Shown: one piece after another, positions 1 through 64,000 of the stretch | Layout of the letters: every line of letters starts with the position of its first letter | Numbering within the stretch: the stretch's first letter is position 1 | From: Pyrus communis | Taxonomy: Eukaryota; Streptophyta; Magnoliopsida; Rosales; Rosaceae | Reading direction: 5' to 3' | Assembly (NCBI RefSeq): GCF_963583255.1 | Contig: NC_084803.1 | Span: 11,977,978-12,041,977, forward strand | DNA: 64,000 bases | The notes under the pieces: generated by a model | Told to the model about the DNA's origin: nothing | The model's input: the letters and a program-made list of their open reading frames with translations, nothing else | Databases searched by the model: none | Program-made: the position numbers and the translations under genes

Positions 1-3000
1 AAAATAACTTTTGTTTTTAGTTTTTACTTTTTGTGTTTGCCATATGTGTAAGCTATATTAAAGTGAAAATGTAAAAACAAATTAAATGGTTAGCAAATGG
101 ATCTTTCGATCATTGGATTCTCACATATAAACCCGAAATCAAATAATCAATTCTTTTATATATATGTATGCAAACATTATTAAGGGAAAACTCGAATGAG
201 AAGTAATGTTCTCTTAACCATTTGAACTGCAAGTCACTAAAAAAAGTCTCAATTTTTTAAAAGAGCTAGTATTATTAAAGGATAACCAATTAGTAAGTCA
301 TTTTATTGCCAATTTAGAGTGCAGTAGGCGAGAAAATCCGTTATGAAACTGGTGGTACATTTACTTGTGTCTATTTTGTTGAGTGTGTTTAGATGTACAA
401 AGACATATTCACAGTTCAAGATAGATTTACGATAAGTGATATAGACATAAATGGATACATCCCAAGGTAGATTAATCAAACCAAAGTACAATTCTTGGAG
501 CTTAAATTAAGTTCAGATGAGTAATGAGCAATAGATAAAAGAAGAATCGTAACAAGCCAGCCGACTTGCATTGTTGAATTTAATATATATATATATATAT
601 ATATATGCCATCTTGATAACTTAAAAAGGTCATCGCTATCATCGAACGAAAACGAAACTTGAAGGGATTGGATTGGGGAAGGTGTTAGGCACCACGCCAA
701 AAGAAAATAAAAAAACTAAAAAAGGTTGGTGGGGTATCATTTCATACATATTCCTACAAGGATATAATTTATAAAGATAAGATAACATAATACAAGGATA
801 TATATAACCGTGTAATTCAAGTTGAAATTGCTGTAGTATGAGACAGCGCATGCATAGCCTGGTATGTTTGTGTTTGATTTCAAAGATGTATTTGAAATTA
901 ACATTACGTACATAGAAAAATGGTTTCTTCTAAGAAGAAATAAATTGTATGAACATTCATCGTCTTGCAGAACCAAACTATTACTTACAAGCATTCTTTG
1001 CTTTAAAAACTATACCACATTTTTATTTTGTCTACTTTGTAATTGATGGTTAATTCCAGAGTCTTGGTTCTTTCTGACTGTCTTGCGCGGGTTTAGAGAA
1101 TAAGATTATTTTGGTAGACTAATGAACAAGCCTTATGAGTAGTTCGACTTGCCTAATCCATTATCATCGTTTCTTTTAAAAACAAAAAGAAAAAAAAAAT
1201 TTGCCAATTTCATTAGCTTGTGAAAATCAAACAAGCTCGCAACAAACAAATTGCCAATTTCAATTTCTACACATTAAAAACGATGCAATAGTCGTGTAAT
1301 TTGTATGGATGAGGAAGTTAACCTAGCTAATTCGGAAACAACAAGAACACATATCAAGTAGTCATGAACAACCCATATCTTCAATATGGGCTCAAATCAT
1401 GCATGGCTAAGACAATATATATAAACAGGACATTTAAAGGAAGAGATTTTCATTTTTTATCAAAAATGGGAATTAATTGTAGGACCACTTCATATCGAAC
1501 TTCAATTATCCGAACTGTCTACTTTGTAAGTCTCAATATTATAGATCATCTTTGCAAAAAATCAATTCAATCCGAAACTATTTGCTTTTTAATTATCACG
1601 ATAAAATTTCAATGTTTTCTTTAGACCAAAGTATTCGTCAATTTTTTTGAACTCAATTAAATGCCTCAAATATTTTTGATTTGGCTAATATTTTGCAAGG
1701 TGATTTATGAAGAGCAACTTGAAAAATAGACAGTTTAGATCGTTAAAATTTGATGTCGTCGGAAGATGACAATAAAAGCTCTTGCTCTTTAGCAACAATG
1801 GGAGATGCCAAATCTTTTTTACTTAGGGTAGGGAGAGCACAAATACGGACCATGCATGATCTGGTGTAAAATAGCAAATTAATCAGAATGTATACTACGT
1901 GTACAATCAGCCACATACATTGCGTATACTTAATAATCCCTCCCACAGGGAAACCTCATCTTCATGCAACCACCAGCTATACCCACTCACCTTACCGACC
2001 TCAACATATCACCTTTTTTTTATCTTCAAGTCTCCTTCCAAATCAACTTTTTTTTTCCTAATGACAGAAGTCATGAATCGACAAGTTTGAAATAAGAAAG
2101 AGGAGGAGTTGAGATAAGATCAATTATTTTCCCCATAACTAAATTTAATCCTGAATTTTCAAGTACATTACAATTTACAAGGTAGGGAGGGTCATCTATG
2201 TTTTCTTTTTTATTACGCATGTGTTAGTACAATTAAGGGAAAAAAAATCAAAATAATTTTAGTCACTATGTATTAAGAAACATAAAAAAAATTCGAGAAT
2301 CAAAATATTCTAATTCCCATTACAAACAAAAATAGTAAACATTTCATGATTTGCCTTTCACTTTTTCTTTTAAAACAGTATTGCCTTTCATACTGGTTAA
2401 ATGTTATTATATGAGGAGTTTGAATAAGCTCAAAACTCTTAAGTCGGTGGATTATGGAATCCATTTCATGATCTTGTCCTATTCTCTTCTCTAACACATG
2501 ATTATTTTATTTATTTATTGGTAAAAATGATTAATTTATTTAGAAGTTGAGATAATGACTCCTCATCTGTTTTTAGTCACCCTTTTCAACCTTTAGATCA
2601 GATTAGCATAAAACCAAGGGTTTAGAGTCTATCAATTTCGTGAAAAGCACAGATGTAGGTTAGAAACAACAAACAAAAAACAAAATTAACTTATCTACGA
2701 ATAATTTTTTTTGTAAAACAATTACACTGTTACGTTATATTATTAATTATAGGAATGGAATATAAAGAATGATATAACTAATATTCCATACACATATCTG
2801 ATAATAATAATGAATGAGGATCCTCTGTGAATCTTCCAATCATGTCTGTTTATCGTACATTATGCGGTCAAAAATCATGGTTAATTTTTAATTTAAAGTT
2901 AAATATAAATTGTACATGACAAAAACTAACTGCACTTTATAGATATATAATATTATAAATGAATTACATGATAGTACAAAAATCACTTTTGCCACAAATT

Positions 3001-3300
3001 CCTAATTTGGAAGAAATTTTTAGCTGTGACGGGAATACGGATGATACACATCAAATATTTTTATGTAAGTGGTGGAAATTTTTAATTTTTAAGTTATTAA
3101 CCTTTTAACACACATATCCCACTATTTATATAGTAATACGTGATGTACCATCTCGGATGACGGTCACATTGAAAAATCTCTTATAATTTGGTTACTAAAG
3201 AGACAAATGAGGGTAGGAATCAAGGGTACAGCTTGATTGCCTTACTTGATCACTTCTGACCTCACACTATTCGAGGATAAAATCCCTTTTTTTTCCCTTC
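1..3300. other. AT-rich intergenic spacer, no gene seen
   Basis: Only short ORFs without recognisable domains or coding character occur here. The stretch holds a short (AT)n run near 586-606, many A/T homopolymers, and one partial copy of a GGATCC-type palindromic MITE near 2816-2945. I see no RNA gene or intact mobile element. Confidence 0.6.
2816..2945. mobile_element. Partial copy of a GGATCC-ended palindromic MITE family
   Basis: The left half reads GAGGATCCTCTGTGAATC followed by a TTTATCGTACATTATGCGGTC-like segment and an AT-rich loop. It matches the fuller copies near 18147, 31384 and 56566. The right arm is degraded. Edges are approximate. Confidence 0.4.
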
Positions 3301-3312
3301 TAACTTTCCTCC

Positions 3313-3322
3313 TATATATAAA
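3313..3322 (+). promoter_or_regulatory. TATA box of the 3388 gene
   Basis: TATATATAAA lies about 65 bases before the ATG at 3388, in a suitable position for a short 5' leader. It is seen directly; promoter activity is inferred. Confidence 0.5.
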
Positions 3323-3387
3323 GGCAATCTGGCAATAAGTTTATAAAAGCTTTTCCTTCAATTGGTATCACTATTCTCTATCAAAAC

Positions 3388-3636
3388 ATGGCCTCACATG
3401 GCGGTGGCCTGAAAGTCTCAACAACTCCAGAAAATGGTGGCAACGCAGAAGCTGCATCAATTACTTCACAAAAGGGTCAATGTCTCTGCTCACCAACGAC
3501 ACATCAAGGCTCATTCCGGTGCCGGTTTCACCGGTCCACGTCCTCGGTTTGGATGAAGCGATCAAAGTCCATGCCTACCAATAGTAACTCAGCGGCTTCT
3601 TTCTCTCCCACATCAGTACTTGATCAGTCTACTTAG
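3388..3636 (+). CDS. Small CLCSPT-motif (serine-rich-related) plant protein
   Basis: This is a complete 82-residue single-exon frame starting at ATG 3388, with a TATA box upstream. The core motif CLCSPTTHQGSFRCRFHR (about residues 32-49) is the hallmark of a small plant family annotated as serine-rich protein-related. That family has closely spaced cysteines and arginines and no assigned biochemical function. The rest is rich in Ser, Thr and Asn and likely disordered. No signal peptide or membrane segment is visible. A second member of the same family lies on the opposite strand at 13334-13648. Motif membership is clear; the role is unknown. Confidence 0.75.
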   Translation: MASHGGGLKVSTTPENGGNAEAASITSQKGQCLCSPTTHQGSFRCRFHRSTSSVWMKRSKSMPTNSNSAASFSPTSVLDQST

Positions 3637-3867
3637 TTAACCAAGTCCGCAAAACAGTTTGGTGTTGCATCCTTTTCATTAATCCAACTATTTATAGAAG
3701 TTGTACGTATATATACAAATAGGTATAATGAAAATCTTGTCTCTGCTTGCTTAATTCAGGTGTAAATGTTTTTATATGAATATATGATGGATATATACAA
3801 GTGTTATACTTTTATCTTTATTAATTAGTACTTCTCTTCTTCTTGAACAATCAGAGCACACACACAT

Positions 3868-3869
3868 AT

Positions 3870-3946
<77 letters not shown>
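3868..3946. repeat. (AT)n/(GT)n microsatellite
   Basis: A run of TA dinucleotides is interrupted by a short GT block, followed by about 45 bases of pure TA. It is a simple sequence repeat in the 3' flank of the 3388 gene. Confidence 0.9.
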
Positions 3947-3950
<4 letters not shown>

Positions 3951-4177
3951 TTAGGATTACTAAGTATCCAATTTTTCATCAAAATAGTACTAAGTACTCT
4001 ACGGTAAAATTACTTGAGAAATACGTATAGTTAGGATTGGCCTTGACATGTGCAGGTGGTGTCACCGTACAAAGCTCTTGATTTTTTTAATTTATTTTAG
4101 GTGTATATTTGTGTCACACAAAATTGTAATCGTTCATTGCAAATAATTATTCTTTTTATATATGAAGTGTATTGGCT

Positions 4178-4350
4178 ATTATATGGAAAAAAATATTCAA
4201 TGTGGTAGTGCCAGAAATACGATTCGATACATCAAATATTATAATACAAGTGGTTAGATACTTTAAAAAAAAATTTCCAACAATTTGTATTATGACATTG
4301 AGTGTGCCTAACCGTGTTCCTAAGGCATTGAAAATTTTTCCATGTATACT
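4178..4350. repeat. Imperfect foldback (inverted repeat), about 75-base arms
   Basis: The left arm (about 4178-4258) and the reverse complement of the right arm (about 4268-4350) share blocks such as ATTCAATG and ATAATACAA with a short A-rich loop between. The similarity also makes the two strands encode alike short peptides, which is a by-product of the palindrome and not coding. It may be a MITE remnant or an inverted repeat able to give a hairpin transcript. No clear target-site duplication was found. Confidence 0.5.
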
Positions 4351-4958
4351 GCCGCCTTTCATTTTTATTCTTTTTTTCTAGACCATGATATGGATATCTG
4401 ACTGAGATGAGTTTTGTAAGGCTGTGATTTTAGTCAGTTTATGTATATCATAGATTCATATGCAATAATGGGAACTGATTTTTCATACGATATCTTATCG
4501 CATGGTATTGGATGGTTGCGTGCCGTCACATCCTCCTTGCTCCGTTGTCAAATTTTCTTGGATTCACATGATTATCAAGGTTCCAAAATAATTTAATCCA
4601 ATCCATGCATTTTTTTTTTCTTCTAATTACTGTAGAAGCAAGAGGAGTGGTAATGAAAACACTCATTCCATACAGAGAAAATTCAAACTTGAATAGAACA
4701 TGGTAATAAAAACAGTCATTTCATATTAGCTGGCATAACACATTATTTCACTCGAAAATCTTAAAAACAATGTGAAAAACAATTATGTCAATCTCCTTGA
4801 TGATCTTCTCATTATCATATCCAGGTAAATACAATATAATATTTTAAAGGGGTCTTTTGATCTAAATGGTGGTCAAGAATCACTCGACCATAATTATAAT
4901 TACACAACTAAATACTGAATGTGACATATTAAACATTAATAGTTGATGCCAAATTTGA

Positions 4959-5079
4959 GGGAGTTGTTATTGGCACTCCAAAAATCTCATTCCATACTCC
5001 AAACTTTCTATATTTGGAAAGAAAAATACACTTGTGATGAGTGTATAATGAGATTTTTGAAGTGCGAATAATATTTTCC
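4959..5079. mobile_element. 121-bp hAT-like MITE (copy 1)
   Basis: It begins GGGAGTTGTTATTGGCACTCC and ends as its approximate inverse, with AAATCTCATT mirrored by AATGAGATTT. It is flanked by AAATTTGA and AAATTTTA, an imperfect 8-bp target duplication. It has the same length (121 bp) and termini as the copy at 20611-20731, and a third relative lies near 56914. There is no coding capacity. Confidence 0.65.
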
Positions 5080-5474
5080 AAATTTTATACCATTTTATGT
5101 TAGACAGGTCAAAAACGTAATGGGATCAAATTTTCATTACATTGAAAGGAACCGAACATCTATTATAATCCTAACTCAACTTTGAACCTTTTTTTTTTGT
5201 GATTAAGAAAGAAAAACTTTGCAAATAAGGGCGGATGCACATTGGGACCAAGGTGGTCCTAGGACCAGGATCACCCGCAAACCAGGAAACAAGCATGTGA
5301 AAGTTCTCGGGGGACCCTCCGAATGTTTGGTAGTCTCTTTTGTGCTCACCTAGTGTTTGTTGTAATGACTGCTAAACATATCTCAACACTACTTGACTGG
5401 TTGCGTCGGTAACACTCGACAAATACTCTTGATAACACCAATCAAATTGCTTCAAAAAATAACGATATCTATTG

Positions 5475-5735
5475 ATGTATGCGCAACATGATTCGGCCAA
5501 CGTAAACCGCAATCCTACATCAACAGCCGGAGGAAGTATGGAGGACAATCAACAAGCAGAGAAAAGGGGCGACAAAAAGGATCGAGTTATCGCGCCCAAA
5601 CCAAGGGCGGCACGACGTAGTGTATCTGTAAAGGATGTGATTGGTGCCCTGGAGAGGGAACCTCAGATGTCGAGGTTCTACTCTGATACATCGCTTGTTC
5701 GAACGAATTCAAACAGTAACAGCAGTGGTGAATAA
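5475..5735 (+). CDS. Unrecognised small basic/serine-rich ORF
   Basis: An 86-residue frame opens at ATG 5475. It is hydrophilic, with an acidic/basic middle (EDNQQAEKRGDKKDR), a KPRAARRSVSVKDVIGALER segment and an Asn/Ser-rich tail. Base composition is more GC-rich than the surrounding spacer, which suggests real or formerly real coding sequence. It could be the last exon of a gene whose upstream exons I cannot find, or a gene fragment. I do not recognise the family. Confidence 0.35.
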   Translation: MYAQHDSANVNRNPTSTAGGSMEDNQQAEKRGDKKDRVIAPKPRAARRSVSVKDVIGALEREPQMSRFYSDTSLVRTNSNSNSSGE

Positions 5736-5941
5736 TCTAAAAAGTGCGAAACGTAGTGCAATCCTCACCATGAATGTTTACCAAAGACTTTGTTAAATAC
5801 AAAAATGCTATATATATTTATTGTTGAGATTCATTACACCATCCAACATCCAAATCCAGTTTGAGAAATTCCTAATTCCTAAAGCTTTCACTCTCATAGG
5901 TTACTATGCGTGTCCGGTAATTTTAACAAGAACGCTACGAC

Positions 5942-8291
5942 TCAATTCTCATCCTCCGCGTCTTGTAAGAGCAACCAGGAGAGGTACTCAGGCTCTAGGC
6001 CCAACTGATCCGGTGGAGTCACCCGTTTTCGTAAGAGCATTTCTATGGTCGGACACTTCCTCTTAAGGCCGCCCCTTGGCCTTGACTGGAATTGTTCGTC
6101 AGCCTCTATGAAATCCCCCTGCAAATCAAAATAATGTTCCAAATATGAATTTGTAATGTGGCATTTTCCCAGAAAGATGCTTATCTGAAAATCCATGCAT
6201 AGAAAGGGTATTGAATGCTCCAAGAACAAAACTCACATAGGCATAAACATGGCGTCGAGTCTTCTCATGGTTATCTCTCACATGCTTGTATGCAAATCTC
6301 ATGCCACACCCCGAAAAGCTACAGGCAAAAGGTTTATCTTCAAGGTGTACAGCCTTGACATGTTGAGTGAGATTTGATTTCTGCAAATGTCCAGCCAAAA
6401 CCAGAAAAGGAGTCAAAAATAACCATGGCAACACAGAATAACAAACAATAAATTTTCTGTACCAAAATAATGCAACCAATCCAAGGCCGCAACTTACAGT
6501 TGAAAATGTGTGAAGACAACCCTTGTAACTGCATCTAATTCTCTCAACTGAAGGCGCTCCTCCTTTATGGGTGAGTAGATGCCTTTTGATGTTCCTTTTT
6601 AACTTTTTGGAACCACATATCTCACACGTAACATGTTGGTGGCAGGACAGGATATGGTCCTTGAGGCATTGGCCATTGGTAAAATATTTCATACAACCTG
6701 CTTCAGAGCAGAATGCCTCCACTGAATCCATATGAACTACAGAAATGAAGGATATTGTTTTTAGTTTGCAATTAACATAGTGCTGAAAACATAAATAAGG
6801 ATTTAGAAATGAAAGCTACCATGAGAACTCTCATGCTTCTGCAACTTTGAAGCAAATAAAAACACCTTTCCACAACCAACTTCCTGGCACACATGCTGCT
6901 TCTGACCTCTTCCAACATAGGTGCCATCCTCACTATGAAGTTCTTTAACATGCCTGCTCATGTTACCTTGGCAAACAAATCCACGATTACAGTTCTCAAT
7001 TGGACACTTAAAGAGTTTCCCTTGGTGCTGAAGAAGGTGGCGATTTAAGTGGTCTTTTCTTCTGAAGCTGGAACGGCAATCATCCACCGAACAAACATAT
7101 GGCCTCTGTACAGAATAAGCTAACATAAATAATGAACCAATAAACACAATTCCAAAACCCACATGAACACGAATTCAAATCACATATTACGTGATTGAGG
7201 CTCTCTTGATGGAGCTTCACAGGAGGTCTCCCACCTGTTACTGGTCCATTCAAGTCAAACGCTCTCGCATTTTGGAGTTCTTGATTGGGATCCAATGCTT
7301 CACGTTGTCCAATGGATACTTCATTAAAATGTTGATTCCTGCAAAATTTCTAACTTCAACCGATGCAAACATAACGAAAACTTCATACAAAAGTAAAGAG
7401 AATAAGTTAAAGCGAATTCACAAACAAACTACACGTGTTCAAGCATTCAAACCTCAAACTGAAAGGTATGTGACTGAGGCTCGCTTGATGGAGCTTCACA
7501 GGAGGTCTCCCACCTGATACTGGTCCATTCAAGTCAAAAACCTCTCGCATTTTGGAGTGCTTTGTGTGGGATCCAATGCTTCACGCTATCCAAAAGATAG
7601 TTCTTAAAAATATCGATTCCTGCAAAACTTCAATCTTCAATTGTTGCAAACATGACGTAAACTTCATCGAAAAAGTACGGAAAGCTACAGACACAATCAA
7701 CTCATATGAAACTATCACAAACTAAGCTGTGTGAGCATCATCAACTGGATTCAGTGCAAATATAATAAGCCAATTACATACTTTTCCTATACAAAAACAT
7801 GTAAAAGCTAAGAAACTTTGAATTCAACACCAATCAAATACCTCAAGGGAGTGGCTTTGCATGCGTTGCTTCAAATGTGCAGGTTTTTTTAAAGTAGCAC
7901 CACAATCTTCGCAAGTATTACATTTTTCCTTCTCTCCTTCCCCTTCCCCACCAGCCTCTTTTGCCATATCCATCTGCTACAGCATATAAGAAAATAGAGA
8001 AAAACTAAATAAAAATAAACACAATCAATCTGAATAAAACCCAAAACTTCAAATTTCGATGAAAATACAAAAACCAAATCGACCCACAACAGTAAATCCC
8101 TCGAATTCAAAAAACCAAATCGGAAAAATTCATAATTTGATCAAAAAGACGGGATTGGAAACCTTGTGGTGATCGAGGATGTGAGAAGCGATCAGAGTCT
8201 TTTTGGAGCCGCAGATCCCGCAGAATTCACAGTAATATCGCCTTATGTCCTTGAAAACTGGCAATTTCTGATCTGCTTCTCAGTTATCCAT
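5942..8291 (-). CDS. Transcription factor IIIA, spliced, with an in-frame TGA at codon 4
   Basis: TFIIIA binds the internal control region of 5S rRNA genes, and 5S rRNA itself, to recruit RNA polymerase III. I infer six exons (plus coordinates, read on minus): 8291-8163, 7976-7842, 7105-6820, 6736-6498, 6380-6237 and 6118-5942. Together they give 370 codons. Nine C2H2 fingers are seen, including [34 protein letters not shown] and FACSFSGC. They are followed by the conserved tail [10 protein letters not shown], as in Arabidopsis TFIIIA. Two oddities stand out. The frame reads Met-Asp-Asn-stop before [11 protein letters not shown], and the first zinc-binding His of finger 2 is Arg (HLKQR, residue 81). 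Exon 2 has a TAG/CAG tandem acceptor. The intron between exons 2 and 3 carries two 5S-mimic elements. If the TGA is real, translation would have to restart at the exon-2 ATG, losing finger 1. It could also be an assembly error or a decaying copy. Confidence 0.85.
7191..7304 (-). promoter_or_regulatory. 5S rRNA mimic (P5SM) alternative exon of TFIIIA, copy A
   Basis: On the minus strand this reads GCATTGGATCCCAATCAAG, then ACTCC, then CAGGTGGGAGACCTCCTG and TGAAG. These follow the order of plant 5S rRNA landmarks (GGATCCCATCAGAACTCC and GGATGGGTGACCTCCTGG). It lies in sense orientation between the SHSLE and RPYVC exons, the position known for the plant P5SM exon, where ribosomal protein L5 binding to the mimic controls exon skipping. 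A good donor (AC followed by GTAATATG) starts at 7190. The acceptor that copy B has is AA here, so an internal AAG ending at 7298 would be needed. With that acceptor the frame shifts to an early stop; with the 114-base exon it would stay open. Confidence 0.85.
7470..7585 (-). promoter_or_regulatory. 5S rRNA mimic (P5SM) of TFIIIA, copy B (tandem duplicate)
   Basis: This second copy of the mimic is nearer exon 2. It reads GCATTGGATCCCACACAAAG, ACTCC, CAGGTGGGAGACCTCCTG and TGAAG on the minus strand. It has an acceptor (GGATAG ending at 7586), but the position of copy A's donor reads ATACCT, so the matching donor is lost. Read from the acceptor, the frame after SHSLE meets TGA after 18 codons, as expected of a poison exon. 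The two copies differ at roughly one base in eight by eye. Confidence 0.8.
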
Positions 8292-9180
8292 TGATTTCTC
8301 CAACCCTCTCTCGACTCTCTCACTCTCACCCGCCAAATTCTTCAGGCAACCGCCGTTTGGTTTTGCCTTCTGGAAGTCTGATTTTCTAGGCCTTTTGTAT
8401 TAGTAAGGGATACGCTATTGCCGCATCTTACTTTACGACCTGCAATCTAAAATAAGTTCTAGAAATATTGCAAAAATATCACCCAGTTTTTCCATTTTTG
8501 TGCATTTACCACTTAAACTTCTTTTTTTTTTTTTTTTTTTTTTTTGCCTAGAAATTATCACAAAAAACGATAAGGTAACACTTAGCAATTGGAAAAATTC
8601 TATTTAATATCATTATGTGACTTATATGAGCTGATTTTTGAAGTTAATTTAAACACAAAAGAATACCAAGACACACTCCTTCGTAACAGGTTTCGTCAAT
8701 TTTCAACTCAGTTGCAGATATTAGATGTTATCTCTTTCTTCTCCCATAAGAGTGTTTCGTCTTATTTTTTCATTTTTATTATACTTGCAATTTTTTGTGT
8801 AAATCTCTAATCAAAGGGGCATGCTTTGCTCCTTGGTGATTGCGGGTTTTATTGGAGGATATTAAAGTCCTGTCACAGTAGTTTTATTGTATTTCTTTTT
8901 CCTGTGTTTATAAAAATTAATTTTGATGTCAATAATCTAGCTAGTTTAGGCCCCTCATTTTTCAAGATTGTATTTGGTTGAATTTTATTCTACAACGAAT
9001 GCATGCACTAGACCTCGATAACTTATGTACGGGTTGCCTAGAGGCTATTCTGTTTAATATTTCTGCTCTTTCAATAGGAAAAAAAAAAAAAAAAACCATA
9101 ATGGAGTTACACATAGAAATAAGTTTGTGTTTGATAAAAAATAAAAAATAAATAAATAAGTTTGTGTTATTTGTTATCTT
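8292..9180. other. TFIIIA 5' flank and spacer
   Basis: This holds the presumed TFIIIA promoter (minus strand) with CT-rich leader sequence just beyond 8292, then AT-rich spacer with a T25 run near 8521. No gene is seen. Confidence 0.5.
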
Positions 9181-9182
9181 TC

Positions 9183-9690
9183 TCTAGCGTAAACTAACGA
9201 TTTGTCTCCCGAATTATCACTTAATTTTCGATTCTTCCTTTGAGCTTTTTAATTGAAAAATTAAGGGCTTAAACTAATTTTTTTTGCTGATTTGCCCCTT
9301 GTTGTTAATTTTTCATTCATTCCATCCAAATTTCTGTTAAATGGAACCATGTGCACAACATGTTAGGGTAGTTCGGTCGCTTCATTTTTTTAAATAATTG
9401 AAAATCTTAAATTTCTAAAATACAAAATATGAAAATATGTGTGATTCTATAGCTTTTATGTTTGAAAATTTAGCGAAGTGACGCTTGTGTCCACAAAAGA
9501 AAGTTATGTGATGTGTATGTGATAAGAGTTAACGTTAATTTGGATGAAATTTATGAAAAACTAACGGTAGAAGGGAAATTGGCCAATAAAATTAGTTTAA
9601 ATCCTTAATTTTCTAATTAAAAAGTTCATAAGGAAAATCAAAAGTTAAGTGATAGTTCAAATGGCAAATTGGCAGTGTAGCATTTTTCTC
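9183..9690. mobile_element. Foldback / MULE-type MITE with long inverted arms
   Basis: The left arm (about 9183-9365) and the reverse complement of the right arm (about 9495-9690) share the order ATCACTTAA, CTTTTTAATT, AATTAAG, TTAAACTAATTTT and TCCAAATT. Long diverged arms and no ORF suit a Mutator-like MITE. I could not fix the ends or a target duplication. Confidence 0.55.
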
Positions 9691-9930
9691 TATACGAGGG
9701 GAAATTGTACCAAAGTGAGAAATGTCCTGGGCCGCATGTGCAAATTGGCCTAATATTGAGGGGTCCAGGGTTCATGATTGGTTAAGGTCCACTTTGACGG
9801 CGTCGATCGTGCCACGTAATCTATGGCCCACCAAATCAACAACCTAATACTTTGCGTAGAAAATAAACGGGGAAAAAGCCAAAGAAACTCTGTTAAGTCG
9901 TCGTCGCGTCTTTAAGCTGTTCCAGCAAAC

Positions 9931-12519
9931 ATGGCCTCCTCCAAGAGCGAGTACGTCTTCTACGCGCCGATCCCGTCAGGCCCCTACAACCCCCAACCTC
10001 AGCAAAACGTCGTCGTTCTAACTCATTACCGCCCCGCTCCCGACTACTGCTGCCGACGCTCTCTCCGCCTCTACATCTCAATCACCACCTCCCTCCTCCT
10101 CCTCTCCGCCGCCGTCTTCTTCCTCTACCCCTCCGACCCCACCCTCCAAATCGCCCGAATTAACCTCAACCACGTCCGAATCAACGCGGCCCCCAAGCCC
10201 ACTCTCGACCTCTCCTTCTCTCTCACCATCAGAGTTCGAAATCGTGACTTCTTCTCTCTGAATTACGACTCGCTCAAAGTTACGGTGGGGTACCGCGCGA
10301 GGGAGCTAGGGGTTGTGAGCTCCGACGGAGGGCGAGTGAGGGCCAGAGCATCGTCGTACGTGAACGCCACGCTCGTGATCGACGGGCTCCAGGTCCTCCA
10401 CGACGTGTTCTACTTGCTTGAAGATTTGGCCAAGGGGGTAATTCCCTTTGATACTGATACGGAGGTGGATGGAAGTTTGGGGCTTTTGTTCTTCAAGATT
10501 CCGATCAAGGTAAACTTGCTCTTGATGCAATGTAGAGTCTATTACTTCGAACTGATTCAATGTAGAAGCTTTTATCTGGAATTGGTTCTGTCTGATATTT
10601 GTTTTAAACATTGAGAGGTAAAGATTAAATTTTGCATTAGAATCTGTATCTATTTGGGAAATTTTTAAAGAAAGTTGCAAACACTCCGTTTCTGTAGTCT
10701 TCGATTTTTCGTATTTATAAGAAATTCGGTATGCTGAGTTTTGCTATCAGAGTTGGGAAATTGTGTAAGAAGTTTTATAACTAGTTCACATAATGTGCCT
10801 GTTTTCACTTCTCATTTGATTTACTGATTTCGCCTTTACTGTTCTTGAGGTTCGTAAAGTTTTCTTCTTTATGTAATTAGTACTTCACACATAGGATCAA
10901 ATTTTCAAGGTCAGAGCAGGTCGAGACATCCAGCATTGTTGAAATTTGATTGACGTCTAGTTTGATCAATCATTTAGGAAATGAGTTGAGAGGAAAGGTG
11001 CCGATAAGTTCTCATATATGCACTCATGATTGGTGCAGAGGGCTACTTGTTTACCCCCAATTTATTTTGTGTTGGAAAAGAAAGAGGAACAATTGTGTGT
11101 ACTTTTCATTGATGCATAGTATGTAATATAGTGCCGCTGCTAGTAGAAATAAGATTCTGATCCAAACCGTAGAGTTGCAGGAAGCCGAGATTTGGTAGGT
11201 GAAAGAATAGGCACATAAGGATAGAGTGACTATTGATATCTGCTAACAGATTTATCACTTTAGAAAAGATACGTGTGAAATCCTGCAATTGAATAAGGGT
11301 GAGATGGTTGAGGTGGACATTGATTTTGTTGTGCTTCACTTCACATTTAACCACTCTATCGTGCATGTTATATTAGATGTTAAATCTTTCATTCTAATAT
11401 TCTAATTGTGATCTTTAATGGTAATCAGGCGAGAGCGTCATGTGAAGTATATGTTGGTACAAACAATCAAACAGTTGTTCGTGAAGACTGCTACTCTAAG
11501 GTTAGGATTTTCTTTGCTTTCTTTAACTAATCTCAAACTCTGCAAAAATCTCTATAGTCCATGTGACATATTCATTTCCTATTTTCACGTCAATTTCATA
11601 TATTTGGAAGCTCCGTCCTCCTGTGCTATAGTTAGTCCTGACAGATTAATAAAATTCATTCTTCTTGCTCTGTAAGCACAAATAGGAAAGTGCTATTCAC
11701 ACACCCATTTTTACCTCCCATAGACCCTTGTTAAGTTTTGGCCATTGATATTCTTTAGTTCATGATCCAACGGCCGAAAATTGAAGGGTGTGTGAAAAGT
11801 AAAAATGGGTGTGTGGATAGCACTACCCCCACAAATAATGTCTTAATTTCTTGAAGAGGCTTATCCTTTGGCTCTACCCAATATGTTTAGAGGCATAGTT
11901 CATCTAGAAGCCGGGTTTACACCAGTTCCTCATAATAATGTGTCGTTTCTTTTGGTCTTGAGGTTCACCCTCCTTATCAACAAAGAATCGGTGATACGTT
12001 GACATGAATTTGCTTTCTTTGGGCCAGAGTCCTCTTACATTTTGTGCCAAATTCCTTGTGCATCTTTAGAAAATAATGAAATTAAATTCAATCAACTCAA
12101 CGATAGAGTTGTGCCGTCTGGTGGCTAAAGTTGCTTTATACTATTTAACGAAAGAAGTTTTCAAATATTAGTGTCTGTGGATGTGTTCTTGACCTGCATA
12201 TGAGAATTTTTTACATGCAAGAATTTTCTGCCTCAATGTCCATGAATTTTCACCTGCAAGACTTTGCTGCCTCAATGTCCTTGAGTTACATTGTCTTCCG
12301 CATGACCATCTCGATCAACGGACAAGACACATCCCTGGCGGGGTTTGATACCCCGTGTTTGAGAAGATGTGTAACTCGTACAGTTTGGCTCTAGTAAGAA
12401 GTTGAATAGCCGGTCTTGTTTCTACAGAAAAAATTCTAAACCGAAAATGTTGTGTCGTAATAGCCATGAGAGTGTTTAATTTACTGGTGATTAACTACCT
12501 TATTTGATTCTTGCAGTGA
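9931..12519 (+). CDS. LEA-2 / NDR1-HIN1-like (NHL) membrane protein
   Basis: Three exons are inferred: 9931-10509, 11429-11500 and 12517-12519, the last supplying only the TGA stop. They encode 217 residues. The N-terminus is proline-rich and cytosolic (PIPSGPYNPQPQQ), followed by a CCRR motif. One membrane segment lies at about residues 48-66 (ISITTSLLLLSAAVFFLYP), then an LEA_2 beta-sandwich (LDLSFSLTIRVRNRDFFSLN; residues about 85-190). Members of this family are plasma-membrane proteins tied to defence or stress responses; no enzymatic activity is known. Exon 1 is strongly GC-rich. If intron 2 were not spliced, a stop would come soon after 11500, so the C-terminus changes little. A hAT-type MITE sits in the last intron. 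Confidence 0.75.
11685..11829. mobile_element. 145-bp hAT-type MITE in an LEA-2 gene intron
   Basis: Terminal inverted repeats start GGAAAGTGCTATTCACACA and, on the other strand, GGGGTAGTGCTATCCACACA; both run into CCCATTTTTAC. It is flanked by the perfect 8-bp duplication CACAAATA (11677-11684 and 11830-11837). There is no coding sequence. Confidence 0.85.
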
Positions 12520-13330
12520 AATCAATGGAGTTTTACTGCTGTATAACCTGTAAATTGGATGCTAAAGGCGAAAACCGACAGTTGCAGTCCGTGTGCATAC
12601 TTATCGAGTTCGAATTGATCACGGACAGCATGTAGAATGTGAACAGGGTGTGCTTGATTATGCAATCAACGAAGCTTGAATAGCAAAACAAAATCATTAG
12701 ATGAAAATCCCAGTGGGGAAGGCTTTTACTTGTTTCACTGTACTCTGTAACATTTGGTTCCTCAATCAACTTTGCGGTCGAAACGTGTCAATTTTAACTA
12801 AGGATCCAACGTCGGTGGATGCTATAAAATCTCGAATTATCAATGTCATTTTCATATGCACACTGTGGAGTATGGACCAACAAATGCAATAATGTAGACT
12901 GTCAACGTTGGGGTAGAAATTGGTTTGGGGAAAACGCTAATTCGGTGATTAGGTAATGCTTAATCTCGATGCAAAGTATTACGAAACTATAATATAAATT
13001 TTCTTTTGAGAGATGAGAATTTAAAACTCGCAGACAGAATGATACACTGCTCTATCCAATTTGATAATAGAAGTGTAGTCACATTGGCGATTAGAGTTTT
13101 TTTTTATGCACCTGAGTTTAAATCGGCGCTATATAAATTTGTTTTATCATCGATGGCAGGACAATCGAATGCAATAAAAAATAAACCGTTAGAAATGGGA
13201 AATAAAAAAGACAATTATTATTATGCACAAATTACTTGATGCATAAGTTGAGAGAAAAACAGATCACCCATATATATGATAATCTTTTCTCCTTAATTTG
13301 TACACACGATTTGCACTACTATAATAGAAC
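12520..13330. other. Spacer with 3' UTR of the LEA-2 gene
   Basis: The 3' UTR of the preceding gene is followed by AT-rich sequence. Short ORFs here show no family resemblance. No repeat was identified. Confidence 0.4.
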
Positions 13331-13333
13331 TAA

Positions 13334-13648
13334 TTAATTACTCGACATATTTCCTCTCAACTTCCGACCACCGCCCCAGGCGTACTCAGCATGGTGTTGC
13401 CTACACCGGAACGACCCCGGATGCCGCGTCGGCGAGCACAAGCACCGCCTTGTATTGCCGCCACCGCTGCCACCTCCAGCAGCAGCCTCTCCAACCCTTC
13501 TGGCCGCAGCTGCAGCCGCATGCAGGTTCACTGCCGTCTCTACCGCCACATACGCCTCCAGAAGAAGCCACCTGCGATGCTGCTGTAGCACGGCCAAGTC
13601 TCTCACTCTCCGTCTCACCGAATTAGGCACGCCTGAAGGGTGACACAT
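13334..13648 (-). CDS. CLCSPT-motif (serine-rich-related) protein, second copy
   Basis: This is a 104-residue frame from the ATG at 13648 (MCHPSGVPNSVRRRVRDL). The N-terminal half is Arg/Leu-rich and helical, followed by an alanine block (HAAAAAARRVGEAAAGG). The C-terminal motif is CLCSPTRHPGSFRCRQHH, followed by AEYAWGGGRK. The motif is the same as in the 3388 gene, but here it carries the AEYxWGG extension that I associate with the longer branch of the family. Function is unknown. The extended frame upstream of this ATG has no other ATG, so I chose 13648. The gene is GC-rich relative to its surroundings. Confidence 0.7.
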   Translation of the reverse strand: MCHPSGVPNSVRRRVRDLAVLQQHRRWLLLEAYVAVETAVNLHAAAAAARRVGEAAAGGGSGGGNTRRCLCSPTRHPGSFRCRQHHAEYAWGGGRKLRGNMSSN

Positions 13649-14099
13649 AATTTCTAGCCTCCAATTCCGGAAAACTGAATTACAAAACAAAATGGTAATT
13701 TTGAAAATTCAGAGCAGATTGAGAAATTGAGAGCAAAGGAATGTGGGAAGGGACTACAGAATTATACGGAGGAATAAGAAAATATTTATAAGAGGGGAAG
13801 ATGGCTAAGCCAAGTTAATTTGGCATGAAAAGAAGGTAGATTTTCGATATGATTCCCGTGAAAGAAAAAGCTACAATTTTTGCTTTTAAACGATGCTTTA
13901 ATTCTTGAGGAGGAGTTTGTGATGGTCAAGGTATGAGAGGTTGTGTCAGAGCCCAGGCAAGCCACGGCTGCACTCTTTGAGTCGTTGCCTGTTATCGATA
14001 GACTTGTATATAACGTGTAAATTGTTTTCGATAGATATGCACCAAGGCTGAAACAACTTTTATATTATATGTTCCAACTGGCCCACCAGAGAGAGACAT

Positions 14100-14335
14100 T
14101 GTTAGACAAATAAGGAATATGGTTGGAGTCCTTGTGTAATTGTATATAATATTATTATTGGAAGAATAAGCCGTCCTACAGCCGTCCTACCTTGTCCTAC
14201 CTACACATTTGTATCATGTATATATCCTTGTAATCTTGTAGAGAAACATAATGAGAAAAAAACATTCTCTTCCATTTTTCCACATTCACGTATCAATAAC
14301 AAATATATTTTTTAGCCTACATACCTTTTTCTACA
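14100..14335 (+). repeat. 5' LTR of copia element 1
   Basis: A 236-bp LTR starting TGTTAGAC and ending CTACA, matched by the 3' LTR. It holds a short tandem GCCGTCCTAC repeat and a TATATAA-like box near 14143. Confidence 0.95.
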
Positions 14336-14352
14336 TGGTATCAGAGCAGGTT
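14336..14352 (+). other. tRNA-iMet primer binding site, copia 1
   Basis: TGGTATCAGAGCAGGTT directly abuts the 5' LTR. It is complementary to the 3' end of plant initiator tRNA-Met, the usual minus-strand primer of copia elements. Confidence 0.9.
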
Positions 14353-14372
14353 CAGCTTTCTCTGCCGTTCCC

Positions 14373-17300
14373 ATGGCTGACTCTTCTTCTTCCGATGGTG
14401 TTTTTTCCCTTCATCATTCCGACCACCCGAATCTTGTCCTTGTATCCAAGAAGTTGCAGCTTGCGATGCCTGACCTCTTTGCCGAGCAGCACTCCCGTGT
14501 TCTAGCTGCTCTACGTGACACCACCACCCCTCCTCAGGCCAATGCCGTGCTCACTACTGATTTTGCCCAAGGTTTGTTACATGTCACCTCTCGTCATGAT
14601 CAATGGATTCTTGACAGTGGTGCTACGGATCATATTACTTCTTCCGCTTCATGTTTGGTTAATCGTTCTCCTTCACATTTGCCGCCTGTTTCTTTGCCTA
14701 GTGGTGTTTCCGCTCCCATTACTTTTACCGGCACTTTTCCTTTAAATTCATCAGTTACTTTGAAGGATGTTTTATGTGTCCCTAATTTCCGAGTGGACCT
14801 TTTATCGGTTGGTAAACTTACAGATGGATTATCGTGTTCCATAACCTTCTTTCCTTCTTGGTGTGTTTTGCAGGATTTGGTTTCGAAGGCGACGATTGGT
14901 GTGGGTAAGCGACGTGGCGATCTGTATTACCTTGTGGCCCTTACCTCTTATCTCCCCACCCGTCAACCTCTCTGCAACATCATTACCATCCCCTCCTCCC
15001 TCTGGCATAGGCGTCTTGGTCACCCCTCCTCCACTCGTTTGCAAGCTTTAGCATCTAGCTCTCTTAATTGTACTTTTGATTCTAGTCATATTTGTGATGT
15101 TTGTCCGTTGGCAAAACAAACTCGTCAACCTTTTCTTTTGAGTTCAATTTCCTCAACTTTCCCTTTTGCTTTAATTCATTGTGATATTTGGGGCCCGAAT
15201 CGTCAATCTTCTCTTTCTGGTGCTCATTATTTCTTAACCATTGTGGATGATTTTTCTCGCTTTACGTGGGTCTTCCTCATGAAACATAAATCCGACACTC
15301 AACAATTAATTAAGGATTTTTTTGCTTATGTCACTACCCAATTCCGCACTACCATCCAATGCATTCGTACTGACAATGGTGGTGAATTTTTATCTCTTCG
15401 TAGTTTTTTCTCTGATCATGGGGTGCTTTTACAAACTTCTTGTGTTTATACCCCCCAACAAAATGGCATTGTTGAAAGAAAACATCGTCATCTTCTTGAA
15501 ACCGCTCGCGCCCTTCGTTTTCAATCCCATCTTCCTATCAAGTTTTGGGGGGGAATGTGTTTTTACCGCTACTTATCTCATCAATCGTTTCCCTACCCGT
15601 CTTCTCCATCATAAATCCCCATTTGAGGTTCTCTTTTCGAAAACCCCATCTTATGACCACTTCCACGTCTTTGGTTGTCTGGCATATGCCACCTCTGTCA
15701 CTCCCACCACCAAATTTTCCCCTCGGGCTCATCGTTGCATTTTTCTCGGTTATCCTCTGGGACAAAAGGCCTATACCCTTTACGATCTCGACAATCACCG
15801 CATTTTCACTAGTCGAGACGTCATCTTTCACGAAACTACTTTCCCTTATGCCGTTTCTCACCCTCCTATCCCATCCTCTTCGCCTACCCTACCCATCCCA
15901 CCCTCTCTGGACTTTACATATAACCCACCCCTTCCTGCCCCGACGCCTCATCCTCCTCCACCTTCTTCCCCTTCCACGCCTCCCACAGATTCCCTTGCTG
16001 CCCATTACCCGTTCCTCCCCATGCCCCTGCCCTCTCGGCATCCCCTCCTTCCCCCCCCTACTTCCTTACCTTTCACCCTTTTACCCACGGACATCCCTAC
16101 CCCCCCACTACCTACCAATCCTCCCCTTCCCCGCACCTCTTCCTGTGCCCATAAACCTCCATCCTATTTAAAAGACTACGTTTGCTCGCAGGTGATTCTG
16201 CCATCCCACCCATCTTCGACTTCGCAACCCGGTTCTACACAAGGTACGCGATATCCACTTTGTAATTTTCTCTCTTATCACCGTTACTCTCCCAGGCATT
16301 TTTCTTACATTAACTCTGTCAGTCGGACTGTGGAGCCTTCCTCCTTTGCCGAGGCTGCCACTGACCCCAATTGGCAACGTGCTATGACTGAGGAGCTTCA
16401 AGCTTTACATGCTAATGGTATTTGGACTTTAACTTCCTTGCCCCCTGGCAAAATTCTCATTGGTTGTAAGTGGGTGTACAAACTCAAGCACAATTCCGAC
16501 GGCTCTATTGACCGCTACAAAGCTCGTTTGGTTGCTAAAGGCTTCACTCAGGCTGAAGGTATTGATTATCATGACACTTTTTCTCCTACTGCTAAGATGA
16601 TTACGGTGCGTTGTCTTCTTGCTCTTGCTGCTAGTCAGTCTTGGTCTCTTCATCAGCTTAATGTTAATAATGCTTTCTTACATGGTGACTTACATGAAGA
16701 AATCTATATGTCTCCTCCTCCTGGTCTTCGGCGACAGGGGGAGAATCTTGTGTGTCGCCTTCACAAGTCACTTTATGGTCTTAAGCAGGCTTTTCGCCAA
16801 TGGTTTGCCAAATTCACTAGTGCCATCATTTCTGCCGGTTTTCAACAATCCAAAGCTGACTATTCATTGTTCACTAAAAAGTCTGGTATTTCTTTCACAA
16901 GTTTGCTCATTTATGTGGATGATATTGTGATTACAGGCAATGATGCTAGTGCCATTAATTCTCTGAAGTCTTTCCTCCGTGATCATTTTCGGATAAAAGA
17001 CCTTGGTGATTTAAAATATTTTTTGGGTATTGAGGTTTCTCGTTCCAAACAAGGGATTTATATTTCTCAACGCAAGTATGCATTAGAGATTCTCAAGGAC
17101 TATGGTTTTTTGGGAGCACGACCCATTGCTTTTCCTATGGATGACACAAAATTATCTGATAAAGGAGAACTTCTCAAGGATCCTGAAAAGTATCGACGAT
17201 TAGTAGGTCGGTTAATATATCTCACTATCACTCGCCCGGATATCACCTATTCTGTACATGTTCTAAGCCGTTTTATGCACGAGCCAAGGATATCTCATAT

Positions 17301-17862
17301 GGATGCTGCGCTTCGTATTGTTCGTTATTTGAAGGCTACTCCAGGTCAAGGTTTATTATTTCGTTCTGACAACCAGACCAAGTTAACTGCGTTTTGTGAT
17401 TCTGATTGAGCAGATTGCCCTATCACTCGCCGTTCGACTACTGGGTATTGTGTATTCTTGGGCGGTTCTTTGATTTCTTGGCGGACGAAACGACAGAAAA
17501 CCGTTTCGCTCTCTTCAGCAGAGGCGGAATATAGGGTCATGGCAGGTGCTTGTTGCGAGATAGTTTGGCTTCGTTTTTTGTTGAAGGATTTGAACATTCC
17601 TTTGGATGGTCCTTCCATTTTATTTTGTGATAATCAAGCAGTGTTACATATAGTTGCCAATCCTGTTTTTCATGAACGAACTCGTCACATTGAGATGGAT
17701 TGTCACTTTATACGAGATAAGATTGTAGATGGCACAATAGAGACCAAGCATGTGGGTACGGCACAACAGTTGGCAGACTTGTTTACCAAACCTCTTGGGA
17801 AAGAAAAGTTTTCGGGTATGTTACGCAAGTTGGGAGTTCTTGACATCCACTCTCCAACTTGA
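14373..17862 (+). pseudogene. Defective gag-pol of copia element 1
   Basis: The frame opens with ATG 14373 (MADSSSSDGVFS) but jumps after about 30 codons from the gag start (HPNLVLVSKKL) to the region before protease. Most of gag and its zinc knuckle are therefore gone. Then come protease DSGATDH, the pre-integrase HRRLGHPS and CDVCPLAKQ, integrase HCDIWGP, RTDNGGEF and QQNGIVERKH, RT YVDDIV and RNase [10 protein letters not shown] run of seven G near 15546 shifts the frame; the pol frame resumes as ECVFTATYLINR. TGA at 17407-17409 replaces the Trp of CDSDW. The RT motif LNVNNAFLHG has Asn where the catalytic Asp (as in LDVxNAFLHG) belongs. The product cannot be functional. Confidence 0.9.
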
Positions 17863-17869
17863 GGGGGAG
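17861..17869 (+). other. Polypurine tract, copia 1
   Basis: GAGGGGGAG immediately precedes the 3' LTR and follows the RNase H stop codon, the expected plus-strand priming site. Confidence 0.85.
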
Positions 17870-18107
17870 TGTTAGACAAATAAGGAATATGGTTGGAGTC
17901 CTTGTGTAATTGTATATAATATTATTATTGGAAGAATAAGCCGTCCTACAGCCGTCCTACCTTGTCCTACCTACACATTTGTATCATGTATATATATCCT
18001 TGTAATCTTGTAGAGAAACATAATGAGAAAAAAACATTCTCTTCCATTTTTCCACATTCACGTATCAATAACAAATATATTTTTTAGCCTACATACCTTT
18101 TTCTACA
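17870..18107 (+). repeat. 3' LTR of copia element 1
   Basis: A 238-bp LTR, the same as the 5' LTR except for two extra bases in the TATATA run near 17993. Confidence 0.95.
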
Positions 18108-18146
18108 GACATGGTGTCCTCTCTTGATCCTGTTTGCTTGCGAGGA

Positions 18147-18325
18147 TCCTTAAAATTTTCTAATCGTGTTCATTTATCGTATGTGCAATCAATTTTCATT
18201 ATGTACTGTTTATATTAAATTTAAATAAAAAAATTTATAATAATTTCTGACCGCACAATATATAATAAACGAATATAATATAAAGATATTCGAAATCCTC
18301 AAAGAGAATCTGAAAAGTATTCTCG
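18147..18325. mobile_element. GGATCC-type palindromic MITE, copy 2
   Basis: It starts with GAGGATCCTTAAAATTTTC and ATCGTGTTCATTTATCGTA, then an AT-rich loop, then CGCACAATATATAATAAACG and ATCCTCAAAGAGAATC in inverted sense. It resembles the copies near 31384 and 56566. Edges are approximate. Confidence 0.45.
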
Positions 18326-19600
18326 TTCCAACTTCCACATAGATTAGATGATACTAGTACTTACGTTCCCTTTTGAATTCTGCCACGTGGGATACACTTG
18401 TCCTTTTCTTGGCACCAAGTTTTTCTTCGTGATCAATCTAGAGCTAGGCGTTTGGGTACGAGTAACCTGATATTTACATGGTAAGACGCTCTCAACAAGG
18501 AACAGATTCGTTATTATACACAGTAGAATTCAGCTGTATGGTCCGTCAATTGTGAATGCCACGTGATCAATCAGTTGATTAAGTTGTCTTGTCAAAATTT
18601 TTCTATAATCATAAATTTAATATAATGATATTATCTCTATCTATATATATAAAGTCGGAGGCCACTTTTAGTATCACAGTGTTTGGATCCAAATTTATAT
18701 TATCGACTTGTGCAATCAAGGTCGTTGAATGAGCATAACTTCACACTGTCATATGAAGAAATTAAGATAATTTTATTGTTAAGAGATAATATTATGATTT
18801 TTAATCATGATGATTATTTCTTAATAGTGAATTATCTTGGTTTTTCTCTTGTTCTAGATAAACGTGATGCAAATAATATCTCTAACCTACAATTCAAATT
18901 AATTGGAGATATTCGGCATATGACAATGCATCTACCACTAGATTAATTTCATGCAATTAATCTATGCATGGGATAAAGATGAAATTGAAATGGTAATGTT
19001 GTCATAATGGCTTTTGGGATTAGCCAAAGACCTACATGCTTGCCATGCACGTGGATTATCACTAGTCGACTGGTTATCTATCTAAGTCTCGGTCGAGAAG
19101 GATTTTCGTCCTTATTGGTAGAGGTCATCTCTTTAGCCTTTTCGGAGAAGTGAGGTGTTACAGGTTACTATTTTCGGCACATTGAAAGCCGAATTTGATA
19201 CTGAACTTCGCAGAACTAGTAGCCTTGTCTTCAGGCTCTAGAATCCGAAGGCCGATATATGTTCCTTCCTCGGCCACAGTCACAAGATCAATAAGTCAAC
19301 AGCACGCTCAACGCAACGTCAACATATTTTACTCCCCAACCGAGCTCGGCCGATGAGTTAGCACGCCTCGCATACAACCGAATGACGTAGTTAGCTTATT
19401 AATTACTCAGCATGTGCGCTACGTAGGCTTGGTAGTTTTTATGGTCAACACACAGCTTCGACAAAAATATTAGGACAAAATTGCCTCTGAACCAAAAAAA
19501 ATTCAAAAGCAGCCCAATATAATATATCAAATAATGCAGGGGTAGTTTGGTAATTTTCCATCATAAAATATAATATAAATATAAGTGGGAATAGAGAAAA
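18326..19600. other. Spacer with a GC-richer, non-coding block
   Basis: An AT-rich stretch with a weak ORF (18683-18946, no ATG at its start) is followed by a GC-richer block, about 19020-19440, with recurrent TCGGC/GCCGA motifs and no open frame. That block may be an old LTR or other retroelement remnant, but I could not find paired ends. Confidence 0.35.
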
Positions 19601-19612
19601 GAATAAAAAAAT

Positions 19613-20315
19613 GGGTAAATTACACTTTCATACCTCAGGTTTGGGGTATATTTCAATTCTTTACAACATCTTCAAAACATTTCACTTTAATACCTTAAGT
19701 ACTATTTTATTTCAAAATAATACTTCCGTTACATTTTCCATCTATTGATCTGTTAAATGCTGACGTGGCTGCCAAATGTCTGCCATGTGGCAAATAAAAT
19801 AATTTTTTTTAAATTTCTCAAAAAAAAAAAAAAAAAAAAATTGTCCATCCCCCACCCCCTCCCCTCAGGCAACCCAGAAGAAGAAGAAAAAAAAGAAATG
19901 GGTTTCAAATTACCATAACCCACCTCCCACCCCGCGACCCTCCTTCCGCCTCCCCCCCAACCCCCCGCCCGGCGACCCTCCTCCCGTCCCCTTACCCACC
20001 CTGACCCATCTCTCTTCCTCCCTCTTCTTCTTGCGAGTTTCTCTTGTTTTTTGTTTTTTTTTTTTTTTTTTTTTGAAAAAATTCAGGTTTTTTTTATTAA
20101 AAATTATTTTATTTGCCACGTGGCAGACATTTGGCAGCCACGTGGCATATATGTGGCAACCACGTCAGTATTTAAAGGATCAATGGATGAAAAATGTAAC
20201 GGAGGTATTATTTTGAAATAAAATAGTACTTAAGGTATAAAAGTGAAATGTTTTAAAGATGTTGTAAGGAATTGAAATAGACCCTAAACATCAGGTATGA
20301 AAGTGTAATTTACCC
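19613..20315. mobile_element. 703-bp long-TIR MITE (Mutator-like)
   Basis: Inverted arms of about 190 bp start GGGTAAATTACACTTTCATA on each strand. They are flanked by the perfect 9-bp duplication TAAAAAAAT (19604-19612 and 20316-20324). A 9-bp duplication with long TIRs is the signature of Mutator-like elements. The unpaired centre is A-, T- and C/G-homopolymer rich with no ORF, so it is non-autonomous. The arms contain GCCACGTGGC-type palindromes. Confidence 0.85.
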
Positions 20316-20446
20316 TAAAAAAATTGAAGGATGAGTGAAAGTTGATGGTGCTCACGTGAAGGAGAAAGAAAAATATAATGAAAAATAAAGAAAATCATGA
20401 ATATTGTGTTCAAAACATCTTAAGAAGCATATAATGTCGGTTATAA

Positions 20447-20930
20447 AAAAGGTTTTTTCGCACACGGATAATAATGTGATTAAATAAGTTGTTAAATTAT
20501 TATTATTTTTTAAACAAACGATATTATCTACACTAAGGAAAAAGGGGGTGGGCTTAGCTTCAAAATGGACTAGCAATAATGTGATACAATCAGTTGTTTA
20601 TTAAATATTAGGGAACTATTATTAGCACTCCAAAAATCTCATTCTACAATCCTCAAAAGTGTATTTTTCTTTCTAATTATAGAAAGTTTGGAGTGCCAAA
20701 TAAGATTTTTGGAGTGCTAATAACAATTCCCAAATATTATTTTCTTTATAAAAAAAGGTATTTCGCACGCGGATAATAATATGATTAAATTAATTGTCAA
20801 ATGATTTTTTTTTTAACAAACGATATTATCTACACTAAGGGGGAGGGGAGTGAGCTTAGTGACTTAGCCTCACAATGGGCTAGCAATAATGTGATTCAAT
20901 CAATTGTTTATTAAATATTATTTTATCTAT
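20447..20930 (-). repeat. Direct duplication of about 170 bp containing SINE fragments
   Basis: Segments 20447-20610 and 20750-20930 share TTCGCAC(A/G)CGGATAATAAT, AACGATATTATCTACACTAAG and GCTAGCAATAATGTGATACAATCA-like sequence in the same order. The shared part includes the 3' end of the Au-like SINE seen at 49450 and 51684, in minus orientation. The hAT-like MITE at 20611 separates the two units. Confidence 0.65.
20611..20731. mobile_element. 121-bp hAT-like MITE (copy 2, intact)
   Basis: Terminal inverted repeats begin GGGAACTATTATTAGCACTC and GGGAATTGTTATTAGCACTC. It is flanked by the perfect 8-bp duplication AAATATTA (20603-20610 and 20732-20739). It matches the 121-bp copy at 4959. 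Confidence 0.85.
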
Positions 20931-21969
20931 TCTTAATATAAATTCTATAGAAACTGATTTTATTATGTGAATTCAACTGTTTTAATTGGTTTATGAGAGG
21001 TTTATTCTATCATGATCTAAAATTATTCGTTTACTTCAAATATTTGACTTTCCTTTTGTCAATTTACACATATAAATGTATTTAAAACGTGTAAGTCGCT
21101 TGTAGCACGCCGTGATTCAAAAAATGCATTTTGCACGCGTGTAAGCGTGTACATGAAGGCTATTAACTCTTTTTATTAGGGTCGAATCTGACCTGAAACG
21201 CCAAGTGTGACACAATCAATTAGTTTAATGTCCATATTGCTCATTTTTTTTCTAAATATCCAGTTCATGTGTATCCCTCCATAATTTATCATTTTATTTT
21301 CTACAAATTGATCATTTGCCTCTGTTGAAAACTTTACAGAAGGACGATTCAATTGAAAGTTAGGAAGTGCAAAAAGGTTGTATTAAAAGGAAACAGAAAA
21401 AGAATAAATCTGAATGTGCTTCATGCATGCTTTTTACACTGCACAAAATAATTTTTGGTTAAAGAAGTAAAAGAGAACCATTTAAGAAGAAATTTTTTTA
21501 GTATAACCGAAACACAAAGTAGTACCCTAGGTGATAGGAATACAAAATACTTCTAAGCCGAAGTTAGTTCTGTCCATGTTGGTGGTAGGATTCGAATTTC
21601 TAAATAAGATGACGAAGGAGGTGATCAAAACTCTGAGTAACACGTGGCAGCATCTAAGCCTTCATTAAGGGCATTACTGTCAATTTCATCGTTTCTTTCT
21701 TCCTCACTTAGTCACTTGTGGTTTAATTCGCACGTGTCTGAAATCCACACCGTTTCGCGCTAAACCCTAGCGCGCCTTTCTTCTTCTTCCACCGGTAGAG
21801 AGCTGGAGCATCCACATCCGACCCAAAATCATCGGAAGTTACAGTATGTTCGGATCCGGATCCTACTCACGACGTGTACAGAGCCCTCCGAATCTTCGTC
21901 AACCTTACCGTGAGTTCCGCGGCTACCAGTCGGCGTTACGAGAAATCGAAGCCCTCCGCCGCCTTTGAT
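20931..21969. other. Spacer and GC-richer leader before the kinase fragment
   Basis: AT-rich spacer passes near 21700 into promoter-like sequence with CT-rich stretches and a telo-box-like AAACCCTAG at 21763. A short frame from ATG 21846 (MFGSGSYSRR) stops after about 40 codons; I do not recognise it. Confidence 0.35.
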
Positions 21970-22765
21970 GGGTTGATGAATCCAAATGGGTTCTCGAATT
22001 ATATGCATTTTCATCAAAGGGTACGTGTTTGTTCGATAAAGTTCCTCACTTTCTTGTATATTGCCATTTTAGTATGCCCGTAAATTTCCTTTTTCTTTCG
22101 ATGTTTGGATGCGATTGCAGTGCATCTGTTTGTGGGTTTTTTTTTTTTGTGGAGTAGGTGGGTTTTCAGGTTGAAAATCTGTACTTTTTGTGTGATGTTC
22201 ATGACTTTTTGGATTTCAGTGATGAAATTTTGTGGTGATTTATGTTTATGTCATTCTGTTCGAATCAATAATTTGGATTTAAGACTATTCGGTTGTAATG
22301 TGGGTAACTGGGATTCTGTCCAACTGATGATAATCAATAATGTCGGACCTTTGGGAAATTAATGCAGTTTGTGCATAGTTGCTTGCATAGCTGCGGTTCG
22401 ATTGAGTATAGTTTTGTTTGTCTATCATGTTTGTAATGGACTTGAAATTGCAATGCAGCACGTGTGATCAGATTTTGATTCAGTGATATATAGTGGTTAA
22501 TAAGAATGTGAGGTTGCTATCATAATTCACTTGTCATGAAATCTTTGTGCATTTATAATTAATATATCATGTTTCCATTTGTATCTAGTCAAATGACATG
22601 ACTAATATGACTTTACGTCAAGTTCACTTTTGTACGGTGAGTATCTGAAGACAATTTGAAAAAATTGAATTAAGATGGTTATGACATGATAAATTTTAAA
22701 GTTTGTTGTCTTTTGTTTGTTAGGTTGAACCTTAGGCTTTAATTTCTCCCATCAGATTCTGATTT
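21970..22765 (+). pseudogene. Truncated copy of the MUT9-like kinase 5' region
   Basis: This stretch aligns by eye along its length with 37905-38800, the leader and first intron of the intact kinase gene. Shared anchors are CAAATGGGTTCTCGAATT, GTGTTTGTTCGATAAAGTTC, TTTTGGATTTCAGTGATG, GCAATGCAGCAC, TTGTACGGTGAGTATCTGAA and AGGTTGAA with AGGCTTTAATT. The similarity stops just before the kinase start-codon exon, and no kinase coding sequence follows. It is a relic of a duplicated segment, now next to the PPR gene, whose 5' leader it may serve. Confidence 0.75.
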
Positions 22766-22978
22766 TTTTTATGAAAAGTAAACCTATCTTTACTGGAAGC
22801 TGCAGTTGCTTACTAAGCTTGTAGCTTACACATTGTTATCTGACATTTCAGTGTAACGGAGAATAGTGAGAGAAAGATTGCTCATTGCCAAATCATAGAG
22901 AAACTACTTAGTCTACAATTCTTCTTATGGAATCATATAACATCGTACTTTGAAGACATCAACGCCTTTCTTCTTTCG

Positions 22979-25453
22979 ATGTTAAACCACCTTCACCATG
23001 CATTAAGGCAGTTTCACTTGGCTCTGCTACTCTCATGCCGCAAATATAATTACAAACCAAATCCCACCCGAACCTTGTATCTCTCTACCACCACAACGCC
23101 TTGTACACATGCCTCACCAACTTACCCTCGTTCTGATCTCCTCACGCTCAGCTCCGATGTCCAAACCCTTTACCAAACCAAGCAAGTTCACGCCTCTGCT
23201 CTTCTCAGTGGAGTACTGCCCCACAGTGTCTCTCTATGTGCCTCCCTCATGCTCAGATACGCCACTTTCAGATCCCCAGAAACCTTTCACCATCTCTTCC
23301 AACAAACCGTCCAGCATTGTCACACTGCTTTCTTGTGGAACACCCTCATACGGGCTTGCTCCATTGCTCAAGTTAATGATAATTTTCAGACTTATAATCA
23401 AATGGTTCGGAGCGGTGTTGGACCCGATGACTATACTTTTCCTTTTGTTCTCAAGGCATGTGCAGACCTTTTGGAGGTAAAAAAAGGGATGGAGGTTCAT
23501 GGGGTTGTTTTTAAAGTGGGGTTTGATTATGACGTTTTTGTTGGAAATACCCTTATGTTGTTTTATGGTAATTGTGGGGATCTGAGAGATGCAAAGAGGA
23601 TATTTAGTGAAATGCGTGAAAGGGATGTTGTCTCATGGAATACAGTTATTGGGGTGCTTTCGGTCAATGAGTGCTACATGGAGGCACTTGATTATTATAG
23701 AGAGATGAATTCGGCAAATGGGTTTAAGCCAAATGTTGTTACTGTTATCAGTGTGCTGCCAGTTTGTGCAGAGCTCAAAGATGAGTTGATGGCGATCCAG
23801 ATTCACAGCTATGTTGTGAAAGTTGGTTTGGATCTTTTGGTGACTACTGGAAATGCATTGGTTGACGTGTATGGGAAATGTGGGAATGTGAAGGCTTCAA
23901 AACAAATTTTTGCTGAGATAATTCAGAAGAATGAGGTTTCATGGAATGCATCTATTACCAGTCTCTCTTACATGGGGCATAATTTGGAAGCCTTAAATAC
24001 ATTTAGGTTGATGATTGATGTAGGGGTTAAACCAAACTCTGTCACCATTTCTAGCATGCTACCAGTGTTAGTTGAACTAGAATTCTTTGGAGTTGGCAAA
24101 GAACTCCATGGTTTCAGTGTCAGAACAGGTATTGAAACAGATATCTTCATTGCCAACTCATTAATTGATATGTATGCAAAATCAGGCTGTCCAAATGAGG
24201 CATCGAATGTGTTCCAAGAGATGGATAAAAGGAATATTGTTTCTTGGAATGCCATGATTGCTAATTTTTCTCAAAACAGGCTTGAGTTGGAAGCCATTGG
24301 ACTTGTGAAGCAAATGCAAGCTCATGATGAAATTCCCAACTCTGTAACCTTCACAAATCTTCTTCCAGCTTGTGCTCGTTTGGGTTCCCGCCGTCTTGGA
24401 AAAGAAATCCATGCAATGACAGTTCGCATGGGATCTGCCTCAGATTTGTTTGTCTCTAATGCTTTGACAGACATGTACGCAAAGTGTGGCTGTCTAGGTC
24501 TTGCTCGAAATGTGTTTAACATCTCCGTCAGAGATGAGATTTCTTATAATATACTTATAGTAGGTTATTCTCAAACTACTGATTGCTTAGAATCTCTGAG
24601 TTTGTTTTCTGAAATGAAGCTTAAGGGAATGATGCATGACGCTGTTTCCTTTATGGGAGTTATATCAGCTTGCGCAAATCTAACTGCAATCAAGCAGGGT
24701 AAAGAGATTCATGGATTTTTAGTAAGAAAGATTTCAGATACTCATCTCTTTGTTGCTAACTCGCTTTTGGATTTTTATACCAAATGTGGACGAATTGATC
24801 TTGCTGCTAAGGTCTTCAACTGCATGCCAAGCAAGGATGTAGCTTCATGGAATACAATGATTTTGGGATATGGAATGCTAGGTGAGCTTAACATTGCAAT
24901 CCATCTTTTTGAAAAAATGAGGGAAGAAGTTGTAGAATACGATTCAGTTTCATACATTGCAGTTTTATCATCTTGTAGCCATGGAGGGCTAGTTGAGAAA
25001 GGGAAAAAATACTTTGAGGAGATGTGCACGCAAAATATTGAGCCAACAGAAAAGCACTATGCTTGCATGGTTGACCTCCTTGGGCGAGCTGGCCTTATGG
25101 AAGAAGCAGCAGAACTTATTAAAGCCATGCCAATTGTACCCGATGCCAACATTTGGGGAGCTTTGCTTGGGGCATGCCGAATCCATGGGAATTTAGAGTT
25201 GGCGAGTTGGGCAGCAGAGCATCTGTTTGAGTTGAAGCCCGATCATTCTGGGTACTATATACTTCTTTCAAACATGTATGCAGAAGCTGGGAGATGGGAA
25301 GAGGTAAACAGGGTGAGGGAACTGATGAAATCAAGGAAAGTGAAGAAGGACTGTGCTATCAGTTGGGTTCAGGTTCGGGACCAGGCGCATGCTTTCATAG
25401 TTGGAGATGCAATGGAGACATTAAATTCAGATAGTTGGCTCGCAGAGTCTTAG
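22979..25453 (+). CDS. PLS-type pentatricopeptide repeat protein (E subgroup)
   Basis: This is an intronless 824-residue frame. PPR proteins of this class bind organelle transcripts and act in RNA editing, splicing or stability. After an N-terminal stretch that could be an organelle transit peptide, repeated P, L and S motifs run from about residue 110 to 700. Examples are VFVGNTLMLFYGNCGDLRDA, DVVSWNTVIGVLS, LFVSNALTDMYAKCGCLGLA and DVASWNTMILGYGMLGELNI. The C-terminus has E-type motifs (DANIWGALLGACRIHGNLEL and GYYILLSNMYAEAGRWEEV). It ends at LAES without a DYW domain, so it would need a DYW partner if it edits. It lies between fragments of a kinase gene and a FRIGIDA-like gene. I cannot name the orthologue. 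Confidence 0.92.
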   Translation: MLNHLHHALRQFHLALLLSCRKYNYKPNPTRTLYLSTTTTPCTHASPTYPRSDLLTLSSDVQTLYQTKQVHASALLSGVLPHSVSLCASLMLRYATFRSPETFHHLFQQTVQHCHTAFLWNTLIRACSIAQVNDNFQTYNQMVRSGVGPDDYTFPFVLKACADLLEVKKGMEVHGVVFKVGFDYDVFVGNTLMLFYGNCGDLRDAKRIFSEMRERDVVSWNTVIGVLSVNECYMEALDYYREMNSANGFKPNVVTVISVLPVCAELKDELMAIQIHSYVVKVGLDLLVTTGNALVDVYGKCGNVKASKQIFAEIIQKNEVSWNASITSLSYMGHNLEALNTFRLMIDVGVKPNSVTISSMLPVLVELEFFGVGKELHGFSVRTGIETDIFIANSLIDMYAKSGCPNEASNVFQEMDKRNIVSWNAMIANFSQNRLELEAIGLVKQMQAHDEIPNSVTFTNLLPACARLGSRRLGKEIHAMTVRMGSASDLFVSNALTDMYAKCGCLGLARNVFNISVRDEISYNILIVGYSQTTDCLESLSLFSEMKLKGMMHDAVSFMGVISACANLTAIKQGKEIHGFLVRKISDTHLFVANSLLDFYTKCGRIDLAAKVFNCMPSKDVASWNTMILGYGMLGELNIAIHLFEKMREEVVEYDSVSYIAVLSSCSHGGLVEKGKKYFEEMCTQNIEPTEKHYACMVDLLGRAGLMEEAAELIKAMPIVPDANIWGALLGACRIHGNLELASWAAEHLFELKPDHSGYYILLSNMYAEAGRWEEVNRVRELMKSRKVKKDCAISWVQVRDQAHAFIVGDAMETLNSDSWLAES

Positions 25454-25699
25454 TATGTTTTGACCCAGCAGAAGCAAGAAAAGAGAATGAGTGGTAAGCC
25501 ATGAAAAGGAGATGTAGACAGAAGCATAAGCTGAAGTAGTTGATCAAAGCAATTCTTTCCCTCCATTAAAAAAAATGAGAAGATGGGAGAGGATTTGAGA
25601 AAGCAAATAGGTGCCACAGCTTATATCGATGCAGCTCTGAGACTTAGCAGGTATATAACTTAGAAGAATTTTAAATTTAGAAAGCAATTAACTTAGAAG

Positions 25700-26240
25700 A
25701 ATATAAAATTTAGAAGGCAATTCTTTGCCTTCATACATTTGCTTGAATAAATTAGAAATATGTGCCTTAGTTTTGTCTCTCCCTCTTCAAAACTGGTAAT
25801 GACTGATAGTAAATTTAATCTTACCCAAGAGACTTGTTCCCCCCACCTCTTCTTTTACATGGTATAACAATGTGTTTCAATTTGATGCCAGTGCGCATCT
25901 GTCACCCGCCCAATTCATGAAAAGAAATTTGATTATTTCTTGGTTAGGTTTTTGTTCCACTCATTTGTTTATCTTAAGATCTTTCTTTTTCTTCCTCTCT
26001 TATTTTGTTCCGCATCATTACTCGCTTGCTAGATTTTCTTTTTGTTAGTACTGCCTCGGTTGTGTATATTTGATTCAGGTAATTACTGATTCGTGCCCAT
26101 GTAATTGATGAGTTAATGAAGAATGAAAAGGAGATAGAGGCTGTATATTTTGCTTCTGAGTCTGGTTTGACTGAGATTTCGTATATCAGAAACTCGAAAA
26201 AGTACTTATCAAGTACTTTCGAGAAAAGCATTTCCAAATG
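25700..26240 (+). pseudogene. FRIGIDA-like gene fragment (exon 2 and flanking introns)
   Basis: Bases about 26100-26215 match exon 2 of the intact FRIGIDA-like gene (47781-47956). Both share GATAGAGGC(T/C)GTATATTTTG and CTTCTGAGTCTGGTTTGACT. Here the segment encoding SFPPVSLLK is deleted and there is no open frame. Upstream intron similarity reaches about 25720 (CCTTCATACATTTGCTT). Exons 1 and 3 are missing. Confidence 0.8.
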
Positions 26241-26804
26241 GGCATGTAATCCTGACAGAAAAGGATCTTATTTGTGCACCCTAGAAGTGTAGATATATTG
26301 CCCAATTTTGCACGATTTTCCTTCACTCAAAGAATTCAGGGGTCCCAATGGACTCTACCTACAGCCACAGATGGGTATATCTGAGTCGAGTGTACAGCTG
26401 GTGTGAGTGGGAGCCATGGTTTCAACGCAAAGAACAACTTTTCCATGACACGTAAATACGTAATTGTATTGTGTTAGAAGAAAACTTGTAATTAGTGGCT
26501 GACATCTGTTTTAAGACTATTCCAAATTTCTAATTCATAGAATCCTTCTGTTGGGCTCTGACCTTCCAATTTGGTCACGTTGGACTTGTATGCGTTTGCT
26601 CTGGAGTTTCCTACGCATGGGACCCTTGTGTGGCGGGCTACAGGCTTCTGACCAAAAACGCAAATCCATTGCTTTGAAACGGGATTTTCTTCTCTCTCTT
26701 GATACCTGCATTTTGGAGTGATGAGGGTCCGAGTCAACACGCCGCCAACTCGGAGTCAAAGTATGACTTTTTCCTTCCAAACCAAAACAAAACCTCACAC
26801 CAAC

Positions 26805-27009
26805 GGAAAGGGATCCCTTCTCTTATCCCTTCCCTTCCTTCTAATCCATCAAATTAAGGGATCCAGACTGTTGAAATTTGATCCAACAGTTACAAATAGG
26901 GGTTCATTTTATAAATTATAATAACTTCAGTCGTTAGATCAATTTTCAACGACACATATCTTCTGATTTGGTAGATTAGGGGGAAGGGATCCGGAGATGA
27001 TCCCTTTCG
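26805..27009. mobile_element. 205-bp MULE-type MITE with GGGATCC ends
   Basis: It starts GGAAAGGGATCCC and ends GGATGATCCCTTTCG-like, giving TIRs of about 11 bp. The perfect 9-bp duplication CACACCAAC flanks it (26796-26804 and 27010-27018). There is no ORF. Confidence 0.75.
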
Positions 27010-27018
27010 CACACCAAC

Positions 27019-28226
27019 AACACAGAGATTCTTACACCTTGGTGCAGATATTAAAGCTAATATTATATTATTTGCCCGAATGAATGTTGGCGTCATATTA
27101 TTTATATGAGATGTCATCATGGCATATTCAATGACATAATAACGTATTAGTGCGTCACTATTATATCAGCATGCATATCTCTACTAATTAATAACAGTCA
27201 TTATCAACCAAAATTCTATAAAATTATCAGTTTAACCCTCTAATTAAAACAGAACATGAATAAAAAATATGAGGCAGAAATGTAATTTCACACAATCAAA
27301 TTTTACTTTTTTTTTTTAAAACCTCACCTACATGTAATCCTAACATATCTCTAATTAAAGTAAAATAAATAAATAAATAAATAAAACTTCTCACTCTCAC
27401 ATTCGCTATCACTCTCTTCCTCTCTCCTTCTATTTCAAAAACAAAAATAAAAAAAAATTCTCACACACTTTGTGTGTGCCCATATGCTAGTAAATCTTTA
27501 TATGTTTAAAATTGTAACTGGAAGGGTTAAAAATATATTTGGACAATAATGTACTTCTAACGACATCTGACACATACATTTAAAAGTGTTTGTGGTCATA
27601 GACGTATTTTCTAGATAAACACTTATCAAGTTCTTTTTTACAGAAACACTTCTACAAGCAAAAAATACAGTATACAAAAGAAATTCAAACGGCCCTCTTT
27701 GTTGTATATTTAATACACAGAATACAGTATAATTTGAAGTCATTAAATTCAATAATTGACATTTAGGAGCTAAAAATCTCGATGATAAAATTAAAAATTG
27801 TTATTAGTATTTTAAAATTTTCATTATACCTTTTAAACTTTTTACATTTTAAAAAGAAAAAACATTTGTAAATAATTTAAAATAAAAATTTTGAAATGTT
27901 AATAACAATTTTCATAAAATTAAGAGCTTAATTAGTAGAAGTCTCGCACAAACACGTGCAATTTGCACTCATTTTCCCTTTTCATCCGCTTTCCAGAGAA
28001 ACCGCACATGTTGGCCGGCCCACCATGTTCCCATGTTCCCATGTTCCGAAAAACCCACCCCTCCTTACTTTCCCCCGCATATAAATATAGCACCGCCAAT
28101 TGTTTCCGCAGCCTCCTTCCCCTCTCAAAACCTCACCCCACCTTCTCACAGATCTTTGCCTAATCCCTCTTAATTTCCCTTTATTTTCACCTAATTTTCT
28201 CTTAATTCATATTTAGCGGTCAAAAA
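27019..28226. other. AT-rich spacer and arabinogalactan-peptide promoter
   Basis: Mostly AT-rich sequence with an (AAAT)n tract near 27361. A TATA-like CATATAAATATAG lies near 28077, about 150 bases before the ATG of the next gene. Confidence 0.45.
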
Positions 28227-28545
28227 ATGAACTCAATCAGATCCTGCGCTCTCCCAATCATCGGGTTCATGTTCATGGCGCTCCTCAGCCTCGGCTACGG
28301 CCAGCAGGCGCCAGCTCCTGCTCCCACCAGCGACGGTAAGTCCATCAATTTCTTCCTAAAAAAAATCAATTTTTCAATTTTTATTTTGTTGGGTCGGTCC
28401 AAAATTTTGATAACTTTATGGGTTTTTTTCTGATAATTTTGTCTAATTTTTCTGGGTTCGAATTGTTGCAGGCATGGCGATCGATCAGGGAATCGCTTAC
28501 ACGCTTATGATGGTGGCGCTTGCAATTACGTACCTTATGCATTAA
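28227..28545 (+). CDS. Arabinogalactan peptide (AGP16/20/22-type), GPI-anchored
   Basis: Two exons, 28227-28335 and 28472-28545, encode 60 residues. A signal peptide (about residues 1-25, MNSIRSCALPIIGFMFMALL) is followed by a very short mature core QQAPAPAPTSDG. Its Ala-Pro repeats are hydroxylated and O-glycosylated with arabinogalactan in this family. The C-terminal AIDQGIAYTLMMVALAITYL is the conserved GPI-attachment and hydrophobic tail of the AGP16/20/22/41 group. The product is expected at the outer face of the plasma membrane, with roles in wall and growth signalling that are poorly defined. The intron interrupts the Gly codon just before the GPI signal. Confidence 0.88.
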
Positions 28546-29772
28546 GAGATTGATTTTCTGAAATTTTCTTGGGGCAGAAAAACCGATTCAGAAATCACAT
28601 TGAGCATTATTGTTGTACATCTGGTGATATATTAAATTCTATTTTTTTTATAAATTTTTTGTGTGTATTTTTCTCCTCTTATTCAGATGGAGAAATTTGC
28701 TTTGTAGTTCAAATATTAATATAAATTAATTTATTATTATTAGCTCAATATTTCTGAATTATGTCTCATTCGCTTGGAGGTTTTGGGAATCGGAGTAAGA
28801 TTTTGTCCTTTTTTTTTTTTTTTTAGGTTAACATCATATATTAATTTTTTATCGTAAGAAAAAGACATAATAAGAGAGTGTAAAATAAAGCAATAGAAAA
28901 AAAAAAAAAAAAAGGCAGAGATTCCTGCGGCTGCCAACCTGCCCTTTCACATTATCTCAGTCAATTTATGTATTTTTCAAAAGACGAAAAGTTTTTGTTA
29001 CTGTTTATAACGTAAAATTATATTTTAACATTAAAAGGTTACTCTTGATACAATTTAATTTATTTTTTATTTTGTTTTTATGTTTAAAATTTAAAATTTT
29101 CAAACTCTTTTCATTAGTTTTACTTTTTTTAAATTAAGCTGATCACATAAAGTGGGCTTCTTTGTGCCACATCATCCTTTGTTGCAGGTCTCGGTGGTTT
29201 TTTTTTTTTTTTTTTTTTTTTTGAACAAACATAAGCTAATAATAAGCTAGCCACAATTAGGTACATAACTCATCGCATGCATGTACTGCTTTTGTATTTT
29301 TGTAAGTCGGATTAGAGACCTCCTTCTGTTTGTGGCATTGTTTACTAATCCGTTATTGAGCAAGGAATAATCCAACTGAAGGCAAATCGGTGACCTGCTT
29401 CATGTAATGGCATTAGTTACTAATTCGTAATTTGGTAAGGGAGTTGGATTGAGGAGTCAAAATCTGAATTATTCATGTTTACTTACAATGAACGATACTT
29501 CAAATTAGAGTTTAATTCTCATTTTTATGTATTCTACGTTTACTAACACATAATATTTGGAAAAGAACCCGTTATCAATAATATTTGGAAAAGAATCCGT
29601 TATCAACATATTCTACGTTTACTAACACATATTGCGTCTTATTTTTGTTTCATTCCCAAATGATTAGTAAGCACAAAAATAATCTGTTATCAAGATTTAA
29701 ATCTTTATTTTTATTGCAATTACAAATAAGTGCACATGTCAAAAACTCACAAGTGAAGACAAACCCATGTCA
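28546..29772. other. AGP 3' UTR and AT-rich spacer
   Basis: This includes poly-T and poly-A tracts (near 28809, 28898 and 29196) and no coding sequence I can support. Confidence 0.4.
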
Positions 29773-29781
29773 AGGTTTAAC

Positions 29782-29991
29782 GGAATTGGATCCGCTCCGG
29801 ACCTTAACGTCCAGAGTATAGGGATCAATTCATCTAGGCTGCACAAATTGAATCCAACAGTCCCTATTAACTTATTTTCTTCGCTCACCACACAAAATCA
29901 ATGGCTTTGATTTCTTTTAAACACCAATCGGCAGCCCAGATGATTTAATCCTTAGACTCCGAACATTAAGGTCCTGAGCGGATCCAATTCC
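29782..29991. mobile_element. 210-bp MULE-type MITE with GGATCCGCTC ends
   Basis: Terminal inverted repeats begin GGAATTGGATCCGCTC on both strands and extend about 45 bp with mismatches. The perfect 9-bp duplication AGGTTTAAC flanks it (29773-29781 and 29992-30000). No ORF. Confidence 0.88.
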
Positions 29992-30000
29992 AGGTTTAAC

Positions 30001-30632
30001 CTCATTCTCTTAATTTGATTAACAGTAACAAAGAAAACGACATGTCAATTGTTGGTCGAATAATACGATAAACTGAACAAACATTTGCACAATCCCAAAC
30101 CACATTAAACCAAAATCATAACGAAACTGTGCAACTTTTTAATTTACAATTGAAAAGTTGAAAACGCACTATCTAATTTTGAGGATGCTAGACATTTTCT
30201 GCACTCAATCGCCCACTCGTGACTGTCTTTTCACCAAACGGGAGGCTAACAGGGTTGGCACACCGCTGGGCTCGGTAGGGTCTTTTTATGGATGGACAAA
30301 TAGTTCGAGGGAATCTTTGATATTATCATTGATCTTATATTTGAAGAAAGTTTAGACTTGTAAATTGTATGGTGCGGGATGTCGTTTTTTCTTAGAACGA
30401 GTTGAAATCCTGATAAAGTTTTTATTAAACCGGGTATGCACTTGTTCTTCTTTTATCCGTATACCGTACTCTGTCAGAAAAAAGTATAAAATTAAGTGCT
30501 AAAACTTTTTGTTTTATACGAACATCATTAGGACTTTCGTTTCGTAGTTTTTTTAATATAAATCTTATACACTAAATCTTAAAATAACGTTGTTTTTTAT
30601 ATACCCTAACAAAAATGGTATTGACATTTCCT

Positions 30633-30670
<38 letters not shown>

Positions 30671-30685
30671 GATTGATTCACGCGG
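30001..30685. other. Spacer
   Basis: AT-rich, with an A29 run at about 30639-30667. The only frames are short and unsupported. Confidence 0.4.
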
Positions 30686-30686
30686 T

Positions 30687-30815
30687 AGTTCGGTTAAGAT
30701 ACATAATGGGCAACCCAATTTGATATTAAATTCGCCATCACGAGATTCGAACATAAGATCTCTCACCTTTAATTAAAGAGAAATATCACCAGACTATAAT
30801 GACTATCCACTTGCA
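30687..30815 (-). mobile_element. SINE-like fragment (tRNA-type B box)
   Basis: On the minus strand it reads TGTTCGAATCTCG, a Pol III B-box-like motif. The flanking order (TTAAAGGTGAGAGATCTTA before, GGCGAATTTAATATCAAATT after) is shared with the SINE-like copies at 36665, 49450 and 51684. Confidence 0.5.
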
Positions 30816-31002
30816 TTCAGAATTTTTTTTGCACTTAGAAAACGTGCGTTTTTTATTTTTTTTAATTTTTTTTTTTATACAAGAGACACGAACTCTAAGT
30901 TAGGATTTGAATTGAACCATACCATAATCAATTGAATAAAAATGTCGTGTTCATCATAAACGAATAAAGAAGTGTATCCCATATTAACAAAATATCATTA
31001 AC

Positions 31003-31250
31003 GTCGTTTGGTTTCACGGAGATGTGTGATGTTGTGTGGGTCGATAGGCCCCCATCTTCGTTGGTCTTTGTGTTGAATAATGACGGACTTCCTTGTCCTC
31101 ATTAAAGTGGGTGTGGGGGTGCTGGGGGTGACGCCTCTTCTAGGTGGAGGGGTCCTTGTGTTTCTTCCCTTGGCTCTTCTCTTGTTGTTGTTGTGTTTGC
31201 CTCTGTGTAGGCCTTTAATGAATTGGGTTCTGGTGTTCAAAAAAAAAAAA
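31003..31250 (+). mobile_element. 5'-truncated LINE-like retroposon with poly(A) tail
   Basis: About 235 bases of GT-rich sequence (GGGTGTGGGGGTGCTGGGGG, TTGTTGTTGTTGTGTTTGCC) end TTCAA followed by a poly(A) tract. The 14-bp duplication AAAATATCATTAAC flanks it (30989-31002 and 31251-31264). A poly(A) tail and long variable duplication are the marks of target-primed reverse transcription. The GT-rich text resembles plant LINE 3' UTRs. No coding part is left. Confidence 0.75.
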
Positions 31251-31383
31251 AAAATATCATTAACAGTGTAGGATATATTTATCTTATAAAGGAACTATTT
31301 AGATATAATTCTTTATTATTTTATATCACACATTTTCAAATATATAAATAAAGATGCCCTAATAAGGGAGTATAAAATCCAGA

Positions 31384-31600
31384 TAAAATCCTCTCTGGAT
31401 TATCTTTGTAAGGATTTTGAGGATTTTTTAATCTTATCTTTTCATCTATTGTGTGATTATAAATTATTTTAAAATATATTGTTTTAAAGTAAACATAAAT
31501 AATATCTGACAAAAACTAATTACATGATGTACAAAGAACAGACATAATGAAATAATCTTCAGGATTCTCGCCGACTTGATCCGGCGAGAATCTCATCCGT
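31384..31600. mobile_element. GGATCC-type palindromic MITE, copy 3
   Basis: An inverted layout: AAAATCCTCTCTGGATTAT and TTTCATCTATTGTGTGATTA on the left, ACATGATGTACAAAGAACA and AGGATTCTCGCCGAC on the right. It resembles the copies near 2816, 18147 and 56566. Edges are approximate. Confidence 0.45.
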
Positions 31601-31627
31601 ATAAAATCACCTTCCAAACAAAAAACG

Positions 31628-31829
31628 TATTGGACGACAATATCGTCCCCTTGATATTAGGAGTAGAATTGATCCGTATGAATCAATGTAAATCATCTTT
31701 GTTTCCTTCCTAGAATAGACTTCTTTGTATTATATAAGTCTTGTATTCAACTGTGAATTAATAAGAAAGTATTCAAAGTTAATTCCCAGACTTCATATTT
31801 CTAAACCCTAGCCGAGTTATCTTTCAACA
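31628..31829 (+). repeat. 5' LTR of copia element 2
   Basis: A 202-bp LTR starting TATTGGACGACAATATCGTC and ending CTTTCAACA. A short internal palindrome (GACGACAATATCGTC) lies at its start. Confidence 0.95.
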
Positions 31830-31841
31830 TGGTATCAGAGC
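31830..31841 (+). other. tRNA-iMet primer binding site, copia 2
   Basis: TGGTATCAGAGC directly follows the 5' LTR, the same site as in copia element 1. Confidence 0.9.
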
Positions 31842-31914
31842 ACCGTTTCTGGTGACTCTGAATACTCACACAGCTTCCGCAAATCCTAACAAACACAACA
31901 TCACCTAAACCACC

Positions 31915-34900
31915 ATGGGCGATCCAATACCTAAGACGTCCATTGACACCCAAAAACCTATGGAGACATTCACAGATGTCTCGAACCCTTTTATCATACA
32001 TCCCTCAGATCAACCTGGGAATATCTTGGTCTCCAAAACACTTCAAGGAGACAACTACAATACCTGGAGTCGTGCTATGCGAATCAGCTTGAGCGCGAAA
32101 AATAAACTTGGCATGGTTGATGGCACCATTGACCCTCCATCAGAGACTGACAAACAATTTGCATCATGGCAAAGATGCAATGATATGGTCCTTGCCTAGA
32201 TTCTCAACTCAGTCCACGACGATATTGCGAGCAGCGTTTCTTATTACACAACAGCAGCCGATGTTTGGGCAGACCTGCGAGATCGTTTCTCACAAGGAAA
32301 CGACTCACGCATTTATCAAATCAGGAGAGAGATCGTTGAACACAGACAGGAACAACAATCGATCCAGGTTTACTACACGAAACTGAAAGCGTTGTGGGAT
32401 GAACTGGCATCCTACAATGAAACTCCGACTTGCACCTGTGGGGGATTGAAGAAGATGAATGATCGAGATGAGAAAGAAAAGGTGATGCAGTTCCTGATGG
32501 GTTTAAACGACACTTATGCAGCAGTACGTGGACAGATACTATTGATGCAGCCACTACCAGACACTCGGAGGGCATATTCCCTTGTTCTTCAACAAGAGAA
32601 GCAAGTAGAGGTATCTCTAAATCGTAACAATATAAATATGCATGCTATGAATATAACCCGTAACAGGGAAACTGCTGCATCAAAAGGAAACACCATTCAA
32701 TGCTCATATTGTGATCAAAAATACCACACCGTGGATCGATGCTTTTACCTGTATGGTTTCCCGCCTGGCCATAAGTATCATGGCAAATCAGTCAAGCCAC
32801 CAAATAAAAGAAAACCTGCGGCGAACCAAGTCACGGTGGAGACCGAGACCACCAAGGGTGTAGACTCACGACACAAGGCGACGTCCAGTGACGGTCCAAA
32901 GTTCACCACAGAAGAATATAATCAACTTATGGCAATGCTCAAGAAGAGCAACATTGATGGTAATCCGCAGCATTTTGCAAATGCAACAGGTACAATCACA
33001 CCTTCTTCTGACTTGTCAGAGAAAACTTTATATTGGATCATTGATAGTGGGGCAACAGACCATGTATCTCCTTCTCCTCATTTGCTAGAAAAGAAGTCAT
33101 TATCCATGTTGGATTCTGTTCAATTGCCGAATGGAGGACATGCCTTAATAGACTCGATTGGTTCTATACAAGTTACCCCACACATTAAACTTGATGGAGT
33201 GCTCCATGTGCCCAACTTCCGAGTTCACTTATTATCTGTTAGCAAACTTACTGAAGCATTACGATGCATAGTGATTTTCTTCCCTGATTTCTGTGTGATA
33301 CAGGACATGGATACGAGGAGGACGATTGGCCTGGGCAAGCGATATAATGGGCTTTACTACTTGGCGCCAGAACACAACCTTCGCCTCGCTCATCACATTA
33401 GCCGCAACTTCACCCTCTGGCACCAACGATTAGGGCACCCTTCTACCGGTCCTCTGCAAACTTTAACCAAACAAGTTCCATCAATAGTATTTGATTCCAG
33501 TCATACATGTGACATTTGTCCTCTTGCTAAACAAACCCGGTTATCTTTTCCGTCCAGTTTTATTTCTTCTAAAGCACCTTTTGATTTGATACATTGTGAT
33601 ATTTGGGGACCTCACCGAGTCAATTCCCATTCGGGGGCTCGGTATTTTTTAACGATTGTTGATGATTATTCTCGCTATACTTGGATACATCTCATGCGTT
33701 TTAAATCCGAAACACAAGGATTGTTACGTTCCTTTATTGCTTGGGTCCAAACACAATTTCATTGCATGCTTAAAACACTTAGGGCTGATAATGGTGGTGA
33801 ATTTACCTCTTTACGTCCTTTCTTTGATAACAAGGGTATCATATTCCAAACTTCTTGTCCGTCCACGCCCCAACAAAATGGGGTTGTTGAACAGAAACAC
33901 CGTCATCTCCTCAATGTTGGTCGAGCTCTACGGTTTCAAGCCAATTTACCACAACATTTTTGGGGGGAAAGCATACAAACAGCATGTTATTTAATTAATC
34001 GTTTACCTACACCTCTTCTTGGTCATAAAACTCCTTATGAGCTTTTGCATCGTCACACTCCCGATTTTTCGCATCTTCGGGTTTTCGGTTGTTTGTGTTA
34101 TGCTACCAACCTCCATCCTCACCATAAGTTTGACCAACGTGCTCAAAGATGTATTTTTATTGGGTATCCATTAGGTCAGAAGGGCTATCGTGTTTATGAC
34201 CTTAAGACACACAAAATTTTTTCCACTCGTGACGTGATCTTCCATGAAGCCACGTTCCCTTTTTCCTCTCAACCACTTGACCATCACCCTGCTACACCTA
34301 TCCTACCTATCCCCACCGACTCTCCATCTCATCCTAATCCCACACCGCCACCGACTGCACCTCCTGTACCCACACCGACCGACATCCTTTTACCCACACC
34401 GACAGAAACTGCTCCTCTCACTCCCATATCACCCTCTCTTCCCACACCAACCGACCCTCACTTAGTCTCTCCACCACTTCCTACCCCACCTGCCCCCCCT
34501 GCCCCTCGCCAATCTGGCCGTGCCCTCAAGCCCTCCGTCAGGCTTCAGGGATACCATTTATATCATGTGCAATCTCTTGCTCCAAGCGCCACGTCCTCCT
34601 CCATGTCAGGTACTCGCTATCCTTTATCTCACTATGTATCTTATGCTCATCTTTCACCATCGCATCGCTCTTTTGCTTGTGCTATTTCGACTCTTGTCGA
34701 ACCCACTACATTTGCACAGGCTAACGGTGATCCTCAATGGCGTGCTGCCATGGACTCTGAGCTTCTGGCCCTTGAACAAAACAACACATGGACTCTCACT
34801 ACCTTACCTCCTGGTCATCGCGCCATCGGTTGCAAATGGGTATACAAAATCAAGTACCACTCCGATGGTACCGTCGAGCGTTATAAAGCTCGTCTTGTGG

Positions 34901-36234
34901 CCAAAGGTTTTACTCAACGCGAAGGTATCGATTACAAGGAAACTTTTGCTCCTGTTGCCAAACTCATCACCGTCCGTTGTTTATTAGCCGTTGTTTCAGT
35001 TCGTCATTGGTCCTTACATCAAATGGATGTCCATAATGCCTTCCTTCATGGTGACCTTTGTGAGGAAGTTTATATGCAGCTGCCTCCTGGACTTCATCGG
35101 CAGGGGGAGAATAATGTATGCCGACTCAACAAGTCCCTTTATGGCCTTAAGCAAGCCTCTCGCAGCTGGTTCCATAAATTTTCCACTGCCATAAGTCAAG
35201 CCGGCTACCAGCAGTCAATGGCTGACTACTCCCTATTCACTAAGGTGCGTGGAGATTCGTTTACAGCCGTCTTGCTTTATGTTGACGACATGATTATCAC
35301 AGGCAACGATGAGGCTGCCATCCGTGACCTCAAGCAATTTCTTCAATCCCATTTTCGCATTAAGGACCTTGGACACTTAAAGTATTTCCTCGGTGTGGAG
35401 GTGGCTCGGTCTTCTCAAGGAATCGCCATCTCACAACGTAAATATACACTTGACATTATTGATGAGGCCGGCTTACTTGGTGCAAAGCCTGCAAAGTTCC
35501 CAATGGAAGAAAACTTGAGATTATCTCCAACGGAAGGGCAACTTCTCCATAATGCCTCGCAATACAGGAGGCTTGTTGGGAAACTTATTTATCTCACAAT
35601 CACGAGGCCAGAGATTTCATACTCAGTCCATATACTCAGCCAATTTATGCAACAACCAAGAAAGCCTCATCTAGATGCAGTGCATCGTCTTCTACGATAC
35701 TTAAAGGGATCACCTGGACAAGGGCTTCTTTTTCCTTCAAATGGGAGTTTGACATTGAAAGGATATTGCGACGCCGATTGGGCTCGCTGTCCACTTACAA
35801 GAAGATCTGTCACAGGCTATTGTATATTTCTTGGAGGTGCACTAGTTTCTTGGAAAACCAAGAAACAATCTACCGTTTCGAGATCCTCAGCTGAAGCGGA
35901 GTATCGTGCCATGGGTTCAGCTACATGTGAGCTCACGTGGATGAAGTACCTATTGGCTGATCTGCAAATTGATCACAAGGGTCCGACAAGGTTACACTGT
36001 GACAACCAAGCTGCACTTCACATAGCTGCCAATCCCGTTTTTCACGAACGCACCAAACACATAGAGATCGACTACCATGTTGTTCGAGAACGACTGCGTT
36101 CTGGGATTATTTCGACAGCCTATGTACCTACTGGACAGCAGCTTGCCGACATATTCACCAAGCCACTTGGACAGTCAGCATTCCGTTCTCTACTTGGCAA
36201 GATGGGTGTTCTTGACATTCACACTCCACCTTGA
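31915..36234 (+). CDS. gag-pol polyprotein of copia element 2 (one in-frame TAG)
   Basis: A single frame of 1,440 codons including the stop encodes the whole polyprotein. Domains in order are gag (ILVSKTLQGDNYNTWSRAMR), zinc knuckle CSYCDQKYHTVDRC, protease DSGATDH (about residue 376), pre-integrase HQRLGHPS and CDICPLAKQ, integrase HCDIWGP, RADNGGEF and QQNGVVEQKH, a proline-rich linker, RT MDVHNAFLHG and YVDDMI (about residue 1120), and RNase H CDADWARC and SSAEAEYRA. All catalytic residues I can check are present. TAG at 32197-32199 replaces a probable Trp codon, leaving a 94-residue gag piece. Apart from that the element looks competent. Readthrough or recent mutation are both possible; mutation is the simpler reading. 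Confidence 0.92.
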
Positions 36235-36241
36235 GGGGGAG
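36233..36241 (+). other. Polypurine tract, copia 2
   Basis: GAGGGGGAG lies between the gag-pol stop and the 3' LTR. Confidence 0.85.
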
Positions 36242-36459
36242 TATTGGACGACAATATCGTCCCCTTGATATTAGGAGTAGAATTGATCCGTATGAATCAA
36301 TGTAAATCATCTTTGTTTCCTTCCTAGAATAGACTTCTTTGTATTATATAAGTCTTGTATTATATAAGTCTTGTATTCAACTGTGAATTAATAAGAAAGT
36401 ATTCAAAGTTAATTCCCAGACTTCATATTTCTAAACCCTAGCCGAGTTATCTTTCAACA
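36242..36459 (+). repeat. 3' LTR of copia element 2, with a 16-bp duplication
   Basis: A 218-bp LTR. TATTATATAAGTCTTG occurs twice in tandem here and once in the 5' LTR; the rest is identical. Confidence 0.95.
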
Positions 36460-36664
36460 AAACGAGACTATTAAAGAATCAAGGATGAAGAAACATCCCA
36501 TTTATCGAAGAGAAATCCGCATGACTTTTTTTGGTTTGTTAAAATAAACTAGTTAAAAATTGGGAGTCTATTAAAAAATCTTTCCGATAATTACGAATAA
36601 ATATGCTTAACCCAAAAAATATTTTAGTAATCAATATATCAATATATTTTTACATTAATGAGAG

Positions 36665-36800
36665 AAAGAGTTCGGTTAAGACACACAATTAGTAACTTAA
36701 TTTGTTATAAATTTACCATTCACGAAATTCGAACCTAAAACCTTTAATTTTCAAGTGAAGAGAAATACCGTCAGACCTTAATACTGAGTGATCATTGCTC
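36665..36800 (-). mobile_element. SINE-like fragment
   Basis: On the minus strand it contains GGTTCGAATTTCGTG (B-box-like) preceded by CTCTTCACTTGAAAATTAAAGG. It is related to the copy at 30687. Ends are approximate. Confidence 0.45.
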
Positions 36801-37880
36801 ATTTTTGTTGGATGTATTTTTGCTTACACACTATTAGTCATCTCTAAATTATTTAAATTTCGAGATGTTTGTTATAAATAGATTAAACTAAACTCATTTA
36901 GCAACAATCAATAAGATGTTTAACATCATCATGACTTTACACACTTTACTGTTATAAGAAAATGATAAATGTTAAGAGAACTCCCTCAAAAGTTGGATTT
37001 TGATGTAATTTCTATTACTTTATTACAATTCTCGTGCTAACATTATCTCTACTAATGGAATGCCAAAATTACATTTGATGTCTCAAGGCTTCACCAAAAA
37101 TAATAAGACTAAAAAACCCCTCAAAAAAATAAACACTGCACCTTTGAGAAAAACATAAATATAACTCCTATGGGTATTTTCGTCCAAACAAATAACCAAT
37201 ACAACTAGATAACCTTCATCGAGGATCGTTCTTTTACGAAACTCACTCCAACATCCAACGCGAACATAATAAGGTTGTGCTTCACCACGATCTTTCTTCT
37301 CCTTCATAAAATATTATGTAAGAAAAAAAAAAAAACGAGATGATATACAGTTCATTATAACTTTTGCCAAAAAAGAAAAGAAATAAGAGTTCATTATATT
37401 TCCATTTTTGCTGACCTGGCATCTGCGACAAAATCTAGAAACACAGTGTACCTTGGAGAGACTTTTCATTGTGATCAACACATGAGATAGTATATCACAT
37501 ATAACTATATAAATGATGAAATACGTATGTTAAAAAGTTAATAATTTAAAAAATAAAATTTCACAACATTTACATAACATCCTGTTTCCATCACAATAAA
37601 ATATTTCTTTTATACTTTGAAGAAAGCTACGATACAATACTCAAAGTCCACGATAAGGCCTCTGCTCCACCAATAAGTTCACTCCACGTCACCCGTTCTG
37701 ATATCGTACACACCAGAACTCTTCGCTTACCCCTTCTTTCCCATGCGGATACCTCTCTCTCTCTACCTCTCCTCTCTCTCTACACATTCAGACCCACCTA
37801 AGTCACCCACCGTCAAGTTTTTTGGTAGCCTCTCTTCCATGAAACAAACCCCATTTAGTTAAATCCCCCATTTTTCTTCA
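36801..37880. other. Spacer and kinase promoter region
   Basis: AT-rich spacer passes after about 37660 into CT-rich promoter or leader sequence (CTCTCTCTCT runs near 37760) of the kinase gene. Confidence 0.45.
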
Positions 37881-38853
37881 ATTTTTCTGTATTATTCAGC
37901 GGAAGAATCCAATTGGGTTCTCGAATTCATGAGCTTTTTATCGAAGGCTACGTGTTTGTTCGATAAAGTTCATTACTTTATAATGTATTGCCATTTGGGT
38001 ATGCCGTAAATTTGTTTTTGATACTGATTGTTTTGATGTTTTTGCGATTGCAGTGTATCGATTGGTGTGAATCTGTATGTGGGTGTTCTTGTTTTTGTAT
38101 TTTTATTTTATGGGATTTTTGTGCTTGCTATGTTTGCACAAGTCTTTGGATTTATCTGACTGATGGGTGGAAAAACTGAGATGGGTTGATTTATTTGAGC
38201 TGAAATCATTCCCAGTAGGGGGTTTTTGGGGTTAAAAGTTTGGGCTTTTGTGTGATGTTTGTGGTTTATGGATGAGATGTTTTGGATTTCAGTGATGATT
38301 TTACTTTGTGGTGATAGATGTATATGTCATTCTGTTTGAATTAATGTTTGGGATTTAAGACTGTTTGGTTGAACTTTGAACTCGTGGATAGCCGGGATTT
38401 TGGCTGGATGAAGATCAATGATGTTGTAGCGTTTGGAAATTAATGTTGTTGTGCGTGGATGCTAATGTAACTGTAGAGGTATTGAGTAAAGTTTCGAATG
38501 TTTATTATGTTTCTGATGGACATCAACTTGCAATGCAGCACTTTTAAAACCAAATTTTGTTTCTGTGATTATGTGATATATAATGGTTCAGTTAAAACGT
38601 GTGGTTGCTATGAAAATTCATATGTCAATGGAATCATTATGCATTTATGAGTTATAGATCTTGTATACATTTGTATGTTGTTGAATGACGTGACTAATAT
38701 GATTATGTGTCAATTTAATTTTTGTACGGTGAGTATCTGAAGTCAAGTGAAAATCTGATTTTTTTGTTTTTTAGGTTGAATCTAAGGCTTTAATTGTTCA
38801 ACATTCTTTTGGGGCTGGAGAAGGAAAGTAGCAATTATTTGCATGAATATAGA

Positions 38854-41800
38854 ATGCCAGATTTAAGAAGTGGGGTTCGACGTTCAAAGAGGATCAATTA
38901 TGTTCAGGAAGATCCTGCTGTTCTAGTTCCAGCTGTGCGGCCTGGTGCTGGAAAAGGTAATAGCTTCAACATTCTACCCTTGATATCTTCTGAAATCCGT
39001 TTAACACTGTGGTTTGTTTGTTTAAGTGCAGTTCTGACTGGTAAAGGTAGGGGTAGAGGGTCTAGAGCCCCGAATCAAGGTAAGAATTCCAAGCTATTTG
39101 GTGCTGGAGTTGGTGGCCAAGGGCATAGAGGTTTGGGTTTTCCAGAGAGGGAATTAGTGCCGGTTCACGACGAATTGGTAGATCAGAAAGGTGCACAGAA
39201 ATTCGCTGCTATGGAGGATGAAGGAAGCACTAATCCACTTCCGGACAGAGTAATTTTTATCAGCTTTTTTATTAGCTATCTGTAGGTTATTTACTGAAGC
39301 GTTCATTTAATATAGTATATGATTTCTATAATTTTTTTATTTCCAGGTACAAGTTGGCAAATCTCCCATGTACAAGCTAGACAGAAAGTTGGGGAAAGGG
39401 GGTTTTGGACAAGTTTTTGTGGGAAGAAGGATGACTGGCGGCATAGGGTGCTCTGGAGCTGATGCCTATGAGGTTTCATATTTGCAGTGCATCTCTAGTA
39501 TATCTGCATAAATTCTCAGAGGAAGTTGATTGCGATACTAATGGTTGTTTCCTGTTCATTGTAGGTTGCTCTGAAGCTTGAAAGTAAAAATGGTAAGGGT
39601 TGCAGTCATGGCCCTCCTTATGAGTGGCAAGTATACAGGTAATGCAATGTTTCATCCTTGTTTTAGTTAAACTCCGACCTGTGTATCCTGACCTGTGTTT
39701 TACGGTAAACAGTACTCTTAATGGATGCTATGGGCTTCCGCTCGTCCATTACAAAGGTCAACAGGGAGAGTATTATATCCTAGTGAGTATCCTGTCTACC
39801 TTATTTGTCTTCTTGGAAGGTTTTCCAAATGTTGTAAATATTGTTAATACTTTCCATTCTTGAATAATTATTCCTCAATGTGAATACAGATCATGGATAT
39901 GCTAGGCCCAAGTTTATGGGATGTTTGGAATTCTCGCAATCAGTTGTAAGAAACTATATTGTTCTCTTCTTATTTTATGCTCCAAGTTTCAGAGTCAATA
40001 CTTCTGAAAATTTTGCCCTTCCAAGTTTATGGCTATATTAAATACTTTGGTCTTGTGTCCTTCTGTTATTGTTTTCTTGAAAGGCTGCCTGAAGAGATGG
40101 TTGCTTGTATAGCGGTGGAGGCAATATCTATTCTGCAGCAGCTTCACACTAGAGGGTACCTTACTATTAATTAATTTCTCCATCTTTCTTTTTCTTTTAA
40201 TTTTTTCTTTCGCATACGTTGTTCATGGTTATTGATTTTCACTGCAGTTTTGTGCATGGAGATGTTAAGCCAGAAAACTTTTTACTTGGTCTACCTGGAA
40301 CATCTAATGAGAAGAAGTTATACCTTGTTGATCTTGGTTTGGGTATGTGTTCTTTATTAGACAAGTATTCGGAAAGGGAAAACTCTTAAACCACAGTTGA
40401 ATGTGCTTCTGTGTTTTCATGTCTTCGAAATTTTGAAACAACTTGTGACCTTTCTTTTCTTCCTCAGCTTCCAGATGGAGGGATGGGTCTTCTGGACGTC
40501 ATGTTGTTTATGACCAAAAACCCGATGTTTTCAGGTAACTACAACCTTGGCTATGGTGTGTGGGTTCGATGGTCAGGTTACAAGATGGTTACGAGGGATT
40601 GAGGAGAGAAAAAAATTTGTTATCTTTTAAGTATCATGGGAAAAACAACTGCTTTAATAGCATTTCAGAAAATAGTTCAGTTGACCAATTTCTTGTGTCA
40701 CTTAATTGTAGCAACGAGCATTAGTTCAATCTGATCATTAAATTACAAGTCCATTAGAAGAATTTTCCTTACATGAAATTTACTCATGATCTGAAGTGAC
40801 CTAATACATCTGATATCTTTAAAAGGGGAACTGTACGTTATGCAAGTGTACATGCTCATTTAGGCAGGACAGGGAGCCGAAGGGATGACCTTGAATCGTT
40901 AGCTTATACCCTAATATTTCTCCTTAGAGGAAAACTTCCCTGGCAAGGCTACAATGTAAGTTCATTTGGTATTTCACCATGCACTACCATTCCACCCTGG
41001 ATGGCCTATTTCTGTTTATAAATGCTAAGCTGGAATTTTGGGCAGCAGGGAGAGAACAAAGGATTTCTTGTTTGTAAGAAGAAGATGGCAACTTCTGCTG
41101 AGACGCTATGCTGCTTATGCCCTCCCCCTTTTCAACAGTTTCTTGAGATGGTGACCAATATGAAATTCGATGAAGAACCAAATTACTTAAAGCTTATTTC
41201 CCTTTTTGATAGTAGCATTGGTGCAATTGCCTCTCTGCGACCTATTAGAACTGATGGAGCTGCAAAGGTGGTTGCTCGTGTTTTGATTTGTTGAAAAATT
41301 TTAAGTTTCTGGCCAGTTCAATTATTTATTGGTTTTTATGCAATATAGGCGGGTCAAAAAAGGGGAAGATTGCCTGTTGACTCAGTAGATGATGAGCAAC
41401 CTAAGAAAAAAGTTCGCCAAGGTAGTCCAGCTACTCAGTGGATCTCGGTCTATAATACCAGATCATCAATGAAGCAAAGGTAGCTTCTGTTAAAGGGTTC
41501 ATAAAATCCCTTTTAGGTTATCTTACTTTATTTAACACCTGCAAGGTAGAAAAGCCTTGACAATGTCTCACCAATCACCCGTCCTAAATCCTCCTTCCCT
41601 GGTTTACCTTTAATCTAAATTTCGTTTTGTTTTTACTCTATTCTTGGCTTTACATTCTTGTTCCTGTATCAGCAAGTAACAAGAAGGCTTCTCTGCAGGT
41701 ATCACTACAATGTTTTGGATCAAAGACTGGACCAGCACATTGATAAAGGAAAGGAAGATGGTTTGTTTATTAGTTGCGTTGCTTCGTCTGCAAATATGTG

Positions 41801-42974
41801 GGCTATTGTCATGGATGCAGGGACTGGCTTCACATCCCAGGTTTATGAACGGTCATCTATTTTCTTGCACAAGGTAGCTATTCTTGAAATTACTTCCCAT
41901 CAAGTTTCATTTTTGCATTTAATTATCTTCTGCCAGAAAGCTAATTATTTCTGATTATTTGCCAGGAATGGATAATGGAACAGTGGGACAAGAACTACTA
42001 CATCACTTCACTTGCTGGTGCATTCAACGGCAGTGCCCTGGTGGTAATGTCCCAAGGTAAGTGATACTAGTTTAAAGAGCTTCCTGTTGTCTGGCTACAG
42101 CTTCCTGTTGTCCGTGGCGATGTAGCCATAGGGGTCTGGTCCCTGATGGTAATGAATGTCACAGTTAATAAGTATTAGATAAGGACTACTTGGGACTTTG
42201 TTTCTGCACTGGTGTCACTTTTCTTTTTCCTCAACCTCCAGCTTTAATCAGCAGGATATATCTCATCAAAGTATCATTCTGACTTGGCTGAGCTACTCTT
42301 TTCTAGTAGCTAATTTTTCCGCTCTCGTCATTGAAGGTGTACCTTATACTCAACAATCCTACAAAGTCAGCGATGTGTTCCCCTTCAAATGGATTCATAA
42401 GAAGTGGAAAGAAGGTTTCTCTGTTACCTCCATGACTACTGCAGGTAGCAGATGGGGTATTGTTATGTCCCGCAATGCAGGTTATTCTAGTCAGGTAGAC
42501 CAGTCTAGAACCCCGTAACGTTCTGTTTCAGGTGGAACACTGCAGAAAATTGATCGTGTCGTATGTTTTGTCTTGCTAGGTTGTTGAACTTGATTTCCTA
42601 TATCCTAGTGAAGGCATCCATAGAAGATGGGAGGATGGATATCGGATTACCTCAACTGCTGCTACAGAGGATCAAGCTGCATTCATACTTAGTGTACCCA
42701 AAAAGAAATCACCAGATATTGCTCAAGAAACTCTACGGACATCAATTTTTCCAACATACCAAGTGAAGGTACATTTTGATTGCTGAGATAACATTAATCA
42801 GGGAGACCAATAGAATTAAAATTTAGATGCACCGGTACTAGCTTGATAAATTCAACGTTTGGTGGATTTCTTGATTATTCAATAAGTTATAGTGTTTTAT
42901 CTTGCCCATGGCAGGAAAAATGGTTGAAGAATCTCTATATTGCATCTATCTGCTATGGGAGAACAGTGTCTTGA
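38854..42974 (+). CDS. MUT9-like / casein-kinase-1-like nuclear protein kinase (MLK/PPK type)
   Basis: Seventeen coding exons: 38854-38956, 39032-39249, 39347-39472, 39565-39638, 39713-39782, 39890-39945, 40084-40155, 40248-40342, 40468-40534, 40826-40955, 41049-41267, 41349-41479, 41699-41873, 41966-42056, 42337-42494, 42580-42768 and 42915-42974. They give 677 residues with no frame break. The N-terminus is basic ([13 protein letters not shown]). The kinase domain has the Gly loop [14 protein letters not shown] lysine (about 153), VHGDVKPEN with catalytic Asp 245, and DLG (Asp 268) in place of DFG, as in CK1 relatives. After a QKRGRLP/PKKKVRQ basic linker follows the long plant-specific C-terminal domain ([20 protein letters not shown] onward). 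Plant MLKs phosphorylate histone H3 Thr3 and photoreceptor-linked substrates. The leader from about 37880 contains an intron, duplicated at 21970. Confidence 0.92.
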
Positions 42975-43739
42975 GGATCAGGTCCGGTTAAAAAGCTGCA
43001 GCGTGATGTTAAATGCAGGTATAATATGGATTTTTAAGAGTTTGACTTTGATTCGTTAAACTTCTAAGAAGTGTGCTTGAACCTCGGACTTAAGCCTCCT
43101 CCGTCCAGTATTAAGCATTATTTAAATAAACAATATACCTAAACCTTAAGCTCTTAACATTTTTTTAAAATGGCATTTTACAGTGGCACTAAGGCGGCAT
43201 TATGTACTTCTTGGCGGACGGTTGACTGCACCTTTTGTCTAGCCTGCCCGACGATACAGAAGGTTCTGTACTATGTAGAGAAGGGAAAAGTGCTTTCATT
43301 GACAACGTATCAGTAGAGGGGCACTAAAATGTACCGGCATTCGTGCTTATCGGAGGTAGTTCAAACGCGGAGAAGTTTGTCCTCTTGGTGTGTTGTATTT
43401 TGGTTGTAGCAGGGATGCAATGCTCCAATTTGAAGAAAAGAAAACATAAGCCCTTGGGGGAGAGTTCAGGTTTAAGAAAAAGTCGCCCCCCCAATAGTAA
43501 TCGTGTGTAAAGGAATTGTACCGGTATTGTTAATTGTAATATTTATTATAAAACAAAAAAAATAAAAAGTTTACTGATCCATTGCCTGAGATTTTGTTTT
43601 ACCAATTTCCAGTGGGATTCCTCATGTGGCTGCATGTTTCATTGATTCCTCACTGAACGTGTGCGCTACCTTCTCATACGTCTCTGTAGGGTGTAGATTA
43701 GTCCACGTTATCTTCCTTGCGTGGACGATGTTGCGAAGA

Positions 43740-44095
43740 AAGGATTTTCTATATTTTTCTATTGGAGCTTACCTAATTCCTTTTATCGAGCATAATGATG
43801 TGAATCGGGCTTTAATGAGTCCTAATATGCAATGTTAAGCGGTTTCGTTTTCTTGGTCTAAAAAGTACATTGTTGGAACTAGAGTGGAACGCCAAGTGGC
43901 TTTAGATTCTAGAGTTACTGCTATAGCTGAACATGAGGGAGAGGTCATTTATACTGATACTAACAAGATCATTTTATTGGGAAATTGGGCTACTCTAAGC
44001 ATTCCATTAGTTATATATCAACGTTCCAACAAAAATACTTATATGCACCAAAAACTTCAGGTTTGGCGAGGTAAATTTATTATAAAGAGACTTAT
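43740..44095 (+). pseudogene. Plastid rpoB fragment inserted in the nuclear genome (NUPT)
   Basis: Frames here read [20 protein letters not shown], then after a [35 protein letters not shown] and [20 protein letters not shown]. These are internal segments of the chloroplast RNA polymerase beta subunit. There are many substitutions relative to the conserved plastid sequence, a stop codon and no neighbouring rpoB or rpoC sequence, so it is a short, old transfer. Similarity fades before about 43740 and after 44095. Confidence 0.88.
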
Positions 44096-44624
44096 TTGTA
44101 GAAAGAAACTGATACGAGAAGGGGCTTTCGTGCAAAGAGGATGTCATTGGTGACTTTTAAGCTAATCACGCACTATCATGTTTAAACTTTTATTAAATGA
44201 TTAGGGTCCACGTAATCCAAATTAGGTGACCATTGTAGTGGTATGCCATTGTAGATAAGTTTATATCGTGACGCAGGCCGATGCAACTCTTAACCCCCTT
44301 TTCTAACGGTGAAGGTATTCTAGGTTCAGGATTTCGTACCTTTCCACGTAACCCAAAAACACCCCTTATTTATATAGTATGATCCAGTTTTATTTAAGTA
44401 TAATAGACTTGCATGCACCCTTCAATTTCGTCACATGCATCACGTGACACAATAGGATGTTTAGGATCACCTAATCCGGATTACAATTTAATAAACACAT
44501 GTTAATCACATTATTCTTCTAGATGAAGCTTTTAGTCCTGTACTTCTAAGCTAACTGAGCTATGAGCTTTTCTCTTAGCCATCCAGGTTGGACCATTTGA
44601 GTCGCAAATAGCCAGCCAACTACC

Positions 44625-44633
<9 letters not shown>

Positions 44634-44660
<27 letters not shown>
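44634..44660. repeat. (TA)n microsatellite
   Basis: About 27 bases of alternating TA upstream of the 44728 gene. Confidence 0.9.
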
Positions 44661-44663
<3 letters not shown>

Positions 44664-44727
44664 ACATGCACTCTCATCAATTAGGTCAACTTTCAAAACA
44701 CGGTACCTTGTATTGCAGGTTGCTGCA

Positions 44728-45084
44728 ATGGATGTGAGAAAATACTGGTGCAGCTCAGGCAGCAGAACCATCCGATTGGGCGGGCGGATGTACTACGACG
44801 AGATCGATCACACTAGATTACAAGACGATGATCACACTGCAAGCAGATCAAACGGCAATAAGTTGAGGTGGAAAGTTTTGTGGGTGAAGTTGAAGAAAGA
44901 AAAGAGGAAGATTTTTGACTCTCCATCACCTGTTCAGGTGTCATATGATCCTTACACGTACTCTCAGAATTTTGATCACGGAGGATGTGCAGAATGGGAT
45001 GAACCCGGTGACGTATCTCGCTCCTTCTCCATGCGTTTCGCAGATCCTTCGAAGATCTTTTCGAAGAACGAATCGATGATTTAA
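44728..45084 (+). CDS. Small conserved plant protein of unknown function
   Basis: A 118-residue frame from ATG 44728. A likely splice acceptor (TATTGCAG) 9 bases before it suggests a 5'-UTR intron. Notable segments are MDVRKYWCSSGSRTIRLGG, a basic stretch RWKVLWVKLKKEKRKIFD, VSYDPYTYSQNFD and WDEPGDVSRSFSMRFADPSK. I believe this pattern (RWKVLW, YDPYTYSQNFD, SRSFSxRFAD) belongs to a small uncharacterised plant family, but I cannot name a function. No signal peptide or membrane span; the basic helix could bind membranes or nucleic acid. Confidence 0.65.
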   Translation: MDVRKYWCSSGSRTIRLGGRMYYDEIDHTRLQDDDHTASRSNGNKLRWKVLWVKLKKEKRKIFDSPSPVQVSYDPYTYSQNFDHGGCAEWDEPGDVSRSFSMRFADPSKIFSKNESMI

Positions 45085-45956
45085 GAGTAGAAATGAACTT
45101 GTTTGTGTAGTTCTTTGTTGCCATGTACACATATGCAGTAATGTTCATCAGTTCATGAGGTCTGGATGTATCTTAGCACAAGATTTCTCCAAGTTCCTAC
45201 ATTATTTTGGTGTCGTCTATAGTAAATTAGAGAAAAAAACACCCTAACAATTATAAGATTTATAAAATGAAAAAACACTACAAGGGCTCAATTGAAGAAC
45301 AGAAAAAAAAAAAACAAAAAAACAAAAAAAAAAAAAACCCTTAACTATTCGCTTTTTATGTTTTAAACGATTCTTAGTTGCAACAATCATTTTCCCATCG
45401 CAAAGTATGAAGGGTGACTTGCTAAAGTTTTATATGTGAAAAGCCTTATTGTCTACACTTACATCATAAGTTTACACGCAGTAAGTGAGCAGTTTTTCGA
45501 TGTATTCAGAACACAGTCACGTAACGTTATTATTCTATTTAAATTATAACACGTGAAATAGTGCACCACGTAACTTGTGTTACGTGTATAAGATGATAAA
45601 CTACTAGTGTTATGGTTAAGTGTGTACAAATCAAATTTGATAATTTATATTAATCACTTGTGGAACTAAATATTGGTATTGGACCAAAAGAGAAACAAAA
45701 GGGGCATGGGGGTTCCGCAGATAGAGTTGCGCATTCAGTACGGGTTCCTCACGTAAACGGCACCGTTTTCCCCATAAACTGGAATAAAAGAAAATCCGCT
45801 TTCACCAGCAGAAGGTACAGAACTGGAAAATATTACAGAGAGACTGATCTTTCTTCTTCTTCGTCTTCTGAAAATAGGGTTTAGGGTTTTCGTTTACGGA
45901 AAATCCCCAATTCAGTGACTTCAAAACAGCGTCGTTTCATCACCACATTCACGCCA

Positions 45957-48647
45957 ATGGGGACCGAACTGATGGTCACAACGGACAGAGTCCAGAAGTT
46001 CTTTGGCGACCTAGACGAGCAGAAGGCGATACTCTCCACCTCCACCAAGCTTTTCACAACCCTCTCCGACCACTTCGATTCCCTCCAGAAATCCATCTCC
46101 GAGAAATCCCATTCCCTCGAATCCAAAATCCAATCCCTCGAATCCCGTACCCGCGAAAACTCACACTCTCTCGACCACCGGGAGGCTTCCATCCCGGAGC
46201 GGGGGTCCTCCGCCGCCGCCAGAATCGAGGAGCAGAAATCCGCGGCCTTGGCAGAGGTGGAGAAGAAAGCATCCGGGGATTTGGATTTGCCGGAGACCCT
46301 GAAATCGTTTTGCAGGAAAATGGACTCGCAGGGGTTGGTGAAGTTCATCGTTTCGAAGCGGAAGGAGTCTATATCGCTCAGGGCGGAGATTGTGCAGGCA
46401 ATTGCGGAGGCGGTGGACCCGCCAAGATTGGTGCTTGATGCATTGGAAGAGTTTTTGGATTCTAAAGCCAAGAAATTGGGGGTTACCGATAAGCGGTGGG
46501 CGTGCGGGCTGTTAGTTCAAGCTCTGTTTCCGGAGGGTAAAGCCGGCCCAAAAGGGCCGGAGTTTTCCAGGAGCATGTTGGAGAGAGCGACGGGGATTGT
46601 AGATACGTGGAAGGCGCATATGGGTGGAGATTCAAACGGTGGTGGCTGTACGTTGGGGGCTGCGGAGGCGGTGATGTTTGTGCAAATGCTCGTTGGGTTT
46701 CGATTGAAAGAGAAGTTCGGTGAGGAGTTCTTTCGGAAGTTGGTAATGGAGCACGCAGCGAGGAGGGATATGGCAAAGCTCGCAGGGGCTTTAGAATTCG
46801 GAGAAAAAATGGGAGGTATGGTTTTGTTTAATCAAAACTCAAATGGTTTTACAAACCATGTTCTTTATGGTAACTTCTTGTTATAGAACTTTCAATTGCT
46901 CACGAATATATACATATATGATAGGGATAGAACCCTGGTACATACATTGTGACAGTTCCAAAGAAACTTATGCTACCACTTGTTGAGAAACTTGTATTTC
47001 GAATGGTCTTTCTGCCTGCATAACGAGGCATAACCAATCGAACCAGATCCCATAAGTGATTTAGTGGGCATGTGCTTCGGGTTTTAAAAAAATTTTGAGC
47101 CTAGCAAAGCCAAAATCAAGTTAATGTAGACACTTATTAAGCCAGTAGGACTGATTTCAGTCTCACTGTTGCTTTGTCACAAAATGAAATCTGAATTTGC
47201 ATTGTAATTTAGAAAATCAGCACTTCTTTTGGCTAATGTATTGTGTATTTGTTATCAATGGTATTTAGGTTCTTAACCTTTATGAAGTATTTTAATATCA
47301 GGGTATCCTTAGCATGTGTTAAAGCAAAAAACTTTTACCACTTGTACGTTATTTTGTTTAGAATTTGAGCTGCAGCTGGGATAGTTAACATACTAAATTT
47401 TTATGGAGAGTTTACATCTTTCAGAAATTGCTGCACAGTAGAAGATATTTGATGTGTATTAGGTGTTAAGTTTCACGACTATAATTTGGTAGCCTTCATA
47501 CATTTGCTTAAAGTTAAATACTAGAAATATGTTTGTGTTTCCATTTGAGGCATGAAAATGTTAATTCCAATGTACATCTGTCAGTTGCCCATTTTCTGAA
47601 ACGAATGTGATTGTGGCTTGGTTAAGTGTTTGCTACACTCATTTGTGTATTTTGAGAGGATCCTTCTTTCATTGGCTTTTCTCTCTTCGGTGCAGCATCA
47701 ATATCTGATTTCCTAGATTCACAACTTGGCAGTATTCCCTTCTTGTGTATATTTGGTGAAAAAAATTCTGATTTTTACAGATGTCATTGATGAATTTGTG
47801 AAGAATGGCAAGGAGATAGAGGCCGTATATTTTGCTTCTGAGTCTGGTTTGACTGAGAGTTTTCCTCCTGTTTCTCTGCTCAAATCGTATCTCAGAAACT
47901 CCAGAAAGAATGCTACGACCATATTGAAGAACGGCAATAATAGTGTGGCTGCAACTGTATGTGTAACTTTCCTTTTGTCTTTAGTTTCCCGATGTAGTTT
48001 TGTTTTCCACTCTGTAATCTGCACACTTGAGGGAGATTTATTAATCGAAGTCCATCTTACAGGAGGAGTCGAGCACAATGGAGTTGAATTCCATCAAAGC
48101 AATCATCAAATGTGTAGAAGACCACAAGCTTGAATCAGAGTTTTCTCTTGAGAGCTTAAGAAAGCGGGCTACTCATCTGGAGAAAGGCAAGACAGAAAAG
48201 AAGAAGAGCTCAGCATCTTCCAGCAAGCCCCATAATAATAAGCGAGCCTACGGTGGGGGTGGGGGTGGCGGCCGAGGGGTTGGACAGTCTTCATTCCGCC
48301 CTGCCAAAGCAGCCAAGTTTTCCAATTCATACCCCTCCTTTACCAGGAGGAACCCAAATCCTCTTCCACAACATAGCCCCGCAACAAGATATTCTGGTCC
48401 TTACAGTTACCCGAGCCAAAGTGTGTTCGATGGTCCAACGGCACCATCGTATGGATCCTCATATGGTGCACCCTCTGCTCAAAGCCCCGCTGCTCTTCCT
48501 CAACACTACTCCCTCCCTGGGGACAGCATGGGTTCTGCCGGGTTTGGAAGCAGTGGTGCTTATGGTGGCGGCCAGACCAACTACGTCCCATATAATTACT
48601 CGAATGTTGCTCCACCGGCATACCAGCCTCCCTCGTATCCGCAATAG
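45957..48647 (+). CDS. FRIGIDA-like protein (FRL3/4-type)
   Basis: Three exons, 45957-46815, 47781-47956 and 48063-48647, give 539 residues. I chose the ATG at 45957 because family members begin MG-E-LMVTTDRVQKFFGDL. The N-terminal third is coiled coil (repeated SLESKIQSLESRTRENSHSL). The Frigida domain runs from about residue 120 (LKSFCRKMDSQGLVKFI) through EIEAVYFASESGL and LLKSYLRNSRKNATTILK to about 380. The C-terminus is low-complexity Gly/Ser/Tyr/Pro after a basic KTEKKKSS linker. FRIGIDA relatives act as nuclear scaffolds; FRIGIDA itself promotes FLC expression, while the role of the FRL3/4 branch is less certain. A broken copy of exon 2 lies at 26100. Confidence 0.9.
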
Positions 48648-49445
48648 CAAGAAGCCAAACATAGGTTAGATGATAGTTGTGTGTAATCTTGAGACAAATC
48701 CCTCCTAACCGTACAATGCTCCTCTTGCATCTGTTAGTCTAGACTTTAGAGAGTTGGATTGTTTTGTGTACTTTGCCTCTCTCAACTATTCCAAATCAAA
48801 GGTTAAACAAAATACAATGAACCATACATAACCGACCGTTCCTCATCAGTCACTGTTACTCCAATACAATGTGCTACAATGCTTTCATTTATGTGCCATA
48901 ATTTTCCATTTCTTTTCCAAATTAATGATTTATGGACCACAATATTTGATCAATTCCCATCTTGGACAAAAAGAAATAAAATAAAATCATCCTTGTTGTT
49001 AGTAAGGAAGGATATGCTCCATGAATCCCTCCATGGCAAATTTGCCATTGGTGTTTTGTCTACTGCCTTTCTTGGCATCTACTTAGTTTGTCTCTTCCCT
49101 TTAGACTAGTAGCGGAGTAGAGGTGGTTGTCAAATTAAATTAAAATAAACTACTATGTTTTCTTTGTTTGATCTTTCATGTTACTACAACTTTTCATGGT
49201 GGGTTGTTGTTTTGTGATTCAAGTCTTGTAACATGATTTCAGTCAACAACGAATTTGAATGATAAAATCAATGGAAAAGATCAAGGACGCCGGCTATGGT
49301 AAGGCACGAAGGCTGACTTTTGGATAGTAGCAATGACTCGTATTTAGATTGACTCATTTATTTCGTGTTACTAACAAATTTATCTACACATAAAATGAAA
49401 TAAAAATAATAAGGATTGAGTATTCAAAACTCTTCAACCTTTTTT
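48648..49445. other. FRL 3' UTR and spacer
   Basis: No further gene seen. A short frame near 48879-49109 lacks recognisable features. Confidence 0.4.
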
Positions 49446-49449
49446 GTGT

Positions 49450-49615
49450 CTTTTTTTTTAAACGATACTATCTACATTAACGGGGAGGTGGTGGACTTAG
49501 CCTCACAATGAGCTAGCAATAATGTGGTTCAAATTCGCCATTGGCAAGAACCGAACCTAAGACATCTCACTCAAAATGAAGAGGAATACCAATAGATTGT
49601 TGTACTAAGTGGTTG
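49450..49615 (-). mobile_element. Au-like SINE copy
   Basis: On the minus strand it reads AGTACAACAATCTATTGGTA, then TCTTAGGTTCGGTTCTTGCC (B box GGTTCGGTTC), TTTGAACCACATTATTGCTA and GCTAAGTCCACCACC, ending in a short A-run. The order matches the copy at 51684. Confidence 0.65.
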
Positions 49616-51660
49616 GTCTCAACGTTTTTAAACATTCCAACATGTACCCAACCTATTGACAATGTTTCATTTGTTAACAAGTATCCAAGAAGTACCCTAG
49701 TTAAAAATCTGTTAAATTAATTAGGGCTTACTTTTCTCCAAAATCAGTATAAGGTCATGGAACATAGGTTCCACCAATGGTCACCACTACCCCCATCAGA
49801 CCATCATCTCCAACCACACGCAAAACCTCCAACTTTACCTTATAACTCAAGCCGCCAACATCAAGAAAAATGTCATAGAAGTTGCTCAAATGGTATGAAC
49901 TAACATGATACAACCACCACGTACTATTCATAAAAAAATGTCAATTGTATTTCAATCGTGTACGATTTATATCCCGTATTTATGTCGCGTTTGGGTCGTT
50001 TCATTGTGCAGTGCCACATGTTGTCAAACTCATAAGTTAGGCAGAAAAAGAAAAGCATTGTGTTACCCTCTTTTGTCCGTTGTCTTAATTTAGAAATTTA
50101 AAATGCAGACATTCCATTTCCCTCTAATATGCGTCTATTTTAGCAGCACTAATTCAACCACCAGGTACTACTAGCCGCTTTTTATCTGCTAAAAAATCAA
50201 ACGATGCGGTTGAGGTTTTCATTGGTTTTGGGTTTGTTAAGGAAACTGGATCGTAAGATTTTTTTGGCTTAAAGTTCAACAGTGACAAAACGTCCAGGCA
50301 TTAAAGTTGAACATTGACGTGTGCAATGACTAAAGAACGGCAGACGGGAATGCTAGTTATATTATACTCTACAAGGCAAAGACGTACTCGAGTACGAATT
50401 AGTGCATGTCTACTGAGAAAATAACATGATGACAGATAGTGATGAAGTCATAATTTGTCGAGGGGAAGAACAAAATTTATAAGAGTGCAAAGTTCAATCA
50501 ACGCGATTGCTTTCATATTAGAGAGTGCAAAGTTTTGAGTCAACATTCATAGCAGAAAATAGTATCTCCACCAAAGCGGTTGTAAGCGATAATATTAAAG
50601 CCAATATAAGAAGCTCAAATTGGCTAGGATTAGATTCTAAAAAACGTTAGGCACTAGTCAAACAAAGGACTGAGGCCTAATAACTAGGTGCCTAGATGGA
50701 TTTGAATGAATTTCTTTTATCGTAAAATAAGCATTAAACAATATTTACATTATTTTTAAAAAAGTAATATAATGTTTATAGATAATGTGAGAGGTTAAGA
50801 TAAATATGGTGGGGTCTTAAAAGAGGCGGGGGAAAGGACAATACCTCAGAACCAATTTTACTCATTATATTTTGTGGCCTAATAAAATTACGACAACTGT
50901 CATTCTTAACTCTCTAACCAAACAACAATAGATCTACTATTCTAGCAACCAAACACTTCAAATATCACATTTTCTCTGTCGCCCCTGACTACACCCCACC
51001 CAATTCCTTCCTTCTCTGGCGACCCCAATGCCAATAACCTCCACCATCGTCGCTAGAAGCAAAGGCATCCATCCAACTCTTGCCGTCAAAGCAAGCCACC
51101 ACCGACGACCTCTTCATTCTACTGCTCAACTTGTCCATGGTCAATAATTTGGGATTTTTTTTTAATTTTATAGTTTTAATCATTCTTATCCTATATCAAT
51201 TGATGTTATTGCCTATCGCACATGCATGAATCAAATTGTGTGTTTGCATAAGATATGAAATATGATGAGCATCAAATTTATGGTGGAGATGAATCGGCGC
51301 AGCGAGTTTTATGTTGGCTTTAATTTTCTTCAGTTGTCACCGCTTGGTATAGGGAATATCAACCTGATAAGCTGCCATCTCTTCGCAAGTTCCGCCGCTT
51401 TACAACTTCTTATTTTTCCAATTTCGTTCTCCAAAATCTTAAAAAAATAAAATAAAATAAAAAAACCCAACTCTGCTGCAGAAACCAAATCACCAAAGCG
51501 GGAATTCTCATTTTCAGCGTTAGCGGAGGGGCTGAACCAACGCTCCTAATCGTGTTTTCTGACGATGGGAGGGGCGGCTGCCACTCATCACCCTCACTAA
51601 GCTTAGCCATTGATGACAGTTATCATAGTTAATTGAAGCATACATAATTGCCGCCCTAGG
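49616..51660. other. Spacer without a supported gene
   Basis: Two kilobases of AT-rich sequence with only short frames. I see no intact element. Confidence 0.4.
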
Positions 51661-51683
51661 GGGAGGCAATGAACTTTTTTTTT

Positions 51684-51837
51684 AACAAACAATTTTATCT
51701 ACATTGGGGAGAGAGGGTTGGTTTAGCCTCACAATGGGCTAACAATAATGTGGTTCAAATCCGCATTTGGCGAGAATCGAACCTAAGTCATCTCACTTAT
51801 AAGTGAAGAGAACTACCACTAGAACGTAATACTAAGT
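51684..51837 (-). mobile_element. Au-like SINE, complete, with target duplication
   Basis: Minus-strand reading: TTAGTATTACGTTCTAGTGG (A-box region), CTTAGGTTCGATTCTCGCC (B box GGTTCGATTC), TTTGAACCACATTATTGTTA and GCCCATTGTGAGGCTAAACC, ending in a poly(A) (poly(T) on plus). The near-perfect duplication GGCAAT(G/A)AACTTTTTTTT flanks it, starting at 51665 and 51838. Confidence 0.75.
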
Positions 51838-52663
51838 GGCAATAAACTTTTTTTTTAATATCCCTTCAAACCAAAATTGCCCTCTTAGTCATTTAATTTT
51901 TCTCAAAGGTTTTACATTTCATACATTATGGCCCTGTTTGGCACACCGTATAAGGCACCGGATAGGACTAATAATACGGTGTACTGTGTTTGGTGACCGT
52001 TTGGATTAAATAGGCACCGGATTAAATAATCTGGGCCCACCTTTTTTACACAACGCTTACCCGCTTACTAATACCGTGCAAATGCACGGTATAATTTAGT
52101 CGGGCTCTCTGAAAGACCAGTCTTCCGCGCCCTCTCTTCCTCTCCAGGCGCTCTCTCTTCCTCTTCAGGTGCTCTCTCTTCCTCTCATCCCAGGTTCGTC
52201 TTCTCAACTTCTTCTTCTTCGTTTGAATCACAGTTCGTCTTTTCAGATTTCTTCTTCTAGGATTCTGCCCCTCCCTCTATTCTTCCCCTTCTTGCAATTT
52301 TCTTTCAATTGATTGAATCTAGTTATTATTTTCTCTCTAATTATGCAATTGATTATGTAATTTTGTGTTTTAATTAGAATTTTTGAATTTTAGGGTTTGC
52401 TATTGGGGTCGAATTTAGGGTTTGTTGTTGGTGTTGAACTTACAATTTTAATGATTGGGTAGAGTGGGAGTGTGCAGGTTCACTTACCTAAACAAAACTT
52501 TGTCTCTGGAGCACCTCCCGTTTCACTCATTGTCTCGCAGCCGCAACGCAACCATACGGAAAATTGACCTTGGGTACGACGGTGACAACTCTTAACCACA
52601 CCTGAACTACAAATCTCGTTCCAAATTTTTTAAATTTTTATGTGAAATTTACTTTATATATAT

Positions 52664-52710
52664 ATATATTTGTGTGTGTGTCTGTGTCTGTGTCTCTATG
52701 TGTGTGTGTG

Positions 52711-52742
<32 letters not shown>

Positions 52743-52785
52743 TCTGTCTCTCTGTCTGTGAGTGTGTGTGTGTGCGCGCGCGCTT
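52664..52785. repeat. (GT)n-(TC)n compound microsatellite
   Basis: A GT-rich tract, then a TC tract, then GTGTGCGCGC, in the 5' part of the Harbinger element; a further (GT)n lies at 52930-52951. Confidence 0.9.
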
Positions 52786-53273
52786 GAAATGCAAGAGAAA
52801 ACCAAGGGCAGTGTGCGCAACTTATTTCATTCAAAGGTGTGCGAAAAGAATAGGCAAGCTGCTTAGGGCTCCCTGGGTTTGCTAGATTGGACACGGATAT
52901 TATACCGTGGGGCACGAAATCCTTATTCATGTGTGTGTGTGTGTGTGTGTGAAAAATTTCGAACTAGGGTTGTTGAATTGTTGATTGGCATTTATTCCTG
53001 TTTGTAAAGTAATTACCTTAGAGTGTGTGTTTTTGAATTCGATTTGTAACATGCTTCCTTGACTGATGAATGTCAAGACATCTTTCTGATTTCATTGTAA
53101 TTTTTCCTTATGATCACCGCAACAGTTTGTAGGATTTATTATCTGCCTATGACATTTTTTGGTACGACTTATTAACATGCTTCATTCCGTTTTCAGTGTT
53201 ATTATGCATTCATGCTCCAGTTACTTAATTTTTTGCCACTATCTAATAATGTTATTTTATATTTTCACTAGAC

Positions 53274-54599
53274 ATGGATAAAAGAAAGATTGTGGCATGC
53301 TTCATTGTTAACGTGTGGTACTTGAATATTGTGACTTGGTTGATGATGTGGTTCATCAAGAATCATAATTCAGCTAGAAGGCGAAATTGGCAACTTGCAC
53401 TTAGAAATCGCACATTTGTTAGGAGAATGGTAGGGTCAACCTATTTAGATAGCATAATAGGATATGATGATGTTCAGTGTGTGAACCAATTTAGAATGGT
53501 TAGAAGAACGTTCCATTATTTATGTCAAATGCTTCGTGACCACGGTAAAGTAAAATTGGATGGTGTAGTGACAATGGAAGAACAAGTTTGCATGTTTTTG
53601 CATATACTTGCACATCATGTCAAGAATCGTACAATTGGGAGTAGGTTTTGTCGATCAAGGGAGACCATAAGTAGGTATTTCAATTCCATTCTACATGGAG
53701 TGTTAAGGCTACAAGGTAAACTTTTGAAAGTGCCAGAACCCATTCCTAATGCCTACCCAGATCCTAAATGGAGTTGGTTTGAGGCATTCTTCATATTTTA
53801 TAAAAATTACTTCTAAAATTAATGTAATTAAATATATTGAGCATACTAATGTTAATGATTTTTTTTAGAATTGCTTGGGGCATTGGATGGGACTTACATT
53901 AACGTTCATGTCCCTGAGCGAGATAAACCAAGATACCGATCAAGGAAGGGAGAGATTGCGACCAATATTTTGGGAGTTTGTAATGTGGACATGAATTTTA
54001 TATTTGTGTACCCAGGTTGGGAAAGGTCGGCATCTGATTCTAGAGTACTCCGAGATGCGATAAGTAACAATAGATTATTTGTTTATATTAGTAATTTGAA
54101 TCCTCATTTTTCTTATATATAGTAATATACATTTTTGTGTGTGTTAGGGTGTTACTACCTTGTGGATGATGGGTACACAAATGGTCCAGGATACCTTGCA
54201 CCGTATAAGGGAGTGCGTTACCATCTCTCGGAGTGGAGAAATAGAAGACTCCCGATTAATCATGAGGAGTATTTCAATATGAAACATGCTCAAGCTAGAA
54301 ATGTCATTGAGAGATGTTTTGTACTACTTAAGATGCGTTGGAGCATCTTAAGAGGTCCATCATTTTTCCCAATTAAAACACAATTTAGGATTATGACAGC
54401 CTGCTGCCTATTACATAATCTTATTAGAAGGCATATGTCAGCTGATCCAATAGAAAATGAAATCCTAAACTTGGACGAATCTGAAAGTAGTGATGATGAT
54501 GAAGATATGATTGACAGTGTTCAACCTACACAAGAATGGACTGCATGGAGAAACACTTTGGCTATGAATATGTACAATGAGCGGCGTGCACAAGTGTGA
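53274..54599 (+). CDS. PIF/Harbinger DDE transposase (possibly splice-defective)
   Basis: Exon 1 starts at ATG 53274 (MDKRKIVACFIVNVW) and carries the HTH-like region (FRMVRRTFHYLCQMLRDHG, GSRFCRSRETISRYFNSIL) to WSWFE near 53783. Exon 2 (53869-54090) has the first Asp in LLGALDGTYINVHVP and the second in ASDSRVLRDA. Exon 3 (54148-54599) has CYYLVDDGYTNGPGYLAPYK and the catalytic Glu in NVIERCFVLLKMRW. It ends with an acidic tail (ESESSDDDEDMID). The exon 2-3 junction has a usable GTAATT donor, but no GT donor lies at the expected end of exon 1 (GAGGCATTC), so intron 1 may not splice correctly. All three DDE residues are present. Confidence 0.82.
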
Positions 54600-54798
54600 T
54601 TTGATTAAATTTTTTTACATATGCATGTTGTGATTTGGTTATGGTTTGTTATTTGAACAAATAGTGATTTCTTATGTATTCGGTTATGATACTTTATTCG
54701 AACAAAGTGCGACCTGGTTATGTATTTATTTAAAAAGTGTGATGATTTGCTTATGGTTTTTATCACTTACTATTAATTATATGCATTATTGATTATAT

Positions 54799-55060
54799 GT
54801 CCTAATGCCAATATAAAGGCAGTTCCACATGTTGTGTATGTAATTGTAGGAATGGAAAGTGAACAAAGTAGTCAACCAAAAAGAAGTAGAAGGGTTTGGA
54901 AACAACATGAAGAAGATGCATTGCTCTCCATACTTGAGGAGGCAGTTGTTAAGAATTTGCGAAGTGATAACGGTTGTTTCAAACCTGGAACAATGGCTCA
55001 GTTTGAAACAACTATTAATTTGAAATGTCCTAATGCCAATATAAAGGCAGTTCCACATAT
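54799..55060 (+). repeat. Exact direct repeat of about 34 bp spanning the Myb ORF start
   Basis: ATGTCCTAATGCCAATATAA followed by AGGCAGTTCCACAT occurs near 54798-54831 and again near 55024-55057. The second copy is coding (CPNANIKAVPH); the first lies just upstream of the ORF's ATG. It looks like a recent local copy. Confidence 0.85.
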
Positions 55061-56041
55061 TGAGTCCAAAATGAGGAGGTGGAAAAAATATTATGCAATA
55101 GTTTATGACATGGTTAATAAAACTGGTTTTGCATGGAATGATGTACGAAAGTGTATTGAGGTTGATAACACTGAAGTATGGCAATCCTATGTAAAGGTAA
55201 TTCTCTAACATAATACTAGAATTTAACTTTACATATTTGATTACTTAACATGTTCCTTTACATACAATTTAATAGTATGATTGTGTCTACCAAACCATAT
55301 CCTTTAGCCCCATTCATTATAACAGCTTAATTAAATTAATGGATGCTTGATTATATCAAGACAGGTTGAAGGGAACAAAATAAGATTGTTTGTATTTTAT
55401 GGATAGTGTGATTTGTTTTCGCATTGCAGGTTAACAAAGAAGCAGAAGGCTGGCTAGGAAAATCGTTTCCATTGTATGACAGATTGAATGTTATTTTTGG
55501 GAAAGACCGAGCAACCGGAGTAGGAGCTGCAACTCTTACTGAGATGATGAATGAGCCTGAGCACATTAATGAAGATGAAGATGAGGCGGAGACTAGTTCT
55601 CCCTCTGTTGCTTGACGGTCTAGTAGTTCAAGTACCCGGAAAAGGAAGAGAGCTACTAATGATAATGATCTTGCTGTGGCATTTAAAGAAATGCTTTCTG
55701 AATTAGTTGATGAGTTGGGTGAAGTTTTACAAGTTGCTTTTGGGAAAGGAGTGGATCAAAAACCTGAGATTGTTTCAGAATTGTCAAAGATGGATTTGTC
55801 TATTGATGATCAAATCAAGGCACTAAATATCCTTTTTGAAAAACCACATAATGAGAGGACATTCTGGTCTTTGGATGGTGCAATGAAAAAAGCCTTTATA
55901 CTCATGTTACTTGGACAAAGTAACCCAATTGACATTTCAAACCAACAACAATATATTTTGTTAAAAGCTGTAGCATGCATATATTTTGTTAAAAGTAGCA
56001 TGCATATATTTTGGCTATCTGGACAAACTATTTCTTACTGA
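54852..56041 (+). CDS. Harbinger Myb/SANT-like accessory protein, with an in-frame TGA
   Basis: The frame starts at ATG 54852 (MESEQSSQPKRSRRVWKQHE). The Myb/SANT-like domain (Myb_DNA-bind_3 type) includes WKQHEEDALLSILEEAVVKN and ESKMRRWKKYYAIVYDMV. Exons 54852-55196 and 55430 onward are joined at GTAATT/GCAG. TGA at 55613-55615 (…SPSVA-stop-RSSSSSTRKRKR) interrupts the frame, probably from a CGA codon. The same frame then continues with a basic KRKR signal and LAVAFKEMLSELVDELG to 56041. In this superfamily the Myb-like protein binds the transposon ends and helps bring in transposase. Because of the TGA a shortened protein without the C-terminal domain is likely. Confidence 0.75.
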
Positions 56042-56565
56042 AACCACCTTGAATTTGTATATTTTATGAACTTGGATATGTGGTTGGATTATATATCGTA
56101 ACGATTGTAGTTGTTTTTTGTGAACCTTCTTTTATGTTATTGGAAAATATTTTGAATTTGATGTATGAAATTTACCATTTTTCTTTGTTATTTGAAAATT
56201 TATGTGGTTTTCAATAGGTATAAATATGAGAAAAGTTCAACAAACAAAGAAAGATTTGTTAAATTTTTTTTTTTTCTCTTGTCCTATCCGGTTCAGTACC
56301 AAACATAGTATAAATAATACGGTTATTAATCTGATATTGCACCAAACGCCTGACTAATTGATTATCCGGTGGCTATTTATCCTATCCGAGAGAAATAATC
56401 AGTACAGTCCAAACTGCCAAACAAGGCCTAGAAGTTTTAACCTTTCATTTTCGAGGTAGAAAACACTTTAGACAAATTTCTTTGGTGCATGATAAGTTGA
56501 ATGACAAATACTTTCTATATTACGTGTCACTTAATTTGCAATGTAATTCGTCAATTGCCGTCAAT

Positions 56566-56760
56566 CTCGAATTGGGATCCTCGTTGGATTCTCTTTGTGA
56601 AGATTTTGGAGATCCATAAATTATATTCGTTCATCGTACATCATGTGGTCAAAAATCATTTTAAATATTTTTATTTAAAATTAAATACAAATAATACTTA
56701 ACAAAAACTAACCGTATAATGTACGATGAATGAACACGATTTACGAATCATTAGAATCCT
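56566..56760. mobile_element. GGATCC-type palindromic MITE, copy 4 (fullest)
   Basis: The left half has GGGATCCTCGTTGGATTC and CGTTCATCGTACATCATG. The right half has the inverse ATGTACGATGAATGAACACG and CATTAGAATCCTTACC. The loop is AT-rich. No clean target duplication was found. Confidence 0.55.
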
Positions 56761-56913
56761 TACCAAAAAAATCTAAAGAGGCTTCTGTTGGATTAATCTC
56801 TCCTTTCACATCCGTCTCTCTTTCTTTCTTTTCTTTAATAAATAAATTGTACCATAAGGACTTTTACTTGTCAAAAGTTACATCTTGTTGTTGACTCACT
56901 TTTGCAATAAAAA

Positions 56914-57040
56914 AAGGAGGAATTGATATTAACATTCTAAAAATCTCATTCTTCATTTTAAATTTTCAATATTACGAAAAAAAAAACATTTGTGAGGAGT
57001 ATAAAATGAAATTTTTGAAGTGCCAATAACATTTTTCTAA
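56914..57040. mobile_element. hAT-like 121-bp MITE family, diverged copy 3
   Basis: GGAGGAATTGATATTAACAT and AAAAATCTCATTCT on the left mirror AATGAAATTTTTGAAGTGCC and AATAACATTTTTC on the right. It is the same family as 4959 and 20611. Edges are approximate. Confidence 0.55.
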
Positions 57041-57060
57041 AAAAGTTAGACAGAATATTT

Positions 57061-57737
57061 GACATTTCCCACATTGTACATCTTACCCATTCGTATTGCT
57101 CACTCATTTCCTTTTACAAGTCATGGTCTTTGTTTGACAAGAAAAGTTTAAGTGGGATTCGTTATCATATAGCATGTTGATGTTGACCAAAAAATTAAAA
57201 TAACATGTTCATCGGCCGATGCAGGCCCGTCAAGGTAACCAACTTCAACATGTTACAAAATCCTTGAGTTGGCTTAAAATATTATAACCCTACATCCTAA
57301 GTCTGAGTCTCACTTCTCTAAAATTATTGTATTAAAAAAAAAAAAAAAGATGTTTTGATTAGACGGTGTACCAAATTACAATTGTTCTCAACAGGTTTTT
57401 ATCTCATGAAAATATTGCATTATCGTTTCGTTACCAAAGCAAGTGGATTAGTCAAACCATTCATGAGAATCGGTTTCTTAGCTAAAAACTTTTGCATATC
57501 AATTAATTAACAAATTCAGATTAATCATCTTAAACATTACCAATACTCTTTGAAATACAAAATTACAATTAAAAAACACTAATCATATTTCACAAAACTC
57601 CAAATTACCAATTCAAAATAATCATTAATTCATAATCACCAATTCACCATCCAAATTTTGAAAACTAATGACATGCATGCCGATGCTGCTCGTTACAGCC
57701 CCACGCCCCTCTGCCTTGTCCAATTGTTTTCCTTTTT

Positions 57738-57775
<38 letters not shown>

Positions 57776-58300
57776 TGTCAAATGCCTTGTCCAATTGTTG
57801 GCTGAGCAAAATCCAGTCTGATAAAGAAATTTTTCGACACCTTTGCCATTGAATAGGTCTACCCAAGAACAATCCCATTAAAATTTGGCCTTTTTTTGAT
57901 GCTTATGGAACTCAAACTCAATTCAACTTTCTCCTCTAAAATATAAAATTCATCACTTTGCACTCTGAAATTCGATTTTCGCTCCACTTTATCAAGACTC
58001 TGTCAATTTCGTGGAAAATGGATGGAATGTGCTGACGTGACAGGGTAATTTCGAAAGGGGTTTTTTAAACTTTAATCCTTCAAGAATATTGAAATTTAAA
58101 ATAAACCTTGTGTTAGATTACATATTGATTATAATCCCTTGATGTGCCCTTAATTCAAAATAATTAATGTGCATTTTAATTATGTCTCCCATTAAATATT
58201 TAAATTTATTAACATACAAATTTTAATTTATTTTTTTTACCAAAAGAGAGTTTTTTAATTTATTAATTTTATTTAACATTCTTCAAACTTGAAAGACTCA
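57061..58300. other. AT-rich spacer
   Basis: A T45-class homopolymer lies near 57730-57774. I see no gene. Confidence 0.45.
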
Positions 58301-58309
58301 ATTAGTGTA

Positions 58310-58640
58310 CCTAAATGTTAATACTGAAATATGTGTACCGAAATTTATTATATTGAACTAATGTATTTAAATGTTAGTACCGGAATATATGTACCGAAAT
58401 ATATGCACCAAAATGTATTATATTAAATTAATATACCTAAATGTGTGTATCGAAATGTTAATACCGAAATGTTTTATATTGAATTAATGTACCTAAATGT
58501 TTGTATCGAAATATGTGTAACTAAATGAATGCACTGATATGTATTATAATGAATTTAATGTACATAAATGAAGAAGACAAAGTACATCAAAATGTATTGT
58601 ACAACAAAAATTAGTTTATCTAAATGTTTACAACAAAATA
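58310..58640. repeat. Degenerate AT-rich minisatellite, about four units of 56-75 bp
   Basis: Units share ACCTAAATGTT, GTACCGAAAT (or GTATCGAAAT), and TATTATATTGAATTAATGT in order. They start near 58310, 58367, 58437 and 58490. They are strongly diverged. Confidence 0.65.
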
Positions 58641-59222
58641 TATTACGATAAATGAAAATTATAATGATATAAAATTAATACATTAAATTTTAGGAAGAAA
58701 AAAAGAAATAATTAAAAAATCAAAATATAATTAATAAATGAGATTATTAATGTATAACTAAAATTAGATTTTGATTTTTCTCATAATTTTAATCTAAAAA
58801 CCATCTTTATCACGGATTAAAATGAAGTTTTTTTAATGTTGAAATTTCTTTACGTCATCCTTCCGTCTCTTTTTCACAGAATTGACAAAATCTCGATAAA
58901 GTATTAAGAAAATCGAATTTCAGAAAGCAAAATGATAGCTTATTTTTCAGGGCATAAAAATAAAAATTGACAGTGTAATTTGATGAAAAGCCCACGTGCC
59001 ATATCATGGACCTTCAACTCGGGGATTACTTACTCCGTGTTGGAAGTTGAAAATCCGAAAAGCGGACCCCACCACATAAATGAAATTTGGCTCATCCTCC
59101 CACTTCTATTTAATTGCGGACATATGCCCTCCCATTCACGAACAAACGCATCAGTCTTTCCTTTTTCCACACAAACAAACAGAGCAAAACGCTGAGCGAG
59201 AGGAACAAAGGAAACGGCAGCC

Positions 59223-62200
59223 ATGGGGAGTGATTTCAACGGCACCTCTGCTTCCGACTCCTTCGTCAAGACTCCCACAATAAAGTTCACCCAGCTGTTC
59301 ATCAATGGCGAATTCCTCGATTCCGTTTCAGGTTTTTCCCCGTTGCCCCCTTCTTCTCAGATGCTACGAGCTGGTGAAAACCGTTTGTTTACTGCCCATT
59401 TTCACTATGCCTGCGTGCTGTTTGTGTTGTTGCCTCGACCGAACTTGCAACATCTCAAAATTCAAGAACCCGTCTTTTTTTAAGCTTGTAAATGACATAT
59501 ATGTGAACACACGCACGCACGCACGCACGCACGCATGCGCACACATATATATATATATATATATATGTACGTATGTATGTATATCAAGTGACTTACTGAC
59601 ATGTTTGCATTTTTTTTTGTGAACCCCAATAAAACTTGGAAAGGTAAAACATTTGAGACGATAGATCCAAGAACAGGGGACGTGATAACCAGAGTTGCAG
59701 AAGGAGACAAGGAAGATGTTGACTTGGCAGTCAAGGCGGCGCGTGCTGCCTTCGACCATGGCCCTTGGCCTCGCTTGCCTGGCGCTGTATGTCTTCCAAC
59801 ACTATACTCTAGCTCTAGCACTTTCCACCTGTTAGCTACCCTCGTTTTCAAACACCGCTCGGTTATTCTTTTTTTTACGTGCAAATCACATTTTTGATAC
59901 ATAGTAAATATAAATCATCCGTACATATGTGATTTGAGAGCTAAAAAGAATTGTTGCTTGCGCTTAAGAAGCCGAGTATTTTGCTTTATTTTTTCTTCTA
60001 GTTAATTTGCTAGTTGGAAGTCCTTGTCAATCAATTCTTCATTTGATTCTTTAATTACTAAACATCACAGTCTTATATCTAATAGATTAATTGCTCTTAT
60101 GTTTTCAAAAAATTTGTACAGTATTGGCCTCAATGATACTATTTTTAGAGAATTATTTATTTGAAGCAAATTATTGAGGCTGTACTTCTTCTTGTTATTA
60201 ATTGACCTGGGCCAGAAGAGCCTGTCCAATTTGTCTCTAATAATTTTTGGAGGCAGTTGGTACGCATCAAATTGTTCAATAAAATTCTTTTGATGAGTAT
60301 GATTTAAATTCATTTATTAAAAAATTCATAGGAATATGATGGATTTTGAATTAGGTTCTTCCATCGCAATATATGTGACGCTTTATTGTAGTAGTGATAG
60401 ACAACATATTTATGCACTATAATGCTGTTTTAATTTTTATCGATTCTATTTCTCCTAAAAATCAGCCGATGCTATCGCTTTATTAAAAAAATATTATACA
60501 AAACACATGGGCTGTATAGAAGTTTACTTTAAAATATATACCCCTTTTCTTGTTGTACTATATTTTTTACTAATTTCATTGTTCTCTGATGTGATGACTT
60601 ATCTCCCATCCAGGGTGTTTTCTGAACATGATCGCAAATGGTTGTTGTGATTATATTTTTATTATTTATTATTTGTTTGCATTAAGATAGCCCTCGTAGC
60701 GTTAGCTTTAGAAACAAGTTAGACCTTTCTTTCTACTATGTAACGTATTGGATAACATATCTTTATATAGTCAAAAGGATGGCAGCCATGGAAAATATTT
60801 TTGTTTTCTTCTAAATAATAAAGTAAATTTGTAGTCTAAAAGATCTTCATAGAATACGTGCCGCTAGACTAATAACGGTGCCACTAGGCTAATAACAGTG
60901 GCTTTTAATTTTCTAATTCTTATAATTAAAAAAATAATTATCATAAATATCTTCGGTGTATTATTTGATAAGATAATTTGGTCAACTGAAATGTAACTAC
61001 TTTTTTAAGGTCAAACTCAAGTACCACTATACGAAAACTTAAATTATGAATGACAACAACTAATTAATCACAAAATTCAATCCAAAATCCAGATATGAAA
61101 AGGATGGAAACCGTAGAAAGGGTCAGTTCCCAACCGACCCAGTATTATAGCTCGTTGACATTTTAGTATTAATTCAAGTTAGTTGTCATAATAATTCAGC
61201 AATAAAGAATAAATTTACTGTGCATGACTTAGCTTGATATTTTATTTTGAATAATTGATCGGTGTGGAATTAACCCTGAAATCTGTATAGATCAATGTAT
61301 TACGAAAGATCTAATTTGTTTACTGCCTTGAATGTAATTATGTTCAGGAGAGGGGAAGGATAATGATGAAGTTTGCAGACTTAATTGACAAACATGTAGA
61401 AGAACTAGCTATCTTGGATACTGTTGATGCGGGGAAGTTGTTCAGCATGGGCAAGACCATTGACATACCGCAGGTAGCAGAAATGGTACGTTATTATGCA
61501 GGTGCAGCTGACAAAATCCATGGAGAGGTGCTCAAAATGTCGCGCGAACTTCATGGTTATACGTTGCTTGAACCCATTGGTGTTGTGGGGCTCATTGTTC
61601 CCTGGAATTTCCCGAGCACCCTGCTTTTCGGAAAGGTCAGCCCTGCCTTGGCTGCTGGATGCACCATGGTCATCAAACCTGCTGAGCAAACACCTCTATC
61701 TGCATTATACTATGCTCATCTGGCTAAGTTGGTAAGCTCGGTCATGCTCTGTGTTTGTTCGTGTTTATTGCCAATGTGGCTCGCCGTTGCTGACTTTCTC
61801 TTGTAAATTCTTATGAAGGCTGGTGTTCCTGATGGAGTGCTTAATGTCATAACCGGATTTGGAAAGACAGCTGGTGCTGCCATCAGCTATCATATGGACA
61901 TTGACAAAGTAAACTCTCGTTTTTTTTGTTCAAATGTTGTATCCTTTATGTGAACAATTTTTATGAAATTTGAGGACAATACTTGAATTCCTTGCTGCGA
62001 TTTGTAATGTTGACGCTTGTTCTTGATGTCTCAGGTCAGTTTTACTGGTTCCACCGAGGTAGGGCGCGAAGTAATGCAGGCTGCAGCAAAGAGCAATCTG
62101 AAGCCAGTTTCACTTGAACTAGGAGGCAAATCACCCCTTGTGATTTTTGATGACGCTGATATAAATATGGCAACTGATCTTGCTCTCTTGGGAATCCTTT

Positions 62201-63229
62201 TCAACAAGGTGAAGTTCGTAATTTCCATTCAATTTGGTTTTAACTAGCATCTCCTTGTTTAATGTTTATGACTTGGCTAGATTAATGTAGCAGCACTAAC
62301 TGCGTGTTAGTCATTCGCATTTTCAGGGAGAAATTTGCGTGGCTAGTTCTCGTGTTTATGTTCAAGAAGGGATTTATGATGAATTTGTAAAGAAGTTACA
62401 AGAGAAGGCGAAAGATTGGGTAGTTGGGGATCCTTTTGATCCTAATGTCCGTCAAGGACCACAGGTAACTGACTCTACCGCCAATGAAGTTTTATGATTC
62501 ATCTATGGCCTACAAATTCGCATCCATGACATTCACCGAAAATTGCAGGTTGATAAGAAACAGTTTGAAAAAATCCTATCCTACATTGAGCATGGGAAGA
62601 AGGAAGGAGCCACATTGTTAACAGGGGGCAAGCCTGTGGGCAACAAGGGATATTACATTGAGCCTACAATATTTACTGATGTCAAGGTACATTTACAAAT
62701 TCCAACTTTAGCAATGCAAATGGAACATCAAATCCATACAATTATTTTTCGTGTTCTTTTTCCTCATATCATTCTCGTCTCAATGATCTTATGACGATTT
62801 TCTCAGGATAACATGCTCATAGCCCAGGATGAAATATTTGGACCAGTAATGGCGCTGATGAAGTTCAAGTAAGTACCACAAGTCTGATTTCTCTTGTTCG
62901 ATTTGCCTTCAACATGTACATTGTCTTCAACTCACAGCGTGTGAAAATGTTGCAGGACAATCGCGGAGGCGATACAGAGAGCCAACAACACCAAATACGG
63001 GCTAGCAGCAGGGATCATAACCAAGGACTTGAATGTGGCCAACACTGTCTCAAGGTCGATCCGCGCAGGTATTATTTGGATCAACTGCTACTTTGCTTTC
63101 GATCGAGACTGCCCTTACGGAGGGTATAAGATGAGCGGGTTCGGAAGAGACTTTGGAATGCAGGGCCTGCACGAGTATCTCCATACCAAATCTGTTGTCA
63201 CTCCCCTTTTTAACTCTCCCTGGCTCTAA
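59223..63229 (+). CDS. Cytosolic aldehyde dehydrogenase, ALDH2C4 type
   Basis: Nine exons: 59223-59331, 59644-59786, 61348-61731, 61819-61908, 62035-62208, 62327-62464, 62549-62686, 62807-62868 and 62956-63229. They give 503 residues without a frame break. The enzyme oxidises aldehydes with NAD(P)+; in Arabidopsis the orthologue (REF1) converts sinapaldehyde and coniferaldehyde to sinapate and ferulate. Visible motifs are [14 protein letters not shown] (NAD site, about 245), LELGGKSP with general-base Glu 270, GEICVASSR with catalytic Cys 304, and the C-terminal [12 protein letters not shown]. The ending NSPWL matches the ALDH2C4 signature (NSPWM in Arabidopsis). No transit peptide is evident, which separates it from mitochondrial ALDH2B. 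Intron 2 is long (1.56 kb). The substrate is inferred from family. Confidence 0.93.
59506..59582. repeat. (ACGC)n / (AT)n microsatellite in ALDH intron 1
   Basis: About six CACG units, then CATGCGCACACATATATATA and a GTAT tract. Simple repeat, likely polymorphic. Confidence 0.9.
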
Positions 63230-63348
63230 ATTATGATATAATCTTAAGGCTGGCAAATTGTGACCTTGTATTTGTGCAACAATAATAAAACACCTATATA
63301 TATATATATACATATATATGTATATATGCGTATATGTTATGTTGTATA

Positions 63349-63607
63349 TGTTGAATAAGAAGAGTATCCAAGATAACTCTAATGATCCCAAGAAGAAGAA
63401 AATAGAGCACACTCTTAAAGAAAGCTCACAAAACAAACTAATTAGCAAAGCTTTTCTTATTTAGCTCTAGGCTTTGTTTCTCCTTGGATGATATACAATG
63501 CTTGAGGACTTGGGTATTTATAGAAAACCAAATGAAAGCTACACCACACACTTACTTCACCTACAACATCCACCTACTTCACCTACAATTGACATTGATT
63601 CTCAACA
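63349..63607 (-). repeat. 3' LTR of a third copia element (minus strand)
   Basis: A 259-bp LTR with ends TGTTGA/TCAACA. On the minus strand a polypurine tract GAGGGGGAG (63608-63616) lies just before it and after the RNase H frame. The possible target duplication on this side is GTATA (63344-63348); the other side lies outside the window. Confidence 0.85.
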
Positions 63608-64000
63608 CTCCCCCTCAATGTCAGCTCTCATTCTTTGCACTGTGCTGAGCAGACAGCGAAAATTTTCGAGCTTCCCTGTACTTAAACTTTTTGTGAACAA
63701 GTCCGCAACTTGATCATTCGTCTTGACCTGTCTCATCTCAATCTCTTCTTGTAGAACCTTTTCTCTAATAAAGTGGTAGTGCACTTCCACATGTTTAGTT
63801 CTTGCATGAAAGACTGGATTTTCCGCCAAGCGAATTGCCGATTGGTTATCACAGTACAATGGTACTGGATAATCTACTGGTTGATGTAGATCACTCATCA
63901 ACTGTACCAGCCATGCATTATCTTGAGCTGCCATTGCTGCTGCTCTATACTCTGCTTCTGTGGTTGACAAAGATACCGTTGGCTGTCTCTTGCTACACCA
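63602..64000 (-). CDS. Partial copia RNase H (C-terminal end of pol), runs off the window
   Basis: The minus-strand frame reads PTVSLSTTEAEYRAAAMAAQ, WLVQLMSDLHQPVDYPVPLY, CDNQSAIRLAENPVFHARTK and DQVADLFTKSLSTGKLENF. This is the C-terminal RNase H of a Ty1/copia polyprotein, intact as far as seen. The sequence differs clearly from elements 1 and 2 (STTEAEYR versus SSAEAEYR), so it is another lineage. The rest of the element lies beyond base 64000. Confidence 0.88.
   Translation of the reverse strand, partial: WCSKRQPTVSLSTTEAEYRAAAMAAQDNAWLVQLMSDLHQPVDYPVPLYCDNQSAIRLAENPVFHARTKHVEVHYHFIREKVLQEEIEMRQVKTNDQVADLFTKSLSTGKLENFRCLLSTVQRMRADIEGEC

Follow-up and report, generated by a model that had tools for sequence, protein, structure and literature searches.

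Two tandem P5SM exons, mimics of 5S rRNA, in a single intron of a TFIIIA gene of Pyrus communis

A TFIIIA gene of Pyrus communis has two tandem copies of P5SM, the plant 5S rRNA mimic, in one intron. The gene lies on the minus strand of the window, the whole stretch of 64,000 nucleotides that was analysed, and the upstream exon U (167 nt, 7453..7619, minus strand) and the downstream exon D (148 nt, 7191..7338, minus strand) both sit in sense orientation in the intron at 7841-7106, between the exon that ends in SHSLE and the exon that starts with RPYVC. An earlier note on this DNA had described this arrangement, which is borne out. The span of 7191..7585 that it gave to the pair is right at its lower limit, the end of D, while its upper limit is a single base past 7584, where the U core starts, and the U exon itself runs from 7619 to 7453. 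The sequence shows that the P5SM cassette exon was duplicated in tandem long ago and that both copies still have the P5SM fold, and on balance it favours, if only by a little, a reading in which they act as poison exons in series.

The single-copy P5SM exon of plant TFIIIA, as described in the available text of PMC8617911, PMC12218528, PMC6164485 and PMC5568362, resembles the pear exons in that it is located in the same gene, has a 5S-like fold and is a cassette exon with a premature stop. In pear, by contrast, two loci each have a pair of such exons, placed in series and differing in their 5' splice sites. When ribosomal protein L5 binds the single mimic, the exon is skipped and nine-finger TFIIIA is made, and retention of P5SM gives a premature stop and the seven-finger form, according to the parts available of PMC6164485 and PMC4538838. 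Stop-bearing transcripts with the single P5SM exon are described, in the text available, as undergoing nonsense-mediated decay. In one partly available account the seven-finger variant is said to be induced by RPL5, opposite to the usual direction (PMC8617911), and the contacts of L5 on 5S rRNA are placed at helix II and loop C in the accessible part of another (PMC6164485).

The host gene is read entirely on the minus strand. Exon 1 (8163..8291) codes for ZF1, and conceptual splicing gives exon 2 (7842..7973), which codes for ZF2 and ends in SHSLE at the donor GAG/GTATTT (the slash in splice sites marks the exon boundary), exon 3 (6820..7105), which starts with RPYVC and carries ZF3 onward, and exons 4-6 within 5942..6736 (6736-6498, 6380-6237 and 6118-5942, the last with the stop). 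Translated from the AUG in exon 2, the spliced product matches P0001, named transcription factor IIIA-like isoform X2 of Pyrus communis, without a difference across 325 aa. Annotated P0001 has no finger 1 and starts in exon 2. In exon 1, the ATG at 8291-8289 is followed in frame by a TGA at 8282-8280, the fourth codon of 8280-8291, where apple P0002 and P0003 have Arg. In ZF2, Arg replaces the first zinc-binding His (7863-7865, minus strand); the His motif of this finger was matched in 107 of 121 proteins, with His in 106 and Arg in one, pear P0001. In an alignment of 16 chosen proteins, P0001 retains the C and H that are conserved in fingers 3-9. Since finger 1 is missing, a ligand of ZF2 has changed from His to Arg and fingers 3-9 are kept, the window gene appears from its sequence to be in effect a seven-finger TFIIIA. 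Because of these coding lesions, the stop before ZF1 and the lost zinc ligand of ZF2, its regulation may be under relaxed selection. Elsewhere in the window, an open 1344-aa frame of Copia type with integrase core, RVT_2 and gag-pre-integrase domains occupies 32200-36234 (plus strand), another frame with RVT_2 lies at 15310-17409, and pieces of a Frigida-like gene and a DDE_Tnp_4 transposase piece are found at 45885-46886, 48045-48647 and 54126-54599 (plus strand).

A search of the 487-Mb pear genome (29 contigs) with U as the query, whose counts are lower bounds, located at least five P5SM places at three TFIIIA loci. These are U1 and D1, the pair of the window (locus L1), U2 and D2 on contig C10 (locus L2, or L006, with protein P0014), and a single copy, B, on contig C1 at 40.9 Mb (L007). 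The loci also differ in their coding parts. Exon 2 of locus B, cut by hand, is 134 nt long, and its reading frame shifts within finger 2. In P0014, a conserved His (position 200 in the P0002 numbering) is replaced by Tyr. Intact fingers 1 and 2 are coded only at L2 among the three pear loci.

U has the acceptor TTTTGCAG/GAATC, the donor GAG/GTTTGA and an in-frame UGA at exon codon 13. D has the acceptor TTTTGCAG/GAATC, the donor CAC/GTAATA and an in-frame UAA at exon codon 5. These splice sites were called from sequence only, with a splice-site matrix of approximate frequencies as a rough guide. The apple (P0005, P0015) and Prunus (P0017, P0019) gene models finish the D stretch at the same His ahead of RPYVC. 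The donor GAG/GTTTGA is common to U1, U2 and B and is located 17 nt beyond the UCAC strand of the closing helix, P1. In isoform X1 of Argentina anserina, the additional stretch has its end equally far out, the span from PQS onward measuring nine residues in each case. D1 and D2 are without this donor and instead have CAC/GTAAT right after the UCAC strand, so the D fold adjoins its own 5' splice site. The next base, a G, can give a fifth C-G pair of P1 in D1, U2 and B, and cannot in U1 and D2. All five pear copies have a stop in the phase of the exon 2 end, exon 2 of locus B being itself frameshifted; the stop is the UGA at codon 13, inside the P1 strand, in U1, U2 and B, and the UAA at codon 5 in D1 and D2. 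With U, D or both included in the window gene, translation from the exon-2 AUG stops after 48-56 residues. The sequence CACATACCTTT of U was considered as a U12-type (AT-AC) donor and rejected, since by eye it departs from the consensus of such donors. A one-base difference in length from AUG to GG was likewise rejected as a marker of U and D type, because by manual count pear D2 has the U length.

RNAalifold gives one fold for the five pear exons, in which P1 is formed by GUGA/UCAC, P2 matches helix III of 5S rRNA and P3 corresponds to helix V, loop E and helix IV, with a GAGA loop. This fold extends over 7470..7584 in U and over 7191..7303 in D (both minus strand), and the P1 strand UCAC of D is the last four bases of the exon. 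Standard pairs fill 97.3% of the pair cells, and sliding the partners reduces this value to 28.8-48.4%. Covariation is thin, with a single pair showing changes in both partners; of 500 shuffles, 64-79 attain the observed values. Folding of four stretches as single sequences was uninformative (z from -0.76 to -1.42).

The two copies were compared through covariance models that each exclude one type, R1 built from D1, D2 and B and R2 from U1, U2 and B; all reference copies come from pear, and calibration was short, so the E-values are rough. R1 finds U1 with 133.2 bits (E 5.1e-32), above D1 (129.0 bits), which R1 contains, and R2 finds D1 with 115.8 bits (E 1.2e-24). Both copies thus score as P5SM in the cross-tested models (5e-32 and 1e-24), and the refuting outcome named in the earlier note, a P5SM score for one copy alone, did not occur. 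Both models also detect the L006 pair and the single copy of L007. The sole further match in the window, at 105-188 (13.9 bits, E 0.47, R2 only), looks like chance.

Likeness to 5S rRNA itself is much more uneven. In the Rfam scan of the window no family reached its gathering score, and no segment qualified as a 5S rRNA gene or pseudogene; the cow-rumen-3 family matches U with 19.7 bits, below its cut-off of 86.7. On the Rfam 5S model, which has a cut-off of 38 bits, D1 scores 18.5 bits (positions 1-120) and U1 11.9 bits (positions 67-109), with E-values of 0.13 and 6.9, respectively, when all 4227 families are considered, and the other pear copies are also below 38, with 20.0 bits for U2 (1-120), 15.5 for D2 (1-120) and 18.0 for B (11-110). 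Since U2 scores 20.0 bits and U1 11.9, it is the window U, and not U-type copies as such, that is a poor 5S mimic. Among the positions at which U and D disagree, the four best conserved in 5S rRNA all show the consensus base in D. One base of loop C (7559..7559, minus strand) is C in U and A in the other four pear copies of the alignment, giving GCAC for GAAC, and the A lost in U matches the 5S consensus. Apple P0005, from locus 1, has His at the loop-C codon, the same change as in the window U, which argues that the change is old. The helix II of D is no better than that of shuffled sequences, 880 of 2000 shuffles being equally good.

The grouping of the five copies dates the duplication. Gap-free columns with a shared state number 16 for D1 with D2 and 12 for U1 with U2, and 0-3 for every other pairing. 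In a P5SM tree (200 bootstrap replicates), D1 and D2 group with a value of 100 and U1 and U2 are separated from the rest with 92. Distances are 0.066 for U1-U2, 0.094 for D1-D2, 0.19-0.23 between U and D copies and 0.21-0.26 from any copy to B. Since U groups with U and D with D, the duplication is older than the split between L1 and L2, which is taken here to be the genome duplication of the apple-pear tribe (Maleae). A protein tree of 28 chosen rows places pear beside apple within L1 and, separately, within L2, both groupings carrying starred support.

Plant genomes commonly contain pieces derived from 5S rRNA, and two of these could in principle have been inserted independently; alternatively, the pair could be an artefact of assembly. 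Either origin is extremely improbable. The U and D repeat units align over about 240 bases and share the tract upstream of the 3' splice site as well as sequence beyond the 5S match, and they differ at 40 of 226 aligned sites. The 31-base core GGTGGGAGACCTCCTGTGAAGCTCCATCAAG has two matches in the 64 kb with up to three mismatches allowed, both of them exact, and at most 0 across 100 shuffles. The pair, moreover, recurs on the second pear contig, C10, and in apple and Prunus records, so a single copy doubled by the assembly, which the earlier note had named as a possible refutation, is contradicted. The grouping of U with U and D with D contradicts both origins.

Comparison of L1 with L2 also shows how far each exon has been held constant. 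The U exon differs at 12 of 167 positions and the D exon at 10 of 148 (U against D, p=1), and all bases of introns 1 and 2 outside both exons differ at 74 of 590. The pooled exons (22/315) are less divergent than these introns (Fisher p=0.009), and each exon alone gives p=0.054 (U) or p=0.059 (D) against the intron bases. Four intron pieces taken without the tracts before 3' splice sites serve as an alternative yardstick (62/476, p=0.0067). The main yardstick is made of introns 1 and 2. Just ahead of U, the intron tract matches the U exon in conservation (3/58 between L1 and L2), so low divergence may be a local property. Because both exons differ less than the introns between the two loci, neither looks like a plain decayed spare, and the retention of both copies is supported by sequence, modestly in statistics. 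The similarity of U and D within the window is concentrated in the P2/P3 core, which has 1 substitution in 84 sites against 35 in 133 for the rest (Fisher p=1e-7); this value is too good, since the segments were drawn after the alignment had been seen. Against the 3' splice site tract alone (16/63), the core gives p=4e-6. Gene conversion could explain part of this similarity. Loop C and a bulge, both divergent, interrupt the conserved stretch, which makes a single conversion tract less likely but is no argument against several.

These data bear on the suggestion in the earlier note that one copy may be a decayed spare, which finds no support in its simple form, the two exons having diverged alike, although the window U has the loop-C change and the low 5S score. 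Simple decay of U had been suspected at first from this low score, from the absence of a 5S-like helix II and from ATA in place of the GT donor of D. It was set aside, the U donor being common to U2 and B and placed as the exon end of Argentina X1, and the P5SM consensus fold being closed by GUGA/UCAC without helix II. A less simple version is that D is the only L5 sensor in the window gene and that U is a former P5SM that now drifts and is mostly skipped. This is rather unlikely, yet it has the better 5S score of the partner U2 over U in its favour (20.0 against 11.9 bits), together with the agreement of D with the 5S consensus at all four differing conserved positions, the absence from U of both the loop-C A and the C-G extension of P1, and the placing of L5 contacts at helix II and loop C in the available part of PMC6164485. 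It is opposed by a U-U2 divergence no greater than that of D-D2 (12/167 v 10/148, p=1), by the model of D1, D2 and B, which scores U (133.2) over D1 (129.0), by the splice sites and stop that U has kept, and by the age of the loop-C change, which apple P0005 also has.

Outside pear, the evidence consists of gene-model proteins that translate the mimic, and 120 of 485 matches were listed in the first protein search. The mimic motif GGRPPxKL is present in at least eight among the 122 proteins compared and occurs twice in three of these (apple P0005 from locus 1, apple P0015 from locus 2 and Prunus yedoensis P0019). Strawberry P0122 has one full copy, preceded by a piece that reads like a second copy in a shifted frame, which suggests that this record, too, has the pair. 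One copy is seen in Prunus brigantina P0017, apple P0025 (B lineage), Argentina anserina P0040, Rosa rugosa P0121 and Oxalis P0118, a one-copy gene model not being proof of a one-copy intron. When parts that code for the mimic served as queries, two protein searches yielded 6 and 7 proteins, every one from Rosaceae. Scans of viral and prokaryote collections were of no help in finding plant relatives. If the pair is of one origin, it would be at least as old as the split between Prunus and Maleae and perhaps date from early Rosaceae. A count of labels on the protein tree comes to two changes, owing to the one copy seen in Prunus brigantina P0017, and a separate duplication in Prunus is a possible alternative to the single origin.

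Several of these models read through the mimic. Rosa rugosa X2 (P0121) and Prunus yedoensis P0019 start at an AUG inside it (MREG/MREV) and continue into fingers 3-9, and this AUG is a possible start of the seven-finger form. In Argentina anserina X1 (P0040), a mimic stretch of 159 nt is read without a stop and adds 53 residues between fingers 2 and 3. The two pear exons might give different products, inclusion of U with D opening a frame from the AUG of U through D into fingers 3-9, a seven-finger form with a mimic-encoded N-terminus, and inclusion of one exon being a dead end. Such a division is improbable. In the window gene (L1), for which this frame was established, U (167 nt) with D does give a 363-aa frame from the AUG of U, against at most 233 aa for U (167 nt) alone or D alone, and the models of apple P0005 and P0015 and Prunus P0019 run through both copies. 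However, these models may only reflect gene finders in search of open frames, P0015 and P0019 differ in how the copies are joined, and a U exon ended at CAC (150 nt, with no GT there in pear) has a 308-aa frame by itself.

The two exons are best considered as P5SM poison exons in series, a working proposal that would operate as follows. The productive mRNA would be the one in which exon 2 is joined to exon 3, both U and D having been skipped. If skipping of the two exons is independent, the productive share would be the product of the two skipping shares, from which a steeper response to free L5 and a lower basal level would be expected; a possible change of the L5 response curve had also been proposed in the earlier note. 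D would be the more directly gated copy, since its donor adjoins P1 and the G that opens the intron can, in the window copy, lengthen this helix. U would be gated less directly, because its ancestral donor is 17 nt beyond P1 and its loop C is without the conserved A. The change in loop C could weaken the predicted binding of L5 by U, and the window U may respond more weakly to L5, because L5 is said to touch loop C. Both L2 copies keep GAAC. A more far-reaching version, which is tentative, is that of an ancient two-sensor RNA gate, in which tandem L5-sensing exons would have survived the whole-genome duplication, persisted over tens of millions of years and become specialised, with the U donor outside the fold and the D donor at the closing helix. 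Free L5 would then be read over two ranges, or in a steeper, AND-like manner, and the loss of the loop-C A in U would retune one locus.

The founding papers on the single-copy P5SM exon are reportedly Hammond 2009 and Fu 2009. Together with one 2010 article, they are outside the plant TFIIIA literature covered here, in the available portions of which no tandem P5SM was found (PMC5568362, PMC4374538, PMC10952736, PMC6164485, PMC4538838, PMC8909551, PMC8617911, PMC12218528 and PMC10753412). The view that a duplicated sensor is not the described arrangement fits these sources, which in the text available speak of one exon or intron. Tandem mutually exclusive exons, for example those of U2AF1 in the part of the description available, have a similar layout, with an exon duplicated side by side and differentially included. 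In the U2AF1 type, however, one of two coding exons is used, whereas in pear both exons have stops and the productive mRNA would contain neither. Tandem riboswitches (TPP, glycine) also place two like sensors in series in one transcript, an arrangement expected to steepen or combine responses, but they are bacterial, have small-molecule ligands and do not involve splicing. HyP5SM, an engineered suicide exon, behaves like P5SM, being retained without its L5 and skipped with it, and differs in that it was engineered, as a single copy, to be insensitive to dicot L5 (PMC4538838, in its available text).

The natural tandem P5SM in TFIIIA would thus be a new arrangement of a known element, with a role of the second copy that is, for the present, a predicted one. 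Some viroids infect pome fruit. The splicing of TFIIIA matters for the supply of 5S rRNA and, through the seven-finger form, for viroids, as stated in the available part of PMC6164485, and P5SM is counted, in the accessible text of a 2025 paper, among the three plant RNA structures known to influence splicing in cis (PMC12218528). The series of copies shows the 5' splice site shifting relative to the fold, which bears on how the binding of L5 hides the exon. With two-copy loci and a one-copy paralog in the same genome, pear provides a natural test of the effect of a second sensor on the L5 dose response.
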